This document shows positions 1 through 64,000 of a DNA stretch of 64,000 nt, in pieces. How positions within the stretch are numbered: position 1 is the stretch's first letter; every line of letters starts with the position of its first letter. The stretch is from Actinoplanes sp. SE50/110 (lineage in GTDB: Bacteria > Actinomycetota > Actinomycetes > Mycobacteriales > Micromonosporaceae): contig NZ_LT827010.1 of NCBI RefSeq assembly GCF_900119315.1, positions 4,373,001 to 4,437,000 of the forward strand, given 5' to 3'. The notes under the pieces are model-generated. The model saw only the letters and a list, made by a program, of their open reading frames with translations, searched no databases and had not been told where the DNA came from. Both the position numbers and the translations under genes were made by a program.

Positions 1-69
1 GGGGTGGCTCGCATACAGCGAGCGGCAGCCGCATTCCGCGGCTTCCGCATCAAGCCGCGGGCCGTCCCT

Positions 70-987
70 TCACCCGAGGGGTGCCTGATCGTCGGCGAGG
101 ACGGTGCTGAAGGCGGCGCTGACCCGGTCGCGCAGCCAGCTGTGGGCCGGGTCGGTGTCGTAGCGCTGATGCCAGCAACAGATGACCGGCGGAGCCGGCA
201 AGGAGAACGGCAGTGGAACGCCGACCAGCTCGAACGCCCGCAGGAGTGGGCGCCAGGTGAGCTCCGCGGCGGTCAGCACCGCGTCGCCGTGCGCGATGAC
301 GTGGGCGGCCGCGGCGGTGGTGCCGACCGACGCCAGGACGCGGCGCTGCAGGGCGTGCGTCTCCAGGACGGTGTCGACCGGGTCGGTGAGGCGGCCGCGA
401 CGGGAGATCAGGATGTGCGGCAGCGCCGCGTACGCCGCCAGGTCGAGGTGCTTCGCGTGCGGGTGGCCGTGGCGCAGGACCGCGACGAAACGGTCGTGAC
501 CCACGGTCTCGTGGCGGATCCCGGGGGTGGCCGGGAGTGTCGCGCCGATCTCCAGGTCGACCCGGCCGTGCCGCAACTCGTCGGTGTCCAGCGCGCTCTC
601 GGCCAGGAACCGGATGCGGACCCCGGGCGCACGCTCGGCGATGTCGGCGAGCAGCACCGGAGCGACGGCGGTGGCCAGGGCGTCGTGGCACTGCAGGGTG
701 AAGACGCGGTCCAGGGTCGAGGGATCCAGCGCGCCGCGCGGGGTGAGCACCTCCCGGCTCTGCCGCAGCAGCTCGGCGACCCGCTGGCGGACGGCGGTCG
801 CGTAGGGGGTCGGGGTCATGGTGCGGCCGGTGCGGACCAGGATGTCGTCGCCGGTGAGCCGGCGGAGCCGGCCCAGGCTACGGCTGACCGCGGGGGAGGA
901 CAGGCGCAGCCGCTGCGCGGCGCCGGTCACGCTGCCCTCCTCCAGCAGCGCGTCCAGCACGGTCAGCAGATTCAGGTCCAATTGCAC
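70..987 (-). CDS. LysR-family transcriptional regulator
   Basis: A 305-residue protein of normal LysR length. Residues about 1-60 form the winged helix-turn-helix (SVTGAAQRLRLSSPAVSRSL pattern, then a conserved RLRRLTGDDILVRTGR wing). The rest is the periplasmic-binding-like effector domain. The start is a GTG at 985-987. It is divergent from the phosphatase-like gene at 1054 with 66 bp between them, the usual arrangement in which a LysR protein controls the neighbour and itself. The effector is unknown. Family assignment is secure; the target is inference from position. Confidence 0.9.
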   Translation of the reverse strand: MQLDLNLLTVLDALLEEGSVTGAAQRLRLSSPAVSRSLGRLRRLTGDDILVRTGRTMTPTPYATAVRQRVAELLRQSREVLTPRGALDPSTLDRVFTLQCHDALATAVAPVLLADIAERAPGVRIRFLAESALDTDELRHGRVDLEIGATLPATPGIRHETVGHDRFVAVLRHGHPHAKHLDLAAYAALPHILISRRGRLTDPVDTVLETHALQRRVLASVGTTAAAAHVIAHGDAVLTAAELTWRPLLRAFELVGVPLPFSLPAPPVICCWHQRYDTDPAHSWLRDRVSAAFSTVLADDQAPLG

Positions 988-1053
988 GACGGTAAACTCT
1001 AGCGTAAGAACGTTGCACTGGACTTAATCCGCGTCGGGGCGCACCGTTGATCC

Positions 1054-1836
1054 ATGACTTCCGACCAGCAACTTCTGGCGGCGGCGACAGCCGCCGTGCG
1101 GGCCGCCGCGGCCCGCGTGTCCCGCCCCGAACGCACGCCGGTGACCGAGGCGGACCTGGTCGCCGCGCTCCGCGCCAACGACGACGCCGTCACCGCAACC
1201 CTGCGGCCGGCGTTGCTCGCCGCGCTGCCCGGCGCACAGTGGACCGCCGACGAGCACGGCTCCGGGCCGATGCCCGGCGGCGACTGGTGGGTCGTCGACC
1301 CGGTCGGCGGCAACATGAACGCGGTCCAGGGCATGCCCGACTGGAACATCGGCGTCAGCCTGGTCCGCGACGGCCGCCCGGTGCTCGCCGTCCTGCACGC
1401 GCCGGTGGCGGGAGAGACGTTCACCGCGATCGCCGGCGGCGGCGCGTGGCTCGGCGGTGAACCGGTGCGGGTGTCCGGGAAAACCGATCTCGGGCTCGCC
1501 CTCACCGGCACCGGGCAGGCGAAACCCGGCCGGGACGCGGCCGCCGCCGACCGCGCCGGGGCGGCGGTCGCCGCGATGATGCGGCACGCCCTGTACGTGC
1601 GCGCCTCGGTGCCGGTCGGCCACCAGCTCACCCAGGTCGCCGCCGGACGGATGGACGTGCACTGGCAGTTCGACAACCTGCGCTCGCATATCGCGCCGGT
1701 GCTGATCGTCCGGGAGGCCGGCGGCGTCGTCACCGACCTCGATGGCGAACCCTGGCAGATCACCAGCGACAGCTACCTCGCCGCGGCGCCCGGCGTGCAT
1801 GCCGCCGCCCTCGACGTCCTGCGGCCGCTGCGATGA
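1054..1836 (+). CDS. Inositol-monophosphatase-family protein with altered metal site
   Basis: A 260-residue member of the IMPase/FIG superfamily. The usual metal motif DPxDGT is DPVGGNMN here (residues 82-89), so the second aspartate ligand is glycine. The upstream acidic motif reads ADEHGSG (65-71), and the C-terminal EAGGVVTDLDG segment of the fold is kept. Actinobacterial relatives with a DAVEGNVN variant exist (from memory), so this belongs to an atypical subgroup whose phosphatase activity is doubtful. It overlaps the next gene by 4 bp (ATGA), so the two are co-translated. The LysR gene is divergent. Confidence 0.8.
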   Translation: MTSDQQLLAAATAAVRAAAARVSRPERTPVTEADLVAALRANDDAVTATLRPALLAALPGAQWTADEHGSGPMPGGDWWVVDPVGGNMNAVQGMPDWNIGVSLVRDGRPVLAVLHAPVAGETFTAIAGGGAWLGGEPVRVSGKTDLGLALTGTGQAKPGRDAAAADRAGAAVAAMMRHALYVRASVPVGHQLTQVAAGRMDVHWQFDNLRSHIAPVLIVREAGGVVTDLDGEPWQITSDSYLAAAPGVHAAALDVLRPLR

Positions 1837-2456
1837 CGACACCCATCGAGATCACCGTGCTGGGCGCCTCCGGCGCGACCGGGCGGGAACTGACCCGCCA
1901 GGCCCTGGACCGCGGGCACCGCGTGGTGGCGATCGCCCGCACCCCGCACCGCATCGTCGCCCCGGACTCGCCGCGACTGCTGCGGGTCGCCGCCGACGTC
2001 GGCCGTCCCGACCAGATCGCCGAGGCGCTGCGCGACCGTCCGATCGTGGTCTCGGCCCTCGGCGTGGCCAAGGGTGACCGGCCCGGCGCGCTGACCGCGG
2101 GGGCGCGCGCCGTGGCGGCAGCCGGCCCGGACCGGGTGGTCTGGCTGGGAGCCTTCGGCACCGGGGGCTCCGCGGCGGTGGCCGGGCCGCTCACCCGCAC
2201 CCTGCTGCGGATGCTCGGTGACCTCGACGACAAGGTCACCGCGGAGCGGATCATCCTGGCCGCGGGCGGGACCCTCCTCCACGCCGGACCGCTGTCCGAC
2301 GGGCCACTCAGCCCGGACCGCTGGACGGCCGGACTGGACGAGGTGCCCCGGCGGCTGTTCCCGGCGCGGATCAGCCGGGCCACCGTGGCCGCCGCCCTGC
2401 TCGACGAGGCGGAGAAGCCGGCCCCCGGGCCCGGGATCGCCGTTCCGCTCGGGTGA
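1833..2456 (+). CDS. NAD(P)-binding oxidoreductase/epimerase-like protein
   Basis: A 207-residue atypical short-chain dehydrogenase of the NAD(P)H-binding family. The nucleotide motif GASGATGRELTRQAL is at residues 9-23, followed by an arginine-rich strand end (IARTP) typical of NADP(H) preference. There is no SDR YxxxK pair in the expected place, so it resembles NmrA/epimerase-like sensors or reductases. It overlaps the phosphatase-like gene by 4 bp and probably belongs to the LysR-controlled pair. Substrate unknown. Confidence 0.82.
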   Translation: MTTPIEITVLGASGATGRELTRQALDRGHRVVAIARTPHRIVAPDSPRLLRVAADVGRPDQIAEALRDRPIVVSALGVAKGDRPGALTAGARAVAAAGPDRVVWLGAFGTGGSAAVAGPLTRTLLRMLGDLDDKVTAERIILAAGGTLLHAGPLSDGPLSPDRWTAGLDEVPRRLFPARISRATVAAALLDEAEKPAPGPGIAVPLG

Positions 2457-2655
2457 CACACCGGCCGCGTCGACGTGCGGCCTCGACCATGGACGGTCGT
2501 ATGGCGTCGGCGGCCCGAATGCGGTGGGGAAGAATACGAGTCGCGGTCCCGCCCGATGATCGGTGTCAGCGGAGATCCAGGTGGATGATTATCGGCGGTC
2601 GGGGTCGGTGGTTGCATAGGTGATCTGACCCGGCTGACCATTGGACCCGCCTCCC

Positions 2656-3519
2656 ATGTCGAAGAAGAAGCAGCATGCCGTCCTGGCCGGCGTCGGCGTC
2701 GCGGTGTCGGCTCTGACCGGCGTGGCCACCAATGTGCTGACCGGCGGCAAGGCGTCGTGGACGCTCGGCGCGGTCGTGGTCATGCTGGTGGTCGCCGGAG
2801 TGGTGCTGGCGGTGCTGAACTCCCGGCTGGAACATCGGATGGCCGAGGAGCCACCGGCCCGCCCCGACCACAGCGGACCCGCACCGGCGGCGGCCGAGCC
2901 TCGCCGACAGCCAGCGGGTGGAGTGTCGGTGACCTCCGCGGGCGACGACTCGATAACGGTGGGCGGGAACTACCAGAACAGCGGCATGCCGGCGGGATAC
3001 GTGGTGCTGAGCCTGGTCGTCGTCGCCGCGGTGGCGATCGGGATCCTGGTGGTCGCGCTGCGCTTCGCCCGGCCGTCGACAGCGGGGCCGTCGTCGGTGA
3101 ACACCACGACCGGCACGACCACGCCGGTCGTCACGGCGGCGCCGGCACCCGAGGATCTGCACTACGACGTCGCCGCCACCCGCAACCGCGCCCGCGAAGT
3201 CAGGATCAAGGCGATGGCGTACGGGCAGCCCGAGCCGGGGCTGACGTACTGGTTCTTCGTCGACGTCGACTACGGCAACAACTACGTCGAATACTATCCG
3301 CGCCGCCAACTGACCGGCCGGACGACGTCGTTCGACGTAGTGCTGGTCGAGGACGCGGACCTGAAATATTCGCGCACCGGCCGCATCTACGGTCTCACCG
3401 GCGCGGTGAGCGACGAGGCGGCAGTCAAGCTGAAGCGGCAGGAAACCACGCGGAAGAACGACTTCTTCACGGAGCCGCCCGGTCAGCCGGCGTCGGACGC
3501 GGTGACACTGCCGTTCTGA
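2656..3519 (+). CDS. Conserved hypothetical membrane protein
   Basis: About 287 residues. I chose the ATG at 2656 (MSKKKQ); a TTG at 2641 is in frame. It has two N-terminal hydrophobic segments (residues about 6-25 and 34-52 counted from 2656), a Pro/Ala-rich linker, a third membrane segment near residues 113-136, a Thr/Ser/Pro-rich stalk, and a C-terminal extracytoplasmic domain of about 110 residues rich in Tyr and Asp (YWFFVDVDYGN, YVEYYPRR). I do not recognise the domain. It stands alone, and the convergent neighbour is the broken gene at 3541. Confidence 0.65.
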   Translation: MSKKKQHAVLAGVGVAVSALTGVATNVLTGGKASWTLGAVVVMLVVAGVVLAVLNSRLEHRMAEEPPARPDHSGPAPAAAEPRRQPAGGVSVTSAGDDSITVGGNYQNSGMPAGYVVLSLVVVAAVAIGILVVALRFARPSTAGPSSVNTTTGTTTPVVTAAPAPEDLHYDVAATRNRAREVRIKAMAYGQPEPGLTYWFFVDVDYGNNYVEYYPRRQLTGRTTSFDVVLVEDADLKYSRTGRIYGLTGAVSDEAAVKLKRQETTRKNDFFTEPPGQPASDAVTLPF

Positions 3520-3540
3520 CCCGGACATCGGGGCGGACGG

Positions 3541-4136
3541 TCACCGGCGGGTGACGGCGTCGACGATCGCCGTGGCGACGGCCCGCAGGACCGGCTCGTG
3601 CGGGGACCAGGCGGCCAGTTCCGAGCGGACGACCTCGGTGGCATCCGGCTCGGTGTGCAGGCGGGTCAGTTCGCGGTGGCGGGCGGTGTCCTCCAGGCGG
3701 CGGAACCGGGTGAGCAGCGGCCAGTCCGGGGTGGGATTCGCCCTGCACAGGCTGTGATGGAGGTTGCTCCAGAAGTTGCTGCTGGCATAGGCGAACTCGG
3801 TGTCGTCCTCGCCGGCGGCGATCAGGGCCAGGCCGGCGACGGTCCGGGATCCGGAGAGCAGTGCCCAGTCCGGGACGTCCCATCGGGGTGTCGAGTCCCG
3901 GTACTTCCGGACGGTCGCGCCCGGATGAGCAGGGTGTCCGGTTGCCGGTCCGGGTTTGGGTCCGGGTGCGACGGTGCGTCGTCCGGGTCGAGCCAGCTGA
4001 GCGAGATCTCGTCGCCGGCACCGAGGCCGGGGATCCAGCAGCGTTGCTCGGCGAAGGCGCGGTCGATCAAGGCTGCGGTCTCGGGCCGGGATCGGGGTGT
4101 GACGTCTCCGTCGGGGAAGTGGAAGCGCAGGATCAC
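3541..4136 (-). pseudogene. Frameshifted hypothetical gene
   Basis: Two reading frames join into one plausible protein. The N-terminal half runs from a GTG at 4136 (VILRFHFPDGD) to about 3920 (TLLIRA); the C-terminal half continues in another frame (TVRKYRDSTPRWD) to the stop at 3541. Moving between them needs a one-base backward shift, as if one base had been lost near 3915-3925. The C-terminal half has normal actinobacterial composition, while past the junction the first frame turns into low-quality sequence. No family recognised. A sequencing error cannot be excluded. Confidence 0.5.
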
Positions 4137-4273
4137 GGCCTGGGCCTGGCACGGAGGAACAGGAGTCCCGAAACGGGTTCCGTGACCGGGAGCGGATGGA
4201 GAGGGGGCGGCGATCGTCCTGGACGCGCGGCGGCCACATCGCCCTGCGTCCGGCAAGCCAACGTCGACCACCA

Positions 4274-4317
4274 TTGAGCATTCGCTCAAAACTGCTAGGT
4301 TTGAGCGGTCGCTCAAA
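4274..4317 (+). promoter_or_regulatory. Promoter with two tandem palindromic operators
   Basis: Operator 1 (4274-4289) is TTGAGC-ATTC-GCTCAA. Operator 2 (4300-4317) is the perfect palindrome TTTGAGCGGTCGCTCAAA. They share TTGAGC--TCGCTCAA and differ only in the centre. A -35-like TTGAGC (4274-4279) and a -10-like TAGGTT (4296-4301) with a 16-bp spacer sit across them, so a bound repressor would block the promoter. The layout is typical of TetR-family control; no TetR gene lies nearby. The site serves the SRPBCC gene at 4333. Confidence 0.75.
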
Positions 4318-4332
4318 CTCCAGGGAGGTGTC

Positions 4333-4989
4333 GTGGCAAGGATCTACGTCGAGACGACCATCGCCGCGTCGATGGATCGCGTCTGGCTGGCGACGCAGGA
4401 TCACCGGCAGCACCCCCGGTGGGACGCACGCTTCGGCCGGATCGATCCAGTGCCCGGCAGCACGCCAGCCGCGTTCACCTACGCCACCGCCGTGCTACCC
4501 GGCGTCGAGATCGCGGGGTACGGCGTGCACAGCGGCGAGCGGCAGCAGGCGGGCGGGGCGGTGTCCGCACTGCGGTTCGGCTCCGCCGACCGGCGGTCGC
4601 CGATCCAGGAGGGCTCCGGCTATTGGCGCTACGTCCCGGTTCCCGGCGGGGTGCGCTTCCTGACCGGGTACACGTACCGCACCCGCTGGGGCCGCGCCGG
4701 CCGGCTCGTCGATCTGGTCTTCGGGCCGACGTTCGGCTGGGCGACCGCATGGTCGTTCGACCGGCTCCGGCTCTGGCTTGAGCACGGCATCACCCCGGAG
4801 CGGGCCCGCCTGTACACCGCGCTCGAGCTGGTGCTGCGCGCCGCTCTGGTGGCCACCGCCGGCCTGCTCGACGGGCGCCCGGCCGTCGTCCTGGTGGCGG
4901 CCCTGCTGGCGATCGGCCTGCCCCCACACCCCCACACGCCCGCGGCACGCCGGTGCCGGCGGCGCCCAGAACAGGAGAACCCGCGATGA
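4333..4989 (+). CDS. SRPBCC-family protein with C-terminal membrane segments
   Basis: 218 residues. The GTG start at 4333 is set by the ribosome site GGGAGG at 4323-4328. Residues 1 to about 145 follow the START/polyketide-cyclase pattern (N-terminal IYVETTIAASMDRVWLATQD, then alternating strands), a hydrophobic-ligand pocket fold. Residues about 160-200 hold two hydrophobic segments that would anchor it in the membrane. It overlaps the DUF4166 gene by 4 bp (ATGA). The pair lies behind two strong palindromic operators, so it is probably repressed until a small hydrophobic ligand appears. The function is inferred only. Confidence 0.75.
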   Translation: MARIYVETTIAASMDRVWLATQDHRQHPRWDARFGRIDPVPGSTPAAFTYATAVLPGVEIAGYGVHSGERQQAGGAVSALRFGSADRRSPIQEGSGYWRYVPVPGGVRFLTGYTYRTRWGRAGRLVDLVFGPTFGWATAWSFDRLRLWLEHGITPERARLYTALELVLRAALVATAGLLDGRPAVVLVAALLAIGLPPHPHTPAARRCRRRPEQENPR

Positions 4990-5657
4990 CCTCGGTCTTC
5001 CAGCACGCCCTCGGTGACGACTTCGGCCGCCTGCACCCCCGGCTGCAGCGGCGTTTCGGCGTCGACGGCGAGCGCGACCAGGGCTGCGTCGGTACCGGCG
5101 TGATGGAGCGGGTCTGGCGGGGCGGGGCGTACACCGCACCGTTCCTGCACCTCGGCACGCTGCGGCACATCCTGTTTCCGGAGACCGGTGCCGGCATCCC
5201 GTTCACCATCGAGAACTACGCCTACCGCGACACCTACGGCCGGCCCACCCTCACCTTCGTCCGGACTTTTCAGGTACGCCCGCACCGGCGCCGCCGCTTC
5301 GACGCCACGATGGTCTACCACCCCGGCCGCGACGTGATCGTCGACTATCTGGGCACCACCCAGCACCTCGCCGTCGACCTGGACGTGTCCGTCGACGCCA
5401 CCGGTGCCCTGCACCTGCGCAGCGGTCCGCAGCTGTTCCGCGGCGGCGTCGGCTGTCCCCGCTTCCTGACCGGCGACGCCGAGGTGCACGAGTGGTGGGA
5501 CGAGCGGGCGGAGCGGTTCCACATCCGGGTGAAGGTCACGAACCGGCACTTCGGCCCGCTGTTCGGCTACCACGGCACCTTCACCACCGCCTACGTCCCG
5601 TCCGGCGCCCCGGTTCCGGCCGCCGTCCGCCCGCTGCGCGAGGCCTGCCCGCGCTGA
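4986..5657 (+). CDS. DUF4166 domain protein
   Basis: 223 residues from the ATG at 4986, which overlaps the stop of the SRPBCC gene. The sequence is typical of DUF4166: FQHALGDDFGRLHPRLQRRF at the N-terminus, and VMERVWRGG, FPETG and YHGTF later. The family is of unknown biochemical role and is often fused to or next to hydrophobic-ligand or DoxX-like membrane proteins. An in-frame upstream ATG (4953) lies inside the previous gene and is less likely. A strong bidirectional hairpin follows. Confidence 0.8.
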   Translation: MTSVFQHALGDDFGRLHPRLQRRFGVDGERDQGCVGTGVMERVWRGGAYTAPFLHLGTLRHILFPETGAGIPFTIENYAYRDTYGRPTLTFVRTFQVRPHRRRRFDATMVYHPGRDVIVDYLGTTQHLAVDLDVSVDATGALHLRSGPQLFRGGVGCPRFLTGDAEVHEWWDERAERFHIRVKVTNRHFGPLFGYHGTFTTAYVPSGAPVPAAVRPLREACPR

Positions 5658-5744
5658 CGCCGCCGGCCGGCCGACGCGATGGGGGGCGCCAGGAGTCGTT
5701 ACGGAAGGAGGCGGAAGGGAATCGCCGGCCCTCGCATCGTCCGT

Positions 5745-5777
5745 GGCCCGCAGGGACCCGCCGGGTCCCTGCGGGCC
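5745..5777. terminator. Bidirectional terminator hairpin
   Basis: A perfect 15-bp inverted repeat (GGCCCGCAGGGACCC / GGGTCCCTGCGGGCC) with a 3-base loop lies between the convergent genes ending at 5657 and 5783. No T-tract follows, as is common in high-GC actinobacteria. Confidence 0.8.
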
Positions 5778-5782
5778 CGGGC

Positions 5783-6823
5783 TCAGACGGCCGGGGTGGT
5801 CAGGGCCGCCACGCGAGCGCGCGCGTTCTCGTTCACCGCGGTCCACCACGCCGTGCGCGCCGCGGCGTTCGCCTGCTCGGCGAGCCAGAGCTTGCGCACA
5901 GCCGGGGCGTCGACCTTGAGCAGGCGCCAGGTCGGGCTGGTGGAAGCGGCGGCGGTCGTCGCGGTGCGCTGCCAGTCGTCGATCTGGACCTGCGTGAACC
6001 TCTGGTGGGCGGCCCAGCCGGCCAGCGCCGTGGCTGCCTGCGCACCGACCGCTTCCCAGGCTCGCACCGCCGCGGCGCGGGCCGGTTCCGCGGCGTCCCC
6101 GACCGCGTCCCGCGCCAGCTGCTCGGCGCTCTCCGCCGCGACCACCGCCTTGCGGACATCCGTCCACCAGCCGAACTCGGCGGCGACGTAATCGGTGCGG
6201 AACAGCTCGATGTCCACCTCCGCGGAGATGGCCCAGCGGTACAGCAGGAACTCCGCGATGTCGGCGTCGGTGCCGGCCGTCACGGCACGAGCCGCGCGTT
6301 CGCGTGCCACCGGGCTCAGGCCGCTGACGGCCAGCTCGGCCACGAATGCCCGGTCCTCCGCGACCACGCCGGCCGCCCCGGTGTCGAACGGCACCTTGTC
6401 GCGATCCTTGGTGAGGGCCGCGGTGTAGTCGGTGCTGGAGAACTCGCGGATCCTGGCCTCGGCGCCGTCCAGCGCCCGCAAGCCGGTCGCGTTCACCCAG
6501 GGGTAGTAGATCGCCGGGTGGGTGCGGACCATCCGGGTCGCGTAGTCCGTCTGGCGCGCGCGCGTCAGCGCGATGTCCGGCAGCACCCGGGTGTAGGTCT
6601 CGGCCAGGAACGTGGTCCTCTCGGCCGGGGTGGACAGGATCGCCGCGCGGGCCCGGCTGCGGATCATGGCCCGCGGGTCCTGCGTGGACAGCCAGCGCAC
6701 GAACGTGTTCTCCGCCTCCGCCGGTGTTTCCACCTGCGTCTGCGCCGCCATGGCCCGCGTTGCCGTCAACGGCACCGACGTCATCGCCACGACCGCCGCG
6801 GCCAGTACATTTCTGCGCTTCAC
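5783..6823 (-). CDS. Secreted Ala-rich protein with ALF-like repeats
   Basis: 346 residues from the GTG at 6821-6823, preceded by GGGAGAG. An in-frame extension upstream has no signal-like start and is rejected. The N-terminus is a clear Sec signal (KRRNVLAAAVVAMTSVPLTA, cleavage near AMAA). The mature part is helical and alanine-rich; segments such as AVTAGTDADIAEFLLY resemble the short ALF repeat (unknown function) of actinobacterial secreted proteins. Trp-rich helices (WEAVGAQAA, WAAHQRF, WWTAVNENARAR) repeat towards the C-terminus. No catalytic motif seen. It stands alone. Confidence 0.7.
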   Translation of the reverse strand: MKRRNVLAAAVVAMTSVPLTATRAMAAQTQVETPAEAENTFVRWLSTQDPRAMIRSRARAAILSTPAERTTFLAETYTRVLPDIALTRARQTDYATRMVRTHPAIYYPWVNATGLRALDGAEARIREFSSTDYTAALTKDRDKVPFDTGAAGVVAEDRAFVAELAVSGLSPVARERAARAVTAGTDADIAEFLLYRWAISAEVDIELFRTDYVAAEFGWWTDVRKAVVAAESAEQLARDAVGDAAEPARAAAVRAWEAVGAQAATALAGWAAHQRFTQVQIDDWQRTATTAAASTSPTWRLLKVDAPAVRKLWLAEQANAAARTAWWTAVNENARARVAALTTPAV

Positions 6824-7002
6824 AACTCTCCCCGTATCGCCGATCGACTTTCCTCGCCGTGTCCGATGTGACCACGGTGAGACAAAGCGAGGGTAGCCGC
6901 TGATCAAAATCGTGCAGCAACGCTGGTCCACCGGGGTGATGGCACGAGCGTTGCCACCGCTGGCACCACCCACTCTGACCAGCGATGCCGTCCCTTTTCG
7001 CA

Positions 7003-7518
7003 CTAGGCCGGGCGGCTCGACGCGATGACTGCGCAGGTGGTGGTGGCATGCGCGTAGAGCTTGCCGCCGGCCACGTCGACCACGCGTGCCTCGGCGGTCG
7101 CCATGGTGCGCCCCACGTGGACCGTGACGGCGTCGCACCGCAGCCGGGGCGTGTCGGTCAGCACCGGCCGCACCAGGTGCATGTTGAGCTGCATGGTGGT
7201 GTAGACGCGCCCGCGAGGCAGCTGGGTCGCGATCGCGCTGCCCAGCGCCGAGTCCAGCAGCGTCGCCAGGAATCCGCCGTGCACGGTGCCCATCGGGTTC
7301 AGCAGGTGCTCGCCCGGGTCGCCCTCGAACGATGCGGTGCCGTCGCCGATTTCGGTCAGCCGGAACCCGAGCGTCCCGGTGATGGGCGGTTCCGGCACTT
7401 CGCCGTCGAGGATTTTCTGGAGCAGGTCCCGGCCGCTCAGATCACCCAGCTGCGCCCAGGGCAGCGGCTGCCGCCAGGTGTGCGTCCGGGATCGGGGGCT
7501 GTCGAGGTTCGTGGTCAC
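7003..7518 (-). CDS. PaaI/hotdog-fold thioesterase
   Basis: 171 residues from the GTG at 7516-7518. It has the hotdog signature LNPMGTVHGGFLATLLDSALGSA, with Asn, His and Gly in the helix-cap motif, and a second strand block MQLNMHLVRPV. These proteins hydrolyse acyl- or aroyl-CoA thioesters. It is divergent from the GlxA-type regulator at 7654, and the palindrome between them may control both. The substrate cannot be told from sequence. Confidence 0.85.
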   Translation of the reverse strand: MTTNLDSPRSRTHTWRQPLPWAQLGDLSGRDLLQKILDGEVPEPPITGTLGFRLTEIGDGTASFEGDPGEHLLNPMGTVHGGFLATLLDSALGSAIATQLPRGRVYTTMQLNMHLVRPVLTDTPRLRCDAVTVHVGRTMATAEARVVDVAGGKLYAHATTTCAVIASSRPA

Positions 7519-7613
7519 TGTGGGTCCGTTCTTGGCAGGCGACTCGGGTAGCGGGAATAGGTAGGTTTCGGATATCCGCTGAAAAACAAACCTATGCCAC
7601 CCTCCGGCTTGCG

Positions 7614-7642
7614 TATCAGTGGCAGGAACGCCATCACTGATA
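7614..7642 (+). promoter_or_regulatory. Inverted-repeat operator upstream of the GlxA-type regulator
   Basis: TATCAGTG (7614-7621) and its exact reverse complement CACTGATA (7635-7642) are separated by 13 bp. The inner bases GGC/GCC pair as well, with two bases skipped on one side. The right arm runs into TAGCGT (7641-7646), a possible -10 element 8 bp before the ATG at 7654, which would give a leaderless or nearly leaderless message. Probably an autoregulatory or thioesterase-linked site. Confidence 0.6.
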
Positions 7643-7653
7643 GCGTTTGCGTC

Positions 7654-8610
7654 ATGAAGGTGGCGGTCCTGGTCTACGACGGCGTCTTCGATTCCGGCCT
7701 CGCGGCCATCCTCGACATCCTCGACGGCGCCAACGCGATGGGTCACGAGATCGGCGGGGCACCAACGTGGGACGTGCGCACCGTGGGTGTTCGGCCGCAG
7801 ATCCGCACCGGCGCCGGTCACCTCGTCGTCACCGAGTCACTCGCCCGGGCCGAGGAAGCCGATCTGCTGATCGTGCCCGCGCTGGCCGAGCGCCGGCCGG
7901 AGATGCTGCTCGCCCACGTGGGCGGCGCCGCCTCCCGGCCGGTGCGGGACCAGATCGCCCGCTCCCGGGAGCGCGGCACCCCGGTCGCCTCCGCCTGCAC
8001 CGGCACGTTCCTGCTGGCGGAAGCGGGCATCCTGCACGGCCGGCGGGCCACCACCAGCTGGTGGCTGGCACCGGTCTTCCGCGCCCGGTACCCGCACGTC
8101 GAGGTGGACCAGAGCCGGATGGTGATCGCCTCGGACGGGGTCACCACTGCGGGCGCGGCCTTCGGGCACGTCGATCTGGCGCTGGCCGTCGTCCGGGCCG
8201 GCAGTCCGGCCCTGGCCGACCTGGTCGCCCGCTACCTCGTGGTGGATGAGCGGCCGTCGCAGTCCGCGTACACCATCTCGAGCGCCCTGGCGCAGAGCGA
8301 TCCCACCGTCGCGGCCTTCGAACGCTGGGCCCGCGGGCGTCTGGCCGACCCGATCACCATCGCCGATGCCGCCAAGGCCATCGGCGTCAGCAACCGGACG
8401 CTGCAGCGCTGCGTTCAGCGCACCTTGGGCACGTCACCGATCCGGTTCATCCAGGACCTGCGGGTCGAGAGAGCCTCGCACCTGCTGCGGACGACCGAGC
8501 TCTCGCTGGAGAGCATCGCTCACAAGGTTGGCTACGAGCACCCGAACACGCTGCGCGTGCTGCTGCGGGAAAGGACCGGCAAGACCACCACGGCGCTGCG
8601 CGGATCCTGA
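7654..8610 (+). CDS. GlxA-family AraC-type transcriptional regulator
   Basis: 318 residues from the ATG at 7654. Residues 1 to about 175 form a DJ-1/PfpI domain (MKVAVLVYDGVFDSGLAAIL, and the nucleophile-elbow-like SACTGTFLLAEAG). Residues about 215-318 form a double helix-turn-helix AraC domain (TIADAAKAIGVSNRTLQRC and ESIAHKVGYEHPNTLRVLLRE). These proteins sense small metabolites and activate catabolic or stress genes. It is divergent from the thioesterase gene, its likely partner or target. Confidence 0.9.
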   Translation: MKVAVLVYDGVFDSGLAAILDILDGANAMGHEIGGAPTWDVRTVGVRPQIRTGAGHLVVTESLARAEEADLLIVPALAERRPEMLLAHVGGAASRPVRDQIARSRERGTPVASACTGTFLLAEAGILHGRRATTSWWLAPVFRARYPHVEVDQSRMVIASDGVTTAGAAFGHVDLALAVVRAGSPALADLVARYLVVDERPSQSAYTISSALAQSDPTVAAFERWARGRLADPITIADAAKAIGVSNRTLQRCVQRTLGTSPIRFIQDLRVERASHLLRTTELSLESIAHKVGYEHPNTLRVLLRERTGKTTTALRGS

Positions 8611-9091
8611 AACGCGGCACAGATGGGATGTCTCGGGGAACGCCGGTGGTGTGGGAAGCATGGATCGACCATTCGGGTCAGGCTCGGATCCTGGCAGGTC
8701 CTTCAGCGGGCATCGAGATTGCTTGAGATTGCTCAACGGCCGACCCGCCACGAGAAGGGCACCAAACGGCGGATCGGTCGTCCGGGCCAATGAGACCGTC
8801 GGTGAGCAGCTGGTCGTACTTGGTCAGTGGTCCGCTATCAGCATTGCAACGCCATACAAGAAAGTGACTCATCAGTAATTTCAGAGAGTGGCTCCACTCT
8901 GTTCATATGTGCAAGTTGCACATATGAAGAATGTTGCATTCGCGGTCGGCGTAAATAGCATGGTTCAGCTTTGGCCGAAAGACGTTTGCAGGAAATTAGA
9001 CTTTTGTTTTCTCTGTGATTACTGATCTTCGTGGAGGGGATTAGAGCCCCCGTTCGAGCAACACCCCCTACGGTTGAACGGAGATCCTCTG
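8611..9091. other. 481-bp gene-free region, AT-rich for this window
   Basis: No credible coding frame is visible. The right part (about 8810-9060) is clearly richer in A and T than the surroundings and holds the 27-bp palindrome at 8902-8928, then the leader of the chaplin-like gene with GGAG just before 9092. A regulatory region for the secreted protein gene is the simplest reading. Confidence 0.6.
8902..8928. promoter_or_regulatory. Perfect 27-bp palindrome
   Basis: Arms TTCATATGTGCAA (8902-8914) and TTGCACATATGAA (8916-8928) flank a single G. It is AT-rich, lacks a T-tract and lies 164 bp before the chaplin-like gene. It looks more like a dimer-binding operator or a long-leader hairpin than a terminator. 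No regulator is assigned. Confidence 0.65.
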
Positions 9092-9388
9092 ATGCGTATC
9101 CGTACCGCTGTCGCCGTCCTCGCCCTGACCGCCGGCGCCGCCGCCGGCAGCCTCGCGCTGACCGGCCCCGCCATGGCGACCCCGCAGAACGGCCTGGTCA
9201 ACGTCTACGTCCAGGACGTCGCCAGCGGCAACCAGGTCATCGCGCTGCAGAACGTGCCGGTCGACGTCGCCGCCAACGTGTGCGGCCTGACCGTCAACGT
9301 GCTCAGCACCGAACTGCTCTCGGGCAACCACGCCGTCTGCACCGCCAAGAACACCCCGACCACCAAGTCCTGGGTTTCCTACAGCTGA
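9092..9388 (+). CDS. Small chaplin-like secreted protein
   Basis: 98 residues from the ATG at 9092, with GGAG upstream; an in-frame TTG at 9074 is less likely. The signal peptide spans residues 1-29 (TAVAVLALTAGAAAGSLAL, cut after AMA). The mature part of about 69 residues is rich in Val, Asn and Gly with beta-prone stretches (NGLVNVYVQDV, NVPVDVAANVCGLTVNVL) and two cysteines about 23 residues apart. This resembles chaplins and related small hydrophobic surface proteins but lacks a canonical full chaplin motif. A surface or hyphal coat role is inference. A strong terminator follows. Confidence 0.75.
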   Translation: MRIRTAVAVLALTAGAAAGSLALTGPAMATPQNGLVNVYVQDVASGNQVIALQNVPVDVAANVCGLTVNVLSTELLSGNHAVCTAKNTPTTKSWVSYS

Positions 9389-9488
9389 ACCAGCAAGCCC
9401 GGTGACTTCCCTCGACACCCCCTACGCCGAGGACCGTGACGACCGGGCACCGTAACCCTCCGACCAGATCAGCTAAGTAATCGGCAGC

Positions 9489-9522
9489 AGGCAGCCTCGC
9501 GCCCCCTACGGCGTGAGGCTGC
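9489..9522 (+). terminator. Terminator hairpin after the chaplin-like gene
   Basis: A 14-bp stem (GGCAGCCTCGCGCC / GGCGTGAGGCTGCC, one G-T pair) with loop CCCTAC, 100 bp after the stop codon. No T-tract. Its loop repeats CCCCCTACG, also found before and after the gene. Confidence 0.7.
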
Positions 9523-9594
9523 CCGCATATCCACCCTCCACCACCCGGGCAATTCTCGCTGAGCATCACCGGTGGACAGTCCAAGATCTTCCAA

Positions 9595-10173
9595 ATGCTT
9601 TACTGCTACGCCCTTCGAATCCGACAGCCGGTCGTCAGTCCTTCGGGGGCAGTTGCCACGTTCCCGCTGGTATATGCGGGAGTGGGTGCCGAGGTCGAGC
9701 CGTTTCAGGCCCTGCAGGCCAGCCTGAGCCAGTACTTCGACGGCGACTTCGACGCGGCTCTGGCCGAAGATGAGTCGGCCGCACTGGCCGACGCCGACCG
9801 GATCATCGCCGAACACGTCCGCACCGCCCAGGTTCGGCTGGCCCGGGCCGCCCCGGCCCTCGACTGGTCCGACCACACCACCCTGACCGAAGCGCTGCCG
9901 GCGATCGCCCGCCGCGCCGCCGACCTACGGTTCGTGCAGATCCTCGGCACGCCCGCCCCCACCGTCACGATCACCGTGGACCACCAACCGGCCGAAACGA
10001 TCCCGCGGGCCGCCGCCCGGCACGACCTCGACGTCAACACCCTCACGTCCGCGGTACGTCGTGCGAATCTGAGCCCCGCCACCCGGCTCGACGCCCGTAC
10101 ACCGCTGTACCGGACCGACGGGATCGACCGACTGCTCCGCAGCCGCAGGCCGCGCCAGAATCCAGCGCCATAA
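9595..10173 (+). CDS. Hypothetical protein with helix-turn-helix-like C-terminus
   Basis: 192 residues; start uncertain. The N-terminal half is acidic and alanine-rich (QYFDGDFDAALAEDESAALADADRI is read as helix). The last 45 residues (RHDLDVNTLTSAVRRANL, then PLYRTDGIDRLLRSR) look like a small helix-turn-helix with a basic tail, as in excisionase or MerR-like domains. It lies beside the decayed conjugation genes and could be a leftover of the same element. No family is firmly recognised. Confidence 0.5.
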   Translation: MLYCYALRIRQPVVSPSGAVATFPLVYAGVGAEVEPFQALQASLSQYFDGDFDAALAEDESAALADADRIIAEHVRTAQVRLARAAPALDWSDHTTLTEALPAIARRAADLRFVQILGTPAPTVTITVDHQPAETIPRAAARHDLDVNTLTSAVRRANLSPATRLDARTPLYRTDGIDRLLRSRRPRQNPAP

Positions 10174-10285
10174 CTGTTGCCCCAACTGGGCAGTCCGGTG
10201 CCGGTTAGAGGCGGCGTCCGGCCGAGTCTGCAGCCCTGGACCGGTATCGGTAAAGGCGGCTCGGCGTCGCCGCCGTCCTGATGTG

Positions 10286-11007
10286 TCAGGTAAGGCCCGG
10301 GCGTTCCGTATGTAGCTCCGCCAGCGCGGCCACGATGAGGTGTGCCGTGTTCCGATCTGTTTCAGTCGGCAGCGCGGGCACTTGGCGCAGACCCGTCGCC
10401 TGCATTATCCGGCTCCGCAGGCTCGGTGCCGTCGCATTTACCAAGTCGAATACCTTGGTCATGTCCATCGCAGTCAGTAGCGGAACTGCCTTGTGCGGTG
10501 TCCTCAGGGCCATTGTCTCCATAAGTGAACCTGCCCGGTCGGACTCCATCGCGGCCAGCACCCTGGCCGCCGGACGCGGCTGCATCTCAGCCAGCAGCCT
10601 GGCCGTCAGGGCCGAATCCATCCCGGCCAACGCCGAGGCCGCCTGAAGCGGATTCATCGCATTCAGGAGCCAAACCGCCCACTTCGGCGAAGGCTCGGGT
10701 AGTACAGGCTCGGCGTGTCGGCGGCCGTGGTCAGCGCCGCGGCGACCGATTCCTCGGCGCTGGTGCGCAGCCGGGCGAGGGCGTCGACGTCCTGGTCGAC
10801 GACCTGCGTGACCACCTTGGCGACGATCCGGTCGATCCGCTGCTGAATCGCTTTTTGTGCAGCCTGTACCGCGGCGCCCAGGTCGAGCGAGCGCAACGCT
10901 GCGGCGATCGCCCCGTCCAGTCCCGGCGTCGGCCCGGTGGCCGGTTGGTCGCCGGCGCCGGCCGGGTCGAGGGCGGCGAGGTCGTCCCACTCTCCGAGGT
11001 TGCTCAC
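10286..11007 (-). pseudogene. Frameshifted gene next to a decayed conjugation gene
   Basis: It starts at a GTG (11005-11007) overlapping the stop of the transfer-ATPase remnant (GTGA). The first frame (NLGEWDDLAALDP, then LDLGAAVQAAQKAIQQRIDR) is open to about 10663. Near 10700 a normal-looking protein continues in another frame (PEPSPKWAVWLLNAMN to ERPGLT, ending 10286). The second part has helical repeats (GMDSALTARLLAEMQP, AAMESDRAGSLMETM) like the MgtE N-terminal or FliG-like armadillo fold. One base appears lost at the junction. It was probably a cargo or accessory transfer protein. Confidence 0.5.
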
Positions 11008-11458
11008 GCCTGGCCGGTCCACGGGGTGCCGGCGGTCGCTTCCTGCTGTTCCACTTCGCGCAGCGACTCCAGGGCCTCGGCGATCGTGTCGTCGGCGGCC
11101 GGGTCGGGGGCCCCCACACGTGCACGGCGACGTCTTCCCAGGACATCCGCAAGGTCTGCCCGCCGGCCAGGGCCGCGCCGAGCGGCAGGCCGACGCTGGT
11201 GGTGACGCCGAGGCGTTTCGCGGTCGCGGCGGCCCCGGTGGTCAGGGCGTCGATGTTGCGGCCGCGATCCATGTACTTGGCCGCCCGGTCGACCCGGGTG
11301 GCCTTGCCGGCCCGGCGCAGCAGCAGCCAGAACACCACGCCGGCCGCGGCCAGGATGCCGGGCAGCTGGTAGGTGCCCCACGCGGTGCGCCCGAGCGGTC
11401 CGGACCGGTAGAGGTTCGAGCCGGATCCGCGGGCGCGCCGCCACAGCACGCGCCGCAC
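11004..11458 (-). pseudogene. Remnant of a TraG/VirD4-type conjugative coupling ATPase
   Basis: The frame from 11458 carries the N-terminal part of an actinobacterial coupling protein: a hydrophobic anchor (LPGILAAAGVVFWLLLRR), RGRNIDALTTGAAATAKRLGV and GQTLRMSWEDVAVHVWGP. In intact relatives (from memory) the Walker A motif follows that WGP directly. Here the frame changes near 11107 and only a C-terminal tail (DDTIAEALESLREVEQQ) remains, ending at 11004. The whole ATPase core, several hundred residues, is missing, so this is an internal deletion. It marks an old integrated conjugative element. Confidence 0.65.
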
Positions 11459-11509
11459 GGGTTGAATGACAAGCTGACGGAGGATCCACCGGCGGTGGTG
11501 CCGGTCGGC

Positions 11510-12676
11510 TCAGGCGGGGGTGAGCAGGCCCTCGCGCAGCAGGCGGCGGATCAGGACCAGGCTGTCGTCGCGGTCGAGCGGCAGGTCGCCGGCGGTGTGC
11601 GGTTTGCCGTCGAGGACCAGGCGCAGGGCCGGCTCGCAGTACCCGGGGAAGGTCACCGTGTAGCCGGCGGCCCGCACGGTGCCGCCGTCGACGTCGACGC
11701 TCAGGCCCGGACGGGCGGTGACCTCGTCGGTGTCGGTGAGCCGCTCGGCGAAGTCGAGCTGGGCCAGCGGGCTCAGCGGCGCCGGGCGGGTGGCCGGCCC
11801 GGTCCGCTCGCGCATCCGGGCGGCCACCGCCGCCGGATCGACGGTGGGCAGCCACTCCCGGAGCGCTTCGATCGTCGCGGTCAGCTCGGATTCCGGATTG
11901 CGGCGGTACGCCACGGTGGCGCGCAGCCGCGGCTCCTGCACCGCCATCGCCAGCAGTTCCTCGACCAGCGCATACCGGGTCAGACTGCGGATGCCGACGG
12001 TCAGATGCAGGGAGCGCACCTGCTCGGTACGGGCGGAGTGCAGCCAGCCGCGCGGCAGGTACAGGGCGTCCCCGGGTTCGAGCACGGTGTCGATCGCCGG
12101 CGTGCCCTCCGCGGTCGCCGCCACCTCGTCGGCGTGTCCGCCCCACGGCTGATTCTCGATCGGGTCGCTGAGCACCGGCGGATGGATGATCCACCGTTTG
12201 CGGCCCTCGCACTGCAGCACGAACACGTCGTGCGTGTCGTAGTGGGTGGCGAACCCCTGGCTGCCCGGCGGCGTCAGGTACGCGTTGACCTGCAGCGGCC
12301 GGTTCAACTCGGCGCCCAGCCGCCCGGTGAACTCGATCAGGGGCGGCCACAGCCGGTGCAGTCCCTGCAGCACCAGGGTGGCGCCGCCGGCGAACAGGCG
12401 CATCACGCGTTCGTCATGCACCTGGTCGCCGACCTCGGCCCCGGCCCCGCCGCCACCGGTGTACCGGCCGGCCGGCAGCACCTTGCCGTGCTGCGCCACC
12501 CGCAGGAACGGGGTGCGCAGACCACGGCGGCTGAGCAGCTCGTCGACCGCCGGTACGGACAGCAGATCGGTGAAGCCGGCACGGCCGCGGGAGAGCAGGG
12601 GCTGCTTTCCCCAGTACGTGTCGGCGAACTCCGCCTCGCCGATCCCGACGGCGCGGGCCAGGGCGCTGGTGGTCAT
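11510..12676 (-). CDS. JmjC/cupin-4 2-oxoglutarate oxygenase
   Basis: 388 residues, similar to bacterial ribosomal-oxygenase-type cupins (YcfD/NO66/MINA53 group). The N-terminal FADTYWGKQPLLSRG motif is typical. The iron facial triad is visible as HYDTHD (His and Asp) and, further on, PRGWLHSA (His), with a lysine-containing strand RKRWIIHPP for 2-oxoglutarate. A winged-helix-like dimer and tail domain follows. Family members hydroxylate Arg or His on proteins. It overlaps by 4 bp (ATGA) with the repeat-peptide gene upstream, so a peptide substrate is the obvious candidate (inference). Confidence 0.85.
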   Translation of the reverse strand: MTTSALARAVGIGEAEFADTYWGKQPLLSRGRAGFTDLLSVPAVDELLSRRGLRTPFLRVAQHGKVLPAGRYTGGGGAGAEVGDQVHDERVMRLFAGGATLVLQGLHRLWPPLIEFTGRLGAELNRPLQVNAYLTPPGSQGFATHYDTHDVFVLQCEGRKRWIIHPPVLSDPIENQPWGGHADEVAATAEGTPAIDTVLEPGDALYLPRGWLHSARTEQVRSLHLTVGIRSLTRYALVEELLAMAVQEPRLRATVAYRRNPESELTATIEALREWLPTVDPAAVAARMRERTGPATRPAPLSPLAQLDFAERLTDTDEVTARPGLSVDVDGGTVRAAGYTVTFPGYCEPALRLVLDGKPHTAGDLPLDRDDSLVLIRRLLREGLLTPA

Positions 12677-12876
12677 GCCGAGCCGTCGGCTCCGCCGTCG
12701 TGGCCCAGCGGGTTCGCGCCGCCGTCGGCCGGGCCCTCGTCCGGGGTGCCCTCGGTGTCGGCGGCACCGTCCGCGCCGCCGTCGTGCCCACCCGGGTACG
12801 CGCCGCCGTCGGCCGGGCCCTCGGTGTCCTTGTCCGCAGGGTCGGAACTCACGATGTCGTTCTCATTCAATGCCAT
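12673..12876 (-). CDS. 67-residue repeat peptide, candidate RiPP precursor
   Basis: Translation starts at the ATG at 12876 behind GGAG with 4-base spacing, and ends in an ATGA overlap with the JmjC oxygenase gene. After an 18-residue leader-like segment (MALNENDIVSSDPADKDT) come two near-identical 21-residue units, EGPADGGA(Y/N)P(G/L)GHDGGADG(A/S)A, joined by DTEGTPD. The peptide is highly acidic, lacks Cys, Ser or Thr clusters and has one His per unit in a PxGHDGG context. Translational coupling and core-like repeats suggest a precursor hydroxylated by the oxygenase. No maturation partner other than the P450 opposite is nearby. Confidence 0.65.
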   Translation of the reverse strand: MALNENDIVSSDPADKDTEGPADGGAYPGGHDGGADGAADTEGTPDEGPADGGANPLGHDGGADGSA

Positions 12877-12956
12877 GCGGCTCCAGCTACCCAGAATGGA
12901 TCTTCCTAATCCACCCGGGACGTTTGTCCGCCCGACACCGGGGCAACCGGGGACGC

Positions 12957-14126
12957 ATGCTTCTCGATGACAGTGTCGGCTTGGCGGTCCAAGGGTACGG
13001 CTGGCTCCCCACGGTGTGGCGGCGCGCCGGCGGCGGCCCGGTGGTGCAGACCCGGCTGCTCGGGCAGAAGGTGACCGCGCTGCGCGGCCCCGAGGCGGTC
13101 CGATTCTTCTACGACGAGTCGCACATCCGGCGGCACGGGGCGCTCCCGGAACCGGTACAGGGCACCCTGTTCGGCAAGGGCGCCGTGCACACCCTGGACG
13201 GCGACGAGCACCACGCCCGCAAGGCGATCTTCCTGAACGTGCTCAAGGACCCGCGGCACATCGCCGATCTGGTCGACCGGGCCGGGCGGGCCTGGGACGA
13301 GACGGCCGCCGGGTGGACGCCGGGCCGTCCGGTGGTGCTCTTCGACGAGGCGAGCCGGGTGCTGACCCGGGCGGTCTGCGACTGGGCCGGGGTGCCGGTC
13401 AGCGACGCCGAGGTGCCGCGGGTGGCGGCCGACCTGACCGCGATGGTGGACGGGTTCGCGACGCTGGGGCCGCGGCACTGGCGGGCCCGGACCGCCCGCG
13501 GCCGCCGGGAACGCTGGCTGGAACCGCTGCTCGGGCACAGCTGGATCCGCGGCCTGGACGCGGTCGACATGCTGAACATCCTGCGCCCGACGGTGGCGGT
13601 GTCGTGGTTCGTGGCGTTCGCCGGGCACGCGCTGCACCGGTGGCCCCGGCAGGCCGAGCCGCTGCGGGACGGCAACACCGCGTACGCCATCGCGTTCGCG
13701 CACGAGGTCCGGCGGTTCTACCCGTTCGCGCCGTTCGTCGGCGGCCGGGCGGTGCGCGACCTGTCCTGGGGCGGGCACGACATCCCGGCCGGGTCGATGG
13801 TGCTGCTCGACATCTACGGACAGAACCACGACGCGGACCTGTTCCCGGAGCCTTACCGGTTCAACCCGGCCCGCTTCCTGGGCATCTCGCCCCAGGCTGA
13901 CGAGCTGATCCCGCAGGGCGGCGGCGACGCGGCGACCAATCACCGGTGCCCGGGAGAGGACGTGGTGGTGATGCTGCTCGCCGACCTGGCGACCCGACTG
14001 GCTCGGTGCGACTACTCCGTACCGGAGCAGGATCTGACCATCCCACTGACCCGCATCCCGGCCCGGCCGTGCAGCGGCGTGGTGCTGGTCCCGGCCGCCG
14101 CGGAGGTATTCACCCCCGCTGGATGA
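12957..14126 (+). CDS. Cytochrome P450, CYP152-type fatty-acid peroxygenase
   Basis: 389 residues from the ATG at 12957, slightly shorter than typical. The haem-ligand motif is HRCPGED near residue 328. The helix preceding the substrate pocket reads EVRRFYPFAPFVGGRAV; the arginine and proline there match the carboxylate-binding pair of P450 BSbeta/SPalpha peroxygenases, which use H2O2 to hydroxylate or decarboxylate fatty acids. It is divergent from the repeat peptide with 80 bp between. Its last codons and stop are part of the first R17 box (14110-14126). Confidence 0.85.
   Translation: MLLDDSVGLAVQGYGWLPTVWRRAGGGPVVQTRLLGQKVTALRGPEAVRFFYDESHIRRHGALPEPVQGTLFGKGAVHTLDGDEHHARKAIFLNVLKDPRHIADLVDRAGRAWDETAAGWTPGRPVVLFDEASRVLTRAVCDWAGVPVSDAEVPRVAADLTAMVDGFATLGPRHWRARTARGRRERWLEPLLGHSWIRGLDAVDMLNILRPTVAVSWFVAFAGHALHRWPRQAEPLRDGNTAYAIAFAHEVRRFYPFAPFVGGRAVRDLSWGGHDIPAGSMVLLDIYGQNHDADLFPEPYRFNPARFLGISPQADELIPQGGGDAATNHRCPGEDVVVMLLADLATRLARCDYSVPEQDLTIPLTRIPARPCSGVVLVPAAAEVFTPAG
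14110..14126 (+). promoter_or_regulatory. R17 box, first of the island
   Basis: TCACCC-CCGCT-GGATGA, overlapping the P450 stop codon. A -10-like GATTCT is at 14150-14155, starting 24 bp after the box end. The predicted transcript starts near 14162, giving a leader of about 30 bases with AGGAG before the ATG at 14192. It would drive the 14192-19187 operon. Confidence 0.75.
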
Positions 14127-14191
14127 GGCGGCGCCGGGGCTCCGGCGGCGATTCTCAGGCGCGGCACCTCCCGCGACCTCAGGAGAATCCG

Positions 14192-14650
14192 ATGAGCTCC
14201 GAACCTGTCAAACCGTCCGTCAACGCCGGGAAACTGTGGGCCGGTGGCGGGGCCACCGCGGCGGTGGCGGCGCTGATCGCCGTCGCCGGGATCCTGCTCG
14301 GGCGCGGCATCTTCGACATCGGCGTGCTCGCCCCGAAGGGCGACGGCGCCTGGGGTGACGCGAGCACCGGCTGGTACGCGCTGGGCGCCGCGGTGGCCGC
14401 GCTCGCCGCTACCGGCCTGGTGCATGTGCTGATCCTGACCACCCCGCGGCCGATGCGCTTCTTCGGCTGGGTGGTCGGGCTGGCCACGGTGTCGGCGATG
14501 CTGGCGCCGTACGTCACCGACGCCGAACGGGCCGCCAAGGTCTACACGTCCGGCCTCACCATGATCCTCGGCATCGCGATCGGCTCATTGATCGCCGGCG
14601 TGGCCCGCTCGGCCACCACCCTGGTGCGGCCCCGGCCGTCCTACCGGTGA
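14192..14650 (+). CDS. Four-helix membrane protein, DUF6069-like
   Basis: 152 residues from the ATG at 14192 with ribosome site AGGAG at 14181-14185. Four hydrophobic segments (about 14-38, 60-85, 92-112, 120-142), with a short loop after the first helix. It matches the general pattern of DUF6069 membrane proteins; no catalytic residues seen. First gene of the R17-driven operon with the P-type ATPase 10 bp downstream, so it could be an accessory subunit (inference). Confidence 0.65.
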   Translation: MSSEPVKPSVNAGKLWAGGGATAAVAALIAVAGILLGRGIFDIGVLAPKGDGAWGDASTGWYALGAAVAALAATGLVHVLILTTPRPMRFFGWVVGLATVSAMLAPYVTDAERAAKVYTSGLTMILGIAIGSLIAGVARSATTLVRPRPSYR

Positions 14651-14660
14651 GGGGCGCGAG

Positions 14661-17291
14661 ATGACCGCGACCTATCACGTGCTGACCGTGCCGGAGGCGC
14701 TGGAGGCGGAGAACGTCGACCAGCAGCGGGGCCTCAGTGGTGCGGAGGCCGACGCCCGCCGGCAGAAGTTCGGGCCGAACCGGTTCGCCGAGGCGAAGCG
14801 GGAACCCTGGTGGCGGTCCTTCGCCCGGCAGTACGCCGACCCGATGCAGCTGGTCCTGCTCTTCGCCGGCCTGGGCAGCCTCTACCCGCTGAAACAGTGG
14901 GGGACCGGCGTGCTGCTGCTGGCGCTGACCCTGCTCAACGCCGCGCTCGGCCTGCACCAGGAGGGCAAGGCCGCGGCGGCGATCGACGCGCTGCAGAAGA
15001 TGATGATCGTCAAGGCCCGGGTGCGCCGCGACGGGACGCTGATCGAGGTGCCGGCAGAGGACCTGGTACCCGGCGACGTGGTGCAGCTGGAGGCCGGCGA
15101 CGTGGTGCCGGCCGACGGGCGGCTGCTGCGCGCGGCCACCCTGGAGATCGACGAGTCGGCGCTGACCGGCGAGAGCCTGCCGGTCGCCAAGAACGTGGAA
15201 CCGCTGGCCGAGGCGGACGTGGCGCTCGGCGACCGGTCCGACATGGCGTACATGAACACCAACGTGACCCGGGGAGCCGGGGAACTGCTGGTCACCGCGA
15301 CCGGGATGGGCACCGAGGTCGGCCGGATCTCCAAGATGCTGGCCACCGACAAGGGCGCCGACACCCCGCTGACCCGGCAGTTGGCCAAGCTGACCAACCA
15401 GATCCTGATCATCTCGGGGATCGCGCTGCTCGCCTCGGTGCTGATCAACCTGGCCCGGGGCAACGAGTTCACCGTGGTGTTCACCGCGGCGGTGGCGTTC
15501 GCGGTGTCGGCCATCCCGACCGGTCTGCCGGCCGTGGTCACCACCATCCTGTCGCAGGGCACCCAGCTGCTGGCCAAGGCGAACGCGATCGTGAAACGGC
15601 TGCGGTCGACCGAGACGCTGGGTTCCACCTCGGCGATCAACTCGGACAAGACCGGGACGCTGACCCTGAACCAGATGACCGCGATCGAGATGGTCATCCC
15701 GGGGCGGCGGTACGTGGTGTCCGGCAGCGGTTACTCCACACAGGGCTCGATCAAACGGGTGGCCGGGGAGCCGGACACGCCACTGGAGGAGTTCCTGCTG
15801 CCGATGATCCTGGCCTCCGACGCGGTGGTGACCGACGGGTCGATGATCGGGGATCCGACCGAGGGTGCGCTGGTCGTGCTGGCGGAGAAGGGTGGGCTCG
15901 ACGCTCAGGCCACCCGGGAGAGGTATCCGCGGATCGCCGAACTGCCGTTCGACGCCGCGTACAAGCTGATGGCCACATTCCACGAGATGTCGGGAAAGAT
16001 CCGGTGTTATGTGAAAGGCGCGCCGGATCAGCTGCTCGCCCGCAGCAATGTCACGCCCGACCAGCGCGAACGCTACACGGCCGAGAACGATCGCCTGGCC
16101 CGGCAGGGGCTGCGGGTGATGGCCACCGCCTACCGGGACTTCGACAGGCTCGGTGACGACCTGCTGGAGAGCCTGCAGGACCTGACCCCGCTCGCCCTGG
16201 TCGGCATCGTGGACCCGCCCCGGCCGCAGGCCAGGGACGCGATCGAGCAGGCGCACGCGGCCGGCATCGAGGTCCGCATGATCACCGGCGACCACGCGGT
16301 GACCGCCGCCGCCATCGCCGGCAGGCTCGGCATCCGCGGCCGCGCGATCACCGGCGCCGAGTTCGCCGCGATGAGCGACGAGGAGGCCGACCGGGAGATC
16401 GGCGGCATCGGGGTGATCGCCCGGGTCACCCCGGAACACAAGGTGCGCCTGGTCGAGGTGCTCCGGCGTAGGGGCCACATCGTCGCGATGACCGGCGACG
16501 GCGTCAACGACGCGCCGGCGCTGAAGAAGGCCGACATCGGCATCGCGATGGGGATCACCGGCACCGAGGTGAGCAAGGAAGCCGCCGCGATGATCCTCAC
16601 CGACGACGACTTCGCCACCATCGTCAAGGCCGTCGCGCTGGGCCGCGCCCTGTACGCCAACCTGAAGAAGTACATCTTCTTCCAGATGGGCACCCTGGTC
16701 GGGATGATCATCACGTTCCTGGTGGCGAGCATCGGCAACATCGCCGCCGGCGTGCCGTTCGTGCCACTGCAGACCCTGTGGCTGAACTTCACCACCCAGA
16801 TCTTCCAGTCGGTCGGCCTCGGCTACGGCAAGGCCGAGGCGGACATCATGAGTCACCCGCCGCGCCGCTCCGACGAGCCGCTGCTCAGCCGCGCCGCACT
16901 GGGCTGGCTCGGCATCCTCGGCCTGATCATGGGCGCGGTGACCCTGGTGGTGATCGGCTGGGCGGACCACGGCCACGACGTCGACTATGCCCGCACCATG
17001 GGGCTGACCGCGTTCTCCATCGCCAACCTGGCCTTCTCGCTGACCGTGCGCAGCGACATCCGCTCGGTGTTCAGTCTGGAGACCTTCGGCGACAAACGCT
17101 TCGTGGTCACCACCGGCCTGTCCGCCGCCGCGATCGTGCTGGCCACCGAGTTCGGCCTGTTCCAGAAGATCCTGCACACCAGCAGCCTGGGCGTCCGGCA
17201 CTGGCTGATCTGCCTGCTCGCCGGCGTCGTCGTGGTGATCCCCACCGAGATCCGCAAGGCGGTGCTGCGCCGCCGGAACGGGAGCGCGTGA
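14661..17291 (+). CDS. P2-like cation-transporting P-type ATPase of unknown ion
   Basis: 876 residues. It has the N-terminal cation-ATPase domain, the TGES actuator loop (ESALTGESLPVAK), the phosphorylation site DKTGT with Asp329, the ATP site KGAPDQL and hinge GDGVNDAPALKKADIGIAMG. The overall layout is SERCA-like, but the ion-site residues differ: PEGLP in helix 4 is PTGLP, and NLVTDG in helix 6 is NFTTQ, removing two acidic calcium ligands. So it is not a standard Ca2+ pump; the ion is unknown. Downstream genes overlap (TGATG), forming one operon. Confidence 0.85.
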   Translation: MTATYHVLTVPEALEAENVDQQRGLSGAEADARRQKFGPNRFAEAKREPWWRSFARQYADPMQLVLLFAGLGSLYPLKQWGTGVLLLALTLLNAALGLHQEGKAAAAIDALQKMMIVKARVRRDGTLIEVPAEDLVPGDVVQLEAGDVVPADGRLLRAATLEIDESALTGESLPVAKNVEPLAEADVALGDRSDMAYMNTNVTRGAGELLVTATGMGTEVGRISKMLATDKGADTPLTRQLAKLTNQILIISGIALLASVLINLARGNEFTVVFTAAVAFAVSAIPTGLPAVVTTILSQGTQLLAKANAIVKRLRSTETLGSTSAINSDKTGTLTLNQMTAIEMVIPGRRYVVSGSGYSTQGSIKRVAGEPDTPLEEFLLPMILASDAVVTDGSMIGDPTEGALVVLAEKGGLDAQATRERYPRIAELPFDAAYKLMATFHEMSGKIRCYVKGAPDQLLARSNVTPDQRERYTAENDRLARQGLRVMATAYRDFDRLGDDLLESLQDLTPLALVGIVDPPRPQARDAIEQAHAAGIEVRMITGDHAVTAAAIAGRLGIRGRAITGAEFAAMSDEEADREIGGIGVIARVTPEHKVRLVEVLRRRGHIVAMTGDGVNDAPALKKADIGIAMGITGTEVSKEAAAMILTDDDFATIVKAVALGRALYANLKKYIFFQMGTLVGMIITFLVASIGNIAAGVPFVPLQTLWLNFTTQIFQSVGLGYGKAEADIMSHPPRRSDEPLLSRAALGWLGILGLIMGAVTLVVIGWADHGHDVDYARTMGLTAFSIANLAFSLTVRSDIRSVFSLETFGDKRFVVTTGLSAAAIVLATEFGLFQKILHTSSLGVRHWLICLLAGVVVVIPTEIRKAVLRRRNGSA

Positions 17292-17728
17292 TGTACCTGA
17301 TGGATATCGCGATCGGCGCCGCGTTCCGCGCCGGCGAGAAGAGCGCCGACACGATCGGGACGCTGCGGTCCCGGCTCGACAAGGAGAGCCTGCGAACGGC
17401 GTCCGAGCTCTGGGCACGATGGACCCTGCTCGCCGAGCGGGGTGCCGCCGAACGCGAACGCGGCAGGCGCGGCGCGCAGCGGGCCGTCGACGCCGCCGTC
17501 GAACGCCTGGTCCACTCCGAGGTGGTCGGCCGGGTCGTCGACGCCCAGCTGGAACGGGTGCTGACCCTGCTGGAGAACGAGCCGGACCGGATCCGCGCGC
17601 TGATCCGCGGACAGCGGGAGAGCATCGTCGGCGAGGCGGTCGGCCGGGTGCGGGCCGGCGCGGCCGCCGGGGACATCGCCGTCGACCGGCTCACCCTGCG
17701 GATGTCGCGGCGCGGCGAGACCGCATGA
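17291..17728 (+). CDS. Hypothetical helical protein in the ATPase operon
   Basis: 145 residues, starting at the ATG whose A is the last base of the ATPase stop (TGATG). Mostly charged amphipathic helices (ERERGRRGAQRAVDAAVERL, LERVLTLLENEPDRIRALIRG). No signal peptide, no membrane helix and no recognised domain. It overlaps the RDD gene by 4 bp. Tight coupling on both sides suggests it works with the pump or the RDD protein. Confidence 0.65.
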   Translation: MYLMDIAIGAAFRAGEKSADTIGTLRSRLDKESLRTASELWARWTLLAERGAAERERGRRGAQRAVDAAVERLVHSEVVGRVVDAQLERVLTLLENEPDRIRALIRGQRESIVGEAVGRVRAGAAAGDIAVDRLTLRMSRRGETA

Positions 17729-18141
17729 CCGGGTACGCCGGGCTGGTCAGCCGGACCTTGGCGTACCTGATCGACACCGTCGCCGTCGCGGCGCTGACCG
17801 GGGCCGGGGTGATCGCCCTCGGGGTGGTCGCCTCGGTGGTCGGCTCCGAGGCGCGCGACCTCGCGCGTTTCGTCCTGTCGTCCTATCTGGTGTTCCTGCC
17901 CACCCTGCTGGCCCTCTACTGCGCCCTGTTCTGGGGTCTGGCCGGGCGGACCCCCGGGATGGCCCTGCTCGGCGTCCGGGTGGTCCGGGCCGACGGCGCC
18001 CCGGTGCGCTGGCCGGCCGCCCTGGTCCGCGCGCTGCTGCTGGCGTACTTCCCGATCGGCGCGCTGTGGCTGATCGTGGACCGCCGGCACCAGGGCCTGC
18101 CCGACAAGATCGCCATGACCGCCGTCGTCCGGGAGGGATGA
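17725..18141 (+). CDS. RDD-family membrane protein
   Basis: 138 residues from the ATG at 17725. N-terminal RTLAYLIDTVAVAALTGAGV carries the Arg and Asp of the RDD signature. There are three membrane helices, and a conserved GRTPGMALLGVRVVRADG loop. RDD proteins are small membrane proteins, some linked to Na+(Li+)/H+ exchange. It sits between overlapping neighbours in the ATPase operon, consistent with an ion-homeostasis role (inference). Confidence 0.85.
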   Translation: MTGYAGLVSRTLAYLIDTVAVAALTGAGVIALGVVASVVGSEARDLARFVLSSYLVFLPTLLALYCALFWGLAGRTPGMALLGVRVVRADGAPVRWPAALVRALLLAYFPIGALWLIVDRRHQGLPDKIAMTAVVREG

Positions 18142-19187
18142 GGCCCGTGCTCACCATCGGTGTCGAAGAGGAGTTCCTGCTGCTCACCGCGGACGGTGCG
18201 GTGTCGCCGACGGCCGCCGCGGCGGTCCGCCACGCGCGGCTGCCCGAGCAGATCAAACCTGAATACATGGCCTACCAGCTGGAGACCAGCACCCGGGTCT
18301 GCGAGACCCTGGACGAGCTGCGCCGCGACCTGACCCGGCTGCGGCTGATCGCCGCCGACGCCGCCGAACGCGACGGCGCGCTGCTGGTCGCGACCGGCTC
18401 GGCGCCGCTGGACGGCGGCCCCCGGCAGGCGCTCACCGACGATGCACGCTACCGGGACCTGGCCCGCCGGTTCCCGGACGCGACCGCGGCGGGCGGCACC
18501 TGCGGCTGCCACGTGCACGTCGGGGTGCCCGACCGGGAGCTGGCCACCGCGGTGCTCACCCGGCTGCGGCCCTGGCTGGGCGCGCTGCTGTCGCTCGCGG
18601 TCAACTCGCCGTACTCGGGCGCCGCCGACACCGGCTGGGCCAGCTCCCGCTACCCGGCCCAGCTGCGCTGGCCGACCTGCCGGCCGCCCGGGGTGTGGCC
18701 CAGCGCCGACCGGTACGACGCCGCGGTGCGCGACCACGTCGACGCCGGCATGGCGACCGACGCGGCGAGCGTGTACTTCTGGGCCCGGCTTTCGCCCCGC
18801 TACCCGACCATCGAGGTGCGCATCGGTGACACCGGGCTGGACGTGGCCGACTCGGTGCTGCTCGCCGGGGTGGTCCGGGCGCTGGTCGCGGCGCTGCTCG
18901 ACGACGTGCGGCGGGGCGAGAAGATCGTGCCGGTGGCGTCGGCCCGGGTGGAGGCGGACCTGGAGCTGGCCGCCCGGGGACGGCTCGGGCACGGGCGGCG
19001 GCTGCTCGAGAAGATCACGCCCTACCTGGCCGGCGATGTGGGGGAGGTGTACGCCGGGTTCGAGCGGCTGCGCCGGGAGGGCACCGGGGCGGACCGGCAG
19101 CGGCGGCTGTGGGCCCGGCACTCCGGTGGCGCCGGGTTCGTCCGGTGGCTCGCGCACGCGACCACGCCGCTGGCCGTGGCGTACTGA
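18138..19187 (+). CDS. YbdK-type carboxylate-amine ligase (GCS2 family)
   Basis: 349 residues from the ATG at 18138, overlapping the RDD stop. The family signature TIGVEEEFLLL is at the N-terminus, then KPEYMAYQLETSTRVCETLDELRRDL (Glu ligands), CGCHVHVGVPD and a substrate loop. These enzymes ligate an amino acid to gamma-glutamate or other carboxylates with ATP; weak glutamate-cysteine ligase activity is known in the family. Last gene of the operon; a strong hairpin follows. A role in low-molecular-weight thiol or gamma-glutamyl peptide synthesis is possible. Confidence 0.85.
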   Translation: MRPVLTIGVEEEFLLLTADGAVSPTAAAAVRHARLPEQIKPEYMAYQLETSTRVCETLDELRRDLTRLRLIAADAAERDGALLVATGSAPLDGGPRQALTDDARYRDLARRFPDATAAGGTCGCHVHVGVPDRELATAVLTRLRPWLGALLSLAVNSPYSGAADTGWASSRYPAQLRWPTCRPPGVWPSADRYDAAVRDHVDAGMATDAASVYFWARLSPRYPTIEVRIGDTGLDVADSVLLAGVVRALVAALLDDVRRGEKIVPVASARVEADLELAARGRLGHGRRLLEKITPYLAGDVGEVYAGFERLRREGTGADRQRRLWARHSGGAGFVRWLAHATTPLAVAY

Positions 19188-19194
19188 CGTAAGG

Positions 19195-19229
19195 AAAAGG
19201 AGCCGGTCGGATCACCGACCGGCCCTTTT
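19195..19229. terminator. Bidirectional intrinsic terminator
   Basis: Stem GCCGGTCGG (19202-19210) / CCGACCGGC (19215-19223), loop ATCA, flanked by AAAAGG and CCTTTT, so it can stop transcription from both sides. It separates the 14192-19187 operon from the convergent 20642-19261 operon. Confidence 0.85.
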
Positions 19230-19260
19230 GCGCACGCTTACCGTTCAGGAATTGAGAAGT

Positions 19261-19536
19261 TCAGGAATGGAGAATGCGGGACTTCTGCACCTCGACCTCG
19301 GCGTCGGTGAGCAGGCCCTCGGCTTTCAGGTCGGCCAGCCGGCGCAGCTGGTCCAGCTTCGCCGTCATCGGATCCTCCTGGTCGACCGGCTCCTGCTCCT
19401 GCTCGGCCAGATACTGGTCCTCGGCGTCGTGCCGCGCCCAGCGACCCTGCTGGCGGCGCGACACCCGGTTGGAGACGGCGGTCGCCGTGCCGGCGATCAC
19501 CGCGGTGCGGGCGATTCCCCTGAGCAGTCCGGGCAT
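19261..19536 (-). CDS. SHOCT-domain small protein
   Basis: 91 residues from the ATG at 19536. N-terminal half: a basic, weakly hydrophobic segment (LLRGIARTAVIAGTATAVSNRVSRRQ) common in actinobacterial SHOCT proteins. C-terminal half: the SHOCT helix pair, ITAKLDQLRRLADLKAEGLLTDAEVEVQKSRIL-like, giving oligomerisation. Last gene of the R17-driven operon starting at 20642; gap of 4 bp from the DUF6325 gene. Exact role unknown. Confidence 0.85.
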   Translation of the reverse strand: MPGLLRGIARTAVIAGTATAVSNRVSRRQQGRWARHDAEDQYLAEQEQEPVDQEDPMTAKLDQLRRLADLKAEGLLTDAEVEVQKSRILHS

Positions 19537-19540
19537 CGGG

Positions 19541-19990
19541 TCACCGCCCGCCGGCCGGGGCGGCAGCCGCCTCGGTCGCGTCCAGCGCGGCCAGCAGCTC
19601 CTGGATCGGGATCCGCCCGCCGGCGACCAGCTGCGCACCCGACTCGCGCAGCTCCCGGGCCAGCGGCGCGGCCCACAGGTTCTCGTAGACCAGCAGGGCC
19701 GCCGCGGCACCCGGTTGCAGAATCTGCCCGGCTTCGCGCAGATCGTCGCCGCCGAGCATGCCCGACGCCGCGCCGTGGAACGCCCCCAGCCCGTTGAGCT
19801 GCAGCTCCCGTCCGTCCAGGGCGACCACCGTGCCGTCCGGCGACTTGCGCACGAACAGCAGGTCCAGCACCCGGATCACCCGCCGGTCGACCAGGTCGAG
19901 CAGCATCGGCAGCGCACGGCCGCGCAGGCCGCCCTTCGGGAACTCGATGCAGAGGTAGTCGACCGGTCCCATCTCGTCCAGCCCGCTCAT
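19541..19990 (-). CDS. DUF6325-family protein
   Basis: 149 residues. Characteristic start (MGPVDYLCIEFPKGG), then a VIRVLDLLFVRKSPDG strand and a C-terminal LLVYENLWAAPLARELRESG. The family is a ferredoxin-like double domain of unknown role, frequent next to SHOCT genes. Two more copies are in this window (20226 and 51088). The start codon overlaps the stop of the small membrane protein gene (TGATG). Confidence 0.8.
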   Translation of the reverse strand: MSGLDEMGPVDYLCIEFPKGGLRGRALPMLLDLVDRRVIRVLDLLFVRKSPDGTVVALDGRELQLNGLGAFHGAASGMLGGDDLREAGQILQPGAAAALLVYENLWAAPLARELRESGAQLVAGGRIPIQELLAALDATEAAAAPAGGR

Positions 19991-20217
19991 CAGGCGCTCA
20001 CCGGCTCGAGTCGAGGGCTCGGCGCGGGCTGCGCGGTGGCCGCGGCGGTACGCCGCTGCGTCACCAGGATGTCCACCCCGAGCCCGATCAGCGCGCCGCC
20101 GGCGGCCGCGAACAGCGGCACCACCACCAGCATCCCGTACCCGGGCCGGACCGGCCGGCCCAGCAACACGTCGTACGCGTCGGCGGCCCGCCGCCGCGCG
20201 ATCTGTCTCCTGGTCAT
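19990..20217 (-). CDS. Small single-helix membrane protein
   Basis: 75 residues from the ATG at 20217. Basic start (MTRRQIARRRAADAYDVL), one strong membrane helix (residues about 28-51) and a Pro/Ala-rich tail. It lies inside the R17-driven operon, 8 bp after the first DUF6325 gene and overlapping the second. No family recognised. Confidence 0.65.
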   Translation of the reverse strand: MTRRQIARRRAADAYDVLLGRPVRPGYGMLVVVPLFAAAGGALIGLGVDILVTQRRTAAATAQPAPSPRLEPVSA

Positions 20218-20225
20218 GCTTCTCC

Positions 20226-20642
20226 TCACCTCGTGCTGGTCAGCACTCGTCCGTGGCCGGGCGCACCGGGGATGTGGTTGAGCGCCACGATGGTGCCGCG
20301 GGACGCGGCGACCCGGCCGGCCAGGTCGTTCACCCACCGGTGCTCCAGGAGCACGGCGAGCACGTCGGTCTCGTGGTCGGCGAGACGCGCCACCTCCTCG
20401 ACGTCGGTCGCGGTGATCAGCCCGGTCGCCAGCCGGGCCCAGGCGAGATCCCCGGAAAGCCCGGGCAGCTCGCAGAGCTCGACGGTGCACGCCACGCCCG
20501 CGGCGTCGGCGCGCACCACCAGCACGTCGACGATCCGCATCTCGCCGGCCCGGGTGAGCCGGTCCAGGGTCGTCAGCACGCCGTCGTTGAGCCGATCCGC
20601 CGGAAAGGACATGATCATGAGTTCGAGCGGGCCCAATGCCAT
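20226..20642 (-). CDS. DUF6325-family protein, first gene of the operon
   Basis: 138 residues from the ATG at 20642. N-terminal MALGPLELMIMSFPADRL and the strand MRIVDVLVVRADAAG match DUF6325. The start choice is supported by the promoter: the R17 box centre is 43 bp upstream and the -10-like CAGGGT ends 7 bases before the ATG, so the message would be leaderless. Downstream genes follow with gaps or overlaps below 10 bp. Confidence 0.8.
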   Translation of the reverse strand: MALGPLELMIMSFPADRLNDGVLTTLDRLTRAGEMRIVDVLVVRADAAGVACTVELCELPGLSGDLAWARLATGLITATDVEEVARLADHETDVLAVLLEHRWVNDLAGRVAASRGTIVALNHIPGAPGHGRVLTSTR

Positions 20643-20676
20643 GCGCCCACCCTGCGGCACCGGGCCCGGCCGGGCT

Positions 20677-20693
20677 TCATCCGCGCAGGGTGA
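20677..20693 (-). promoter_or_regulatory. R17 box for the DUF6325-SHOCT operon
   Basis: TCATCC-GCGCA-GGGTGA, a perfect match. On the minus strand a -10-like CAGGGT occupies 20654-20649, placing the predicted start at the ATG (20642). It lies 38 bp centre to centre from the divergent box at 20715-20731. Confidence 0.8.
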
Positions 20694-20714
20694 AACCCCG
20701 GGCTTCGGGACCGT

Positions 20715-20731
20715 TCACCCCTGCCGGATGA
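20715..20731 (+). promoter_or_regulatory. R17 box for the membrane protein gene at 20767
   Basis: TCACCC-CTGCC-GGATGA, a perfect match. A -10-like GACCGT is at 20755-20760, exactly 7 bases before the GTG at 20767, predicting a leaderless message and supporting that GTG over the in-frame ATG at 20728, which lies in the box. Confidence 0.8.
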
Positions 20732-20766
20732 GGTGCCGGACCGCCCCGGTCAGAGACCGTCGCCGG

Positions 20767-22146
20767 GTGTCCAGCTCACCGGTGACCGCTGAGGCGGAGG
20801 AACTGGCCCGGCTACGGGCCGAGGTGGCGTCGCTGCGCGCCCGGCTGGCCGAGCGGCCGCCCCCGCAGCGCCAGCCCGGGTGGCAACGGCGCACGCTGCG
20901 CCGCACGACCGCCGCGGTGCTCGCGGCGATCGCCGCGTTCGCGCTGGTCACCAGCGTGGTCGGGCTGTGGGCGGCGACCACCACGCTGAACACCGAACGG
21001 TGGGTCGCGACCGTCGCGCCGCTGCCTCAGGACCCGCAGGTGTCGGCGGCGGTCGCCGAATACGCCAGCAGCCAGCTGTTCGAGGTGCTCGACGTGGAGC
21101 ATCGGCTGCGCACCGTGCTGCCGCAACAGGCCGCGTTCGTGGCCGGCCCGATCACCGGGCAGATCCGCGACCAGGTCCGCAAGATCATCGGCAACGTGCT
21201 GCGCAGCGGCCGGTTCCAGCCGATCTGGATCGACCTCAACCGCCGGGTCCACCAGCGGATGCTCGCCGTCCTCGACGGCCGCAGCGACGTGCTGGCCGCG
21301 CGCCACGACCGGATCGACATCGACCTGCTGCCCCTGATCAACCAGGGCCTGCGCGAGGTCGGGGACGAACTGCCCACCCTGTTCGGCAAGCAGATCACGC
21401 TGCCCGACCTGAGCAGCGGCGCCATCCCGGACAACCTGCGCCAGCGGGTCGAGGACCAGCTCGGGGTCAGCCTGCCCGCGAACTTCGCGCAGTTCACGGT
21501 GTACGACGCGGGCCGGCTCTGGGCCGCCCAGCAGGCCGTCGCCACCGCCGAACGCGACTTGGCGCTGTTCGTCGGCGCCACCGTCGTGCTGCTGATCGCG
21601 GCGTATGCGGTCTCCCCGGGCCGCCGGCGCACCACCCTGCAACTCGGCCTGTGGCTGGTGGTCGCCGCGGTCGCGGTCACCGCGATCCTGCGCGCCGTCC
21701 GCCGGGAGATCCTCGCCCAGGTGCCGGCCGGCACCTACCGCGACGGGGCGGCCGCCGCGATCACCAGCGTGTTCAGCCTGCTACGGGAACGCGGCACCCA
21801 GCTCATCGTGATCGGGACGGTGCTGGCGGTGCTCGCCTATCTGGCCGGCCCCGGACGCCTGCCCCGCTGGCTGCGCACCCAGGTGGTGCGCGGCGCCCGT
21901 GGCATCGGCGTCGGCAGCGTCCGGCTGGTGGGTCACGCACCGTCCTGGATCGCCGCCCATCGGGACCCGGTGCGCATCGCCGGCATGGTGGTGGCCGCCA
22001 TCCTGACGCTGATCCTGTCGTCCTGGACGGCGCTGCTGGTGATCGTGGTCCTGCTGGCGGCGTACGAGGTGGCGGTCACCCTGATCGCCCGCGCGGTCGC
22101 CCCGAAGGGGCAGTGGGCGGATCGGGCGCCGAGCCAGGCGCGGTAG
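20767..22146 (+). CDS. Large membrane protein with extracytoplasmic domain
   Basis: 459 residues from the GTG at 20767 (a second GTG at 20782 is possible). A short coiled coil (AEELARLRAEVASLRARLAE) precedes helix 1 (residues about 45-70). An extracytoplasmic region of about 200 residues follows (LNTERWVATVAPLPQDPQVS), then four to five helices grouped as pairs (about 265-310, 340-365, 400-440). This resembles actinobacterial hypothetical integral membrane proteins; no enzyme motif seen. Promoter geometry predicts a leaderless transcript. Confidence 0.75.
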   Translation: MSSSPVTAEAEELARLRAEVASLRARLAERPPPQRQPGWQRRTLRRTTAAVLAAIAAFALVTSVVGLWAATTTLNTERWVATVAPLPQDPQVSAAVAEYASSQLFEVLDVEHRLRTVLPQQAAFVAGPITGQIRDQVRKIIGNVLRSGRFQPIWIDLNRRVHQRMLAVLDGRSDVLAARHDRIDIDLLPLINQGLREVGDELPTLFGKQITLPDLSSGAIPDNLRQRVEDQLGVSLPANFAQFTVYDAGRLWAAQQAVATAERDLALFVGATVVLLIAAYAVSPGRRRTTLQLGLWLVVAAVAVTAILRAVRREILAQVPAGTYRDGAAAAITSVFSLLRERGTQLIVIGTVLAVLAYLAGPGRLPRWLRTQVVRGARGIGVGSVRLVGHAPSWIAAHRDPVRIAGMVVAAILTLILSSWTALLVIVVLLAAYEVAVTLIARAVAPKGQWADRAPSQAR

Positions 22147-22319
22147 CGGCGCAGGGCCCGGCCCTGCAGCGCGGTCTCGGCGGCGAGCGCGACCCGGGGA
22201 TCGACGCGGGCCGGCCGGCGGGTCACGCTGCCGGTGGAGTCGGACGAGCAGGTCGCCGGTCGCGTCCGCGCCGCCCTGGCCGCGATTCGCGCCGCCGGCA
22301 CCGGCCGTGCCGGGTCACT

Positions 22320-22862
22320 ATGATCACCGGGGTGAATGCGGAAGCACCCGGATGGCTGGTCGAGCTGTTGCGCCGGCACACCGTCTTCGACGAGATGCTG
22401 ATGTCGGCCTGGCTGGACAAGGACCCGCCGGAGCGGGCGGTGATCTTCGGCAAGGACGCCCATCTCGGCGGGCCGGCCGGTTGGCTGTCCATGGTGCTGG
22501 CAGACGGGGATTACTCACTGCGGCTCAGCGGCCCCGACCGGCCACGGCTGCACGAGGAGCTCAACGAGGACGAGTTCGACGCTGCCGACGACGAGGACAC
22601 CCGGCCGCTGTTCGTCAGTGTGGCCGGCACAGTGATGAGCACGTACTTCCCGGTGCGCTGCCGGAGCGTGACCCTGTTTCTCAGCGCCGAGTCCGAACTG
22701 GAGAACGGCGTGGCGCGCGCCGTGCTGTTCGACCTGTCCACCGGGCCGCTGTTCATCGACCCGTTCCACCTGGACGGCATCCGCCTGGCCGGCGCGGCCG
22801 AGGCGGACGCCCTGCGCACCGGGGACCCCGGGATCACCGTGCTGGAGATCCCGGTCGGCTGA
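22320..22862 (+). CDS. Hypothetical acidic cytoplasmic protein
   Basis: 180 residues from the ATG at 22320; a GTG at 22332 is an alternative. Acidic, with no membrane helices: ELNEDEFDAADDEDTRPLF in the middle and VLFDLSTGPLFIDPFHLDGI near the end. No domain recognised. It is 173 bp after the membrane protein gene with no R17 box, and converges on the WD40 gene across a hairpin. Confidence 0.65.
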   Translation: MITGVNAEAPGWLVELLRRHTVFDEMLMSAWLDKDPPERAVIFGKDAHLGGPAGWLSMVLADGDYSLRLSGPDRPRLHEELNEDEFDAADDEDTRPLFVSVAGTVMSTYFPVRCRSVTLFLSAESELENGVARAVLFDLSTGPLFIDPFHLDGIRLAGAAEADALRTGDPGITVLEIPVG

Positions 22863-22866
22863 TCGG

Positions 22867-22888
22867 CCCGGTGCGGCCGGGCACCGGG
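22867..22888. terminator. Hairpin between convergent genes
   Basis: CCCGGTGC (22867-22874) / GCACCGGG (22881-22888), with a GC-rich 6-base loop, in the 29-bp gap between convergent stop codons. Likely a shared terminator without a T-tract. Confidence 0.55.
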
Positions 22889-22891
22889 TGG

Positions 22892-24277
22892 TCACCAGTC
22901 GTCCACGGCGTTCAGCCCGACGACGCCGTCCCGTGCGCCGACGGCCAGGGTGGCGCCGTCGGGTGCGTACTCGAGCGAGGTGATCGGGCCGTATCGACCG
23001 TGCAGGGTGTGGACCGGCAGGCCGGTGCTGGCGTCGAAGATCTGTACGTCGCCGTGCCCGTCGTCCGTCGCGATGCTGTTCCTGATCAGCGGGTTGAACG
23101 CGGTCACCGTGGGGCGGGCGTCGCTGCGCAGGAAGCGCACCACTCGGCCGTTGCTGGCATCCCAGATGCCCGGTGGCGCACCGGCAGTGGTGATCGCGAG
23201 AGTGTTCCGGGTCAGCGGGTCGAAACGGATCGAGGTGACCCGTCCCGGTATCTTCTCGCCCACGCTGACGCGGGTGCCGTCGCCGCTGTTCCAGACTTCC
23301 AGGGCGCCGTCGCCGCCGGCGGCCAGGTGTCCCTCGTTCTGGCAGTCGAACGTCAGGGCGGTGACATCGGTCAGCCCGGTGTGCAGTTCGCGGACGATCC
23401 GGCCGGTCTCCGTCTGCAGGATCCGGATCGTTCCGCCGGCGCCGATGGTGGCGACGATTCCTCGGCGGCGCGGATCGAATGCGAAGGTCATGCTGTGCCC
23501 GGCCGCCTGGCCCGCGATGCTGAGGACGGACTTGCCGGTTGTCGTGTTCCAGAGACGGAGCAGGCCGTTGGTGCCGGCGGTCGCGAGGATGTCGCGGTTC
23601 AGCGGATCGAACTGCACCTCGGTGATCTGCTCATCGCCGGTGACGAGGGTGTGGCGCCGCGCGACGGGGCCGGTGTCCCAGATCTCCACCGCACCGCCGG
23701 CACCGGTGACAGCGAAGTTCCCGGAGGCGAACCTGCCGAACCGGCTGAAGGCGACAAGCGTCACCGCGGCCGGTCGGGCGACATGGATCTGCCCCACGCC
23801 GGCGGTGTCCGGGTGTCGCCCGAAAAGCGCGCCGGGCCGTGGCGTGATCATGCCGAGCAGCACCAGCGCCACTGCCGCCACCGCCAGCAGCATGGGCCGC
23901 CCGGTAAGCACCCCGTCCCGGCGATGTGACCAGCCGTCCCGGGCGGCGTCTTCCGGTCCGACGGCCGGGTCGGGCGCCACGGACGCCGGCGGTGCGCCAT
24001 GGGCCTTCCGGGATGCCGCGTCACGCGCCTGCTCCCAGCGGTCGGCCCACTCGGCCGGATCGCCGCCGCACGCTCGCACATATGCCTCGACCGTTTCCCA
24101 CTGCGGTATGTGGTCGCCCCCGGCAGCCTCCGCCAGGGCAGTCCCGGATCGGCCGGTCCGGCGCGCCATCTGCAGGTACTTCGGGGATCCGGCGGCGACT
24201 CGCAACTCTCGCAGCTGCAGGGCGAAGGCGGCGGCCGGCCCGGACGACGGATCAAGAGGGCGTTCCGTACGCGACAT
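22892..24277 (-). CDS. Helix-turn-helix/membrane/WD40-repeat protein
   Basis: 461 residues from the ATG at 24277. Residues about 15-95 form the XRE-like domain used by actinobacterial signalling ATPases and kinases (FALQLRELRVAAGSPKYLQM, QWETVEAYVRACGGDPAEW). A membrane helix follows (MLLAVAAVALVLLGMI, about 130-148), then about seven WD40-type blades (AVEIWDTG, LLRLWNTTTG, ALEVWNSGDG, VQIFDAST) to the end. The beta-propeller would be outside the membrane. It is usually a sensing or scaffold protein; the ATPase or kinase domain found in relatives is absent. No R17 box. Confidence 0.8.
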   Translation of the reverse strand: MSRTERPLDPSSGPAAAFALQLRELRVAAGSPKYLQMARRTGRSGTALAEAAGGDHIPQWETVEAYVRACGGDPAEWADRWEQARDAASRKAHGAPPASVAPDPAVGPEDAARDGWSHRRDGVLTGRPMLLAVAAVALVLLGMITPRPGALFGRHPDTAGVGQIHVARPAAVTLVAFSRFGRFASGNFAVTGAGGAVEIWDTGPVARRHTLVTGDEQITEVQFDPLNRDILATAGTNGLLRLWNTTTGKSVLSIAGQAAGHSMTFAFDPRRRGIVATIGAGGTIRILQTETGRIVRELHTGLTDVTALTFDCQNEGHLAAGGDGALEVWNSGDGTRVSVGEKIPGRVTSIRFDPLTRNTLAITTAGAPPGIWDASNGRVVRFLRSDARPTVTAFNPLIRNSIATDDGHGDVQIFDASTGLPVHTLHGRYGPITSLEYAPDGATLAVGARDGVVGLNAVDDW

Positions 24278-24430
24278 GTGACCCAGCGTGCCGATAGGTC
24301 GTCGCCTCGTGCAAATAGACCGTCGCCGCAGGCGACGTCCTCGGTGCCGCATAGAAACGGGGCAGATGCCGCGGCGATCCGATCGCGGCAACGACGAGCG
24401 AGGTGTTCGTCACCAACGGAAGGACACGTT

Positions 24431-24802
24431 ATGGCAACCAGCGACAGCCCGACCCGGTCCGCCTCCGGAGGCGTCCGGACGGCCGGGTGGCGAATCGCGA
24501 CCGTCACCGCCGTCATCGCGGTGGTCGTGCCCGCGACCGCCGGTGCCGCCTACGCCAGTGGCGGTACCAGCGGCAGGACCAACAACTGCTACTCGACCTG
24601 GGGCAACACCGGGTCAAGCGCGCACTGCCTGCCGGCCACGGCCACCGGCTACTACCAGAACCACCTGGTGTGCAACGGTGAGGGTGACAAGGTCAGCAAC
24701 TGGGTGCTGATCTCGAACGGCGCGACCGTGGACAACTGGGGTCAGCTGAACTGCCGCTTCAAGGCCAGCAGTGCCGATGTCCGCTACCGGGGTTCCAGGT
24801 AG
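24431..24802 (+). CDS. Small secreted cysteine-containing protein
   Basis: 123 residues from the ATG at 24431, with GGAAGGA upstream. A signal-like hydrophobic stretch (residues about 20-42, IATVTAVIAVVVPATAGAAY) is followed by a mature domain of about 75 residues with four cysteines (NNCYSTW, AHCLPAT, LVCNGEG, LNCRFKA), likely two disulphides. It resembles small secreted actinobacterial proteins of unknown role. Divergent from the WD40 gene; strong hairpin downstream. Confidence 0.7.
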   Translation: MATSDSPTRSASGGVRTAGWRIATVTAVIAVVVPATAGAAYASGGTSGRTNNCYSTWGNTGSSAHCLPATATGYYQNHLVCNGEGDKVSNWVLISNGATVDNWGQLNCRFKASSADVRYRGSR

Positions 24803-24817
24803 TCCCGGGTCGGCGCG

Positions 24818-24857
24818 GCGGCCGGGCCCGACTCGGGTGGGACGAGGGCCCGGCCGC
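24818..24857. terminator. Terminator hairpin
   Basis: Perfect 12-bp arms GCGGCCGGGCCC (24818-24829) / GGGCCCGGCCGC (24846-24857), with a 16-base loop and then GCTTTCCC. It sits between the convergent genes ending at 24802 and 24910. Confidence 0.75.
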
Positions 24858-24909
24858 GCTTTCCCGGACGGATCCGCATCCGCGGCCGGTGGTCCCGGGC
24901 GGGCCGGGA

Positions 24910-25407
24910 TCACGCGGTGCGGTGGTCGCCGAAGGCTTCGAGGAGTTCGTCGCGTTCGGCGTCGGTGAGGTTGGTGGAGATCAGGCGGCTGCCCATCCCG
25001 TGCAGGCGTTCCGCCAGGCGGTCCAGGTCGCCGTACTCGGTGACCAGGAACAGCGCGGAGGTGCCCGGGATGATCTCGGCGCGCAGGCGGTCCATCTGCT
25101 CCTGACTGATGCCGGTGCCTTCGGAGGCCTTGGTGAGGCCGCCGATGCCGGCGCCGACCGCGCTGCCGACCACCGGCATGAAGAACAGGCTGCCGAACAC
25201 GAAGCCCCAGAACGCGCCCCAGCCGACGCCCTGCCGGTTGCTGTCGTGGGCGTGGTGGGTGTCGGGTTCGGCGGCGCCGGCCGGCCAGCTCACGGTCGCG
25301 TGGTCGACGACCTCGACCAGGTTGTCGTCGGCCGCGTAGCGGATGGCGCGGAACGCGTGTTCCGCGCCCTGCGGATCGTCGTACTTCCACACAGTGAACG
25401 TCGTCAT
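24910..25407 (-). CDS. DUF1269-type membrane-associated stress protein
   Basis: 165 residues from the ATG at 25407. N-terminal alpha/beta segment (TTFTVWKYDDPQGAEHAFRA), then a glycine-rich hydrophobic hairpin (GWGAFWGFVFGSLFFMPVVG to GAGIGGLTKASEG) and a C-terminal alpha/beta segment (IIPGTSALFLVTEYGDLDRL). It matches the DUF1269 plan and is a paralogue of the 27285 gene. It has its own R17 box inside the end of the AI-2E gene, predicting a leaderless message. Confidence 0.8.
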   Translation of the reverse strand: MTTFTVWKYDDPQGAEHAFRAIRYAADDNLVEVVDHATVSWPAGAAEPDTHHAHDSNRQGVGWGAFWGFVFGSLFFMPVVGSAVGAGIGGLTKASEGTGISQEQMDRLRAEIIPGTSALFLVTEYGDLDRLAERLHGMGSRLISTNLTDAERDELLEAFGDHRTA

Positions 25408-25417
25408 CGCGCCATCG

Positions 25418-26533
25418 TCACGGCGCGTCCGGACCGGGCGCCTCATCCTTGGTGGAGGAGGAGGTGAGCAGGACGTTCATCCACCGGGTGCTCGGGTCGA
25501 TGTCCACCAGCAGGCCCTTGGCCAGCAGGGTGAGCGGGATCGCCAGCAGCGCCCCGAGGCCGCCCAGCACCCAGGCCCAGAAGATCAGCGCCAGGAAGGA
25601 CACCGTCGCGGACAGCCCGACGGCGTCGCCGACCACCTTCGGCTGGATCACCGACTGGATCACGAAGTTGATCAGGCAGTACAGGGCGATCACGGTGAGC
25701 ATCAGGTGCGGGCCGCCCTGCAGCAGGCCGAGCAGCGCCGGCGGGATCACGCCGACCACGAAGCCGATGTTCGGGATGTAGTTGGTGATGAACGACAGCA
25801 GCCCCCACAGCAGCGGCAGCGGCACCCCGAGCCACCACAGCAGCAGGGTGTCGCAGACCGCCACGATCAGCCCGAAGACCGTGCACACCACCAGGTATCG
25901 GCGGGTGCCCCGGGCGAACGAGCGGAGCGCCACGACGACCTGTGGCCGGTCGGCCACCACGGTGGACAGCCGGGCCGGGAAGTCGACCGCGTCCAGGCAC
26001 ATGAACAGCAGCACGGCGACCAGGAACAGGGTGTTGGAGAGCAGCCCGGCGACGCCGCCGAACAGCGACCCGATCACCCGTACGACCGTGTCCGGGGTGG
26101 CCCCGGCGACCGCGGAGTGCATCTGCTCGGCGGAGACGCCCAGCGCGCCCAGTCCGCTGACCAGGTCGTCGCGCAGGGCGGCGAACTGTGCCTGGTACTG
26201 CGGCATCAGGTCGATCAGCCGGGCCACCGACACCGCCAGGGCGGTGCCGAGGCCGGCCAGGATCAGGTAGGTGACCAGGACGGTGAGGACCGCGGCCAGC
26301 CACACCGGCAGGCCGCGCCGACGCAGCCGGCCGGTGAGCGGGGCGACGGTCACCACCAGCATCAGGCCGAGGAAGACCGGTCCGATCAGACCGGCCACCC
26401 AGCGCAGCCCGGCCACCACGACGACCAGGCAGGCGAAGCCGAGCAGGACGAGGACACCGCGGGGCAGCACCGCGACCGGCGCCGGCGGCCGCAGCCGCGG
26501 GCCGGCCGGGCGCGTGTCAGGCGCGGATCTCAC
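25418..26533 (-). CDS. AI-2E family transporter
   Basis: 371 residues from the GTG at 26531-26533. About eight membrane helices in the typical AI-2E/PerM arrangement: two at the start, a long amphipathic middle (VARLIDLMPQYQAQFAALRDDL), then LWGLLSFITNYIPNIGFVVGVIPPALLGLL, the family signature, and LSATVSFLALIFWAWVLGGLGALLAIPLT. The family includes autoinducer-2 exporters and Na+/H+ antiporters, so the substrate is open. It overlaps the DUF7144 gene upstream by 17 bp; same operon from 27136. Confidence 0.85.
   Translation of the reverse strand: MRSAPDTRPAGPRLRPPAPVAVLPRGVLVLLGFACLVVVVAGLRWVAGLIGPVFLGLMLVVTVAPLTGRLRRRGLPVWLAAVLTVLVTYLILAGLGTALAVSVARLIDLMPQYQAQFAALRDDLVSGLGALGVSAEQMHSAVAGATPDTVVRVIGSLFGGVAGLLSNTLFLVAVLLFMCLDAVDFPARLSTVVADRPQVVVALRSFARGTRRYLVVCTVFGLIVAVCDTLLLWWLGVPLPLLWGLLSFITNYIPNIGFVVGVIPPALLGLLQGGPHLMLTVIALYCLINFVIQSVIQPKVVGDAVGLSATVSFLALIFWAWVLGGLGALLAIPLTLLAKGLLVDIDPSTRWMNVLLTSSSTKDEAPGPDAP
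25443..25459 (-). promoter_or_regulatory. R17 box inside the end of the AI-2E gene
   Basis: TCATCC-TTGGT-GGAGGA, one mismatch (T to G in the right half). On the minus strand the -10-like GACGAT is at 25419-25414, 7 bases before the ATG of the DUF1269 gene. The box lies in the last codons of the gene ending at 25418. Confidence 0.65.
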
Positions 26534-26933
26534 GGCCGTGCGCCGCGACCGCGTAGATGCAGAGCACGTCCAGGGCGATCACGATGGAGCACCAGAACGG
26601 ATAGGCCGGCAGCATGATCATGTTGGTGAAGGCACTGACCACCCCGATCATGATCGCGATGATCCGCGCCCACATCCGGCCGTAGAGCACGCCGATGCCG
26701 GTCAGCACGCTGATCGTGCCGAGGATCAGCTGCGCCCAGGCCCAGAAGGTGAAGTTCAGCGGGATGGCCAGGGCGTCCGCGGTGGCCTGGGCCAGGTCGT
26801 CGCGGGCCAGCATCACCACCCCCTCCAGCACCTCGAAGCCGCCGGTCAGCAGCAGGGTGACGCCGGCGAACAGCACCATGCCCACCCACGGCGACGGCGG
26901 CGGGCTGGTGCGCTGGTAGTCGTAGCGGCTCAT
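26517..26933 (-). CDS. DUF7144-family membrane protein (copy 1)
   Basis: 138 residues from the ATG at 26933. Four membrane helices in the DUF7144 pattern: [20 protein letters not shown], then [41 protein letters not shown] and [20 protein letters not shown], with a final HGREIR. One of four paralogues in the window (34533, 50143, 54672). Start and stop overlap both neighbours by a few bases. Function unknown. Confidence 0.8.
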
Positions 26934-27136
26934 CGGCTCTCTCCCACCGAGGTCAGGCAGACCACCTGGACACCGGAGCGGTCCAGGCGGGTCAGCAGAC
27001 GTTCCAGGTCGTGCTCGGAGAGCCGGCCACGGATCGTGCTCTGCCGGGGCATGGTGCGGATCCGCAGGTCGCCCAGGGTCCGCCGGAGCAGTGGCCCGAG
27101 GAATCCCCGGACCCGGATCTCGTATCGCTCGCGCAT
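26930..27136 (-). CDS. Small YxVRVxG protein, first gene of the AI-2E operon
   Basis: 68 residues from the ATG at 27136, ending in an ATGA overlap with the DUF7144 gene. Predicted beta-alpha-beta fold: [39 protein letters not shown]. It is a clear paralogue of the 74-residue gene at 53933, which is also just upstream of a DUF7144 gene. The R17 box centre is 43 bp upstream, so the message is predicted leaderless. Unknown family. Confidence 0.75.
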
Positions 27137-27170
27137 GGTCCGACCCTGGTCGCGCCGCGCGGCCCGGGCA

Positions 27171-27187
27171 TCGTCCGCCGCGGGTGA
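27171..27187 (-). promoter_or_regulatory. R17 box for the 27136-25418 operon
   Basis: TCGTCC-GCCGC-GGGTGA, one mismatch in the left half. On the minus strand CAGGGT at 27148-27143 sits 7 bases before the ATG at 27136. Confidence 0.75.
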
Positions 27188-27211
27188 ACGCCCCGGACGG
27201 ATCGAGAGAAG

Positions 27212-27228
27212 TCATTCGCCGGTGATGA
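27212..27228 (+). promoter_or_regulatory. Weak R17-like box before the DUF1269 gene
   Basis: TCATTC-GCCGG-TGATGA keeps the spacing, but each half has one mismatch and no NANNNT hexamer appears at the standard distance. It is placed 41 bp from the divergent box, as in the 20677/20715 pair. Possibly a degenerate site for the 27285 gene. Confidence 0.35.
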
Positions 27229-27284
27229 GGATGGCCGCGCCGGGCCGTGGCTGACTTGGCCTCACCAAGCGGAAGGAGCACGTC

Positions 27285-27779
27285 ATGGCAACACTGGTCG
27301 CCATCGGGTACCCCGACGAGACCACGGCGACGGCGGCGTCGCTGGAGGCGAACCGGCTGGCCAAGGACCTGATCATCCAGCCGGACGCGATCGCCACGAT
27401 CATCCGGGACCGGGAGGGCAAGTTCCACGTCTCGACCAACCATCACGCGGTGGGCGGCGGCGCTACCTGGGGCATGTTCTGGGGTCTGCTGTTCGGGATG
27501 CTGTTCTTCATCCCGGTTCTGGGCATGGCGGTCGGCGCCGGTCTGGGCGCCCTCACCGGCAAGCTCGCCAAGGGCGCGATCAACAAGGAGTTCCAGGAGC
27601 GGATCCGCGACGAGCTGCAGCCGGGCACGTCCGCGCTGTTCCTGGTGGTCGAGTCGGTCACCCCGGACAAGGCGGTGGAGGCGCTGAGCCACTACGGCGG
27701 CACGGTGCTCAAGTCGTCGCTGCCGAAGGAGACCGAGGAGGAGCTCCAGGAGGCGCTGCACGGGGGCGCCCAGCGGTAG
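27285..27779 (+). CDS. DUF1269-family protein
   Basis: 164 residues from the ATG at 27285 with AAGGAG upstream. N-terminal TLVAIGYPDETTATAASLE, a central glycine-rich membrane hairpin (ATWGMFWGLLFGMLFFIPVLG) and a C-terminal GTSALFLVVESVTPDKAVEAL. This is the classical DUF1269 layout, a membrane-associated family common in stress and pH clusters. It is divergent from the 27136 operon. A hairpin follows. Confidence 0.88.
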   Translation: MATLVAIGYPDETTATAASLEANRLAKDLIIQPDAIATIIRDREGKFHVSTNHHAVGGGATWGMFWGLLFGMLFFIPVLGMAVGAGLGALTGKLAKGAINKEFQERIRDELQPGTSALFLVVESVTPDKAVEALSHYGGTVLKSSLPKETEEELQEALHGGAQR

Positions 27780-27795
27780 GTCGCGGGACCCGAGC

Positions 27796-27830
27796 GAAAC
27801 GCCGTCCGGATACTGTCCGGGCGGCGTTTC
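27796..27830 (+). terminator. Hairpin after the DUF1269 gene
   Basis: GAAACGCCGTCCGG / CCGGGCGGCGTTTC, 14-bp stem with one G-T pair, 17 bp after the stop. Its right end touches the next R17 box (27829-27845), so a terminator and the following promoter are packed together. Confidence 0.7.
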
Positions 27831-27845
27831 ATCCGTTCCGGGGGA
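27829..27845 (+). promoter_or_regulatory. R17 box for the glycosidase operon
   Basis: TCATCC-GTTCC-GGGGGA, one mismatch in the right half. A -10-like CAGCCT is at 27868-27873, 7 bases before the ATG at 27880, so leaderless transcription is predicted. No ribosome site precedes that ATG, which fits. Confidence 0.75.
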
Positions 27846-27879
27846 CGTCCGCTGACCTGGGCATGTTCAGCCTGACGGC

Positions 27880-30486
27880 ATGGACGCAACCGAGCATGCC
27901 GAACAGCGGCGCCTCACCGACGCCGACAGCGGAGCCGTCGACTGGCGACGCTGGGGGCCCTATCTCAGCGAACGGCAGTGGGGCACGGTCCGGGAGGATT
28001 ACAGCCCGGGCGGGGACGCGTGGGACTACCTGAGTCACGATCAGGCGCGGTCCCGGGCGTATCGATGGGGCGAGGACGGGATCGCCGGGTTCAGCGACGA
28101 CCACCAGCGGCTCTGCCTGGCGGTCGCGCTGTGGAACGGGCGGGATCCGATCCTCAAGGAGCGCTTCTTCGGCCTGACCAACGCCGAGGGCAACCACGGC
28201 GAGGACGTCAAGGAGTACTACTTCTACACCGACGCCACGCCGACCCACTCGTATCTGAAGATGGTCTACAAGTATCCGCAGCACGAGTTCCCGTACACCG
28301 GGCTGGTCGAGGGCAACCGGGCGCGCGGGCGCGGCGAGTTCGAGTACGAGCTGCTCGACACCGGGATCTTCGCCGAGGACCGGTACTTCGACGTGGTCGT
28401 CGAGTACGCGAAGGCCGGGCCGGAGGAGATCCTGACCCGGGTGACCGTGCACAACCGCGGGCCGGAGGAGGCGGTGCTGCACGTGCTGCCGACGGTGTGG
28501 TTCCGGGCGACCGCGGATCAGGGGTTGCTGGTCCGCGACGGCGGCGCGGTCCGCGCCGAGCAGGGCTCGCTCGGCCAACGCTGGTGGACCTGCCTGGGCG
28601 ACCCGACGGTGCTGTTCACCGACAACGCCGACGGGCGCAAGGACGCCATCGGCCGCTGGCTCATCCAGGGCGAGAAGGAGGCGGTCAACCCCGGCGAGGC
28701 GGGGAGCAAGGCCGCCGCGGTGGTCACGGTGACGGTGCCACCGGGGGGCTCCCACGTCGTACGGGCGATGCTCTCCGATCGTCCGTCCACCGGGAGTGAC
28801 CAGGATTCCCGGAGCTTCGACGAGGTCGTCGAGGCGCGCCGCGCCGAGGCCGACGAGTTCTACCGTAACCTGTTCGCGCCCGCCCTCGGGGAGCCGGAGC
28901 GGCAGGTGGCCCGGCAGGCGCTGGCCGGGATGATCTGGTCCAAGCAGTACTTCGGCTACGACGTCGAGCAGTGGCTGATCGAGCACGGCCGGGATCCGCT
29001 GGACGCGCCCGGCATCCGCAACGGCGAGTGGTTCCACCTGGACGCCCACGACATCATCTCGATGCCGGACACCTGGGAGTACCCCTGGTTCGCGGCGTGG
29101 GATCTGGCCTTCCAGGCGGTGGCGTTCAGCGTCGTCGACCTGAACTTCGCCAAGAGCCAGCTGGACCTGCTGCTGAGCCGGCGCTATCTGCATCCCAACG
29201 GCCAGATTCCGGCGTACGAGTGGAATTTCAGCGACGTGAATCCGCCGGTGCACGCCTGGGCCTGCTACCTGGTCAACGAGCTGCAGAAGGCGCGGACCGG
29301 GCAGGGTGACCACGACTGGCTGGAACGGGCCTTCCACAAGCTGGCCAAGAATTTCACCTGGTGGGTGAACCGCAAGGACGTCGACGGGCGCAACGTGTTC
29401 CAGGGCGGCTTCCTGGGCCTGGACAACATCGGCGTCTTCGACCGCAGTGCCCCGCTGCCCACCGGCGGCCACCTGGATCAGGCCGACGGCACCGCGTGGA
29501 TGGCGCTGTACTGCCAGAACATGTTGCAGATCGCCCTGGAGCTGGCCGGGCGCGACCCGGTCTACCTGGAGCAGGCGCAGACCTACTTCGAGCACTTCGC
29601 CTACATCGCGGCCGGCAGCCGGTCGATGTGGGACGAGGAGGACGGGTTCTACTACGACCTGCTGCGGATGCCCGACGGCTCGTCGCGGACGCTGCGGGTC
29701 CGGTCGATGGTGGGACTGCTGCCGCTGGCCGCGACGACCGTCTTCGACCGGACGCTGATCGATCGGCATCCCGAGGTGCTGGCCGACGCGCAGGAGTTCC
29801 TGGCCCGGCATGAGACGCTGCGGCTCAGTGACGGGCCCGGCCGGCTGCTGGCCCTGTTCGACGCCGACCGGCTGCGCCGGGTCCTGGCCCGGATGCTGGA
29901 CGAGAACGAGTTCCTCAGCCCGTACGGGCTGCGGGCGCTGTCGAAGTTCCACGAGGCGCACCCGTTCGAGTTCCGCGTCGGCGACCAGGTGTTCAGCGTC
30001 TCCTACCAGCCGGCCGAGTCGGACAGCGGGATGTTCGGCGGCAACTCGAACTGGCGGGGACCGATCTGGTTCCCGGTGAACGCGCTGGTGATCCGCGCGC
30101 TGCTGAACCTGTACGTCGGATACGGCGACGAGTTCACCGTGGAGTGCCCCACCGGCTCCGGGCAGCAGATGACCCTGTTCGAGGTGGCCCGGGAGCTGTC
30201 CGCGCGGCTCACCCGGATCTTCCTGCCCGGCGAGGACGGTGCGCGGCCGTGCTACGGCGGCCAAACGATCTTCGCGACGGAGCACTGGCGAGACCTGATC
30301 CTGTTCTCCGAGTACTTCCACGGCGACAACGGGGCCGGTCTGGGCGCCGCCCACCAGACCGGCTGGACCGGGCTGGTCGCCGTGTTCCCCAACCTGTTCG
30401 CCGGTCTGACCGGCCAGGATCTGCTGGCCGGCGGGATGGCCGGCGTGTTCCGGAAGTTCTCCGGGGAGGGTGCGGCGCCGCGATGA
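27880..30486 (+). CDS. GH63/MGH1-like glycoside hydrolase
   Basis: 868 residues. N-terminal beta-rich region (VDWRRWGPYLSERQWGTVREDY, YLSHDQARSRAYRWGEDGI), then an (alpha/alpha)6 barrel with AWDLAFQAVAF, FVNPPVHAWACYL-like and GNSNWRGPIWFPVN motifs as in MGH1-type glucosidases (GH63 clan). These remove glucose or mannose units from small glycosides such as glucosylglycerate or storage-sugar derivatives. It overlaps the GH13 gene (CGATGA), so the two act together. It looks intact. Confidence 0.85.
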   Translation: MDATEHAEQRRLTDADSGAVDWRRWGPYLSERQWGTVREDYSPGGDAWDYLSHDQARSRAYRWGEDGIAGFSDDHQRLCLAVALWNGRDPILKERFFGLTNAEGNHGEDVKEYYFYTDATPTHSYLKMVYKYPQHEFPYTGLVEGNRARGRGEFEYELLDTGIFAEDRYFDVVVEYAKAGPEEILTRVTVHNRGPEEAVLHVLPTVWFRATADQGLLVRDGGAVRAEQGSLGQRWWTCLGDPTVLFTDNADGRKDAIGRWLIQGEKEAVNPGEAGSKAAAVVTVTVPPGGSHVVRAMLSDRPSTGSDQDSRSFDEVVEARRAEADEFYRNLFAPALGEPERQVARQALAGMIWSKQYFGYDVEQWLIEHGRDPLDAPGIRNGEWFHLDAHDIISMPDTWEYPWFAAWDLAFQAVAFSVVDLNFAKSQLDLLLSRRYLHPNGQIPAYEWNFSDVNPPVHAWACYLVNELQKARTGQGDHDWLERAFHKLAKNFTWWVNRKDVDGRNVFQGGFLGLDNIGVFDRSAPLPTGGHLDQADGTAWMALYCQNMLQIALELAGRDPVYLEQAQTYFEHFAYIAAGSRSMWDEEDGFYYDLLRMPDGSSRTLRVRSMVGLLPLAATTVFDRTLIDRHPEVLADAQEFLARHETLRLSDGPGRLLALFDADRLRRVLARMLDENEFLSPYGLRALSKFHEAHPFEFRVGDQVFSVSYQPAESDSGMFGGNSNWRGPIWFPVNALVIRALLNLYVGYGDEFTVECPTGSGQQMTLFEVARELSARLTRIFLPGEDGARPCYGGQTIFATEHWRDLILFSEYFHGDNGAGLGAAHQTGWTGLVAVFPNLFAGLTGQDLLAGGMAGVFRKFSGEGAAPR

Positions 30487-31811
30487 ATCCGGTGATCTAC
30501 GAGATCGACACCTGGCCCTGGCTGGCCGGCCTGGGCCGCACCCTGGGTGACGTCCCGGACGAGGTGTGGGATCAGGTGTGCGTGCCCGGGCTCGACGCCG
30601 TCTGGCTGATGGGGGTGTGGGAGCGCAGCCCGGCCGGACTCGAGGTGGCCCGCACCAACCGGGAACTGCAGGAGTCCTTCCGGGAGGCGCTGCCCGACCT
30701 GGCCGGGTCGGACGTGGTCGGCTCGCCGTACTGCGTGCGCCGCTACCGGGTGGATGACCGGCTGGGCGGCCCGGCGGGCCTGGCCGCGGCCCGTGCGCAG
30801 CTGCGCCGGCGCGGGCTGAGGCTGTTCCTGGACTACGTGCCCAACCACGTCGCCCCGGACCATCCGGCGGTGACCGCGCACCCCGACTGGTTCGTGCACA
30901 TGGACGGGGCGATCGCCAACGGCCGGGACCCGTACTTCCCGCCCTGGCCGGATGTGATGCAGCTGAACGCGTTCGCGCCGGGGATGCGGGCGGCCACGGT
31001 GGCCGCGCTCTCCTCGATCGCCGAGCAGTGCGACGGCATCCGGTGCGACATGGCGATGCTGCTGATCAACGAGATCTTCGCGCGGACCTGGGGGGAGCAC
31101 GTCGGCCCGCCGCCGGAGCGGGAGTTCTGGCCGGAGGTGATCGCGGCGCTGCGCGACCGGCATCCGGATGTCACCCTGGTCGCCGAGGCCTACTGGGACA
31201 CCGAGTGGACGCTGCAGCAGCAGGGTTTCGACCACTGTTACGACAAGCGGCTCTACGACCGGCTGGTGCACGAGGACGCCGCGTCGATCCGCAAGCATCT
31301 GAGCGCCGGGCTGGACTACCAGAACCGGCTGATCCGGTTCCTGGAGAACCACGACGAGCCGCGGGCCGCCGCGACCTTCCCGGACGGGCGGGGGCGGGCC
31401 GCCGCGGTGGTGGTCGCGACGCTGCCCGGGGCGACGCTCTGGCACGACGGGCAGTTCGAGGGACGGCGTACCCACTTGCCGGTCTTTCTGGCCAGATATC
31501 CGAATGAGGAGTTTAATCTAGAACTGCGCGACTTCTACACACGTGTGGTAGGTGCGGCCGCACCGCTGCGACACGGCCGGTGGCGGCTGCTCGAGACCGG
31601 GGCCCCGGATCTGCTGGCCTGGGCCTGGGAAGCGGCCATCGTGGTGGTGAACTTCGCCGATCACTGGTCGCAGGGCTGGGTGACCCTCCCGGAACCGGGC
31701 CGGGCGTGGCGGCTCGTCGACCGGCTGGACGGCCGGGTGTTCGACCGGGAGGGCGACGCGCTCTTCGTCGATCTGCCGCCCTGGGGAACGCATGTTCTAG
31801 CCGTGAAGTGA
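30483..31811 (+). CDS. GH13 alpha-amylase-family glycosidase
   Basis: 442 residues from the ATG at 30483. The three GH13 catalytic motifs are present: GIRCDMAMLL (nucleophile Asp), LVAEAYWD (acid/base Glu) and FLENHDEPRAA (third Asp). FLDYVPNHVAPDHP gives region I. Shorter than most amylases and with a distinctive start (MNPVIYEIDTWPWLAGLGR) of a small actinobacterial/cyanobacterial subgroup often paired with the MGH1-like enzyme. Likely turns over glucosyl storage compounds in stress. Same operon as the gene before. Confidence 0.88.
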   Translation: MNPVIYEIDTWPWLAGLGRTLGDVPDEVWDQVCVPGLDAVWLMGVWERSPAGLEVARTNRELQESFREALPDLAGSDVVGSPYCVRRYRVDDRLGGPAGLAAARAQLRRRGLRLFLDYVPNHVAPDHPAVTAHPDWFVHMDGAIANGRDPYFPPWPDVMQLNAFAPGMRAATVAALSSIAEQCDGIRCDMAMLLINEIFARTWGEHVGPPPEREFWPEVIAALRDRHPDVTLVAEAYWDTEWTLQQQGFDHCYDKRLYDRLVHEDAASIRKHLSAGLDYQNRLIRFLENHDEPRAAATFPDGRGRAAAVVVATLPGATLWHDGQFEGRRTHLPVFLARYPNEEFNLELRDFYTRVVGAAAPLRHGRWRLLETGAPDLLAWAWEAAIVVVNFADHWSQGWVTLPEPGRAWRLVDRLDGRVFDREGDALFVDLPPWGTHVLAVK

Positions 31812-31836
31812 CGGGACCAGCGCGGACGGTCACGGA

Positions 31837-31853
31837 TTATCCGATCCGGACGA
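31837..31853 (+). promoter_or_regulatory. R17-like box for the first MalT-type regulator
   Basis: TTATCC-GATCC-GGACGA, one mismatch in each half, but the -10-like GAGTCT at 31877-31882 keeps the exact spacing (starts 24 bp after the box). The predicted leader is about 38 bases, with GGAGG before the GTG at 31927. Confidence 0.6.
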
Positions 31854-31926
31854 TGCGCGTCGATGCCGGCCCCCGGGAGTCTGGACGAGGAGATCGAACG
31901 GGGTCGGCCTCGGAGGTAGAACAGAC

Positions 31927-34536
31927 GTGTCCATTGACCTGATCGCGGATTCACCCGGTATATCTGAGCACGACGCGGACGGTTCCCTACTCGCCTCGAA
32001 GTTCACGGTCCCGGCCGCGCCGCCGTTCATGGTGGCCCGGCCGGGACTGCTGGACCGGGTGAGTGACGGCGTCCGCGGCCCGGTGACACTGGTCACCGGG
32101 CTGGCCGGCAGCGGGAAGACGCAGCTGCTGGCCTCCTGGGCGCGGTCGCGCGCCGTGCCCTGGCCGATCGGCTGGGTCACCTGCGAGAACGGGGACGAGC
32201 CGGCGACCACCTTCTGGTCGTACGTCCTGGAGGGACTGCGCCGCGCCGGGGTGCCGGCTCCGGAACCGGCCGTGCCCGGCGCCGCGGCGAGCCGGGCGGT
32301 GCTCGCCCGGCTCGCCGCCGTGATCGACCAGCAGCCCACCCCGGTGGTGCTGATCCTGGACGGCGCCGCCCAGCTGCCCGGCCGGGACTGGGCGGCCGGC
32401 CTGGAGTTCCTGCTCGCCCACGCGCCGGGGTTGCGGGTGGTCCTCGCGGGCCGGTGGGACCCGCCGCTGCCGCTGTACCGCTACCGCCTGGCCGGGCAGT
32501 TGCGCGAGGTGCGCGGCGCCGACCTGGCGTTCACCGCCGAGGAGACGGCCCGGCTGATGGAGCTGCACGGCGTGCCGCTGGCCGGGCCGGACCTGACCGC
32601 GCTGGTCGAGCACACCGAGGGGTGGGCGGCCGGGATCCGGCTCTGCGCCTGCGCGATGCAGGGCAGCGCCGACGTCACCCGGATGGTCGCCACCATCTCC
32701 GGCGACGAGTCGACCATCGCCGAGTACTTCATCGGGGAGGTGCTGCGTACCCAGCCGCCGGCGATCCGCCGGTTCCTGCTGGAGACCAGCGTGCTGGACA
32801 CCTTCTCCGCGGACCTGGCCGCCACGGTCACCGCCCGGCCCGACGCGGCCCGGCTGCTCGCCGCGCTGACCCGGGAGAACGCCTTCATCCAGCCGGTCGG
32901 CGACGGCACCGACCTGTACCGCTACCACCGGCTCTTCGCCGAACTGTTGCGCGCCCAGCTGACCTGGCTCGAACCGGACCAGGTGACGGTGCTGCACCAG
33001 CGGGCCGCGGGCTGGCTGTCGCGCAACGGACGGCTCGCCGACGCGGTCGGGCACGCGGTCGAGGCCGGCGACTGGGGCGCCGCGGCGGCCCTGGTGATCG
33101 AGGACTTCGCCATCGGCCGGTTGATCGTGGAAGGCACCGCCGGGCGGCTCGGAGGACTGCTCGCCGCGCTGCCCGAGAACCTCGACCTGCCCGAGGTGGT
33201 GATGGTGCGGGCCGCGCTGGCCTGGGGCGACGCCCGGCTGGACGCCGCGCGTGAGCTGTTCGCGCTGGCCGGCAACCTGCTCGCGACCCGGGGCGGCGAC
33301 TGCGGGGAGGGCATGACCCTGAGCAGCTTCGTGATGCAACTGCTGCTGCTGGCCGGCGGCCCGGACCCGGAGCGGGTGGCCGAACTCGCCCCGGTCGCGA
33401 CCGCGTTCCTGGCCGTGGCGCCGATCCGCAAACTGGCCCGGCACCCGGAGCTGCGGGCCGTGCTGCTGGCCGCCGAGGGGACCGCGAGCAGCGCCGCCGG
33501 CGACGTGACCGGCGCGGTCGAGGTGCTGACCGACGCGGTGGCCGCCGTCCCGCCCGGCGACGAGGCACTCAAGGTGGACTGCCTGCGACTGCTCGCGGTG
33601 CTGGAGGCGCACCGCGGCCGGCTGGGCCGAGCCGAGAACGCCGCACGACAGGCCGTCGACCTGGCCGGGCAGTGCGGGCTGCCGGCCGGGCGCCGGCCGA
33701 TCGCCGCCCAGGTGGCCCTGGCCTGGGTGGCCCTGGAACGCTTCGACATCGAGGCCGCCGACCGGCACCTGCGCGGTGCCGGCGCCGGCACCGATCCGGT
33801 GGCGGCCGCGGCGTACGCCGTGGTCCGGTCCCGGCGCCTGCAGGTCCGCGGCGAGCTGCGCAGCGCGCTGAACGTGCTGACCCCGGTCCCCGGCGCGCCG
33901 GCCTGGCTGCGCCGGGAGATCGAGCTGGGTCGCGCCCGGCTGCTGCTGGGCGCGGGCCGGCTGGACGACGCGGCCGCGGTGCTGGCCGACTGCCCGCAGC
34001 CGTCCCCGGACGTCGCGGTGGTGCAGGCCGCGCTGGCCCTGGCCCGCGGCGAATCCGACCGGGCGCACGAGGTGGCCCGCACGGTCGCCGACGCCGCAGG
34101 GGTGACGGCGCCGGTGGCCCTGGACGCCTGGCTGCTGCTGGCGATGCTGGCGGCCAGTTCGGACGACGAGACCGGCGCGCGGGAGGCGCTGCGCCGGGCG
34201 TTGCGGGTGGCCGGCCCGGAGAACGTCCGGCGGCCGATCCACCAGGTCTGGGGGACGCTGCGCCGGGTGCTGCGCGACGACGAGAAGCTCGCCGCGGTCG
34301 GCGGGCCGCAGCCGGGCTCGGCGGTCGCCGAGCCGGTGCTGGTGGAGGCGCTGAGCAAGCGGGAGCTGGACGTGCTGCGCGGGATGGCCGAGATGCTGCC
34401 GACCGAGGAGATCGCCGCCTCGATGTACGTCTCGGTGAACACCGTCAAGACGCACGTCCGCAGCATCCTGCGCAAGCTCTCCGCGTCCCGGCGCAACGAG
34501 GCGGTGCGCCGGGCGCGGGCCCTCAATCTGCTTTAG
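31927..34536 (+). CDS. MalT-type LuxR-family ATP-dependent regulator (LAL) 1
   Basis: 869 residues from a GTG at 31927 behind GGAGG. Walker A GLAGSGKTQ at residues 58-66, Walker B-like VVLILDGAAQL near 138, a long TPR-like helical middle, and a C-terminal LuxR helix-turn-helix (LSKRELDVLRGMAEMLPTEE, then VNTVKTHVRSILRKL). MalT-like proteins switch between ADP and ATP states with a sugar or other inducer. Next to the glycosidase operon, so a sugar signal is plausible. A candidate but unproven R17-box activator. Confidence 0.88.
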   Translation: MSIDLIADSPGISEHDADGSLLASKFTVPAAPPFMVARPGLLDRVSDGVRGPVTLVTGLAGSGKTQLLASWARSRAVPWPIGWVTCENGDEPATTFWSYVLEGLRRAGVPAPEPAVPGAAASRAVLARLAAVIDQQPTPVVLILDGAAQLPGRDWAAGLEFLLAHAPGLRVVLAGRWDPPLPLYRYRLAGQLREVRGADLAFTAEETARLMELHGVPLAGPDLTALVEHTEGWAAGIRLCACAMQGSADVTRMVATISGDESTIAEYFIGEVLRTQPPAIRRFLLETSVLDTFSADLAATVTARPDAARLLAALTRENAFIQPVGDGTDLYRYHRLFAELLRAQLTWLEPDQVTVLHQRAAGWLSRNGRLADAVGHAVEAGDWGAAAALVIEDFAIGRLIVEGTAGRLGGLLAALPENLDLPEVVMVRAALAWGDARLDAARELFALAGNLLATRGGDCGEGMTLSSFVMQLLLLAGGPDPERVAELAPVATAFLAVAPIRKLARHPELRAVLLAAEGTASSAAGDVTGAVEVLTDAVAAVPPGDEALKVDCLRLLAVLEAHRGRLGRAENAARQAVDLAGQCGLPAGRRPIAAQVALAWVALERFDIEAADRHLRGAGAGTDPVAAAAYAVVRSRRLQVRGELRSALNVLTPVPGAPAWLRREIELGRARLLLGAGRLDDAAAVLADCPQPSPDVAVVQAALALARGESDRAHEVARTVADAAGVTAPVALDAWLLLAMLAASSDDETGAREALRRALRVAGPENVRRPIHQVWGTLRRVLRDDEKLAAVGGPQPGSAVAEPVLVEALSKRELDVLRGMAEMLPTEEIAASMYVSVNTVKTHVRSILRKLSASRRNEAVRRARALNLL

Positions 34537-34979
34537 CCCTGGGTACGCCGGACATCCCGGCCGTGCACGGCGAGGGCGAAGATGACCAGCACCTCGGTGC
34601 AGATCAGGATGGTGCACCACAGCGGGGCGGCGGCCAGGAACATGAAGTGCACCAGGGCGCCGAGGAAGGCGATCAGGATCCCGATGATCCGGCCCCAGAG
34701 CCTGCCGAGGAGCACCCCGGCCCCGCCGGCCAGGGCGATCAGGCCGAGCAGCAGGTGCCCCCAGCCCCACACCCGGTAGTCCGTCTCGATCAGCAGGCCG
34801 TCCGGGCTGACCAGATGGAACTCCTGATGATGGAGGGCCACCGCGCCCTCGGTGACCTGGAAGACGCCGAGGGCGATCAGCATGATGCCGGCGAACGCGA
34901 CCACTCCGGTCCAGTCCGTGGCGGGCGGGGCCGGGGAGTCGGCGCCGGCGGGACGTTCACTCGCGTAACTGTTCGACAT
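34533..34979 (-). CDS. DUF7144-family membrane protein (copy 2)
   Basis: 148 residues from the ATG at 34979; convergent with the regulator gene, the two stops overlapping. Four membrane helices: WTGVVAFAGIMLIALGVFQV, YRVWGWGHLLLGLIALAGG, RLWGRIIGILIAFLGALVHF and AAPLWCTILICTEVLVIFAL. A longer hydrophilic N-terminus than the other copies. The R17-like box is centred 44 bp before the ATG. Confidence 0.8.
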   Translation of the reverse strand: MSNSYASERPAGADSPAPPATDWTGVVAFAGIMLIALGVFQVTEGAVALHHQEFHLVSPDGLLIETDYRVWGWGHLLLGLIALAGGAGVLLGRLWGRIIGILIAFLGALVHFMFLAAAPLWCTILICTEVLVIFALAVHGRDVRRTQG

Positions 34980-35014
34980 GACGTTCAGCAGACCGCCGGG
35001 GGCTGCTGGACGCC

Positions 35015-35031
35015 TCCCGCGCTGCGGATGA
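35015..35031 (-). promoter_or_regulatory. Degenerate R17 box for DUF7144 copy 2
   Basis: On the plus strand TCCCGC-GCTGC-GGATGA: one half perfect, two mismatches in the other. The centre is 44 bp from the ATG, the leaderless spacing. At the -10 place TCTGCT keeps the last T but not the A, so this is the weakest of the leaderless set. Confidence 0.5.
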
Positions 35032-35162
35032 AGTGGCGGACGGGCTGCCGCTCGCCACGCCAAACCTGCAACTTGCACGGTTAAATGCTCGGTACATGTA
35101 AATACGGGGGGTTGCTGTTCCGGCACCCGCCGTGATTGCGTGGTCGGGTGGCGAGGGTCGAT

Positions 35163-35189
35163 GAGTTACCGAAGGTGACCAAGTAACTC
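35163..35189. promoter_or_regulatory. Inverted repeat upstream of the second MalT-type regulator
   Basis: Arms GAGTTAC (35163-35169) and GTAACTC (35183-35189), 13 bp apart, with a GGTGACC quasi-palindrome in the centre. It lies 95 bp before the ATG at 35284. Possibly an operator for an inducer-specific regulator. Confidence 0.45.
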
Positions 35190-35283
35190 GTGTGATAGGG
35201 GGTGATCTGCGCGAAGGTTCACTCTTCAAGCTACGCAGCGTGATGTGTACCTTTTGCCAGAATATCTCACAGCTGGGGGCCAG

Positions 35284-37905
35284 ATGCGGGACCAGATGCG
35301 GGCAGGCCCAGGCTCCGCGCCACCGGCCCAGGTGGCGCGTCCCCGCCCGCCGCAGGGGTTGATCTGGCGTCCCCGGCTCGCCGAGACGCTGGACCGGGGA
35401 ACGCGACAGGCGGTGACATTGATCTGCGCCGGACCGGGCTGGGGCAAGACCGCGCTGGCGTCCGCCTGGGCCGGCGCCCGCGCGGTCAGCGGACCGATCG
35501 CCTGGCTCACCTGCGCGGCCGACCACAACGACCCGTACACCTTCTGGTCCGACCTGCTGCTGGCCCTGCGCACGTCGGGCGCGGTCCGCCCGGGCCAGTC
35601 CGTCCCGCAGCGCGGCCCGGTCGTGCCCGCCGAGGGGCCCGACTTCCTGCGCCGGCTCGGCTCCGGTCTCGCCGCCCTGCCCGGCCCGGTCGTGGTCGTC
35701 CTCGACGACCTGCAGGAGATCACCGACCAGCGGATCCTGGTGGGACTCAGCGGCCTGCTGCGTCATCCCCCCGACCGGCTGCGCCTGGTGCTGATCAGCC
35801 GCACCGACCCGGACCTGTCGCTGCACCGGCTGCGCACGGCCGGCGAGCTCACCGAGATCCGGGCCCGCGACCTCGCCTTCGGGGTCGAGGAGGCGGCCGA
35901 GCTGCTGGCCGCGCGCGGCCGCCGGCTGTCCGCGGTGGACCTCGCCGCCCTGGTCCGCGCCACCGAGGGCTGGGGTGCCGGCCTGCGCCTGGCGATGGAC
36001 GCGCCGGCCGGGGTCGGCCCGGACGAGGCGTCGGCCGACTACCTGGTCCGCGAGGTGCTGGCGGCGCAGCCGACGCCGGTCCGGGACTTCCTGCTGGGCA
36101 CCAGCGTGCCCGACCGGATCAACGGCAGCCTCGCCGAGGCGGTCACCGGGCGCCCCGGTGAGCAGTTGCTGGCCCGGCTGGAACGGGCCAACCTGTTCAT
36201 CGAGCGGGTCGGCGGCCACGGCTGGTACCGCTACCACCGGCAGTTCCGGGCCGCGCTGCGCGGGCAGCTCGCCCGCGAGTGCGAGGACGTGGCGGCCCGG
36301 GTGCACCTGCTGGCCGCCCAGTGGCACGCCGGGCGGGACAACCCGCTCGCCGCGCTGCACCACGCGGCGGCCGCCGGGGACTGGCAACTGGTCACCCGGC
36401 TGCTCGTCGACCACGGGCTGGCGCTGTTCGTCTCGCCGGACCGGGTGGAGCTGATCGACCTGATGCGGCGCATCCCGCTGGCCCGGCTCCCGGAGACCGC
36501 CGAATCCACCCTGTGCCTGGTCATGCTGCGGTACGGCCTGGGCGACCTCAGTGGCCTTGCGCGCGGGATCGACCGGGTCCGGGAACTGCTGCGCGAGCGC
36601 GGCCACGGCGGCCGCGAGCTGATCGCGACGGTGCTCGACCTGTTCGAGGCGGCCCTGGTGATCCGCTGGCGCGGCGACATGCCGCGGCTGGTCACCACGA
36701 CCACCGGGGTGCTCACCGATCTGGCCCGGCTGCACCGCGACGAGGCCCCGGCAGTCCTGCGGTACCGGGCGATGGCCCTGCTCAACAAGGGCATCGGCCT
36801 GCTCTGGACGAACCGGCTGGACCACGCGGACCGCTATCTGTGGGCCGCCGCGACCGGGGCCCGCGCGGCCGGCATCCCGCTGGTCGAGGTCAACGCCCTG
36901 GGACATCTGGCCCTGCTCGCCCTGATCCAGGGCTCGCTGCGGGAGGCCGGCGAGCATGCCGACGCCGCGCTCGGGGTGGCCCGCCGGATCGACGCGGAGG
37001 ACCGGTTCTCGGTCACCCCGGCGTACGTGGTGCGGGCCTCCCTCGACCTGTGGCAGGGTGCCGAACCGGAAGCCGAGGAGGCGCTGCGCCGGGCCCTGCA
37101 CTCCTCCGGGGAGCAGCCGGAGACGGCGATGACCGTGCTGATGGCGGTGTTCCGGGCCTACCTGCTGATCGACCGGGGTGAGCCGCGGACCGCCCGCACC
37201 GTGCTGGCGACCCTGGCCGCGGAGGCCGGCCCGGCCCTGCGGGCCCCGATGCTCGACCGGATCGTCGAGCTGGCCCACAGCGAGGTCGACCTGGCACTCG
37301 GCGATCCACGCCCGGTGCTCACCCGCTATGCCCACCGGGACGGCCTCTACCCGCCGGAGCAGCTGCTGCTCGCGCACGCCCGTCAGCTGACCGGGCGGAC
37401 CGCCGAGGCCGAGGAACTGCTGGCCCTGCTGCGCGACGGGCCGGACCGGGTCGCCGCGGTCTCCGCGTGGCTGCTCACCGCGCTGGCCGCCGACGCGCAG
37501 GGCCGCGGCCAGCGGGCCGGCGAGGCGCTCGGCCAGGCGCTGGCCGCGGCCGAACCGATCGGCATCCGCCGCCCGTTCCGCCGCTTCGACAACGCCCGGG
37601 TGCTCGCCCTCGCCGAACGGCAGCAGTGGCTGACCGAGCCGCGCGGCCGCGTCGGCGAGGGGGTGCTCGCCGAGATCACCGGGGAGATCCCGATCGGTAC
37701 GCCGCCGACGGCCGGCCCGCTCAGCGAACGCGAGATCGACGTGCTGCAGTACCTGCCGACCGTGCTGACCGCCGGGGAGATCGCCGAGAACCTCGGCATC
37801 TCGGTGAACACGGTCAAGGCGCACATGCGCTCGATCTACCGCAAGCTGGGTGCCGGTCGCCGCCGCGAGGCCGTGGTCATCGCCCGTCAACTGGGGCTGC
37901 TCTGA
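35284..37905 (+). CDS. MalT-type LuxR-family ATP-dependent regulator (LAL) 2
   Basis: 873 residues from the ATG at 35284 (a GTG at 35245 would add 13). Walker A AGPGWGKTALAS about 40 residues in, LDDLQEITDQR as Walker B region, TPR-like middle, and a C-terminal LuxR domain (LSEREIDVLQYLPTVLTAGE, then VNTVKAHMRSIYRKL). Same architecture as the 31927 gene but not a recent duplicate. Its 3-prime end overlaps the YihY gene on the other strand by 29 bp. Confidence 0.87.
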   Translation: MRDQMRAGPGSAPPAQVARPRPPQGLIWRPRLAETLDRGTRQAVTLICAGPGWGKTALASAWAGARAVSGPIAWLTCAADHNDPYTFWSDLLLALRTSGAVRPGQSVPQRGPVVPAEGPDFLRRLGSGLAALPGPVVVVLDDLQEITDQRILVGLSGLLRHPPDRLRLVLISRTDPDLSLHRLRTAGELTEIRARDLAFGVEEAAELLAARGRRLSAVDLAALVRATEGWGAGLRLAMDAPAGVGPDEASADYLVREVLAAQPTPVRDFLLGTSVPDRINGSLAEAVTGRPGEQLLARLERANLFIERVGGHGWYRYHRQFRAALRGQLARECEDVAARVHLLAAQWHAGRDNPLAALHHAAAAGDWQLVTRLLVDHGLALFVSPDRVELIDLMRRIPLARLPETAESTLCLVMLRYGLGDLSGLARGIDRVRELLRERGHGGRELIATVLDLFEAALVIRWRGDMPRLVTTTTGVLTDLARLHRDEAPAVLRYRAMALLNKGIGLLWTNRLDHADRYLWAAATGARAAGIPLVEVNALGHLALLALIQGSLREAGEHADAALGVARRIDAEDRFSVTPAYVVRASLDLWQGAEPEAEEALRRALHSSGEQPETAMTVLMAVFRAYLLIDRGEPRTARTVLATLAAEAGPALRAPMLDRIVELAHSEVDLALGDPRPVLTRYAHRDGLYPPEQLLLAHARQLTGRTAEAEELLALLRDGPDRVAAVSAWLLTALAADAQGRGQRAGEALGQALAAAEPIGIRRPFRRFDNARVLALAERQQWLTEPRGRVGEGVLAEITGEIPIGTPPTAGPLSEREIDVLQYLPTVLTAGEIAENLGISVNTVKAHMRSIYRKLGAGRRREAVVIARQLGLL

Positions 37906-38707
37906 CCATCCCGCCGGCCACCGCGGCCAGCAGCAGACAGAACGCGAGCACGTACAACCAGCCGAGGTAGGTGAACGCCAGCCCGATCGTGCCGTAGCGG
38001 TCGGTGCTGGACTGCAACGCCCGCGGCAGATACACCACCCCGGCGGCGCGCACCACGATCATCAGCAGTCCGAACACGACCGCGCCGGCCAGCAGCGGCC
38101 GGCGCGGGGCCGCGGCGCCCAGCAGCAACCAGGGCAGCAGTACGGCCAGCCCGATGTCGGTGACCAGGGTGAACAGCACCCCGGACACGTGCGGCGCGGG
38201 CAGCCGCGCGGCGACCCGACCGAGGAGCCGGGCGACCAGCAGGACGGCGACCAGCGCCAGCACCGTCCCGACCTGCCGCCCGGTCGCGGCCGGCCCGGCC
38301 GGGGTCTGGGCCACCTGCCACACCGCCCGGTAACTGCGGACCAGGGCCCGGCTCAGCCCGGTCGCCGACAGGATCACGATCAGGCAGCCGACCACGCCGA
38401 ACGCGTTGCTGCGGCTGCCGCTGAGCGCCTGCTGCACCAGCCGCTCACTGCCCGACGGCAGGTGCAGCAGATCGGTCAGCCGGGCCCGGTAGGCCGGCCC
38501 GAGCAGCGCCAGCAGCATGATCAGTAACGGGAAGATCGAGGTGAACGACTGCGCGGCCAGGGTCATCGCCCGATCGAAGATCTGCACCCGGATCAACTCG
38601 GCGAACCCGCGCATCGCCACCGTGCCGACCCGGCTGCCCAGGATCAGCGCGGCCCGCGCCCGCCACCGGCGCGGCAGGCGCTCCGGCAGACCGCTGAACT
38701 CCGGCAT
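37877..38707 (-). CDS. YihY/BrkB-family membrane protein (copy 1)
   Basis: 276 residues from the ATG at 38707, chosen because GGAGGT lies 7 bases before it; a GTG at 38716 is possible. Six membrane helices with the family start AMTLAAQSFTSIFPLLIMLLALLG, and TIGLAFTYLGWLYVLAFCLLLAA near the end. YihY proteins are membrane proteins of uncertain function, once misread as RNase BN. A second copy is at 49265. An R17-like box is upstream. Confidence 0.85.
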   Translation of the reverse strand: MPEFSGLPERLPRRWRARAALILGSRVGTVAMRGFAELIRVQIFDRAMTLAAQSFTSIFPLLIMLLALLGPAYRARLTDLLHLPSGSERLVQQALSGSRSNAFGVVGCLIVILSATGLSRALVRSYRAVWQVAQTPAGPAATGRQVGTVLALVAVLLVARLLGRVAARLPAPHVSGVLFTLVTDIGLAVLLPWLLLGAAAPRRPLLAGAVVFGLLMIVVRAAGVVYLPRALQSSTDRYGTIGLAFTYLGWLYVLAFCLLLAAVAGGMVRAAPVDGR

Positions 38708-38755
38708 CCCGCTCACCTCCGCCGCTCACGGTCCGCTCCCCGGTCACCGCGCGCG

Positions 38756-38772
38756 CCACTCGCGGCGGGTGA
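38756..38772 (-). promoter_or_regulatory. R17 box for YihY copy 1
   Basis: CCACTC-GCGGC-GGGTGA: right half perfect, two mismatches in the left. On the minus strand GACCGT at 38733-38728 keeps the standard spacing and predicts a start near 38721, with a 14-base leader carrying GGAGGT. Confidence 0.6.
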
Positions 38773-38813
38773 AACCGATTGCCGCGTACGCGTCGTCGCG
38801 CTCGCACCGCGCC

Positions 38814-38852
38814 TCACCCCGGCCGGATCGCAAGCTCATCCCGCCGGGGTGA
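38814..38852 (+). promoter_or_regulatory. R17 box pair for the arginine deiminase operon
   Basis: The main box is TCATCC-CGCCG-GGGTGA at 38836-38852 (perfect). GACGAT at 38876-38881 follows at the standard spacing, predicting a start near 38888 and a 24-base leader with AAGGAG. A partial box TCACCC-CGGCC-GGATCG at 38814-38830 lies two helical turns upstream (22 bp), which may allow cooperative binding. Confidence 0.78.
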
Positions 38853-38911
38853 GCCCGTCAGGGACGGCGCGCGATGACGATGACCGGCATCGACTGGATG
38901 AAGGAGCCGCG

Positions 38912-39748
38912 ATGTGCCGATGGCTTGCGTACTCGGGCACGCCGATCCGCCTGGAAGAGCTGCTCTACAAACCACGGTTCTCCCTGATCGACCAGAGCCG
39001 GCACGCCCGCCTCGGGGTGGAGACCACCAACGGCGACGGCTTCGGGGTCGGCTGGTATCCGGTGGACGGGCCGGCCGAGCCGGCCCTGCTGCGCGGCGTG
39101 GGCCCGGCGTGGAGCGACGCCAACCTGCGCGAGGTGGCCGGGTCGACGACCTCGCCGCTGTTCCTGGCGCACATCCGGGCCAGCACCGGCACCGCCGTGC
39201 AGCAGACCAACTGCCACCCGTTCCGGCACGAGAACTGGCTCTGGGCGCACAACGGGTCGATCCGCGAGTTCGGCCGGCTCAAGCGGGATCTGGTGCTCGC
39301 CGTCGACCCGCGGTTGTACCCGGCGCTGGCCGGATCCACCGACTCCGAGGTGATGTTCCACCTGGCGCTCACCTTCGGGTTGCGGGACCGGCCGGTCGCC
39401 GCGGTGGAACGGATGGCCGGGCTGGTCGAGGCGGTCGGGCGGGCGCACGGGGTGGACGACCCGCTGCAGATGACCGTGGCCACCACCGACGGTGACCGGT
39501 TCTGGTGCTTCCGCTACTCCAGCGAGGGGCACAGCCGGTCGCTGTTCTACAGCACCGCGATGACCGCGCTGCAACAGCTGCATCCCGAGGTGAAGGCGCT
39601 GCGCGGGCTTTCCGGGGAGACCCGGCTGGTGGTCTCCGAGCCGCTCGGCGAGCTGACCGGGGCGTGGCAGGAGGTGCCCGAGGCGTCGTACGGCGTGATC
39701 CAGAAGGGCGCCGACGAACTGGGCCGCTTCGAACCGGCCGCGCCGTGA
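38912..39748 (+). CDS. Class II glutamine amidotransferase (EgtC/YafJ-like)
   Basis: 278 residues. The start at ATG 38912 is fixed by the need for Cys2 as N-terminal nucleophile (MCRWLAYSG). The Ntn motifs are present: TTNGDGFGVGWY, HIRASTGTAVQQTNCHPF and WLWAHNGSIREF. Members hydrolyse glutamine or gamma-glutamyl bonds, as EgtC does in ergothioneine synthesis. First gene of the arc operon, overlapping the permease by 4 bp. A gamma-glutamyl substrate handled before arginine breakdown is possible but unproven. Confidence 0.85.
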   Translation: MCRWLAYSGTPIRLEELLYKPRFSLIDQSRHARLGVETTNGDGFGVGWYPVDGPAEPALLRGVGPAWSDANLREVAGSTTSPLFLAHIRASTGTAVQQTNCHPFRHENWLWAHNGSIREFGRLKRDLVLAVDPRLYPALAGSTDSEVMFHLALTFGLRDRPVAAVERMAGLVEAVGRAHGVDDPLQMTVATTDGDRFWCFRYSSEGHSRSLFYSTAMTALQQLHPEVKALRGLSGETRLVVSEPLGELTGAWQEVPEASYGVIQKGADELGRFEPAAP

Positions 39749-41082
39749 ACCGGACCCTCGGGCTGCCCCAGGCGACCGCGCTGATCCTCGGCACCATCAT
39801 CGGGGTCGGCATCTTCAACCTGCCGTACTCGCTGGCCGGGATCGGCCCGATCAGCATCCTGGCGATGGTGCTGACCACGGTCGGGGCGCTGGCGCTCGCG
39901 GTGATGTTCGCGGCGCTGTCCCGGCGGCTGCCGGCCGACGGGGGACCGTACGCGTACGCCCGCGCGGCGTTCGGCAACACCGTCGGCTTCGTCAACGCCT
40001 GGTCGTACTGGATCACCGCCTGGGCCGGGAACGCGGCCATCGTCACCGGCTGGGTCTTCTACGTCGAGCATTTCGTCAACAAGGACGGCAAGACCCTCTG
40101 GTCGATCGTGATCGCCCTGGTCGGCCTCTGGATCCCGGCACTGATCAACCTCACCGGCGTGAAGAACATGGGCGCGGTCCAGCTGTGGACCACGGTCATC
40201 AAGTTCATCCCGCTGGTGAACATGTCGACCGCGGGGCTGTTCTTCATCAGCACCGCCAACTACCACCCGGCCAACCTCACCGGCGGCGGCGACGGGAAGG
40301 CGATCGGCAGCGCCATGGCCATCTGCCTGTTCAGCTACCTCGGCGTGGAGTGCGCCGCGGTGGCCGCCGCCAAGGTGCGCGACCCCGCGAAGAACGTGCC
40401 CAAGGCCACCGTGCTCGGCACGCTCGGCGCCGCCGTCGTCTACCTGCTGTCGATGATCGCGGTGTTCGGGATCGTGCCGGCCGGCACGCTCGCCGACGAC
40501 AAGGCGTCCTACTCGGCGGCCGCGAACCTGATGGCCGGCGGCGGCACCTGGGCCGGCGACCTGACCGCGCTCGCCGTGATCGTCTCCGGGTTCGGGGCGC
40601 TCAACGGCTGGACCATGATCTGCGCCGAGATGCCGCTCGCCGCGGCCCGGGACGGCGTCTTCCCGGCACTGTTCGGCCGGCTGTCGAAACGCGGCGTGCC
40701 GGCCGCCGGGATCCTGTCCTCGACGATCCTGGGCAGTCTGGCCATGACGGTCAGCTACATGGGGGCGAGCGGGGCGACCGTCTTCAACACCCTGGTCCTG
40801 ATGACCGGCATCACCGCCGCCATCCCGTACGCGTTCTCCGCACTCGCCCAGCTCAGATGGCGGGTCAGGGGCCGGCTCACCCGGGACGCGGTGATCGCCG
40901 TACTGGCCCTGATCTTCGCCATCCTGTTCGTCTGGTATTCCCGCAACACCGGCCAGGACCACTGGTACGTGGTCTGGGGCCCGTTCCTGATGGCCGGCGC
41001 CGCGTTCCTGCTCGGCGTGCCGGTCTATCTCGCCGTCCGCCGACACATGACCGCGCCACCGCCCGTCCCCGCCCACGAGTGA
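39745..41082 (+). CDS. arcD: APC-family amino acid permease, likely arginine/ornithine exchanger
   Basis: 445 residues from the GTG at 39745, overlapping the amidotransferase stop. Twelve or so helices with the APC start [28 protein letters not shown], and [31 protein letters not shown] in helix 6. The sequence is of the basic amino acid antiporter type. Directly followed by arcA (13 bp gap), so arginine-ornithine exchange is the natural role; the symbol rests on context. Confidence 0.8.
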
Positions 41083-41095
41083 CCCGGGAGACCCC

Positions 41096-42316
41096 ATGCC
41101 ATTCCACGTCGACTCCGAGACCGGCCGGCTGCGGCAGGTGATCCTGCACCGCCCCGGCGTCGAACTCAGCCGGCTCACCCCGGACAACGTCAAGGACCTG
41201 CTCTTCGACGACATCCTGTGGGCGCGCCGGGCCCGCGAGGAGCACGACGCGTTCGCCGAGGTGCTGCGCGAGCGCGGGATCAAGGTGCACTACTTCGCCG
41301 AGTTGCTCGCCGACGTGCTGGACATCCCGCACGCCCGCTCCTGGATCCTGGACCGGATCATCACCGAGAACACCGTCGGGCCGACCCTGACCGGGCCGCT
41401 GCGCCGGCTCGCCGACCAGGCCGAGAGCGGTCGGCTCGCCGACTACCTGATCGGCGGGGTGCTCAAACAGGAACTCGCCGGCTTCACCGTGAACAGTCTG
41501 CGCTGGGAACTGATGAGCGCCGACGACTTCGTGCTCACCCCGCTGCCCAACCACCTGTTCCAGCGGGACAACTCGGCCTGGATCTACGGCGGGGTCAGCG
41601 TCAACCCGATGGCGATGGCGGCCCGGCACCGCGAATCGGTGCACAGCTCGGCCATCTACCGTTTCCACCCGATGTTCACCCTCGCCGACTTCGATTTCTG
41701 GTACGGCGGTGACGATCGGGTGCACCAGCCGGCCACCCTGGAGGGCGGCGACATCCACGTGCTCGGCAACGGCGCCGTCATGATCGGCCTGGGCGAGCGG
41801 TCCACCGCGATGGGCGTGGAGAACCTGGCCCATGCGCTGTTCACGGCCGGCGCCGCGACCAGGGTGATCGCCATCGAACTGCCGCACTCGCACGCCATGA
41901 TGCACCTCGACACGGTGATGACCATGATCGACCGGGACACCTTCGTGATGTACCCGTACCTGCAGGAGGCGCTGCGGTCCTGGACCGTGCGGCCCGGCGA
42001 CGACGAGGACGGCCTCGACGTCACCCGCAACGACGACCTGTTCGCCACCATCGCCGAGACCCTGGGCATCGACAAGATCCAGGTGCTGGAGACCACCGAG
42101 GACATCCGGGCCGCCCAGCGCGAGCAGTGGGACGACGGGAACAACTTCCTGGCCGTCGAGCCCGGGGTGATCGTCGGTTACGAGCGCAACGTCACCACCA
42201 ACACCTTCCTGCGCCGGCACGGCGTCGAGGTGATCACCATCGCCGGCGGGGAGCTCGGCCGGGGCCGCGGCGGGCCCCGCTGCATGACCTGCCCGATCGA
42301 ACGCGACGCCGTCTAG
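41096..42316 (+). CDS. arcA: Arginine deiminase
   Basis: 406 residues, the standard length. It hydrolyses arginine to citrulline and ammonia. Guanidino-modifying enzyme motifs: [14 protein letters not shown] (catalytic Asp), [26 protein letters not shown] (catalytic His) and [17 protein letters not shown] with nucleophile Cys396. First step of the fermentative arginine pathway that yields ATP without oxygen and raises pH. 20 bp before the ornithine carbamoyltransferase gene. Confidence 0.96.
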
Positions 42317-42336
42317 CCCTCAGGGGGATACCGATC

Positions 42337-43338
42337 ATGTCCGTGAACCTTCGCAACCGCAGCTTCCTCAAGGAACTCGACTTCACCCCGGACGAATGGC
42401 GCTTCCTGCTGCGGCTCGCCGCCCAGCTCAAGGCCGCCAAGTACAGCGGCACCGAGGTGCCCCGGCTGACCGGGAGGAACATCGCGGTGATCTTCGAGAA
42501 GACCTCCACCCGGACCCGCTGCGCCTTCGAGGTGGCGGCCCACGACCAGGGCGCGCACGTCACCTTCCTGGACCCGGTCAGCACCCAGCTCGGCCACAAG
42601 GAGTCGGTCAAGGACACGGCCCGGGTGCTCGGCCGTTTCTACGACGCCCTGGAGTACCGCGGGTTCGGCCAGGACAGCGTGGAGACCCTGGCCCGGCACG
42701 CCGGCGTGCCGGTGTGGAACGGCCTGACCGACGAGTGGCACCCCACCCAGACGCTGTGCGACCTGCTCACCATGCGCGAGCACACGGTCAAGCACGACAA
42801 CGAGGTGGCGTTCGCGTTCCTCGGCGACGCGCACAACAACATGGGCAACTCGCTGCTGATCGCCGGCGCCATGATGGGCATGGACGTGCGCATGGTCGCC
42901 CCCGAGTCCCGGTGGAACCCGGAGGAGGTGATCAAGGCGGCCCGGGCGATCGCCGAGACCACCGGCGCCCGGATCACGCACACCGCGGACGCCGCCGAAG
43001 GCGTGCACGGCGCCGACTTCCTCTACACCGACGTGTGGCTGTCGATGGGCGAACCGAAGGACGCCTGGGACGAGCGGATCCGCCTGCTGCGGCCGTACCA
43101 GGTGAACAGCGAACTGCTGCGGGCCGCCCGGAACCCGGCCGTCAAGGTGATGCACTGCCTGCCCGCCTTCCACGACCGGCGGACCAGGGTCGGCGAGGAG
43201 ATCTTCGAGCACACCGGACTGGAAGCGCTGGAGATCACCGACGAGGTGTTCGAATCGCCCGCCTCCATCGTCTTCGACCAGGCCGAGAACCGGATGCACA
43301 CGATCAAGGCGATCATGGTCGCCACGCTGGGAGCCTGA
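42337..43338 (+). CDS. arcB: Ornithine carbamoyltransferase (catabolic context)
   Basis: 333 residues from the ATG at 42337. Carbamoyl-phosphate site STRTR at residues 57-61, [12 protein letters not shown], the ornithine loop DVWLSMGE and HCLPAFHD. In this operon it would run as phosphorolysis of citrulline to ornithine and carbamoyl phosphate. Sequence alone does not separate arcB from argF; the neighbours do. Carbamate kinase follows after 5 bp. Confidence 0.93.
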
Positions 43339-43343
43339 TCGCG

Positions 43344-44312
43344 ATGCGGATCGTCATCGCGATCGGCGGCAACGCGCTGCTGCACCGCGGGGACCGGCCG
43401 GACGCCGGGGTCCAGCGGGCCAACGCGGTCCGGGCGGTCGAGGCGCTGGCGCCACTGGCCGCCGAGCACGAGATCGTGATCACCCACGGCAACGGGCCGC
43501 AGGTCGGCATGCTCGCCCTGCAATCCGCGGCGGACCCCGGCCTGCGCGCGCCGTACCCGTTCGACGTGCTCGGCGCCCAGACCCAGGGCATGATCGGCTA
43601 CTGGCTGCTGCAGGCGCTGCAGAACGCGCTGCCCGGCCGGCAGGTCGCCGCGATCCTCGACCAGACCCTGGTCTCGGCTGCCGACCCGGCCTTCGCCGCA
43701 CCGACCAAATTCGTCGGACCGGTGTACGACGAGGACACCGCCCACCGCCTGGCCGCCGAACGCGGCTGGACGGTCGCCGCCGACGGCCCGAAGTGGCGGC
43801 GGGTGGTCCCGTCGCCCCAACCGCAGCGGATCGTCGAGACCCGGATCATCCGGCAGCTGCTGTTCGACGGGACCGTCGTGGTCTGCGCCGGAGGCGGCGG
43901 CATCCCGGTGATCCGGGACGACGACGGCCGGCTGCGCGGCGTCGAAGCCGTCGTCGACAAGGACCTGGCCACCTCGGTGCTCGCCGAGTCCCTCGACGCG
44001 GACGCGCTGCTGCTGCTCACCGACGTGCCGGCGGTGCAGCGCGGATTCGGCGGCCCGGCACCCGAACCGATCGGCCGGGCCACCCCGGGCGACCTGCGCC
44101 GGGAGGACTTCCCGGCCGGGTCGATGGGACCCAAGGTGGAGGCGGTGTGCCGGTTCGTCGAACTGACCGGCGACCTGGCCGCGATCGGCGCCCTCGACGA
44201 CGCGGCGGCGATCCTGGCCGGCAAGGCCGGCACCGTCGTCACCCCGGCCGGAGACTACGGCGGCCCGCACGACCTGCGCCCACCCCGGCGTCCGGGCCTG
44301 CCCTCCCGGTGA
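43344..44312 (+). CDS. arcC: Carbamate kinase
   Basis: 322 residues. It makes ATP, CO2 and ammonia from carbamoyl phosphate and ADP. N-terminal IAIGGNALL, HGNGPQVGMLALQ, then FVGPVYDEDTA, CAGGGGIPVI, AVVDKDLATSVLAE and GSMGPKVEAV, all typical of the amino-acid-kinase-fold enzyme. It completes the arginine deiminase pathway. A few residues longer than usual because of the Pro/Arg-rich tail. Confidence 0.95.
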   Translation: MRIVIAIGGNALLHRGDRPDAGVQRANAVRAVEALAPLAAEHEIVITHGNGPQVGMLALQSAADPGLRAPYPFDVLGAQTQGMIGYWLLQALQNALPGRQVAAILDQTLVSAADPAFAAPTKFVGPVYDEDTAHRLAAERGWTVAADGPKWRRVVPSPQPQRIVETRIIRQLLFDGTVVVCAGGGGIPVIRDDDGRLRGVEAVVDKDLATSVLAESLDADALLLLTDVPAVQRGFGGPAPEPIGRATPGDLRREDFPAGSMGPKVEAVCRFVELTGDLAAIGALDDAAAILAGKAGTVVTPAGDYGGPHDLRPPRRPGLPSR

Positions 44313-44415
44313 GCGCTGTCGCCGCGCTCACCCCGCCGGCCCGGCTCGGACCTCCTCCGGCCGGGCCGGCGCCCCGTCCCGTGGTCTGGTCCGCACCGCC
44401 GTCCCGCTTCGCGTC

Positions 44416-45171
44416 GTGCTGACCATCGCACACGTGTCCGACCTGCACCTCGGGGCGCACCACGACGCGGCGGTGCAGAGCCTGATCGCGGACGTCGCCG
44501 CGGTCCGGCCGGACCTCACGGTGGTGACCGGCGACTGGACCATGCGAGCCCGGCCGGTGGAGTTCGACCTGGCCAAGGAGCTGCTGAAACGGCTGCCGGA
44601 ACCGGTGCTCAGCGTGCTCGGCAACCATGACCTGCCGCTGGCCGGCCCGCAGCGGCTGCTGCGCCCGTACGACCGCTATCGAACCTGGATCTGCGACGAC
44701 CTGGACCCGGTCATCCACCTGGCCGGCCTGACCGCCGCCGGGGTCGCCTCGATGCCGCGGTGGCGGTGGAAGGACGGCCGGGTCACCCGGCAGCAGACCA
44801 CGTCGCTGACGGCGGCCTTCGCCGCCGCGCCACCGGACGGGCTGCGGCTGATCGCCCTGCACCACCCGCCGACCGGCCGGAGACTGGTCGGCCGGTCCCG
44901 GCTGCTGACCGCGGCGCGGGAGGCCGGCGTGCACCTCGTCCTGGCCGGGCACACCCACATCCCGGAGGTGCGCCGGCTGGCCGGCGGGCCGGTGCTGATC
45001 ACCGCGGGCACCTCGACCAGCCGGCGGACGCGGGGGACACCGCGCTCCTGGAGCCGGATCACCGTCGCCGGCGGCACGGTCACGGTGGTCGAACGCTACC
45101 CGTCCGGCGCCGGCTGGCACACCGGCCGCCTGACCACCGTCCCGGGTTCACCGGTCGCCTCCGGCGGGTGA
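44416..45171 (+). CDS. Metallophosphoesterase
   Basis: 251 residues from the GTG at 44416. Calcineurin-like metal motifs: HVSDLHLG, VTGDWT, LGNHD, ALHHPP and GHTHIPE. Close to the 3-prime-5-prime cyclic-nucleotide phosphodiesterase (CpdA/Icc) group, though the substrate is not certain. It follows arcC after 103 bp with no convincing R17 promoter, so it may be read from the arc operon. Its end overlaps the TPR gene on the other strand. Confidence 0.85.
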   Translation: MLTIAHVSDLHLGAHHDAAVQSLIADVAAVRPDLTVVTGDWTMRARPVEFDLAKELLKRLPEPVLSVLGNHDLPLAGPQRLLRPYDRYRTWICDDLDPVIHLAGLTAAGVASMPRWRWKDGRVTRQQTTSLTAAFAAAPPDGLRLIALHHPPTGRRLVGRSRLLTAAREAGVHLVLAGHTHIPEVRRLAGGPVLITAGTSTSRRTRGTPRSWSRITVAGGTVTVVERYPSGAGWHTGRLTTVPGSPVASGG

Positions 45172-45176
45172 ACCCG
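45143..45176. terminator. Hairpin over convergent gene ends
   Basis: CGGGTTCACC / GGGTGAACCCG, a 10-bp stem with a 13-base GC-rich loop, spanning the stop codons of the convergent metallophosphoesterase (45171) and TPR gene (45148). No T-tract. Confidence 0.6.
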
Positions 45177-45760
45177 GTTCGCCGCCGTGGTCGAGCTGAT
45201 CGCGCATCTCGGCGATGTCGGCGGGCAACGGCTCGTTCAGCAGGGTGATCAGGTATCGCGCATCGACCAGGGACTGCTCTGCCCCGGGGTCACCGAGCTC
45301 CTGCTGCAGAACGCCCAGCACGAACAGGGCCCGCACGTAGTTCCCGGTCACCGGCGGCCGCGGCGTGTTCGCGGGTGGGTCCGGCATCGACCCCCTGCTG
45401 CGCGCCGGCGAAGGCCGACGTCCGCGCCAGCCTCGCCTCGGCGTCGGCGCGCTGCGGCAGGCACAGCGGCGCCACCGCGGCCAGGCGCTGGTAGATCTCG
45501 AAGGACCGGGCGGCGTCGACGGCGGCCGCCGCGAAGTCGCCGAGCGACTCGTGGATGCCGGCGCGGTTGTAGAGCTGACCGGCCAACACCCAGTGCGCCT
45601 GGGCATCGGCGGGGTGTGCCGCGACGATCGCTTCCACGACCGCGACGGCCCGGCCGGCATGAGCCAACGCCTCATCCGGCCGGCCGGCGGCGTGCGCTCG
45701 GGCCGCCATCCCGGCCAGGTCGTTGGCCTGCCGTTCGAGGTCGTGTCGGCTCTGCTGCAT
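45148..45760 (-). pseudogene. Frameshifted TPR-like protein gene
   Basis: From the ATG at 45760 the frame encodes a TPR-type helical protein (QQSRHDLERQANDLAGMAAR, AVAVVEAIVAAHPADAQAHW, GDFAAAAVDAARSFEIYQRL). Near 45370-45395 the sense continues in another frame (NYVRALFVLGVLQQELGDPG, ARYLITLLNEPLPADIAEMR) to the stop at 45148. One extra base in that GC-rich stretch explains the change; a true shift or a sequencing error are both possible. Relatives count TPR units in regulators. Confidence 0.55.
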
Positions 45761-45948
45761 GCGGCACATCGTAGGACCCGAAATCCAGGCGACCCCGCTC
45801 CGCCGGCCTGGCCACGATCGCTGCCGGGCACCGTTCACGCCGTGACCACAGGAGGCAGGGAACCCCTTGAGCTGGTCGATGCTGATCTTCCGATACCACT
45901 GGACCCACGCCCACGATGTCCACCAGGACTCGTTCATGGAGACTCGGT

Positions 45949-46551
45949 CTAGTCCACCCACCACCAGCCGTCACCGAGCGCCCGCACCGGCCGGCCGGTA
46001 TCCCCGGCAGCGGTGCCGACCATGGTGTCCGGCCCGGGCGATGACGGGAAGTAGGCGAAACCTCCGCCGCTCTCGGCTCTCCAGTCTGCCCAGACCGGAA
46101 GGTAGAGAGCCCCATCACGAACATGTGCCTGCCCATCGATGGACAGGTACCGCAGCCGCCATGGCAATTCGCTGTCCGACACCAACCGGCCGGCCTGATA
46201 TTCGGCGGCCAACTCACCCAGCTCCCCACGGTGCAACCGGAACTGGCTGTCGGTGTAGACCGGCCGCCAATCCGTGCTGACCACCCCGACCCCGGAGAGA
46301 ACCGCGACCACCAGACACGCCACCGCCCAGCCATACGCCCTGTCCCGACACGAGGCCAGCATCGCCAGGGCAGAGGTCGCAACCACCCCGACCCAGCATC
46401 CGCCGATGACCAGCCAGCCGAACAGCGACAACACACCGAACAGCGGCATCGCCAGGTAATAGGTGCTCGCCACCACCAACCATCCCACCGCAACGGCGGA
46501 GAGCAGTCGACCGTGCCGCCGTGGCCGAGGCGCACTACGAATCATGATCAT
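45949..46551 (-). CDS. Hypothetical membrane protein
   Basis: 200 residues from the ATG at 46551 (a second ATG at 46545 is in frame). Three to four membrane helices in the first half (LLSAVAVGWLVVASTYYLAM, LFGWLVIGGCWVGVVATSAL, WAVACLVVAVLSGVGVV), then a soluble C-terminal region with Trp and Tyr (DGALYLPVWADWRAESGGGF, ending GDGWWWVD). Base composition is less GC-rich than its neighbours, which suggests later arrival. No R17 box. No family recognised. Confidence 0.6.
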   Translation of the reverse strand: MIMIRSAPRPRRHGRLLSAVAVGWLVVASTYYLAMPLFGVLSLFGWLVIGGCWVGVVATSALAMLASCRDRAYGWAVACLVVAVLSGVGVVSTDWRPVYTDSQFRLHRGELGELAAEYQAGRLVSDSELPWRLRYLSIDGQAHVRDGALYLPVWADWRAESGGGFAYFPSSPGPDTMVGTAAGDTGRPVRALGDGWWWVD

Positions 46552-46758
46552 GACAACAGGCTGCCAAGCCCCGCGTACACGAACCAGACCGCCGACCGAC
46601 CCGCTACGAAATCTACACAGGCGCCCGGCGTTCATAACGCGGTGAACGTTCGCGGTCACACTGGCCGCACCGCCGTGGCCGCGCCGGTCGCGGTGTCCGG
46701 CTGCGGACGGTGGTGCGCGCGGTGGCGACTCCGTGCCGGCGTGGACCGGGCGCGCCGG

Positions 46759-47250
46759 TCAGTGCAGCAGGGCCTTGAGCACCACCATGGAGACACCGAA
46801 GGCGCCGGCGACCATGGTGGAGACGATCCGTTCGAGGTAGGTGAGGCGGCCGCCGGAACCGATGCTCCAGCCGGCCAGGCAGAGCAGCAGCGTGCTGCAG
46901 GACAGCGAGATGATCTCGGCGTTCAGCAGGGCGGCGCCGGAGGCGCGGATGGTGATCAGGACCAGCAGGGGGAGCAGCGAGGCGGTGACCAGCTCCCAGC
47001 CGCTGGTCAGGTGCTCGCGGACGACGTGCCAGGTGGGCCGGTGTCCCTCGTGGATGCGTTCGGCGACGATCCGGGCGTAGCGTTCCGCGACCCAGTACAC
47101 GGTGAGCGTCGCCAGGACGGCCAGGACCTCCCGCCAGGCGGCGACGCCGTGGGCGGTGACCAGCACCGCGGCGCCCACGATGATGCCGTAGATGCCGGCG
47201 GCGGTGGCCTCCTCGGTCTTGTGGGTCAGGCGGATCCGCGGGCGCGTCAT
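46759..47250 (-). CDS. Four-helix membrane protein, R17-regulated
   Basis: 163 residues from the ATG at 47250. Helices at about 19-36, 42-58, 88-108 and 119-160 (ATAAGIYGIIVGAAVLVTAH, ASLLPLLVLITIRASGAALL). A short charged N-terminus (RPRIRLTHKTEEA) resembles a conserved actinobacterial membrane protein of unknown role. The R17 box centre is 44 bp upstream and the message is predicted leaderless. Divergent from the Rv1733c-like gene, sharing one box. Confidence 0.7.
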   Translation of the reverse strand: MTRPRIRLTHKTEEATAAGIYGIIVGAAVLVTAHGVAAWREVLAVLATLTVYWVAERYARIVAERIHEGHRPTWHVVREHLTSGWELVTASLLPLLVLITIRASGAALLNAEIISLSCSTLLLCLAGWSIGSGGRLTYLERIVSTMVAGAFGVSMVVLKALLH

Positions 47251-47285
47251 GGGGGCAGCCTCGCCGACCCCGGCACCGCCGGCCC

Positions 47286-47302
47286 TCACCCTGCCGGGGT
47301 GA
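47286..47302. promoter_or_regulatory. Bidirectional R17 box
   Basis: TCACCC-TGCCG-GGGTGA, perfect. Minus strand: GAGGCT at 47262-47257, ATG at 47250, leaderless. Plus strand: GATGCT at 47326-47331 with a 28-base leader and AGGAGGG before the ATG at 47366. One palindrome thus has properly spaced -10 elements on both sides. Confidence 0.82.
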
Positions 47303-47365
47303 TTCGGTCCCGTCCGCCGCGATCGGATGCTGAGGGTCCGCTGCGGCAGGAGGGCAGACCTAACC

Positions 47366-47923
47366 ATGATCGGCAGGCGGAGGCGCAGCGATCTGCGCCG
47401 CATCTCGGACCGGCTGGAGAGCCTGTTGGTGTTCCTGCTGGTGCTCACGTTCCTCGGCGGGGCACCGCTGCTGGCCCGGTGGGCCGGCGGGGCCAGCTAC
47501 CGCTCCGTCCAGCAGGCCGCGGAATGGGAGCGGACCCACCTGTCCCAGGTGGACGCGGTGCTGACCGAGAACCCGAGCCCCGGCGGGGACAGCGCCACGG
47601 CGGCCGCCGCCAACGCCCGGTGGAAGGCGCCGGACGGCACCGCGCACACCGGCCTGGTGCAGCCCGACTCCGGGTTGCGTGCCGGGGACCGGATCAGGAT
47701 CTGGATCGACGACACCGGCGCGCAGCATCTGCCGCCGGCCGACCGGGACCCGGTCGGTCAGGCCGTGCTGGTCGGCATCGCGACGACGCTGTGCCTGGCC
47801 GCCGGCCTGACCGGGATCCACCGGATCGCCCGCGGCGTCCTCGATCGGCGCAGGGATCGGGCCTGGACCCGGGACTGGCTCCGGGTCGGCCCGGTGTGGA
47901 GCCGCGACAGCGGCCGATACTGA
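47366..47923 (+). CDS. Rv1733c-family membrane protein
   Basis: 185 residues from the ATG at 47366. Two membrane helices (LLVFLLVLTFLGGAPLLARW and AVLVGIATTLCLAAGLTGI) flank an extracytoplasmic domain with ANARWKAPDGTAHTGLVQ, GLRAGDRIRIWIDDTG and PPADRDPVGQA. This is the pattern of mycobacterial Rv1733c, a DosR dormancy-regulon protein of unknown function. It is followed after 11 bp by the MFS transporter. It is the best clue to the physiological theme of the island. Confidence 0.83.
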   Translation: MIGRRRRSDLRRISDRLESLLVFLLVLTFLGGAPLLARWAGGASYRSVQQAAEWERTHLSQVDAVLTENPSPGGDSATAAAANARWKAPDGTAHTGLVQPDSGLRAGDRIRIWIDDTGAQHLPPADRDPVGQAVLVGIATTLCLAAGLTGIHRIARGVLDRRRDRAWTRDWLRVGPVWSRDSGRY

Positions 47924-47934
47924 GAGGCAGTCCC

Positions 47935-49323
47935 ATGGTGGATACCACCGCGCGAGCGCTGAGACGGGCGTTGATCCCGTTCGCGCTGGCCCAGTTCATC
48001 TGCAGTTTCGCCGGCTCGAACATGAACGTGATGATCAACGACATCAGCGCGGACCTCGGCACCACGGTCGCCGGGGTGCAGCTGGCGATCACCATCTTCC
48101 TGCTGGTGATGGCCGCGCTGATGATCCCCGGCGGCAAGCTCACCGACCGGATCGGCCGCAAACGCTGCCTGACCGTCGGCCTGCTGGTGTACGCGGTCGG
48201 TGCACTGCTCAGCGCCGCGGCCCCCGGCCTGGGCGTGCTGATCCTCGGCAACTCCCTGCTGGAGGGCGTCGGCACGGCGATGCTGATCCCGCCGGTCTAC
48301 ATCCTGACCACCCTGCTGTTCACCGACGTCACCTCGCGGGCCAAGGCGTTCGGCGCGATCAGCGCCATGGGCGGGATCGGCGCCGCGACCGGTCCGCTGA
48401 TCGGCGGCTTCCTCACCACCGCATTCAGCTGGCGGGTGGCGTTCCTGTTTCAGACCGCGGTGGTGCTGCTGATCGCGGTGCTCAGCCGTCGCTGGGTGCA
48501 CGACCCGCTGCCGGCCGACCCGACGCGCCCGACCGACCTGGGCGGCGCGGTGCTCTCCGCGCTCGGCCTGGTCCTGGTCGTGTCCGGGATCCTGGCCGCG
48601 GACGACAACGTCGCGGTGATGATCGCCCTGCTGGTCGCCGGGGCGGGCGTGCTCCTCTGGTTCTTCGCCTCGATGCGGGCCAAGGAACGCACCGGGCGGC
48701 CGGCGCTGTTGTCGATGACGCTGTTCCGCAACCGCACCTCGAACCTCGGCATGGTCACCCAGTCGGCCCAGTGGCTGATGTTGATGGGGACCTCGTTCGT
48801 GGTCTCGGCGTACCTGCAGGTGGTCCGCGGCTACAACGCGATCGAGACCGGGGTGGTGTTCACCGCGACCACGGCCGGGCTGCTGCTGTCCTCGCTGGCC
48901 GCGGAACGGTTCGCGAAGCGGCGGGCGCAGCGCACGCTGATCGTCGCCGGCTTCCTGATCACCATGGCCGGCGTGGTCCTGCTGCTCACCCTGGTGTACG
49001 CGTCGAAGTCGGTCGCGATGTTCGTACCCGGCCTGTTCGTGATCGGTTTCGGGCTGGGCGGCATGCTCACCCCGTCGGTCAACGTGGTCCAGTCCAGCTT
49101 CGGCGAGGACCTGCAGGGCGAGATCTCCGGCCTGTCGCGCAGCGTGTCCAACCTGGGCTCGGCACTGGGCGGCGCGGTCGCCGGGACGATCCTGGTGGCC
49201 GAGCTCGGCTCCCGGCCGGGCACCGGGTACGCGGCCGCGATGATCGCGGTCGCGGTGGCCGGCCTCATCGGTCTGGCCGCCGCCTGGTTCCTTCCGCGGA
49301 CAGCCGCTCCTGCTCCCGCTTGA
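47935..49323 (+). CDS. MFS transporter, DHA2-like drug exporter family
   Basis: 462 residues from the ATG at 47935. Twelve to fourteen helices. Motif A as GGKLTDRIGRKRCLTVG after helix 2, motif C-like GIGAATGPLIGGFLTTAFSWR in helix 5, SNLGSALGGAVAGTIL near the end. Members export drugs or small hydrophobic compounds with protons. In an operon with the Rv1733c-like gene under R17 control; its end overlaps the YihY gene on the other strand by 59 bp. Confidence 0.85.
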   Translation: MVDTTARALRRALIPFALAQFICSFAGSNMNVMINDISADLGTTVAGVQLAITIFLLVMAALMIPGGKLTDRIGRKRCLTVGLLVYAVGALLSAAAPGLGVLILGNSLLEGVGTAMLIPPVYILTTLLFTDVTSRAKAFGAISAMGGIGAATGPLIGGFLTTAFSWRVAFLFQTAVVLLIAVLSRRWVHDPLPADPTRPTDLGGAVLSALGLVLVVSGILAADDNVAVMIALLVAGAGVLLWFFASMRAKERTGRPALLSMTLFRNRTSNLGMVTQSAQWLMLMGTSFVVSAYLQVVRGYNAIETGVVFTATTAGLLLSSLAAERFAKRRAQRTLIVAGFLITMAGVVLLLTLVYASKSVAMFVPGLFVIGFGLGGMLTPSVNVVQSSFGEDLQGEISGLSRSVSNLGSALGGAVAGTILVAELGSRPGTGYAAAMIAVAVAGLIGLAAAWFLPRTAAPAPA

Positions 49324-50146
49324 GCAGCGCGACCGCCCGCAGGTCGGCCGGCGACGGGTGGCCGCGGTCCATGGCTCGCGGCCACAGCCGCCCCCACCGG
49401 ACCGCGGCCACCTCCGCCGCGCCGACCAGCGCGTTGCTCACCACGTACAACAGGGTGAAGATGCCGGCGACGGTGGCGAAGCCGCCGTAGACCGGCCCGG
49501 CGCCGCGGATCAGCCGGGGTAGCACCGCCGCACCCAGCTGCAGGGTCAGGGTCACCGCGGCGGCGCCGATCAGCGCGCCCGGCCACAGCGCGCGCAGCGG
49601 CGCCGGCCGGTCCAGCAGCAGCCGGGCGATCAGCCACAGCGCGCCGAAGGCGACGACGAACGCGCCGGCCGGCGGCAGCGACGCGGTGGCCACCACCGCG
49701 CTCAGCAGGACCACCAGGCCGGCCAGCACCCGCAGACAGCGGGAGAGCACGCCGGACCGCTCGCGGTACGGCACGGCGGCCAGATGGTTGAGCGTCTGAT
49801 ACACCGACAGCAGCACCCCGGCGGCCGTGTAGGCCAGCCCGCACAGGCCGGCCACCAACGCCACGGCCGAGGTGGGCAGGTGCGCCACCGCCTGCTCGAC
49901 GTCGGCGCGCAGCGGCTCGGGCACGAAGGCCCCGATCGTGCGGCTCCGCAGCCCCGGCCGGTTCACCAGGACCCGGGAGATCAGGTCGACGGCGAGCAGC
50001 AGCACCGGGAACAGGCTGAGGAACCCGTAGTAGGTGATCAGCGCGGCCTCCCGGGGGCCGCCGTCGTCCAGATACTTGCGCAGCACCGCGTGGCCGAACC
50101 CGGCCACGCGGTGCCTGCGCTGCCATGCGTCGAGACGGCCGATCAC
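49265..50146 (-). CDS. YihY/BrkB-family membrane protein (copy 2)
   Basis: 293 residues from the GTG at 50146, overlapping the DUF7144 stop (GTGA). Family start YYGFLSLFPVLLLAVDLISR, then GLAYTAAGVLLSVYQTLN, and GPVYGGFATVAGIFTLLYVVSNALVGAAE. A charged cytoplasmic tail follows (LRAVALLKREQERLSAEG). Third gene of the operon from the lipoprotein gene at 50968. Distinct from the 37877 copy at the N-terminus. Confidence 0.85.
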   Translation of the reverse strand: MIGRLDAWQRRHRVAGFGHAVLRKYLDDGGPREAALITYYGFLSLFPVLLLAVDLISRVLVNRPGLRSRTIGAFVPEPLRADVEQAVAHLPTSAVALVAGLCGLAYTAAGVLLSVYQTLNHLAAVPYRERSGVLSRCLRVLAGLVVLLSAVVATASLPPAGAFVVAFGALWLIARLLLDRPAPLRALWPGALIGAAAVTLTLQLGAAVLPRLIRGAGPVYGGFATVAGIFTLLYVVSNALVGAAEVAAVRWGRLWPRAMDRGHPSPADLRAVALLKREQERLSAEGTRRRPDR

Positions 50147-50556
50147 GACCCGTACGCGCCGGCCATCTCGCCGCCGTGCGCCGCGACCGCCCAGGTGATC
50201 AGCGCGGCCAGCCCGATCCCGATCACCGACCACGCCGGGTGGACCGCCACGAACGCGAAGTTGACCAGCGCGGCCAGGGTGGCCAGCACGACCGCGACCA
50301 CCCGGGCCCAGGTCCGGCCGCGGATCAGGCCGACCCCGGTGGGGACGGCCAGCCCGCCGAGCACCAGGTGGATCCCGGCCAGCGCGGTCAGCGGCACGCC
50401 GAGCAGCTGGTCGGCGCGCTCCCCGGCCAGGACCTCCGGGCGCAGCAGGGCGACCAGCCCGACGGTCAGGTGCAGGGTGCCCAGCATGACCAGCAGGACG
50501 CCGCCCACCAGCACCCAGACCACCCAGCCGGTCGCCCGGCTCTGTTCGACCTCCAT
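50143..50556 (-). CDS. DUF7144-like membrane protein (copy 3)
   Basis: 137 residues from the ATG at 50556. Four helices (WVVWVLVGGVLLVMLGTLHL, LAGIHLVLGGLAVPTGVGLI, TWARVVAVVLATLAALVNFA, AWSVIGIGLAALITWAVAAH), ending HGGEMAG. The most divergent of the four copies: the loop after helix 1 is different and the YP-W motif before helix 4 is reduced to HPAW. Middle gene of the 50968-49265 operon. Confidence 0.72.
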   Translation of the reverse strand: MEVEQSRATGWVVWVLVGGVLLVMLGTLHLTVGLVALLRPEVLAGERADQLLGVPLTALAGIHLVLGGLAVPTGVGLIRGRTWARVVAVVLATLAALVNFAFVAVHPAWSVIGIGLAALITWAVAAHGGEMAGAYGS

Positions 50557-50569
50557 GACGGCCGTCCCC

Positions 50570-50968
50570 TCAGCAGGTCGAGAGCATGGTGTCGTGCAGC
50601 CGGTTCGCGTCGTCACGCACGCCGCTGACCGAGGTGCGCACCACGGAGAGGTTGGCCACCGTCGGATCGGCCCTGGCCGTCCGCAGATCGGCCCCGAGCT
50701 GCTCCACCGATGCCTTCAACGCCTCGCCGTCCGCACCGAACTGCGCCTTGGCGTCCGCGAAGAACTGGGTGAGCTCGGTTTTCAACTGGATCAGGTACGG
50801 CCGCAGGGCGGACAACCCGTTCGCCGAGACGTTCACCTCACGGATGTGGCCGACGGTCTGCTGCACCGCCGCCCAGCTGTTGCAGACCGGCGGCTTCGCG
50901 GCCTCCGCGGGGGAGACGCAGCCGGTCAGGCCGGCCAGGAGCGGGATGACGACCAGGATGCGCTTCAT
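50570..50968 (-). CDS. Small lipoprotein
   Basis: 132 residues. Lipoprotein signal KRILVVIPLLAGLTGC with Cys17 as the lipid site. The mature part is helical (VQQTVGHIREVNVSANGLSAL, LKTELTQFFADAKAQFGADG, LKASVEQLGADLRTARADP), with Cys29 and a C-terminal Cys that may form a disulphide. A helical-bundle periplasmic-type protein of unknown role. Promoter: R17 box centre 45 bp upstream, predicted start one base before the ATG. Confidence 0.78.
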   Translation of the reverse strand: MKRILVVIPLLAGLTGCVSPAEAAKPPVCNSWAAVQQTVGHIREVNVSANGLSALRPYLIQLKTELTQFFADAKAQFGADGEALKASVEQLGADLRTARADPTVANLSVVRTSVSGVRDDANRLHDTMLSTC

Positions 50969-51004
50969 GGCCGTCAGCGTCCCGCGGCGGGCCCGGGCCG
51001 GTCC

Positions 51005-51021
51005 TCACCCGCGCCGGATGA
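51005..51021. promoter_or_regulatory. Bidirectional R17 box
   Basis: TCACCC-GCGCC-GGATGA, perfect. Minus strand: GACGCT at 50981-50976 for the lipoprotein gene (nearly leaderless). Plus strand: GAGGAT at 51045-51050 with a leader of about 30 bases and AAGGAG before the ATG at 51088. Confidence 0.82.
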
Positions 51022-51087
51022 GGCGCGAGCCGGGCCGCCGATTCGAGGATCGGACTTCAGAACCAGGCGACAACGAAGGAGTGACAG

Positions 51088-51630
51088 ATGGCCATCGGAC
51101 CCGTGCAGCTGATCGTGCTGGGCTTCCGGCATCCGGACTTCCACGGCGAGGTGATCGCCGAGCTGGAACGGCTGCGGCAGAGCGACACCGTCCGGGTGAT
51201 CGACGCGCTCGCCGTCTACAAGGACGCCGGGGGTGAGGTGGAGGTCGAGCACCTGAGCAACCTGACCCGGGAGGAGGCGATCGAGCTGGGCAGCAAGATC
51301 GGCGCGCTGATCGGGCTGGGCATCGAGGGCGAGGCCGGGATGGAGGCCGGTGCCGCGCTGGGTGCCGCGGCGGCCGACGCCGAGGGCCGGGTCGCGGTCT
51401 TCGACGACGGCCGGGCCTGGGACGTGCTCGCCGAGATCCCGGACGACAGCGCGGCCGCGCTGATCCTGATCGAGCACCACTGGGCGGTGCCGCTGCGGGA
51501 CGCGATCGCGCGGGCCGGCGGCTTCCGGATCGCCGACGGGTTCATCAGCCCGTTCGACCTGATCGGGATCGGCCTGCTCAACGCCGAGGAGGCCAAGGAG
51601 TTGCACGACCTGGAGACCGCCGGAGCCTGA
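51088..51630 (+). CDS. DUF6325/DUF1269-like protein
   Basis: 180 residues from the ATG at 51088 with AAGGAG upstream. Starts MAIGPVQLIVLGFRHPDFHG and carries VRVIDALAVYKDAGGEVEVE, as in the DUF6325 proteins at 19541 and 20226, with an extra glycine/alanine-rich middle (GALIGLGIEGEAGMEAGAAL). C-terminal LILIEHHWAVPLRDAIARAGG. Followed after 14 bp by the 26-residue arginine peptide gene. Confidence 0.8.
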   Translation: MAIGPVQLIVLGFRHPDFHGEVIAELERLRQSDTVRVIDALAVYKDAGGEVEVEHLSNLTREEAIELGSKIGALIGLGIEGEAGMEAGAALGAAAADAEGRVAVFDDGRAWDVLAEIPDDSAAALILIEHHWAVPLRDAIARAGGFRIADGFISPFDLIGIGLLNAEEAKELHDLETAGA

Positions 51631-51644
51631 AAGGGGGATCGACC

Positions 51645-51725
51645 ATGTTCGGATCACGCCGAGTAGCCCGCCGTACCGGCCGCCGCACCGCCCGCCGCGT
51701 CACGCGGCGAGTGGTTCGCCGCTGA
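51645..51725 (+). CDS. 26-residue arginine-rich microprotein
   Basis: ATG at 51645 behind AAGGGGG, TGA at 51723-51725. After MFGS the peptide is a run of RR pairs separated by two small residues (RRVA RRTG RRTA RRVT RRVV RR), a four-residue period. On a helix this gives arginines on all faces; it would bind nucleic acid or acidic lipid. The N-terminus resembles the basic start of SHOCT proteins, so it could be a truncated relative. The last 26 bp overlap the lipid kinase gene on the other strand. Translation is unproven. Confidence 0.5.
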   Translation: MFGSRRVARRTGRRTARRVTRRVVRR

Positions 51726-52950
51726 CCGCGGCCCCGTCCAGCGCCTGCGTCACCCGGCCGAACGCCAGGTGGCGCAGGCGCCGCCAGTCCAGCTGCGGGG
51801 GCGGAACCGGCACCCCGGGGCGCTGCCGTGGCACCCGGACCCGCAGCGCGCCCGGCACGGTCACACAGCGCACCGGCGGCGCGAAGGTCAGCGCCTCACC
51901 GTCCACCCCGACCGGAATCTCCGGCAGATCCGCGTCGACGACCGCGTCCCGCGTGGTGCGGACCACCACCCGCCGTCGGCCGGCGGCCAGCACACCCAGC
52001 TCCGCCCGGTCCAGCCGGGGACGCTGACCACTGTCCAGCCGGTAGGCGTTGTTGCTGATCAGCACGGCGTGCGGACCGTCCAGGGTGGCGCCGTCCACGG
52101 TCAGCCGCAGGGGCGAGCGTCCGGTCAGCGCGTCCGGCAGCAGGTCGAGCGCGGTGCCCACCTTCGCATCGCGGTAGCGCGGACTGTGCACCACCGTGGC
52201 GTACGCCCCGAACGAGGCGTTGTTGACGAACGTCCGGTCACCGATGCGCCCCAGGTCCACCCGGACCTCCTCGCCGTCGGTGAGCGCGTCCAGGCCGGCC
52301 GCCGGATCCGTCAGGTCCAGGCCGAGGTCGAGGGCGAAATGGTTGCGGGTGCCCGCGGAGATCACCAGGAACGGAACGCCGTGCTCGGCGGCCACCCCGG
52401 CGACCAGCGCCTGGGTGCCGTCCCCACCGGCCACCCCGAGCAGGTCGGCGCCGTCGCGCACGGCCCGGCGCGCCACCTCGGCCACGTCCACCGTGGAACC
52501 GTCCAGCAGGAACACCTCGGCGCCGAGCGCCCGGGCCCGCTCGGCGAGCCGGAACCGGCCCACCTTGCCGCCGCCCGAGCGTGGATTCATGATCAGGTAC
52601 GGGTGGCGGGGCGCCGCCGTGCGCTCGGTCACCGGCTCCGGCACGGGCACCGCCAGGGCCCGCCGGGCGGCGGCGATCGCGGCCCACCAGAGCAGGCCGA
52701 ACACGACCACCACCCCGACCAGCCGGGCCCGGGCGAACAGCACGGCGACCACCACCGGGGCGAGCACCGCCAGGCACCCGGCGGCCCAGCGCGCCACGCC
52801 GCGATGGCTGAGAAACCACCACGCGGCCAGCAGCATGACCGCGCCGCCGGCCACGCCGGTCAGCAGCAGGGCGAGACTGCCGCCGATCCCGGCGACCGCG
52901 AGCACCAGCACGACGGCGGCGGCCGCCGCGACGAACGCGAGCAGGGCCAT
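51700..52950 (-). CDS. Diacylglycerol/sphingosine-type lipid kinase
   Basis: 416 residues from the ATG at 52950 with AAGGAGG upstream. Three to four N-terminal membrane helices, then the kinase catalytic domain from about residue 115: LIMNPRSGGGKVGRF, GVAGGDGTQALVAGV (nucleotide GGDGT motif), SAGTRNHFALDLGL and the C-terminal beta sandwich with IPVGVDGEAL. Fusion of membrane helices to a DagK domain is known in actinobacteria. Phosphorylates a lipid, probably diacylglycerol. The leader is about 15 bases from the R17 promoter. Confidence 0.87.
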   Translation of the reverse strand: MALLAFVAAAAAVVLVLAVAGIGGSLALLLTGVAGGAVMLLAAWWFLSHRGVARWAAGCLAVLAPVVVAVLFARARLVGVVVVFGLLWWAAIAAARRALAVPVPEPVTERTAAPRHPYLIMNPRSGGGKVGRFRLAERARALGAEVFLLDGSTVDVAEVARRAVRDGADLLGVAGGDGTQALVAGVAAEHGVPFLVISAGTRNHFALDLGLDLTDPAAGLDALTDGEEVRVDLGRIGDRTFVNNASFGAYATVVHSPRYRDAKVGTALDLLPDALTGRSPLRLTVDGATLDGPHAVLISNNAYRLDSGQRPRLDRAELGVLAAGRRRVVVRTTRDAVVDADLPEIPVGVDGEALTFAPPVRCVTVPGALRVRVPRQRPGVPVPPPQLDWRRLRHLAFGRVTQALDGAAVSGEPLAA

Positions 52951-53001
52951 GAGGCCTCCTTAGGTCGGCCCCAGCCTGCCGGGCGCTCCGGTCCGGCGGC
53001 C

Positions 53002-53018
53002 TCACTCCCGCGGGATGA
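53002..53018. promoter_or_regulatory. Bidirectional R17 box
   Basis: TCACTC-CCGCG-GGATGA, one mismatch. Minus strand: CAGGCT at 52978-52973 for the lipid kinase (leader about 15 bases, with AAGGAGG). Plus strand: CAGAGT at 53041-53046 for the M48 protease operon (leader about 46 bases, with GAGGAGGG). Confidence 0.78.
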
Positions 53019-53098
53019 GGTGCCACCACCGGCGTGCGGACAGAGTCGGCACCGAGCCGCGGCCCGTCCGGCGACCGCGGGCAGCGAGAGGAGGGACC

Positions 53099-53920
53099 GT
53101 GCCGACATCGGGCGGTAGACCACTGCGGCATCCGGCCGAGATGCCGTTCTACGTGTTCATGGTGGTGCTCAACCTGATCATCATCTGGCTGATCGTGCAG
53201 GCCGCGGTCACCCTGCCCTACCTGCCGGACCGGCTGGCCGGGACCGGCTGGGCCACCACGGTGCGCAGCGCCTTCATCGGCCTGCTCCTGCTGGTGCCGG
53301 TGTTGGTGATCATCCGGGAGACGCAGCGCGCCTCGGTCCGCGGCACCGCCGTCGAGCTCAGCCCGCACCAGTACGGCGAGCTGTACAAGACCGCCGACGA
53401 CTTCGCGCACCGGCTCGGGCTGCCCCGCCGCCCGACGATCTACCTGGCCAACGGCAACGGGACGCTGAACGCCTTCGCGGCCCAGGCCACCGGGCACGAC
53501 TACGTGGTGCTCTCCAACGAGCTGTTCGCCAACCTGCAGCAGAACAACCGGGAGGGACTGCGGTTCATCCTCGGCCACGAGCTCGGCCACATCCGGCTGC
53601 ACCACGTCTCGCTCTGGTACCAGCTGTCGGTCGCCTATTCGGAGAGGATCCCGGTGCTCGGCCCGACCCTGTCCCGGCTGCGCGAGTACTCCTGCGACCG
53701 GCACGGCGCGCACCTGTGCCCGGCCGGCGCGTCCGGGCTGGTGCTGCTCGCCTCCGGGCGGCACACCGAACACACCACCGACGTGCAGCAGTTGCTGCGG
53801 CAGGGGCGGGCGCTGCGCGGCTTCTGGGTGGAGCTGGCCCAGCTGCCGCAGTCACACCCGTACACCGTGCGCCGGATCGAACGACTGTTCCGGCTCGGCC
53901 TGCTGCACGGCACCGACTAG
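53099..53920 (+). CDS. M48-family membrane metalloprotease
   Basis: 273 residues from the GTG at 53099 behind GAGGAGGG. Two membrane helices (residues about 17-37 and 55-72), then the HtpX-like domain: zinc motif HELGH at 160-164, further ligand region REYSCDRHGAHLC. YLANGNGTLNAFAAQ is a substrate-strand block typical of the family. It degrades damaged membrane proteins or matures others. First gene of the operon 53099-55658. Confidence 0.87.
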   Translation: MPTSGGRPLRHPAEMPFYVFMVVLNLIIIWLIVQAAVTLPYLPDRLAGTGWATTVRSAFIGLLLLVPVLVIIRETQRASVRGTAVELSPHQYGELYKTADDFAHRLGLPRRPTIYLANGNGTLNAFAAQATGHDYVVLSNELFANLQQNNREGLRFILGHELGHIRLHHVSLWYQLSVAYSERIPVLGPTLSRLREYSCDRHGAHLCPAGASGLVLLASGRHTEHTTDVQQLLRQGRALRGFWVELAQLPQSHPYTVRRIERLFRLGLLHGTD

Positions 53921-53932
53921 GAGGAGACGGCG

Positions 53933-54157
53933 ATGCCGGACGTGACCTATCAGGTGCGGGTCTCCGGGGTGATCCCGGACGAGCTGCTGGCCGAACTGCG
54001 CGACCTCACGGTCAGTGTGGAGCCGCCGGAGACGGTGCTGCACGGCAACCTCCCGGACCAGTCCGCGGTGGTCGGGTTGATCTCCCGGATTCACGGGCTC
54101 GGGCTGCGGCTCATCGAGGTCCGCCGCCTGCCGGTGGACGACGGCCCGGCCGGATGA
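53933..54157 (+). CDS. Small YxVRVxG protein, paralogue of the 26930 gene
   Basis: 74 residues from the ATG at 53933 with AGGAG upstream. Predicted ferredoxin-like half: TYQVRVSGVIPDELLAELRD, PPETVLHGNLPDQSAVVGLI, LGLRLIEVRRL. Aligns along its length with the 68-residue protein at 26930; the YxVRVxG start, central T--xG-L and C-terminal strand are shared. Both lie in operons with a DUF7144 gene. Function unknown. Confidence 0.75.
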   Translation: MPDVTYQVRVSGVIPDELLAELRDLTVSVEPPETVLHGNLPDQSAVVGLISRIHGLGLRLIEVRRLPVDDGPAG

Positions 54158-54186
54158 ACGGGCGGCCCCGGACCCGGAGCCGGGGC

Positions 54187-54203
54187 TCATCCATCGGGGA
54201 TGA
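54187..54203 (+). promoter_or_regulatory. R17 box inside the 53099-55658 gene row
   Basis: TCATCC-ATCGG-GGATGA, perfect in both halves. The ATG at 54230 is only 35 bp from the centre and the nearest hexamer (TGACAT) has the A one place off. Either the promoter differs from the others or the box acts with another start. Confidence 0.6.
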
Positions 54204-54229
54204 CGCGACAGGGCGGGAGGTCCGGTGAC

Positions 54230-54655
54230 ATGACCCTGCTGGTCCTGCTGGTGTTCCTCGTGCTGCTGGCCGCGGTCCGCCGGGAGCGGCGGACCCGGCG
54301 GGCGTTCGCCGAGGACGGCCCGGCATTCCGGTGCCGGGTCCGGTTCCGGCGGCGCTGGTCGCGGCGGATGTGGGCGTGCTGGGCCGGGGAGTTGCTGCTG
54401 ATCCGGCGTGGGCCGGTGTTCGACCGGACGCTGCGGCTGCCGGTGCGGGTGCTGCCGCCGGGCGTGCACCGGCTGCCGGCCGGGACGGGCCGGCGGTGCG
54501 GGCCCGACCCGATCGTGGTGCGGCTGGTCGCCGCCGACGGCACGGTGTTCGCCGTGGTCGCGGCCGGCGCGGACCGCGTCGAACTGGTCGGCCCGTACCT
54601 GGCGGCGGCGTTCAGTGATCTGCCGCGGGCGCCGGTCCGGCGCCGCGAGATCTGA
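54230..54655 (+). CDS. DUF2550-like small membrane protein
   Basis: 141 residues from the ATG at 54230 behind GGGAGG. One N-terminal helix (MTLLVLLVFLVLLAAVRRER), then a basic beta-rich cytoplasmic domain: AFRCRVRFRRRWSRRMWACW, LLLIRRGPVFDRTLRLPVRV, VELVGPYLAAAF. The plan resembles DUF2550 proteins; the match is by eye. The DUF7144 gene follows after 16 bp. Confidence 0.6.
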   Translation: MTLLVLLVFLVLLAAVRRERRTRRAFAEDGPAFRCRVRFRRRWSRRMWACWAGELLLIRRGPVFDRTLRLPVRVLPPGVHRLPAGTGRRCGPDPIVVRLVAADGTVFAVVAAGADRVELVGPYLAAAFSDLPRAPVRRREI

Positions 54656-54671
54656 TCTGGAGGGAAACGAC

Positions 54672-55127
54672 ATGTCCGAGACACAGCAGGAGACGGCGTA
54701 CGCCGACGAGCAGCCGTACACCCCACCCGGAGCGACCCGGGAGCCCACCGCGTGGATCGGCGCGGTCGTCTTCGCCGGGGTGATGCTGATGCTCCTCGGT
54801 GGATTCCAGGCGATCGAGGGGATCGTCGCCCTGGTCCGCGACCAGTACTACCTGACCACCCGGTCCGGGCTGGTGCTCACCTTCGACTACACCGCCTGGG
54901 GCTGGACCCACCTGCTGCTCGGGGTGCTCGCGGTGCTCACCGGCATCGGCATCTTCCTGGGCCAGATGTGGGCCCGGGTGATCGGCATCATCGTCGCGGT
55001 GCTCAGCGCGTTCGCGAACATGATGTTCCTGCCCGCCTACCCGGTCTGGTGCACCATCATGATCGCCACCGACGTGCTGGTGATCTACGCCTTGGCCGCG
55101 CACGGCCGTGAGGTCCGATACCGCTAG
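54672..55127 (+). CDS. DUF7144-family membrane protein (copy 4)
   Basis: 151 residues from the ATG at 54672. Hydrophilic N-terminus (SETQQETAYADEQPYTPPG), then four helices: WIGAVVFAGVMLMLLGGFQA, YTAWGWTHLLLGVLAVLTGI, QMWARVIGIIVAVLSAFANM and PAYPVWCTIMIATDVLVIYA, ending HGREVR. Closest to the 26517 copy. Ten bp before the HdeD-like gene. Confidence 0.82.
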   Translation: MSETQQETAYADEQPYTPPGATREPTAWIGAVVFAGVMLMLLGGFQAIEGIVALVRDQYYLTTRSGLVLTFDYTAWGWTHLLLGVLAVLTGIGIFLGQMWARVIGIIVAVLSAFANMMFLPAYPVWCTIMIATDVLVIYALAAHGREVRYR

Positions 55128-55136
55128 GGGGCGCAG

Positions 55137-55658
55137 GTGTTCCGTCGTTCGGGCTGGCTCAGTCTGCTGGCCGGGGTGTTCGCCCTGGTGCTGGGCATCG
55201 TCGCGTTCGCCTGGCCGTCGGCCACCCTCCACGTGGTCGGCTTCCTGTTCGGCCTCAACCTGCTGATCCTCGGCGTGGTCCGGGTCGTGCAGTTCGTCCT
55301 CATCCCGGACGCGCCGGTCGCCGGCCGGGTCCTCGGCGTCATCTTCGGCGTCCTGGTCGGCCTGCTCGGCATCCTCTGCCTGCGCGACCTGGCCGGCTCG
55401 CTGAAGCTGCTGCTGGTCATCGTCGCCCTCGGCTGGATGCTGGACGGCCTGGCCGAGATCTTCACCTCGGTCGGCTCGGGCGGCGGCGGTGCCCGGATCG
55501 CCGTCGGCCTGTGTGTCGTGCTGGCCGCGGTCGCGCTGCTGGTCTGGCCCGGCCTGGGGCTGGCCACGTTCGTCTTCTTCGGGGCGACCACGCTCTGCTT
55601 CGTCGGCATCGCCGGCATCCTGATCGGCATCGCGGGCCTGCGGTCCCGCTCCGCCTGA
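55137..55658 (+). CDS. HdeD-like DUF308 membrane protein
   Basis: 173 residues from the GTG at 55137. Six short membrane helices arranged as three DUF308 repeats (LSLLAGVFALVLGIVAFAWP, LFGLNLLILGVVRVVQFVLI, LGVIFGVLVGLLGILCL, VLAAVALLVWPGLGLATFVF). The family includes E. coli HdeD, linked to acid resistance. Fits with the arginine deiminase pathway as pH defence, but that is inference. Confidence 0.82.
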   Translation: MFRRSGWLSLLAGVFALVLGIVAFAWPSATLHVVGFLFGLNLLILGVVRVVQFVLIPDAPVAGRVLGVIFGVLVGLLGILCLRDLAGSLKLLLVIVALGWMLDGLAEIFTSVGSGGGGARIAVGLCVVLAAVALLVWPGLGLATFVFFGATTLCFVGIAGILIGIAGLRSRSA

Positions 55659-55671
55659 CCCCTGCGACCCG

Positions 55672-58600
55672 TCACCGGCCCGGCGCATCATCCGGATGCG
55701 CCGGGCCCGGCACGTCCGCCGCGGCCGTCAGAAGCGCCAGCATCTGCCGAAGCCGCGTGCGCCGGCGCGCCGCCATCAGAGGGTCGTCCAGCTGAGCCCG
55801 GAGCTCCTGCGCCGCCCAGTCGGCCGCGCCCGCGGCGATCATGTCGTCCACCAGGGTCACGTCGCTCGACAGGCTGTACTCCTGCCAGCGCATGAGGTGT
55901 GACCACACCTCCTGGGCCAGCTCCAACTCGGCGTAGGAGGCCAGCGCGGCGGCGATCTCCTTGCGATCGTCGATGGTCAGGTTCTGCCGGTGGATCGCCG
56001 CTTGGGCGGCGACCACGGCTGCCGGCTTCTCCCCGCATCGGACCAGGGTGATCAGTGCGTCCCGGAGCTCGACGCTGGACACATAAGGGTTGTGGGTGAG
56101 CTTGTCGGCCAGGTCGCGCAATGCCCGCTCGGCCGTTGGCGAGTCGTGTTCCTGCAGCGCGTCCAGCAGTCCGCCGAGCAGCGGAAAGTTGTTGGCGTCG
56201 CCTTCAACGATCTCCATGAGAGCCGGGATTCCGCGATCGTGGTCGACCTTCAGCAGCAGGCTTCCCGCGTCCCGATACCTGGTGCGAAGCCCTCGATCCT
56301 TGCACCGCAACGCGTTCTCCGCGAGTTCCCACGCCTCCGGGAGCGCGCCGACGTCATGCAACGCCTTGGCGACCCAGACACGGTCGAGAAAAATCAAGCG
56401 GCGGCCACCATCAGTCACCTTCATGATCTCAGGAACGGCTGCGATTCCTTCTACGGCCAGCCAGGCCCTGACGTAGAGGTCGGCGCCGAGGGGAATGCCG
56501 GAGACGGCGCGTTGACGTGCACGACCAGCGATTCGGTCATCGGGGACTACCTTTGCCGCAGCCTCCAGCAGGTCGCCGGAAGCCAGCCAAGATCCGTCCC
56601 TGGACCAGCGTTCCTCAAGCCGAAGCACGGCGGGAACCGCTTCAGACCCCCGTAGGTGCAAGTCAGTGGTGACCGCAGCGATTCCTGACGATGACGTGCC
56701 GGAATCGTCGGCGAGTATCTGCTCCACGATCGTCGCGGACGCCTCCCTTGCGCCCTCACGGCGAAGTAGATCGGCCAACGCTGCACGGCCCGTGTAGTCG
56801 GCGGCGGGCCGCGTTTGCGCGAACTCGATGACCTGCGGCAGCGCTGCCATGCCTTTCGCGTCGAACAGCGCTTCTGCGGCCTTCTTGAGGTCGTCTTGCC
56901 TGGCGAACGGATTGGACAACACCGAGCAGGCGAACCGCTCCGTGTCGTCCTGGAGCCCCAGCTTCTTGAGAACCTCCACCGCGTTCGCCCATTCCTCGGC
57001 GTCGGCGTCCGCTTCGGCGACCATCTGCTGGACCCGCTCGCGTATCTGCTCGACGATGGGCGCTCCCAGGCGTACCGCCATCGGCGCCATCCGGCGTAAC
57101 GGGCGCCCGTAGCATGATGGGAGAACGTCGTTCAACGCCTCGGTGATCGCCGAGGGGCCGGCCAACTGCTCCAGTGCGACGATCGCCTCGACCCGGCGCC
57201 TGACCGGCAACGAGTCGAGCGAGGCGAGGCCCGCCAGTCTGCTCGACACCCACCGATAGTCGAAAAGACCGCCGAGCACCTGCACCGCCTCCAGCGCCCG
57301 GTCGGTGTCGTTCTCGTTGCGGATCAGCGCGTCCAACCGGGTCACCACGCGCTCGGCGGCCGGGTCGTCGACTCGCACGCCCTCCGCCAGGATGCGCCCG
57401 GCCAGCAACGTTCGTCGCGGGTCGTAGCGGGACAGCAGGACGTCGACGATGCGGTGGGCCTGATGGTCGGCCCGGGCCGCCCAGAGCCCGAAGACGAAGA
57501 GTGCGAAGGTGCGTTCGGCTTCGCCGATGCCTCGGCGGATCCATCCGTCGAGGGCCGCGAAGTCGGCGTCCAGCGTGCTCGCATGACTCTTGGCGGACAG
57601 ATACTCGGCGAACGACTGGTGCAGGAACGCGAGTTCGCCGTCGGTGGCCACGAGCAGCCCGGTCGCGAGCAGCTCCTCCCACAGATGGGATTTCCACTGT
57701 TCCACTTCGGTGACGCTGTGCGGAGCATGGCGGCGAACCCACTCCTTGGCCGTCGACCACAGGGAAGTCTGGTCGCCGGTGCGGCTGAGGGCGAGGGCAC
57801 CGATGATCGCGGTACGGTGCTTGTGGATCCACAGGACACACGTCAGTCGATCCGGATCGTTGGCATAGTGCCGGTGCAGCTGCGCCATGGTCTCCCGGCG
57901 CCCACCGTGGTCGTCCAGCAGGTAACCGCAGAACCGTTCGTAGAGGCTGATCCGGCTGGTCGGCAGGGGACGATCCGGATCTCTCACCGCGCTGACCCCG
58001 GCGATGGTCGCCAGCAGCGGATTGCGGACGAGCTCCTTGAGCCGGCCGTCGGAGGTCTCCCGAAGGAATCGATCGGCACGGTCCTCGGGATCGTCGAGCC
58101 GCTGGGAGCCGAACCAGCGCCGGGCGAACTGGTCGAGCTCCGCATGCCCGAACGGCTGGATGGCGAATCGGGCCACGTCGGCCGAGATCAGCGGCGACAG
58201 GTCGTCATCGGGCAGGGGCCGGGTCGTCACTACGAACCGGTAGTCACGTCCGGCCCGGGCGTGCTGCGCGATCGAGGTGATGATCTCGCGGCGCTGGCGG
58301 GCGTCCGGAATCTCGTCCAGCCCGTCCACCAGGATCAGCCAGCGGGCACCCTGAGCCCGTCGGGTGAAGATGGCCGGGTCGGGATCCTGCAGGAGGCTGC
58401 GTCCGAGACTCCGGCTGACCGCCTGGGCGAGCACCACGCTCCAGGAGCCCCCGACGTCCAGAGTCCGGGCCGCGATGCGCAGCGGGACGACCGGCTCGCC
58501 GAGCGGCAGCCCCGCGGCGCTCGTCTCCCGCAGCCACACCCGGGACAGGGTCCGGGCCAGGTAACTCGTCATGGTCGACTTGCCCGCACCGGCCTCACCG

Positions 58601-59196
58601 GTGACCAGGAGATGGTCGTGTCGCTCGATCGCCTCCAGCACGGACAGGGTTGTCTGGGCCTGCGACACCGGCGAGCGTTCGGCGGGCGTCCCCTCCCGGC
58701 TGACCGCCGGCTGCCGGTCCCGTTTGTCCTGTGAACGGATGTGCTGGCGGACATAGACGGTCGAGAGCGGCGGCTCGATCACGCCGAGCATCGAGTACGG
58801 CAGGCGGTCGACCGACATGCTCTGCGACTCCAGCAGATTGCGCAGTGCCAGCGACGGGAGTGGCAGGTCCGCCCACGAACAGAGGCGTCGCTCCTCGGCG
58901 CGCTCGGCGGCCAGCAGCTCCCGGTCGCGAGCTTCCTTGGCGCGCAGCCAGACGGCGCGCACATCGCCGGCATCGCGGCGCAGGGCGACCGCCAGCGACT
59001 GGGTGTTCTCCAGGGTCAGCAGACGAGTGGCGTTGAAGACCCCGTACACCGCGTTCTTCTCGAACATTCCGGTGGCGACGAACTCGTGCACGCTGCCGAA
59101 GCCCGCGTCGCCGAGAGCCTGCCGAAACCATGCGGCCAGCTCTTCGAGCTCGTCGTAGCGCTGCTGCTTGCCCTGCGAAGGCCGACCGCCCGCCAT
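55672..59196 (-). CDS. NACHT-domain STAND ATPase (bNACHT-like)
   Basis: 1174 residues from the ATG at 59196; in-frame extension to 59325 rejected because GGAGCGGG precedes 59196. Residues about 1-100 form an XRE-like actinobacterial helical domain (YDELEELAAWFRQALGDAGF). Then the NACHT ATPase: Walker A GEAGAGKST (200-208), Walker B LILVDGLDEI with Asp291, sensor RFVVTTRP, and winged-helix region. From about 580 to the end are HEAT/ARM-like repeats for ligand sensing. Such NLR-like ATPases include anti-phage proteins. No separate effector is visible. Not R17-linked and less GC-rich than its neighbours. Confidence 0.85.
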   Translation of the reverse strand: MAGGRPSQGKQQRYDELEELAAWFRQALGDAGFGSVHEFVATGMFEKNAVYGVFNATRLLTLENTQSLAVALRRDAGDVRAVWLRAKEARDRELLAAERAEERRLCSWADLPLPSLALRNLLESQSMSVDRLPYSMLGVIEPPLSTVYVRQHIRSQDKRDRQPAVSREGTPAERSPVSQAQTTLSVLEAIERHDHLLVTGEAGAGKSTMTSYLARTLSRVWLRETSAAGLPLGEPVVPLRIAARTLDVGGSWSVVLAQAVSRSLGRSLLQDPDPAIFTRRAQGARWLILVDGLDEIPDARQRREIITSIAQHARAGRDYRFVVTTRPLPDDDLSPLISADVARFAIQPFGHAELDQFARRWFGSQRLDDPEDRADRFLRETSDGRLKELVRNPLLATIAGVSAVRDPDRPLPTSRISLYERFCGYLLDDHGGRRETMAQLHRHYANDPDRLTCVLWIHKHRTAIIGALALSRTGDQTSLWSTAKEWVRRHAPHSVTEVEQWKSHLWEELLATGLLVATDGELAFLHQSFAEYLSAKSHASTLDADFAALDGWIRRGIGEAERTFALFVFGLWAARADHQAHRIVDVLLSRYDPRRTLLAGRILAEGVRVDDPAAERVVTRLDALIRNENDTDRALEAVQVLGGLFDYRWVSSRLAGLASLDSLPVRRRVEAIVALEQLAGPSAITEALNDVLPSCYGRPLRRMAPMAVRLGAPIVEQIRERVQQMVAEADADAEEWANAVEVLKKLGLQDDTERFACSVLSNPFARQDDLKKAAEALFDAKGMAALPQVIEFAQTRPAADYTGRAALADLLRREGAREASATIVEQILADDSGTSSSGIAAVTTDLHLRGSEAVPAVLRLEERWSRDGSWLASGDLLEAAAKVVPDDRIAGRARQRAVSGIPLGADLYVRAWLAVEGIAAVPEIMKVTDGGRRLIFLDRVWVAKALHDVGALPEAWELAENALRCKDRGLRTRYRDAGSLLLKVDHDRGIPALMEIVEGDANNFPLLGGLLDALQEHDSPTAERALRDLADKLTHNPYVSSVELRDALITLVRCGEKPAAVVAAQAAIHRQNLTIDDRKEIAAALASYAELELAQEVWSHLMRWQEYSLSSDVTLVDDMIAAGAADWAAQELRAQLDDPLMAARRRTRLRQMLALLTAAADVPGPAHPDDAPGR

Positions 59197-59305
59197 GAAC
59201 CCGCTCCGATCGGTCCGAGTTTCCCGGAGTTTCCTCACTGTAGAGGGAAAGATGCCGCGTCCTCGAGAGTCGATGCAGTCGATACGCGGACGAGTGGAGC
59301 GGACC

Positions 59306-59572
59306 ATGACGGAGATCCTGAGCATCGCGGCCGGTCACCCGTGGCCGGCGGCGATGATGATGTTGTCGGTCGGCCTGTCCGCCGTCCTGCGTCGATGGAT
59401 CGACCACTTGACCGCGTGTCACCGGGAGGAGCAGGTGACCCGTCGGTTGTTCGTGGCCCTGCGCGACTCGTCGCGCCGCGACCGCCCGGCGATCGTCCGG
59501 GCGTGTGGTCCGGTCGGTGGTGGTGCCGGCCCGGGCCGGGTGCGGCGCGGCCGTCCGGGAAGGGCCGGCTAA
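59306..59572 (+). CDS. Small hypothetical protein divergent from the NACHT gene
   Basis: 88 residues from the ATG at 59306. A hydrophobic stretch (ILSIAAGHPWPAAMMMLSVGLSAVL) could be one membrane helix, followed by HLTACHREEQVTRRLFVALR and a Gly/Arg-rich tail. It lies 110 bp from the NACHT start on the other strand. Could be a partner of the ATPase or an unrelated microprotein; no family recognised. Confidence 0.45.
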   Translation: MTEILSIAAGHPWPAAMMMLSVGLSAVLRRWIDHLTACHREEQVTRRLFVALRDSSRRDRPAIVRACGPVGGGAGPGRVRRGRPGRAG

Positions 59573-60141
59573 CCGGTGGGACCGGCCTCGTCGGGGACCG
59601 CGGGGCGCACCCCGCCGGGCCGGGCCGGGGCGGCCGGTGCCACCGGTGCGTCGTCGGCGGCAGGCGTCTCCTCCGGGAGGCGGCCCACCCGGGACAGTTC
59701 CCGCTCCAGCTCGGCGACCTGCCCGTCGGGCACCATCCGGCGGACGATCGTCACCGTGTTCAGCCGGCCGGCGAACAGCAGCCAGCCGCCCGGGGCGGTG
59801 ACCACCCGGTCGAAGGCGTCCCAGGCGTACCAGACGACCGATGCCCGGGAACTGACCGTGATCCCCTCGTCGTCGAGCCGGTACGTCTGCGGCAGCATGG
59901 TGAACGCGGGCATCCGGTTCAGTGTCGCGCTGACCATCCGGGCGGCGGTGACCACGAAGAGCAGGCCGAAGTAGAGCAGCGCCAGCCCGGCGAGGACCGC
60001 GTGCGAGGCGAGCGCGAACACGCCGGCGCCGCCGACGGCGAAGCCGAACGCGGCGAGGGCGCGGACCGTGGGGCGCAGCCGTTGGGCGATCACCCAGCGC
60101 AGGTCGGCGCGGGTCGGGGTGAAGGTGAATGTCGATGGCAT
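59569..60141 (-). CDS. YcxB-like membrane protein
   Basis: 190 residues from the ATG at 60141. N-terminal strand STFTFTPTRADLRWV, two membrane helices (residues about 27-70), then a PH-like domain (YRLDDEGITVSSRASVVWYAWDAFDRVVTAPGGWLLFAG), as in YcxB proteins of unknown function. Pro/Ala-rich tail. It lies 57 bp after the M20 gene and is probably read from the same transcript. Confidence 0.75.
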   Translation of the reverse strand: MPSTFTFTPTRADLRWVIAQRLRPTVRALAAFGFAVGGAGVFALASHAVLAGLALLYFGLLFVVTAARMVSATLNRMPAFTMLPQTYRLDDEGITVSSRASVVWYAWDAFDRVVTAPGGWLLFAGRLNTVTIVRRMVPDGQVAELERELSRVGRLPEETPAADDAPVAPAAPARPGGVRPAVPDEAGPTG

Positions 60142-60197
60142 CGGGCAGCACGATAGCGGGCCGGGTGGAGACCCGGCCCGCTCGGTCACGGTTTTCG

Positions 60198-61535
60198 CTA
60201 CTTGCGGTAGCGCTGCAGGAAGAGCGCCTCGGCGAGGGCGAGGTCGCCGATCTCGCCGGGTGCCACACTCTCGTTCGGTGCGTGGATGCGGGCGAGGGGT
60301 TCCTCCACCCCGATCAGCATGATCTCCGCGTCCGGGTACGCCCCGGCGAAGACGTTGCACAGCGGGATCGAGCCGCCCTGGCCGAGAGTGGTCATCTCGC
60401 GGCCGTACGCCTCGCGCATCGCCGTACTCAGCGCACGGTAGGCCGGGCCGCCGGTGCGGGCCTCGAACGGCTGGCCGAGTGCCTCCTTGGCGACCTCGAC
60501 CCGGACCCCCCACGGTGCCGCCGCATGCAGGTGGGCGATGAGCGCGTCCTGCGCCTTGACCGGGTCGGTGCCGGGTGGCACCCGCAGGTTGAGCCGGGCC
60601 CGGGCGCGGGGCTGGATGGCGGCCGCCGAGCCGACCACCGGCGGGCAGTCGACGCCGAGCACGGTGACGGCCGGGCGGGCCCACAGCATGTCCGAGACTG
60701 ATCCGTCGCCGAGCAGCCGTGCCTCGTCGATCAGGCCGGCGTCGGCGCGGAACCGGGCGGCCGGGTACGGCGCGCCGAGCCAGGTCTGCTCGTTCTCCAG
60801 GCCGGTGATCGTGGTGTTGCCGGCCGGGTCGCGCAGGGTGGCCAGCATCCGGATGAGCGCGGCGAGCGCGTCCGGCGCGGCGCCGCCGAACATTCCGGAG
60901 TGCAGCTCGCCGCCCAGCGCGGTGACCGTGACCACGACGTTGACCAGGCCGCGCAGGGTGATCGTGGCGGCCGGCACGCCGACCGCCGCGTTGCCGGTGT
61001 CGCAGACCAGGATGGCGTCGGCGCGCAGCAGGTCCGGGTGCCGTTCGACGAAATCCTCGAGGCCACCGGTGCCCTGCTCCTCGGATCCTTCGACGATCAA
61101 CTTCAGATTGACCGGTACGTCGTCGCCCAGGGCCCGCAGTGCGGTCAGGTGCATGACGATGTTGCCCTTGCAGTCCGCGGCGCCGCGGCCGTACCAGCGG
61201 CCGCCGACCGGCGTGAGCTGGAACGGCGGGGTCCACCAGGCCTTCTCGTCGAGCGGCGGCTGCACGTCGTAGTGGGCGTAGAGCAGTACGGTCGGCGCGT
61301 CCGGCTCGGTGCCGCGGCGCTGCCCGTACACCGCCTTGCTGCCGTCGCTGGTCCGGTGCAGGGTCAGGTCGGTGAAACCGACCTGGGCGAAGTGGCGCGC
61401 CACCCAGTCCGCGGCCCGTTCGCATTCGGCCGGCGGGAACTGCCGCGGGTCGGCGACCGACCGGATCGCGACCAGGTCGGCCAGGTCGGCCCGGGCCCGG
61501 GGCATCAGCTCGTTGATGTGTGCTCGCAGGTCCAC
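60198..61535 (-). CDS. M20-family dipeptidase
   Basis: 445 residues. The di-zinc motifs are YAHYDVQPP (His, Asp), GRGAADCKGN (bridging Asp), EGSEEQGTGG (catalytic and ligand Glu), VCDTGN and the last ligand region GVEEPLARIHAPNE (His). Lid domain in the middle (LGGELHSGMFGG). It hydrolyses dipeptides or acylated amino acids, similar to mammalian CNDP-type enzymes. It lies 3 bp after the membrane-anchored protein in the operon from 63822, suggesting peptide-derived amino acids feed the antiporter. Confidence 0.9.
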   Translation of the reverse strand: MDLRAHINELMPRARADLADLVAIRSVADPRQFPPAECERAADWVARHFAQVGFTDLTLHRTSDGSKAVYGQRRGTEPDAPTVLLYAHYDVQPPLDEKAWWTPPFQLTPVGGRWYGRGAADCKGNIVMHLTALRALGDDVPVNLKLIVEGSEEQGTGGLEDFVERHPDLLRADAILVCDTGNAAVGVPAATITLRGLVNVVVTVTALGGELHSGMFGGAAPDALAALIRMLATLRDPAGNTTITGLENEQTWLGAPYPAARFRADAGLIDEARLLGDGSVSDMLWARPAVTVLGVDCPPVVGSAAAIQPRARARLNLRVPPGTDPVKAQDALIAHLHAAAPWGVRVEVAKEALGQPFEARTGGPAYRALSTAMREAYGREMTTLGQGGSIPLCNVFAGAYPDAEIMLIGVEEPLARIHAPNESVAPGEIGDLALAEALFLQRYRK

Positions 61536-61538
61536 GGC

Positions 61539-61943
61539 TCACCCCTCCGCGGCGGTGAAGTCGTCGACGATCTGCTGGAACGTCTCGATGTACTCCGGGC
61601 AGTAGACCTTGATGATGGTCATCTGGCCCTGCAGCAGCCTGCTGTCCACGATCACCGGCCGCTGTCCGGGCCCGGCCGCGCCGTTGGTGATCATTCCGTA
61701 GAGGACGCCGCGGCGCAGGGCGGCGCCCGGCTCGTAGCAGATCGATCCGCCGTCGGTGCTGAGCACCCGGACGATCTGGTCGGTGGCCGGCACCCGCATC
61801 CCGGCGGCGGCCAGCTCGGTCTGCAGCTGCTGGGCCTTGGCGGTGGCCTCCTCGGTCACCTTCTTCCCTTGGTAGTTGACGACGCCGAAGCCGGCGAGCA
61901 GCAGCAGGAGCGCACCGATCAGGTAGTAGACCCAGCGGCTCAC
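61539..61943 (-). CDS. Membrane-anchored hypothetical protein
   Basis: 134 residues from the GTG at 61943, overlapping the antiporter stop (GTGA). One N-terminal helix (WVYYLIGALLLLLAGFGVV), a coiled stretch (KVTEEATAKAQQLQTELAAA) and a C-terminal extracytoplasmic domain with one or two cysteines (GSICYEPGAALRRG, IKVYCPEYIETFQQIVDDF). No family recognised. Sits between the antiporter and dipeptidase genes. Confidence 0.7.
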   Translation of the reverse strand: MSRWVYYLIGALLLLLAGFGVVNYQGKKVTEEATAKAQQLQTELAAAGMRVPATDQIVRVLSTDGGSICYEPGAALRRGVLYGMITNGAAGPGQRPVIVDSRLLQGQMTIIKVYCPEYIETFQQIVDDFTAAEG

Positions 61944-63370
61944 GGGGTGGCCTCCTTCCAGGACGGCTTGCGGAAGCGGTAGAACAGGTAGGGCACCAGC
62001 AGGCCGAGGCCGAGCGCGCCGCCGGCCACGATGGCCAGGTACACCCCGACACTGCCGCCGCCGAACTGCGACGACGGGACGAAGCCGATCAGCAGCGCGG
62101 CCAGTGAGGCGGCGAAACCGACGCCGCACAGCCCGGTGAGCATCGGCGCCCGGTACCCGCGCGGGTGGTCCGGCTGGTTGCGGCGCAGGCGTACCGCGGC
62201 CACGAACATCAGCAGGTACATGATCAGGTAGACCTGCGTGGTGATCACCGAGAAGATCCAGTACACGCTGGAGACGTCCGGGATGAACGCGTAGGCCAGT
62301 GCGATCACCGTGGTGACCAGGCCCTGGGTGACCAGGATGTTCTGCTGCACGCCCTGCTTGTTGAGCTTCTGCAGGAACGGCGGCAGGTAACCCTCCTTGC
62401 GGGAGATCAGCAGCAGGCCGCGGGACGGCCCGGCCAGCCAGGTGAGCATGCCGCCCAGCGACGCGGCCACCAGCATGACGCCCAGGATCGGGGTGAGCCA
62501 CTGCGAGTCGAACGCGGCGAACACCGCGTCGAAGGCCTGCACCACGCCCGCGGTCAGCGACAGCTCGTCGGCCGGCACGATCCAGCTGATGGCCAGCGCC
62601 GGCAGGATGAAGATGAGCAGCACCAGAGCCATCGCCAGGAACATCGCCCGGGGGAACTCCCTACCGGGCTTGCGCAGCGAGGAGACGTGCACCGCGTTCA
62701 TCTCCATGCCGGAGTACGACAGGAAGTTGTTGACGATCAGTACCAGGCTGGACAGGCCGGCCCAGGTCGGCAGCAGGTGATCGGCGGTCATCGGTGCGGC
62801 CGACTCGTTGCCCTGGCCCAGGAACGCGATGCCGAGGATGACCAGCAGTGCGCCCGGCACCAGCGTGCCGATGATCAGGCCGCCGCTGGCCAGCCCGGCG
62901 ACGCCCTTGGTGCCGCGCGAGGAGACCCAGACGCCGGCCCAGTAACAGACCATGATCACGATGGCGGTCCACAGGCCGCTGCCGGCCAGCTCCGGATTGA
63001 TCACGTAGGCCAGCGTGCTGGCCACGAACCCGAGCAGGCTGGGGTAGTAGAAGATGGTCATCGCGAACTGGCACCAGACCGCGAGGAAGCCCATCGGCTT
63101 GGACAGGCCCTGACTGACCCAGTTGTAGACGCCGCCCTCCCAGCCGGACGCGAGCTCGGCGGAGACCAGCGCGGTCGGCAGCAGGAAGACGATGGCCGGC
63201 ACGAGGTAGAGGAAGATGCTGGCGAGGCCGTACACCGCCATGGTCGGCGACGGGCGCAGGCTCGCCACCGAACTGGTGGTCATCAGGGCCAGCGCGACCC
63301 AGGAGAGGTAGGAAACCGCGCGTGTGGACCTGGGCGGCGCTGCCGCCTGGTTGTCCGCCTCAGCGCTCAC
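61940..63370 (-). CDS. APC-family glutamate/GABA-type antiporter
   Basis: 476 residues. Twelve helices. Typical features of the glutamate:GABA antiporter branch: SYLSWVALALMTTSSVASLR near the start, the wide loop LASGWEGGVYNWVSQGLSKP, SYSGMEMNAVHVSSLRKPGREFPRA in helix 6-7 region, and PSRGLLLISRKEGYLPPFLQ. The substrate may be glutamate or another amino acid exchanged for a decarboxylation product; no decarboxylase is near. Overlaps the DUF2231-like gene by 4 bp. Confidence 0.83.
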   Translation of the reverse strand: MSAEADNQAAAPPRSTRAVSYLSWVALALMTTSSVASLRPSPTMAVYGLASIFLYLVPAIVFLLPTALVSAELASGWEGGVYNWVSQGLSKPMGFLAVWCQFAMTIFYYPSLLGFVASTLAYVINPELAGSGLWTAIVIMVCYWAGVWVSSRGTKGVAGLASGGLIIGTLVPGALLVILGIAFLGQGNESAAPMTADHLLPTWAGLSSLVLIVNNFLSYSGMEMNAVHVSSLRKPGREFPRAMFLAMALVLLIFILPALAISWIVPADELSLTAGVVQAFDAVFAAFDSQWLTPILGVMLVAASLGGMLTWLAGPSRGLLLISRKEGYLPPFLQKLNKQGVQQNILVTQGLVTTVIALAYAFIPDVSSVYWIFSVITTQVYLIMYLLMFVAAVRLRRNQPDHPRGYRAPMLTGLCGVGFAASLAALLIGFVPSSQFGGGSVGVYLAIVAGGALGLGLLVPYLFYRFRKPSWKEATP

Positions 63371-63822
63371 GTCGCCTCCCTTCGAGGAGAGCTGGTACCG
63401 GCGAGATGCCGTTGGGCGGAATCATCGGCAGGCCTGGATGTCGCTCGTCTCATCCCTGCGGAATGGTTGGCGCCCAGCCGCCCGCCGAACCAGGACGCGG
63501 CCAGCGCGGCCGTGAAGCCCAACAGCTCCAGCAGGAACACGCCCGGGGCGGTCGCGCGGTCTCCGGAGCGCACCCGGATCAGGGCGAGCACCGCGAAGAA
63601 GAACAGCACGCCCATGTCGGCCAGCAGGATCAGCACCCGGGGGCGGTCGAGCGCGGCCCCGAAGACGCCGCCGACCAGCGCGGCCAGGATGTTCCAGTAG
63701 GCCAGCGTGCCGATGATGGCCGGCGCGCCGAGCAGGGTGGCCAGATCCAGGATGAGTGCCACGGCGAGCAGCCCCAGCGGGAACATCAGCAACAGCGGTT
63801 GGACCGGATTGCGGCTCTGCAT
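63367..63822 (-). CDS. DUF2231-like membrane protein, first gene of the antiporter operon
   Basis: 151 residues from the ATG at 63822. Four helices: QPLLLMFPLGLLAVALILDL, IIGTLAYWNILAALVGGVFG, ILLADMGVLFFFAVLALI and FLLELLGFTAALAASWFGG. The NPVQP start and D-L after helix 1 match DUF2231, a predicted haem- or cation-linked membrane family. The R17 box centre is 43 bp upstream with a leaderless layout. Overlaps the antiporter gene by ATGA. Confidence 0.75.
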   Translation of the reverse strand: MQSRNPVQPLLLMFPLGLLAVALILDLATLLGAPAIIGTLAYWNILAALVGGVFGAALDRPRVLILLADMGVLFFFAVLALIRVRSGDRATAPGVFLLELLGFTAALAASWFGGRLGANHSAGMRRATSRPADDSAQRHLAGTSSPRREAT

Positions 63823-63856
63823 CCCTCCACGGTGCGAACCCTCAAGATCAAGATCG

Positions 63857-63873
63857 TCATCCCGTACGGATGA
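63857..63873 (-). promoter_or_regulatory. R17 box for the antiporter operon
   Basis: TCATCC-CGTAC-GGATGA, a perfect match. On the minus strand CACCGT at 63834-63829 ends 7 bases before the ATG at 63822, so leaderless transcription is predicted. Confidence 0.82.
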
Positions 63874-63913
63874 ACCGGCCGGCCGCCGACCTGGTTCAGC
63901 TCGCCCTCGCCGG

Positions 63914-64000
63914 TCATCGCGCCACCGCCCGGAACAGCGGGTGCCCGCACAGCACGCCGAGCGCGATCGCCACCATCGAGGCGGCCGCGCCGACCAGGTC
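63914..64000 (-). CDS. C-terminal end of a membrane protein, cut by the window edge
   Basis: The last 28 codons of a minus-strand frame ending at TGA (63916-63914): DLVGAAASMVAIALGVLCGH, then PLFRAVAR. One hydrophobic helix is seen. The rest lies beyond the window. Too short to name. Confidence 0.4.
   Translation of the reverse strand, partial: DLVGAAASMVAIALGVLCGHPLFRAVAR

Follow-up and report, generated by a model that had tools for sequence, protein, structure and literature searches.

The 64,000-nucleotide stretch of the Actinoplanes sp. SE50/110 genome analyzed here (the window) raises the question of whether a short repetitive open reading frame (ORF) next to a JmjC oxygenase gene encodes the substrate of that enzyme and, if so, which residue is modified. 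The ORF (12673–12876, minus strand) has an ATG start and encodes an acidic peptide of 67 amino acids (MALNENDIVSSDPADKDTEGPADGGAYPGGHDGGADGAADTEGTPDEGPADGGANPLGHDGGADGSA, read from 12876 to 12673) with a net charge of approximately −15. The peptide contains two 21-residue units, EGPADGGAYPGGHDGGADGAA (unit 1; 12760–12822, minus strand) and EGPADGGANPLGHDGGADGSA (unit 2; 12676–12738, minus strand), which are identical at 18 of 21 residues and 52 of 63 nucleotides, with seven of the 11 nucleotide differences at third codon positions. The stop codon of the peptide overlaps the JmjC start codon by 4 nt (ATGA). The peptide and the overlap are thus confirmed as originally predicted. A GGAG motif lies 8 to 5 nt before the peptide ATG and the JmjC gene lacks a well-spaced Shine-Dalgarno sequence of its own; the translational coupling proposed for the two genes is supported. 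Among the 605 stop-to-stop frames of at least 50 codons in the window, tandem 21-mers matching at 16 or more of 21 residues occur only in the peptide frame and its antisense. A search of the genome with a DNA pattern of the unit found only three other matches, all single and chance-like. Model searches placed the peptide in no Pfam or NCBIfam family, and searches for sigma-70-type promoters and terminators found none.

The pairing of the repeat peptide with the JmjC enzyme is well supported by comparisons among relatives. The enzyme is present in 47 of 61 genomes (its own and those of relatives), including orthologs in 31 of the 36 other species of the genus (64–74% identity), and all 29 same-genus JmjC loci read have a repeat ORF directly upstream, with two to five units each. 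The sampling was widened to 396 genomes of the phylum and then to GTDB genomes, in which at least 551 relatives were found among the 595 stretches listed. The pair extends to Micromonospora, Salinispora, Amycolatopsis, Pseudonocardia, Actinokineospora, Curtobacterium, Agromyces, and Rhodococcoides, as well as to other classes of the phylum. Selection of the loci was based on the enzyme and was independent of the peptide, and an upstream ORF was counted when it was Asp/Gly-rich and ended no more than 450 bp upstream of, or just inside, the JmjC start. By this rule, 137 of 138 unique JmjC loci in Actinomycetota (duplicates removed) have such an ORF, compared with 10 of 890 control gene starts from the same loci, and the small gene is therefore linked to the enzyme across relatives. 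The sole exception (L179) has an upstream stretch masked by N, yet this ends in DGSA. An initial compositional cut-off of seven Asp in the last 40 residues had found only 52 of 145 loci; it was relaxed to five because many units have fewer Asp, and the identical rule was run on the 890 controls. A strict leader motif was found at 121 of the 138 loci and at none of the controls, which were scored with the same pattern, although this pattern was fixed after the data were seen. Among 20 more distant JmjC_2 homologs, such an ORF is found only at L194, whose enzyme falls within the family of the paired enzymes on the tree. In comparisons of 20-kb loci, the pair stays joined while the flanks change. 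The two genes in relatives are mostly separated by a gap (median 38 nt) rather than overlapping.

The peptides of these relatives share one layout, in which a short acidic leader motif is followed by two to six tandem units. The leader consensus is (L/I/V)-x-D-D-D-(I/M), as in LNDDDM, LSDDDI, and LNDDDI, and the motif comes shortly after the start codon, with residue 3 as its first position in 113 of 128 sequences. In the window peptide, LNENDI (residues 3–8; 12853–12870, minus strand) is the counterpart of LSDDDI, LNDDDM, and LTDEDI. A conserved leader therefore exists as predicted, but its motif spans approximately residues 3–8 and not the first 18 residues originally assigned to it. The nine leader codons have a pN/pS of 0.75, a weak constraint, and the leader is therefore constrained mainly at its motif. 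The units are under stronger constraint (pN/pS of 0.25), with differences of 0.42 at third codon positions compared with 0.11 and 0.12 at the other two. The small ORF is a conserved protein-coding gene and not a chance ORF; neither absence beside orthologous oxygenases nor the drift of non-coding DNA, either of which would have spoken against a precursor, was found.

Among 275 units from 87 loci, G2, D5, G7, A8, D14, A17, D18, and A21 never vary, although this invariance was partly pre-set, as the search pattern itself required all of these positions except G2. The same limit applies to the three Asp residues of the xDGxA elements (D5, D14, and D18), which are found in 275 of 275 units and in unit 1 of the window peptide. 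Cores from other classes of the phylum are TDGDATDGTDGDA-like or of a TDGDA type and are still Asp-rich. Asp, mostly as Asp-Gly, is common to the cores, including those found without any unit pattern, and this recurrence provides a firmer argument than the pattern-based invariance. No signal peptide is apparent by eye in the peptide sequences. At one locus (L055), the place of the short acidic peptide upstream of the JmjC gene is taken by a very long repeat ORF (up to 466 codons) containing ADGTDQGVEGGTYGPRDAS-type units.

The gene downstream of the peptide (11510–12676, minus strand) encodes a 388-residue protein of the PF08007 (JmjC_2) family (E = 1.4e-29), a ROX-type JmjC 2-oxoglutarate (2OG) oxygenase presumed to be the modifying enzyme. 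The iron ligands H145 and D147 (HYD motif; 12236–12244, minus strand) and H213 (12038–12040, minus strand), together with the 2OG-binding K160, are invariant among 34 aligned orthologs and align with those of NO66, and the active site is intact. The AlphaFold2 model (pLDDT 93) is matched over its full length by human NO66 (VIA-align Z 30.6 over 365 residues, 25% identity), followed by MINA53, YxbC, and YcfD. As judged by the model and NO66, the enzyme consists of a catalytic core, a helical region, and a C-terminal winged helix, which corresponds to the full-length fold and Fe/2OG ligands common to the histidyl hydroxylases NO66 and MINA53, and the arginyl hydroxylase YcfD, which belong to PF08007.

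The C-terminal winged helix (residues 298–388; 11513–11785, minus strand) resembles a RiPP recognition element (RRE). When modeled alone (pLDDT 93), it matches the winged helices of ROX proteins first and then largely RREs, including those of PqqD (Z 6.3), MccB (6.2), TbiB1 (6.0), and PbtF (5.9), as well as those of cyanobactin heterocyclases, ThcOx, NisB, MibB, and a lasso B1 protein; these scores range from Z 5 to 6.3, which is middling, and the winged helix is also shared with ribosomal oxygenases. Such a list would not be expected from a random winged helix, and the domain is presumed to bind the leader.

The association between peptide and enzyme also extends to their evolutionary history. 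On a tree of 90 JmjC proteins, the peptide core types require 10 changes, compared with a mean of 49 after shuffling, and none of 200 shuffles gave a value as low; the tree was a quick maximum-likelihood one, for which the search was short and SH-aLRT the only measure of support, and the core-type labels were derived from our own patterns, with a few corrected by hand. Enzyme clade and peptide core type are co-inherited. In Streptomyces, the JmjC genes of sister clades are preceded by small Asp-rich ORFs of other kinds. L206, L207, and L202:2772–2918 (S. clavuligerus plasmid) have a 48-residue ORF with a leader (LSPEEIEV or LEPDEIEV) and two ISDNDPSDPV-like repeats (VISDNDPSDPV twice), representing a different Asp-rich core with multiple units. 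In another Streptomyces clade (SH-aLRT 99; L195, L199, L200, L216–L220, and L222), most of the short upstream ORFs end in SDGGSTGRTDTND or SDNTGGKSDQNDT and several have a conserved GLLVAxxxxxAARSR; these sequences may represent a further precursor type. Short ORFs bearing Asp/Asn and Trp, such as SLEASDITVTTNSSSNIVSPFDCSWGPWDDNNANDSGLYDGWDD, precede the JmjC genes of L209 and L210 (Streptomyces family), and ASDIT-led Asp/Asn-rich peptides are likewise found upstream in Streptomyces sister clades. The name of a related strain, 'polyasparticus', was rejected as a hint of polyaspartate, because the Streptomyces of that name was named for its isolation medium.

Gene content around the pair is variable. 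A divergent P450 gene, noted in the original prediction, begins at 12957 on the plus strand, 80 bp from the peptide start, and its product has a match to the CYP152 peroxygenase CypC that falls below the cutoff (366.6 bits versus 600). The position and the CYP152-like character stand, but a role as a partner was rejected because none of 120 related loci has a homolog. The divergent region (12957–17291, plus strand) contains this P450 gene, a small membrane-protein-like ORF, and a gene for a P-type cation ATPase. Downstream of the JmjC gene, an ORF (10286–11458, minus strand) has an MgtE_N-type stretch (PF03448, E = 1.4e-7), and it may be a frameshifted remnant because the frame changes character along its length.

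In 20-kb comparisons, the only recurrent neighbor is a Suc_Fer-like gene outside Micromonosporaceae. Of the approximately 35 loci outside this family with enough sequence, 29 have it immediately after the JmjC gene. The assignment to PF06999 has E-values of 2.4e-20 and 5e-18 for two of these proteins, and the signature CxHxxHDxCC ... WECSHxGGDRFAAN is conserved. At L079–L100 and L164–L180, the gene is positioned as in an operon with the JmjC gene. The Micromonosporaceae loci examined yielded no Suc_Fer-like gene close to the pair, and none was found elsewhere in the genome of the window; the protein is therefore not essential to the pair. Neither a protease nor a transporter recurs beside the pair in these 20-kb comparisons. 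There is therefore no support for processing or export, and the product may remain inside the cell.

Taken together, the two genes probably encode a RiPP-like precursor and its oxygenase, with a leader-binding domain fused to the enzyme and β-hydroxylation of Asp in the repeats, a reading that we hold with moderate confidence. Because the pair recurs across actinobacteria, the enzyme very probably hydroxylates the repeats. The two genes would constitute a minimal RiPP-like modification operon, in which the precursor encoded by the small ORF would carry a short acidic leader motif before two to six tandem units built from xDGxA. The RRE-like winged helix would bind the leader, and the JmjC core, with Fe(II), O2, and 2-oxoglutarate, would hydroxylate the invariant core Asp residues unit by unit to β-hydroxy-Asp. 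Asp is favored as the modified residue because it is common to all core types, although metal binding or a structural role could instead account for its invariance. A polyanionic poly-hydroxy-Asp peptide would result as the product, which could plausibly serve as a ligand of Fe or Ca. In many lineages other than Micromonosporaceae, the adjoining Suc_Fer-like protein may supply electrons or act on this product. Given that orthologs are found in most species of the genus, a physiological function is likelier than a sporadic natural product, and a metal-ligand peptide would fit such a function better than an antibiotic. Regarding the original prediction of a RiPP precursor and its enzyme, the pair, the leader, the repeated core, and the coupling are real; in the strict sense of a modified and processed product, the system is a RiPP candidate.

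The original prediction pointed to the His of PxGHDGG, which the JmjC enzyme would hydroxylate in the manner of NO66 and MINA53, whose substrates are ribosomal proteins. The closest solved relatives are indeed histidyl hydroxylases, and His is the commonest residue at unit position 13 (158 of 275). However, this position is one of the most variable in the unit (Q in 62 units, R in 24, and V in 15, among others; entropy 1.87 bits). In place of His, it can carry Q, R, V, T, E, A, G, S, N, or K, and at 29 of 117 loci none of the units has His in this position. The same variable position was found in 364 units with a looser pattern that left the residue before DGG free, and the repeats of other clades lack His. 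In addition, NO66 is reported to contact its Rpl8 peptide through R297, Y328, and S421 (PMC6006756), which by our reading of the profile alignment correspond to V102, Y133, and G228 here, all invariant in the family. Replacement of two of these three residues speaks against a copied His specificity. A dedicated small substrate gene adjoining that of the enzyme also distinguishes the system from NO66, MINA53, and YcfD. His was rejected as the required modified residue, and we regard its hydroxylation as very improbable. Another explanation is that the enzyme acts on the repeats by other chemistry, such as oxidation of Asn, Pro, or Gly, desaturation, cross-linking, or backbone cleavage. 2OG enzymes are chemically versatile and several Gly and Ala residues of the unit are as invariant as Asp; however, the known chemistry of the closest relatives is side-chain hydroxylation and the Asn and Pro positions vary, such that this explanation seems improbable.

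A different type of alternative concerns the fate or the coding role of the peptide. It may be an intracellular hydroxylated protein, such as a metal buffer or a sensor of oxygen or iron, from which no leader is removed and which is not exported. Such a protein would agree with the missing conserved protease and transporter, the retention of the enzyme in the genus, the Suc_Fer-like partner of other lineages, and the lack of an apparent signal peptide. However, a leader/core layout, tandem units, and an RRE-like domain are what RiPP precursors and enzymes typically have, and RiPP proteases and transporters are often unlinked; we consider this alternative unlikely. The suggestion that the small ORF merely couples or attenuates translation of the JmjC gene, its protein sequence having no role, agrees with the ATGA overlap in the window. 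It is hardly credible given the strong constraint on the units, the gap found in most relatives, and the core types that track the enzyme clades. The RiPP-like pair with Asp β-hydroxylation remains our preferred reading.

Several known systems resemble parts of this pair. Asp side chains, the proposed targets here, are modified in other RiPPs, including cinnamycin and duramycin (Asp hydroxylation) and the aspartimide-containing graspetides and imiditides. These involve other enzyme families, and no lanthionine, ATP-grasp, or methyltransferase partner is seen to recur here. JmjC and cupin hydroxylases in RiPP pathways are already known: BipG/BpmG (JmjC) and PbsQ (cupin-like) hydroxylate Orn in biphenomycin-type precursors (PMC12707348; PMC12257519). 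The likeness lies in a 2OG enzyme paired with a RiPP-type precursor, assuming that hydroxylation occurs here. However, biphenomycin clusters have a single FRF-type core and multiple enzymes (MNIO, arginase, and B12-rSAM), whereas one enzyme and a multi-unit Asp-Gly core are found here. The nearest prior statement found is a 2025 mSystems paper, which reports RRE-like folds fused to PF08007 JmjC proteins, as in the present enzyme, in fish and algae and mentions bacterial JmjC homologs in RiPP-like contexts (PMC12710340). The passages covered focus on the fish and algal proteins and describe no precursor family, core, leader, or partner. In line with the original prediction, no description of such a pair or of a RiPP class with this core was found in the literature covered, which excluded most subscription journals. 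Neither the precursor family, nor a layout of one enzyme with a multi-unit Asp-Gly core, nor the association with Suc_Fer was found in that literature.

These findings indicate an overlooked peptide family that matches no NCBIfam or Pfam model. Concrete adjoining substrates would be assigned to a large branch of orphan JmjC oxygenases in bacteria (at least 551 relatives), such that their chemistry could be tested directly, and the pair offers a way to test whether the winged helix of ribosomal oxygenases is a peptide-reading RRE. More tentatively, and with somewhat more doubt than conviction, the pairs may represent an undescribed phylum-wide RiPP class, in which multi-unit precursors of the Asp-Gly type or otherwise rich in Asp are each read by the RRE-like domain of a cognate ROX-type JmjC enzyme and converted to poly-β-hydroxyaspartyl, metal-binding products with a Suc_Fer-like redox partner. 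If such a separate class exists, ribosomal oxygenases and RiPP oxygenases would share one fold and one leader-reading domain.
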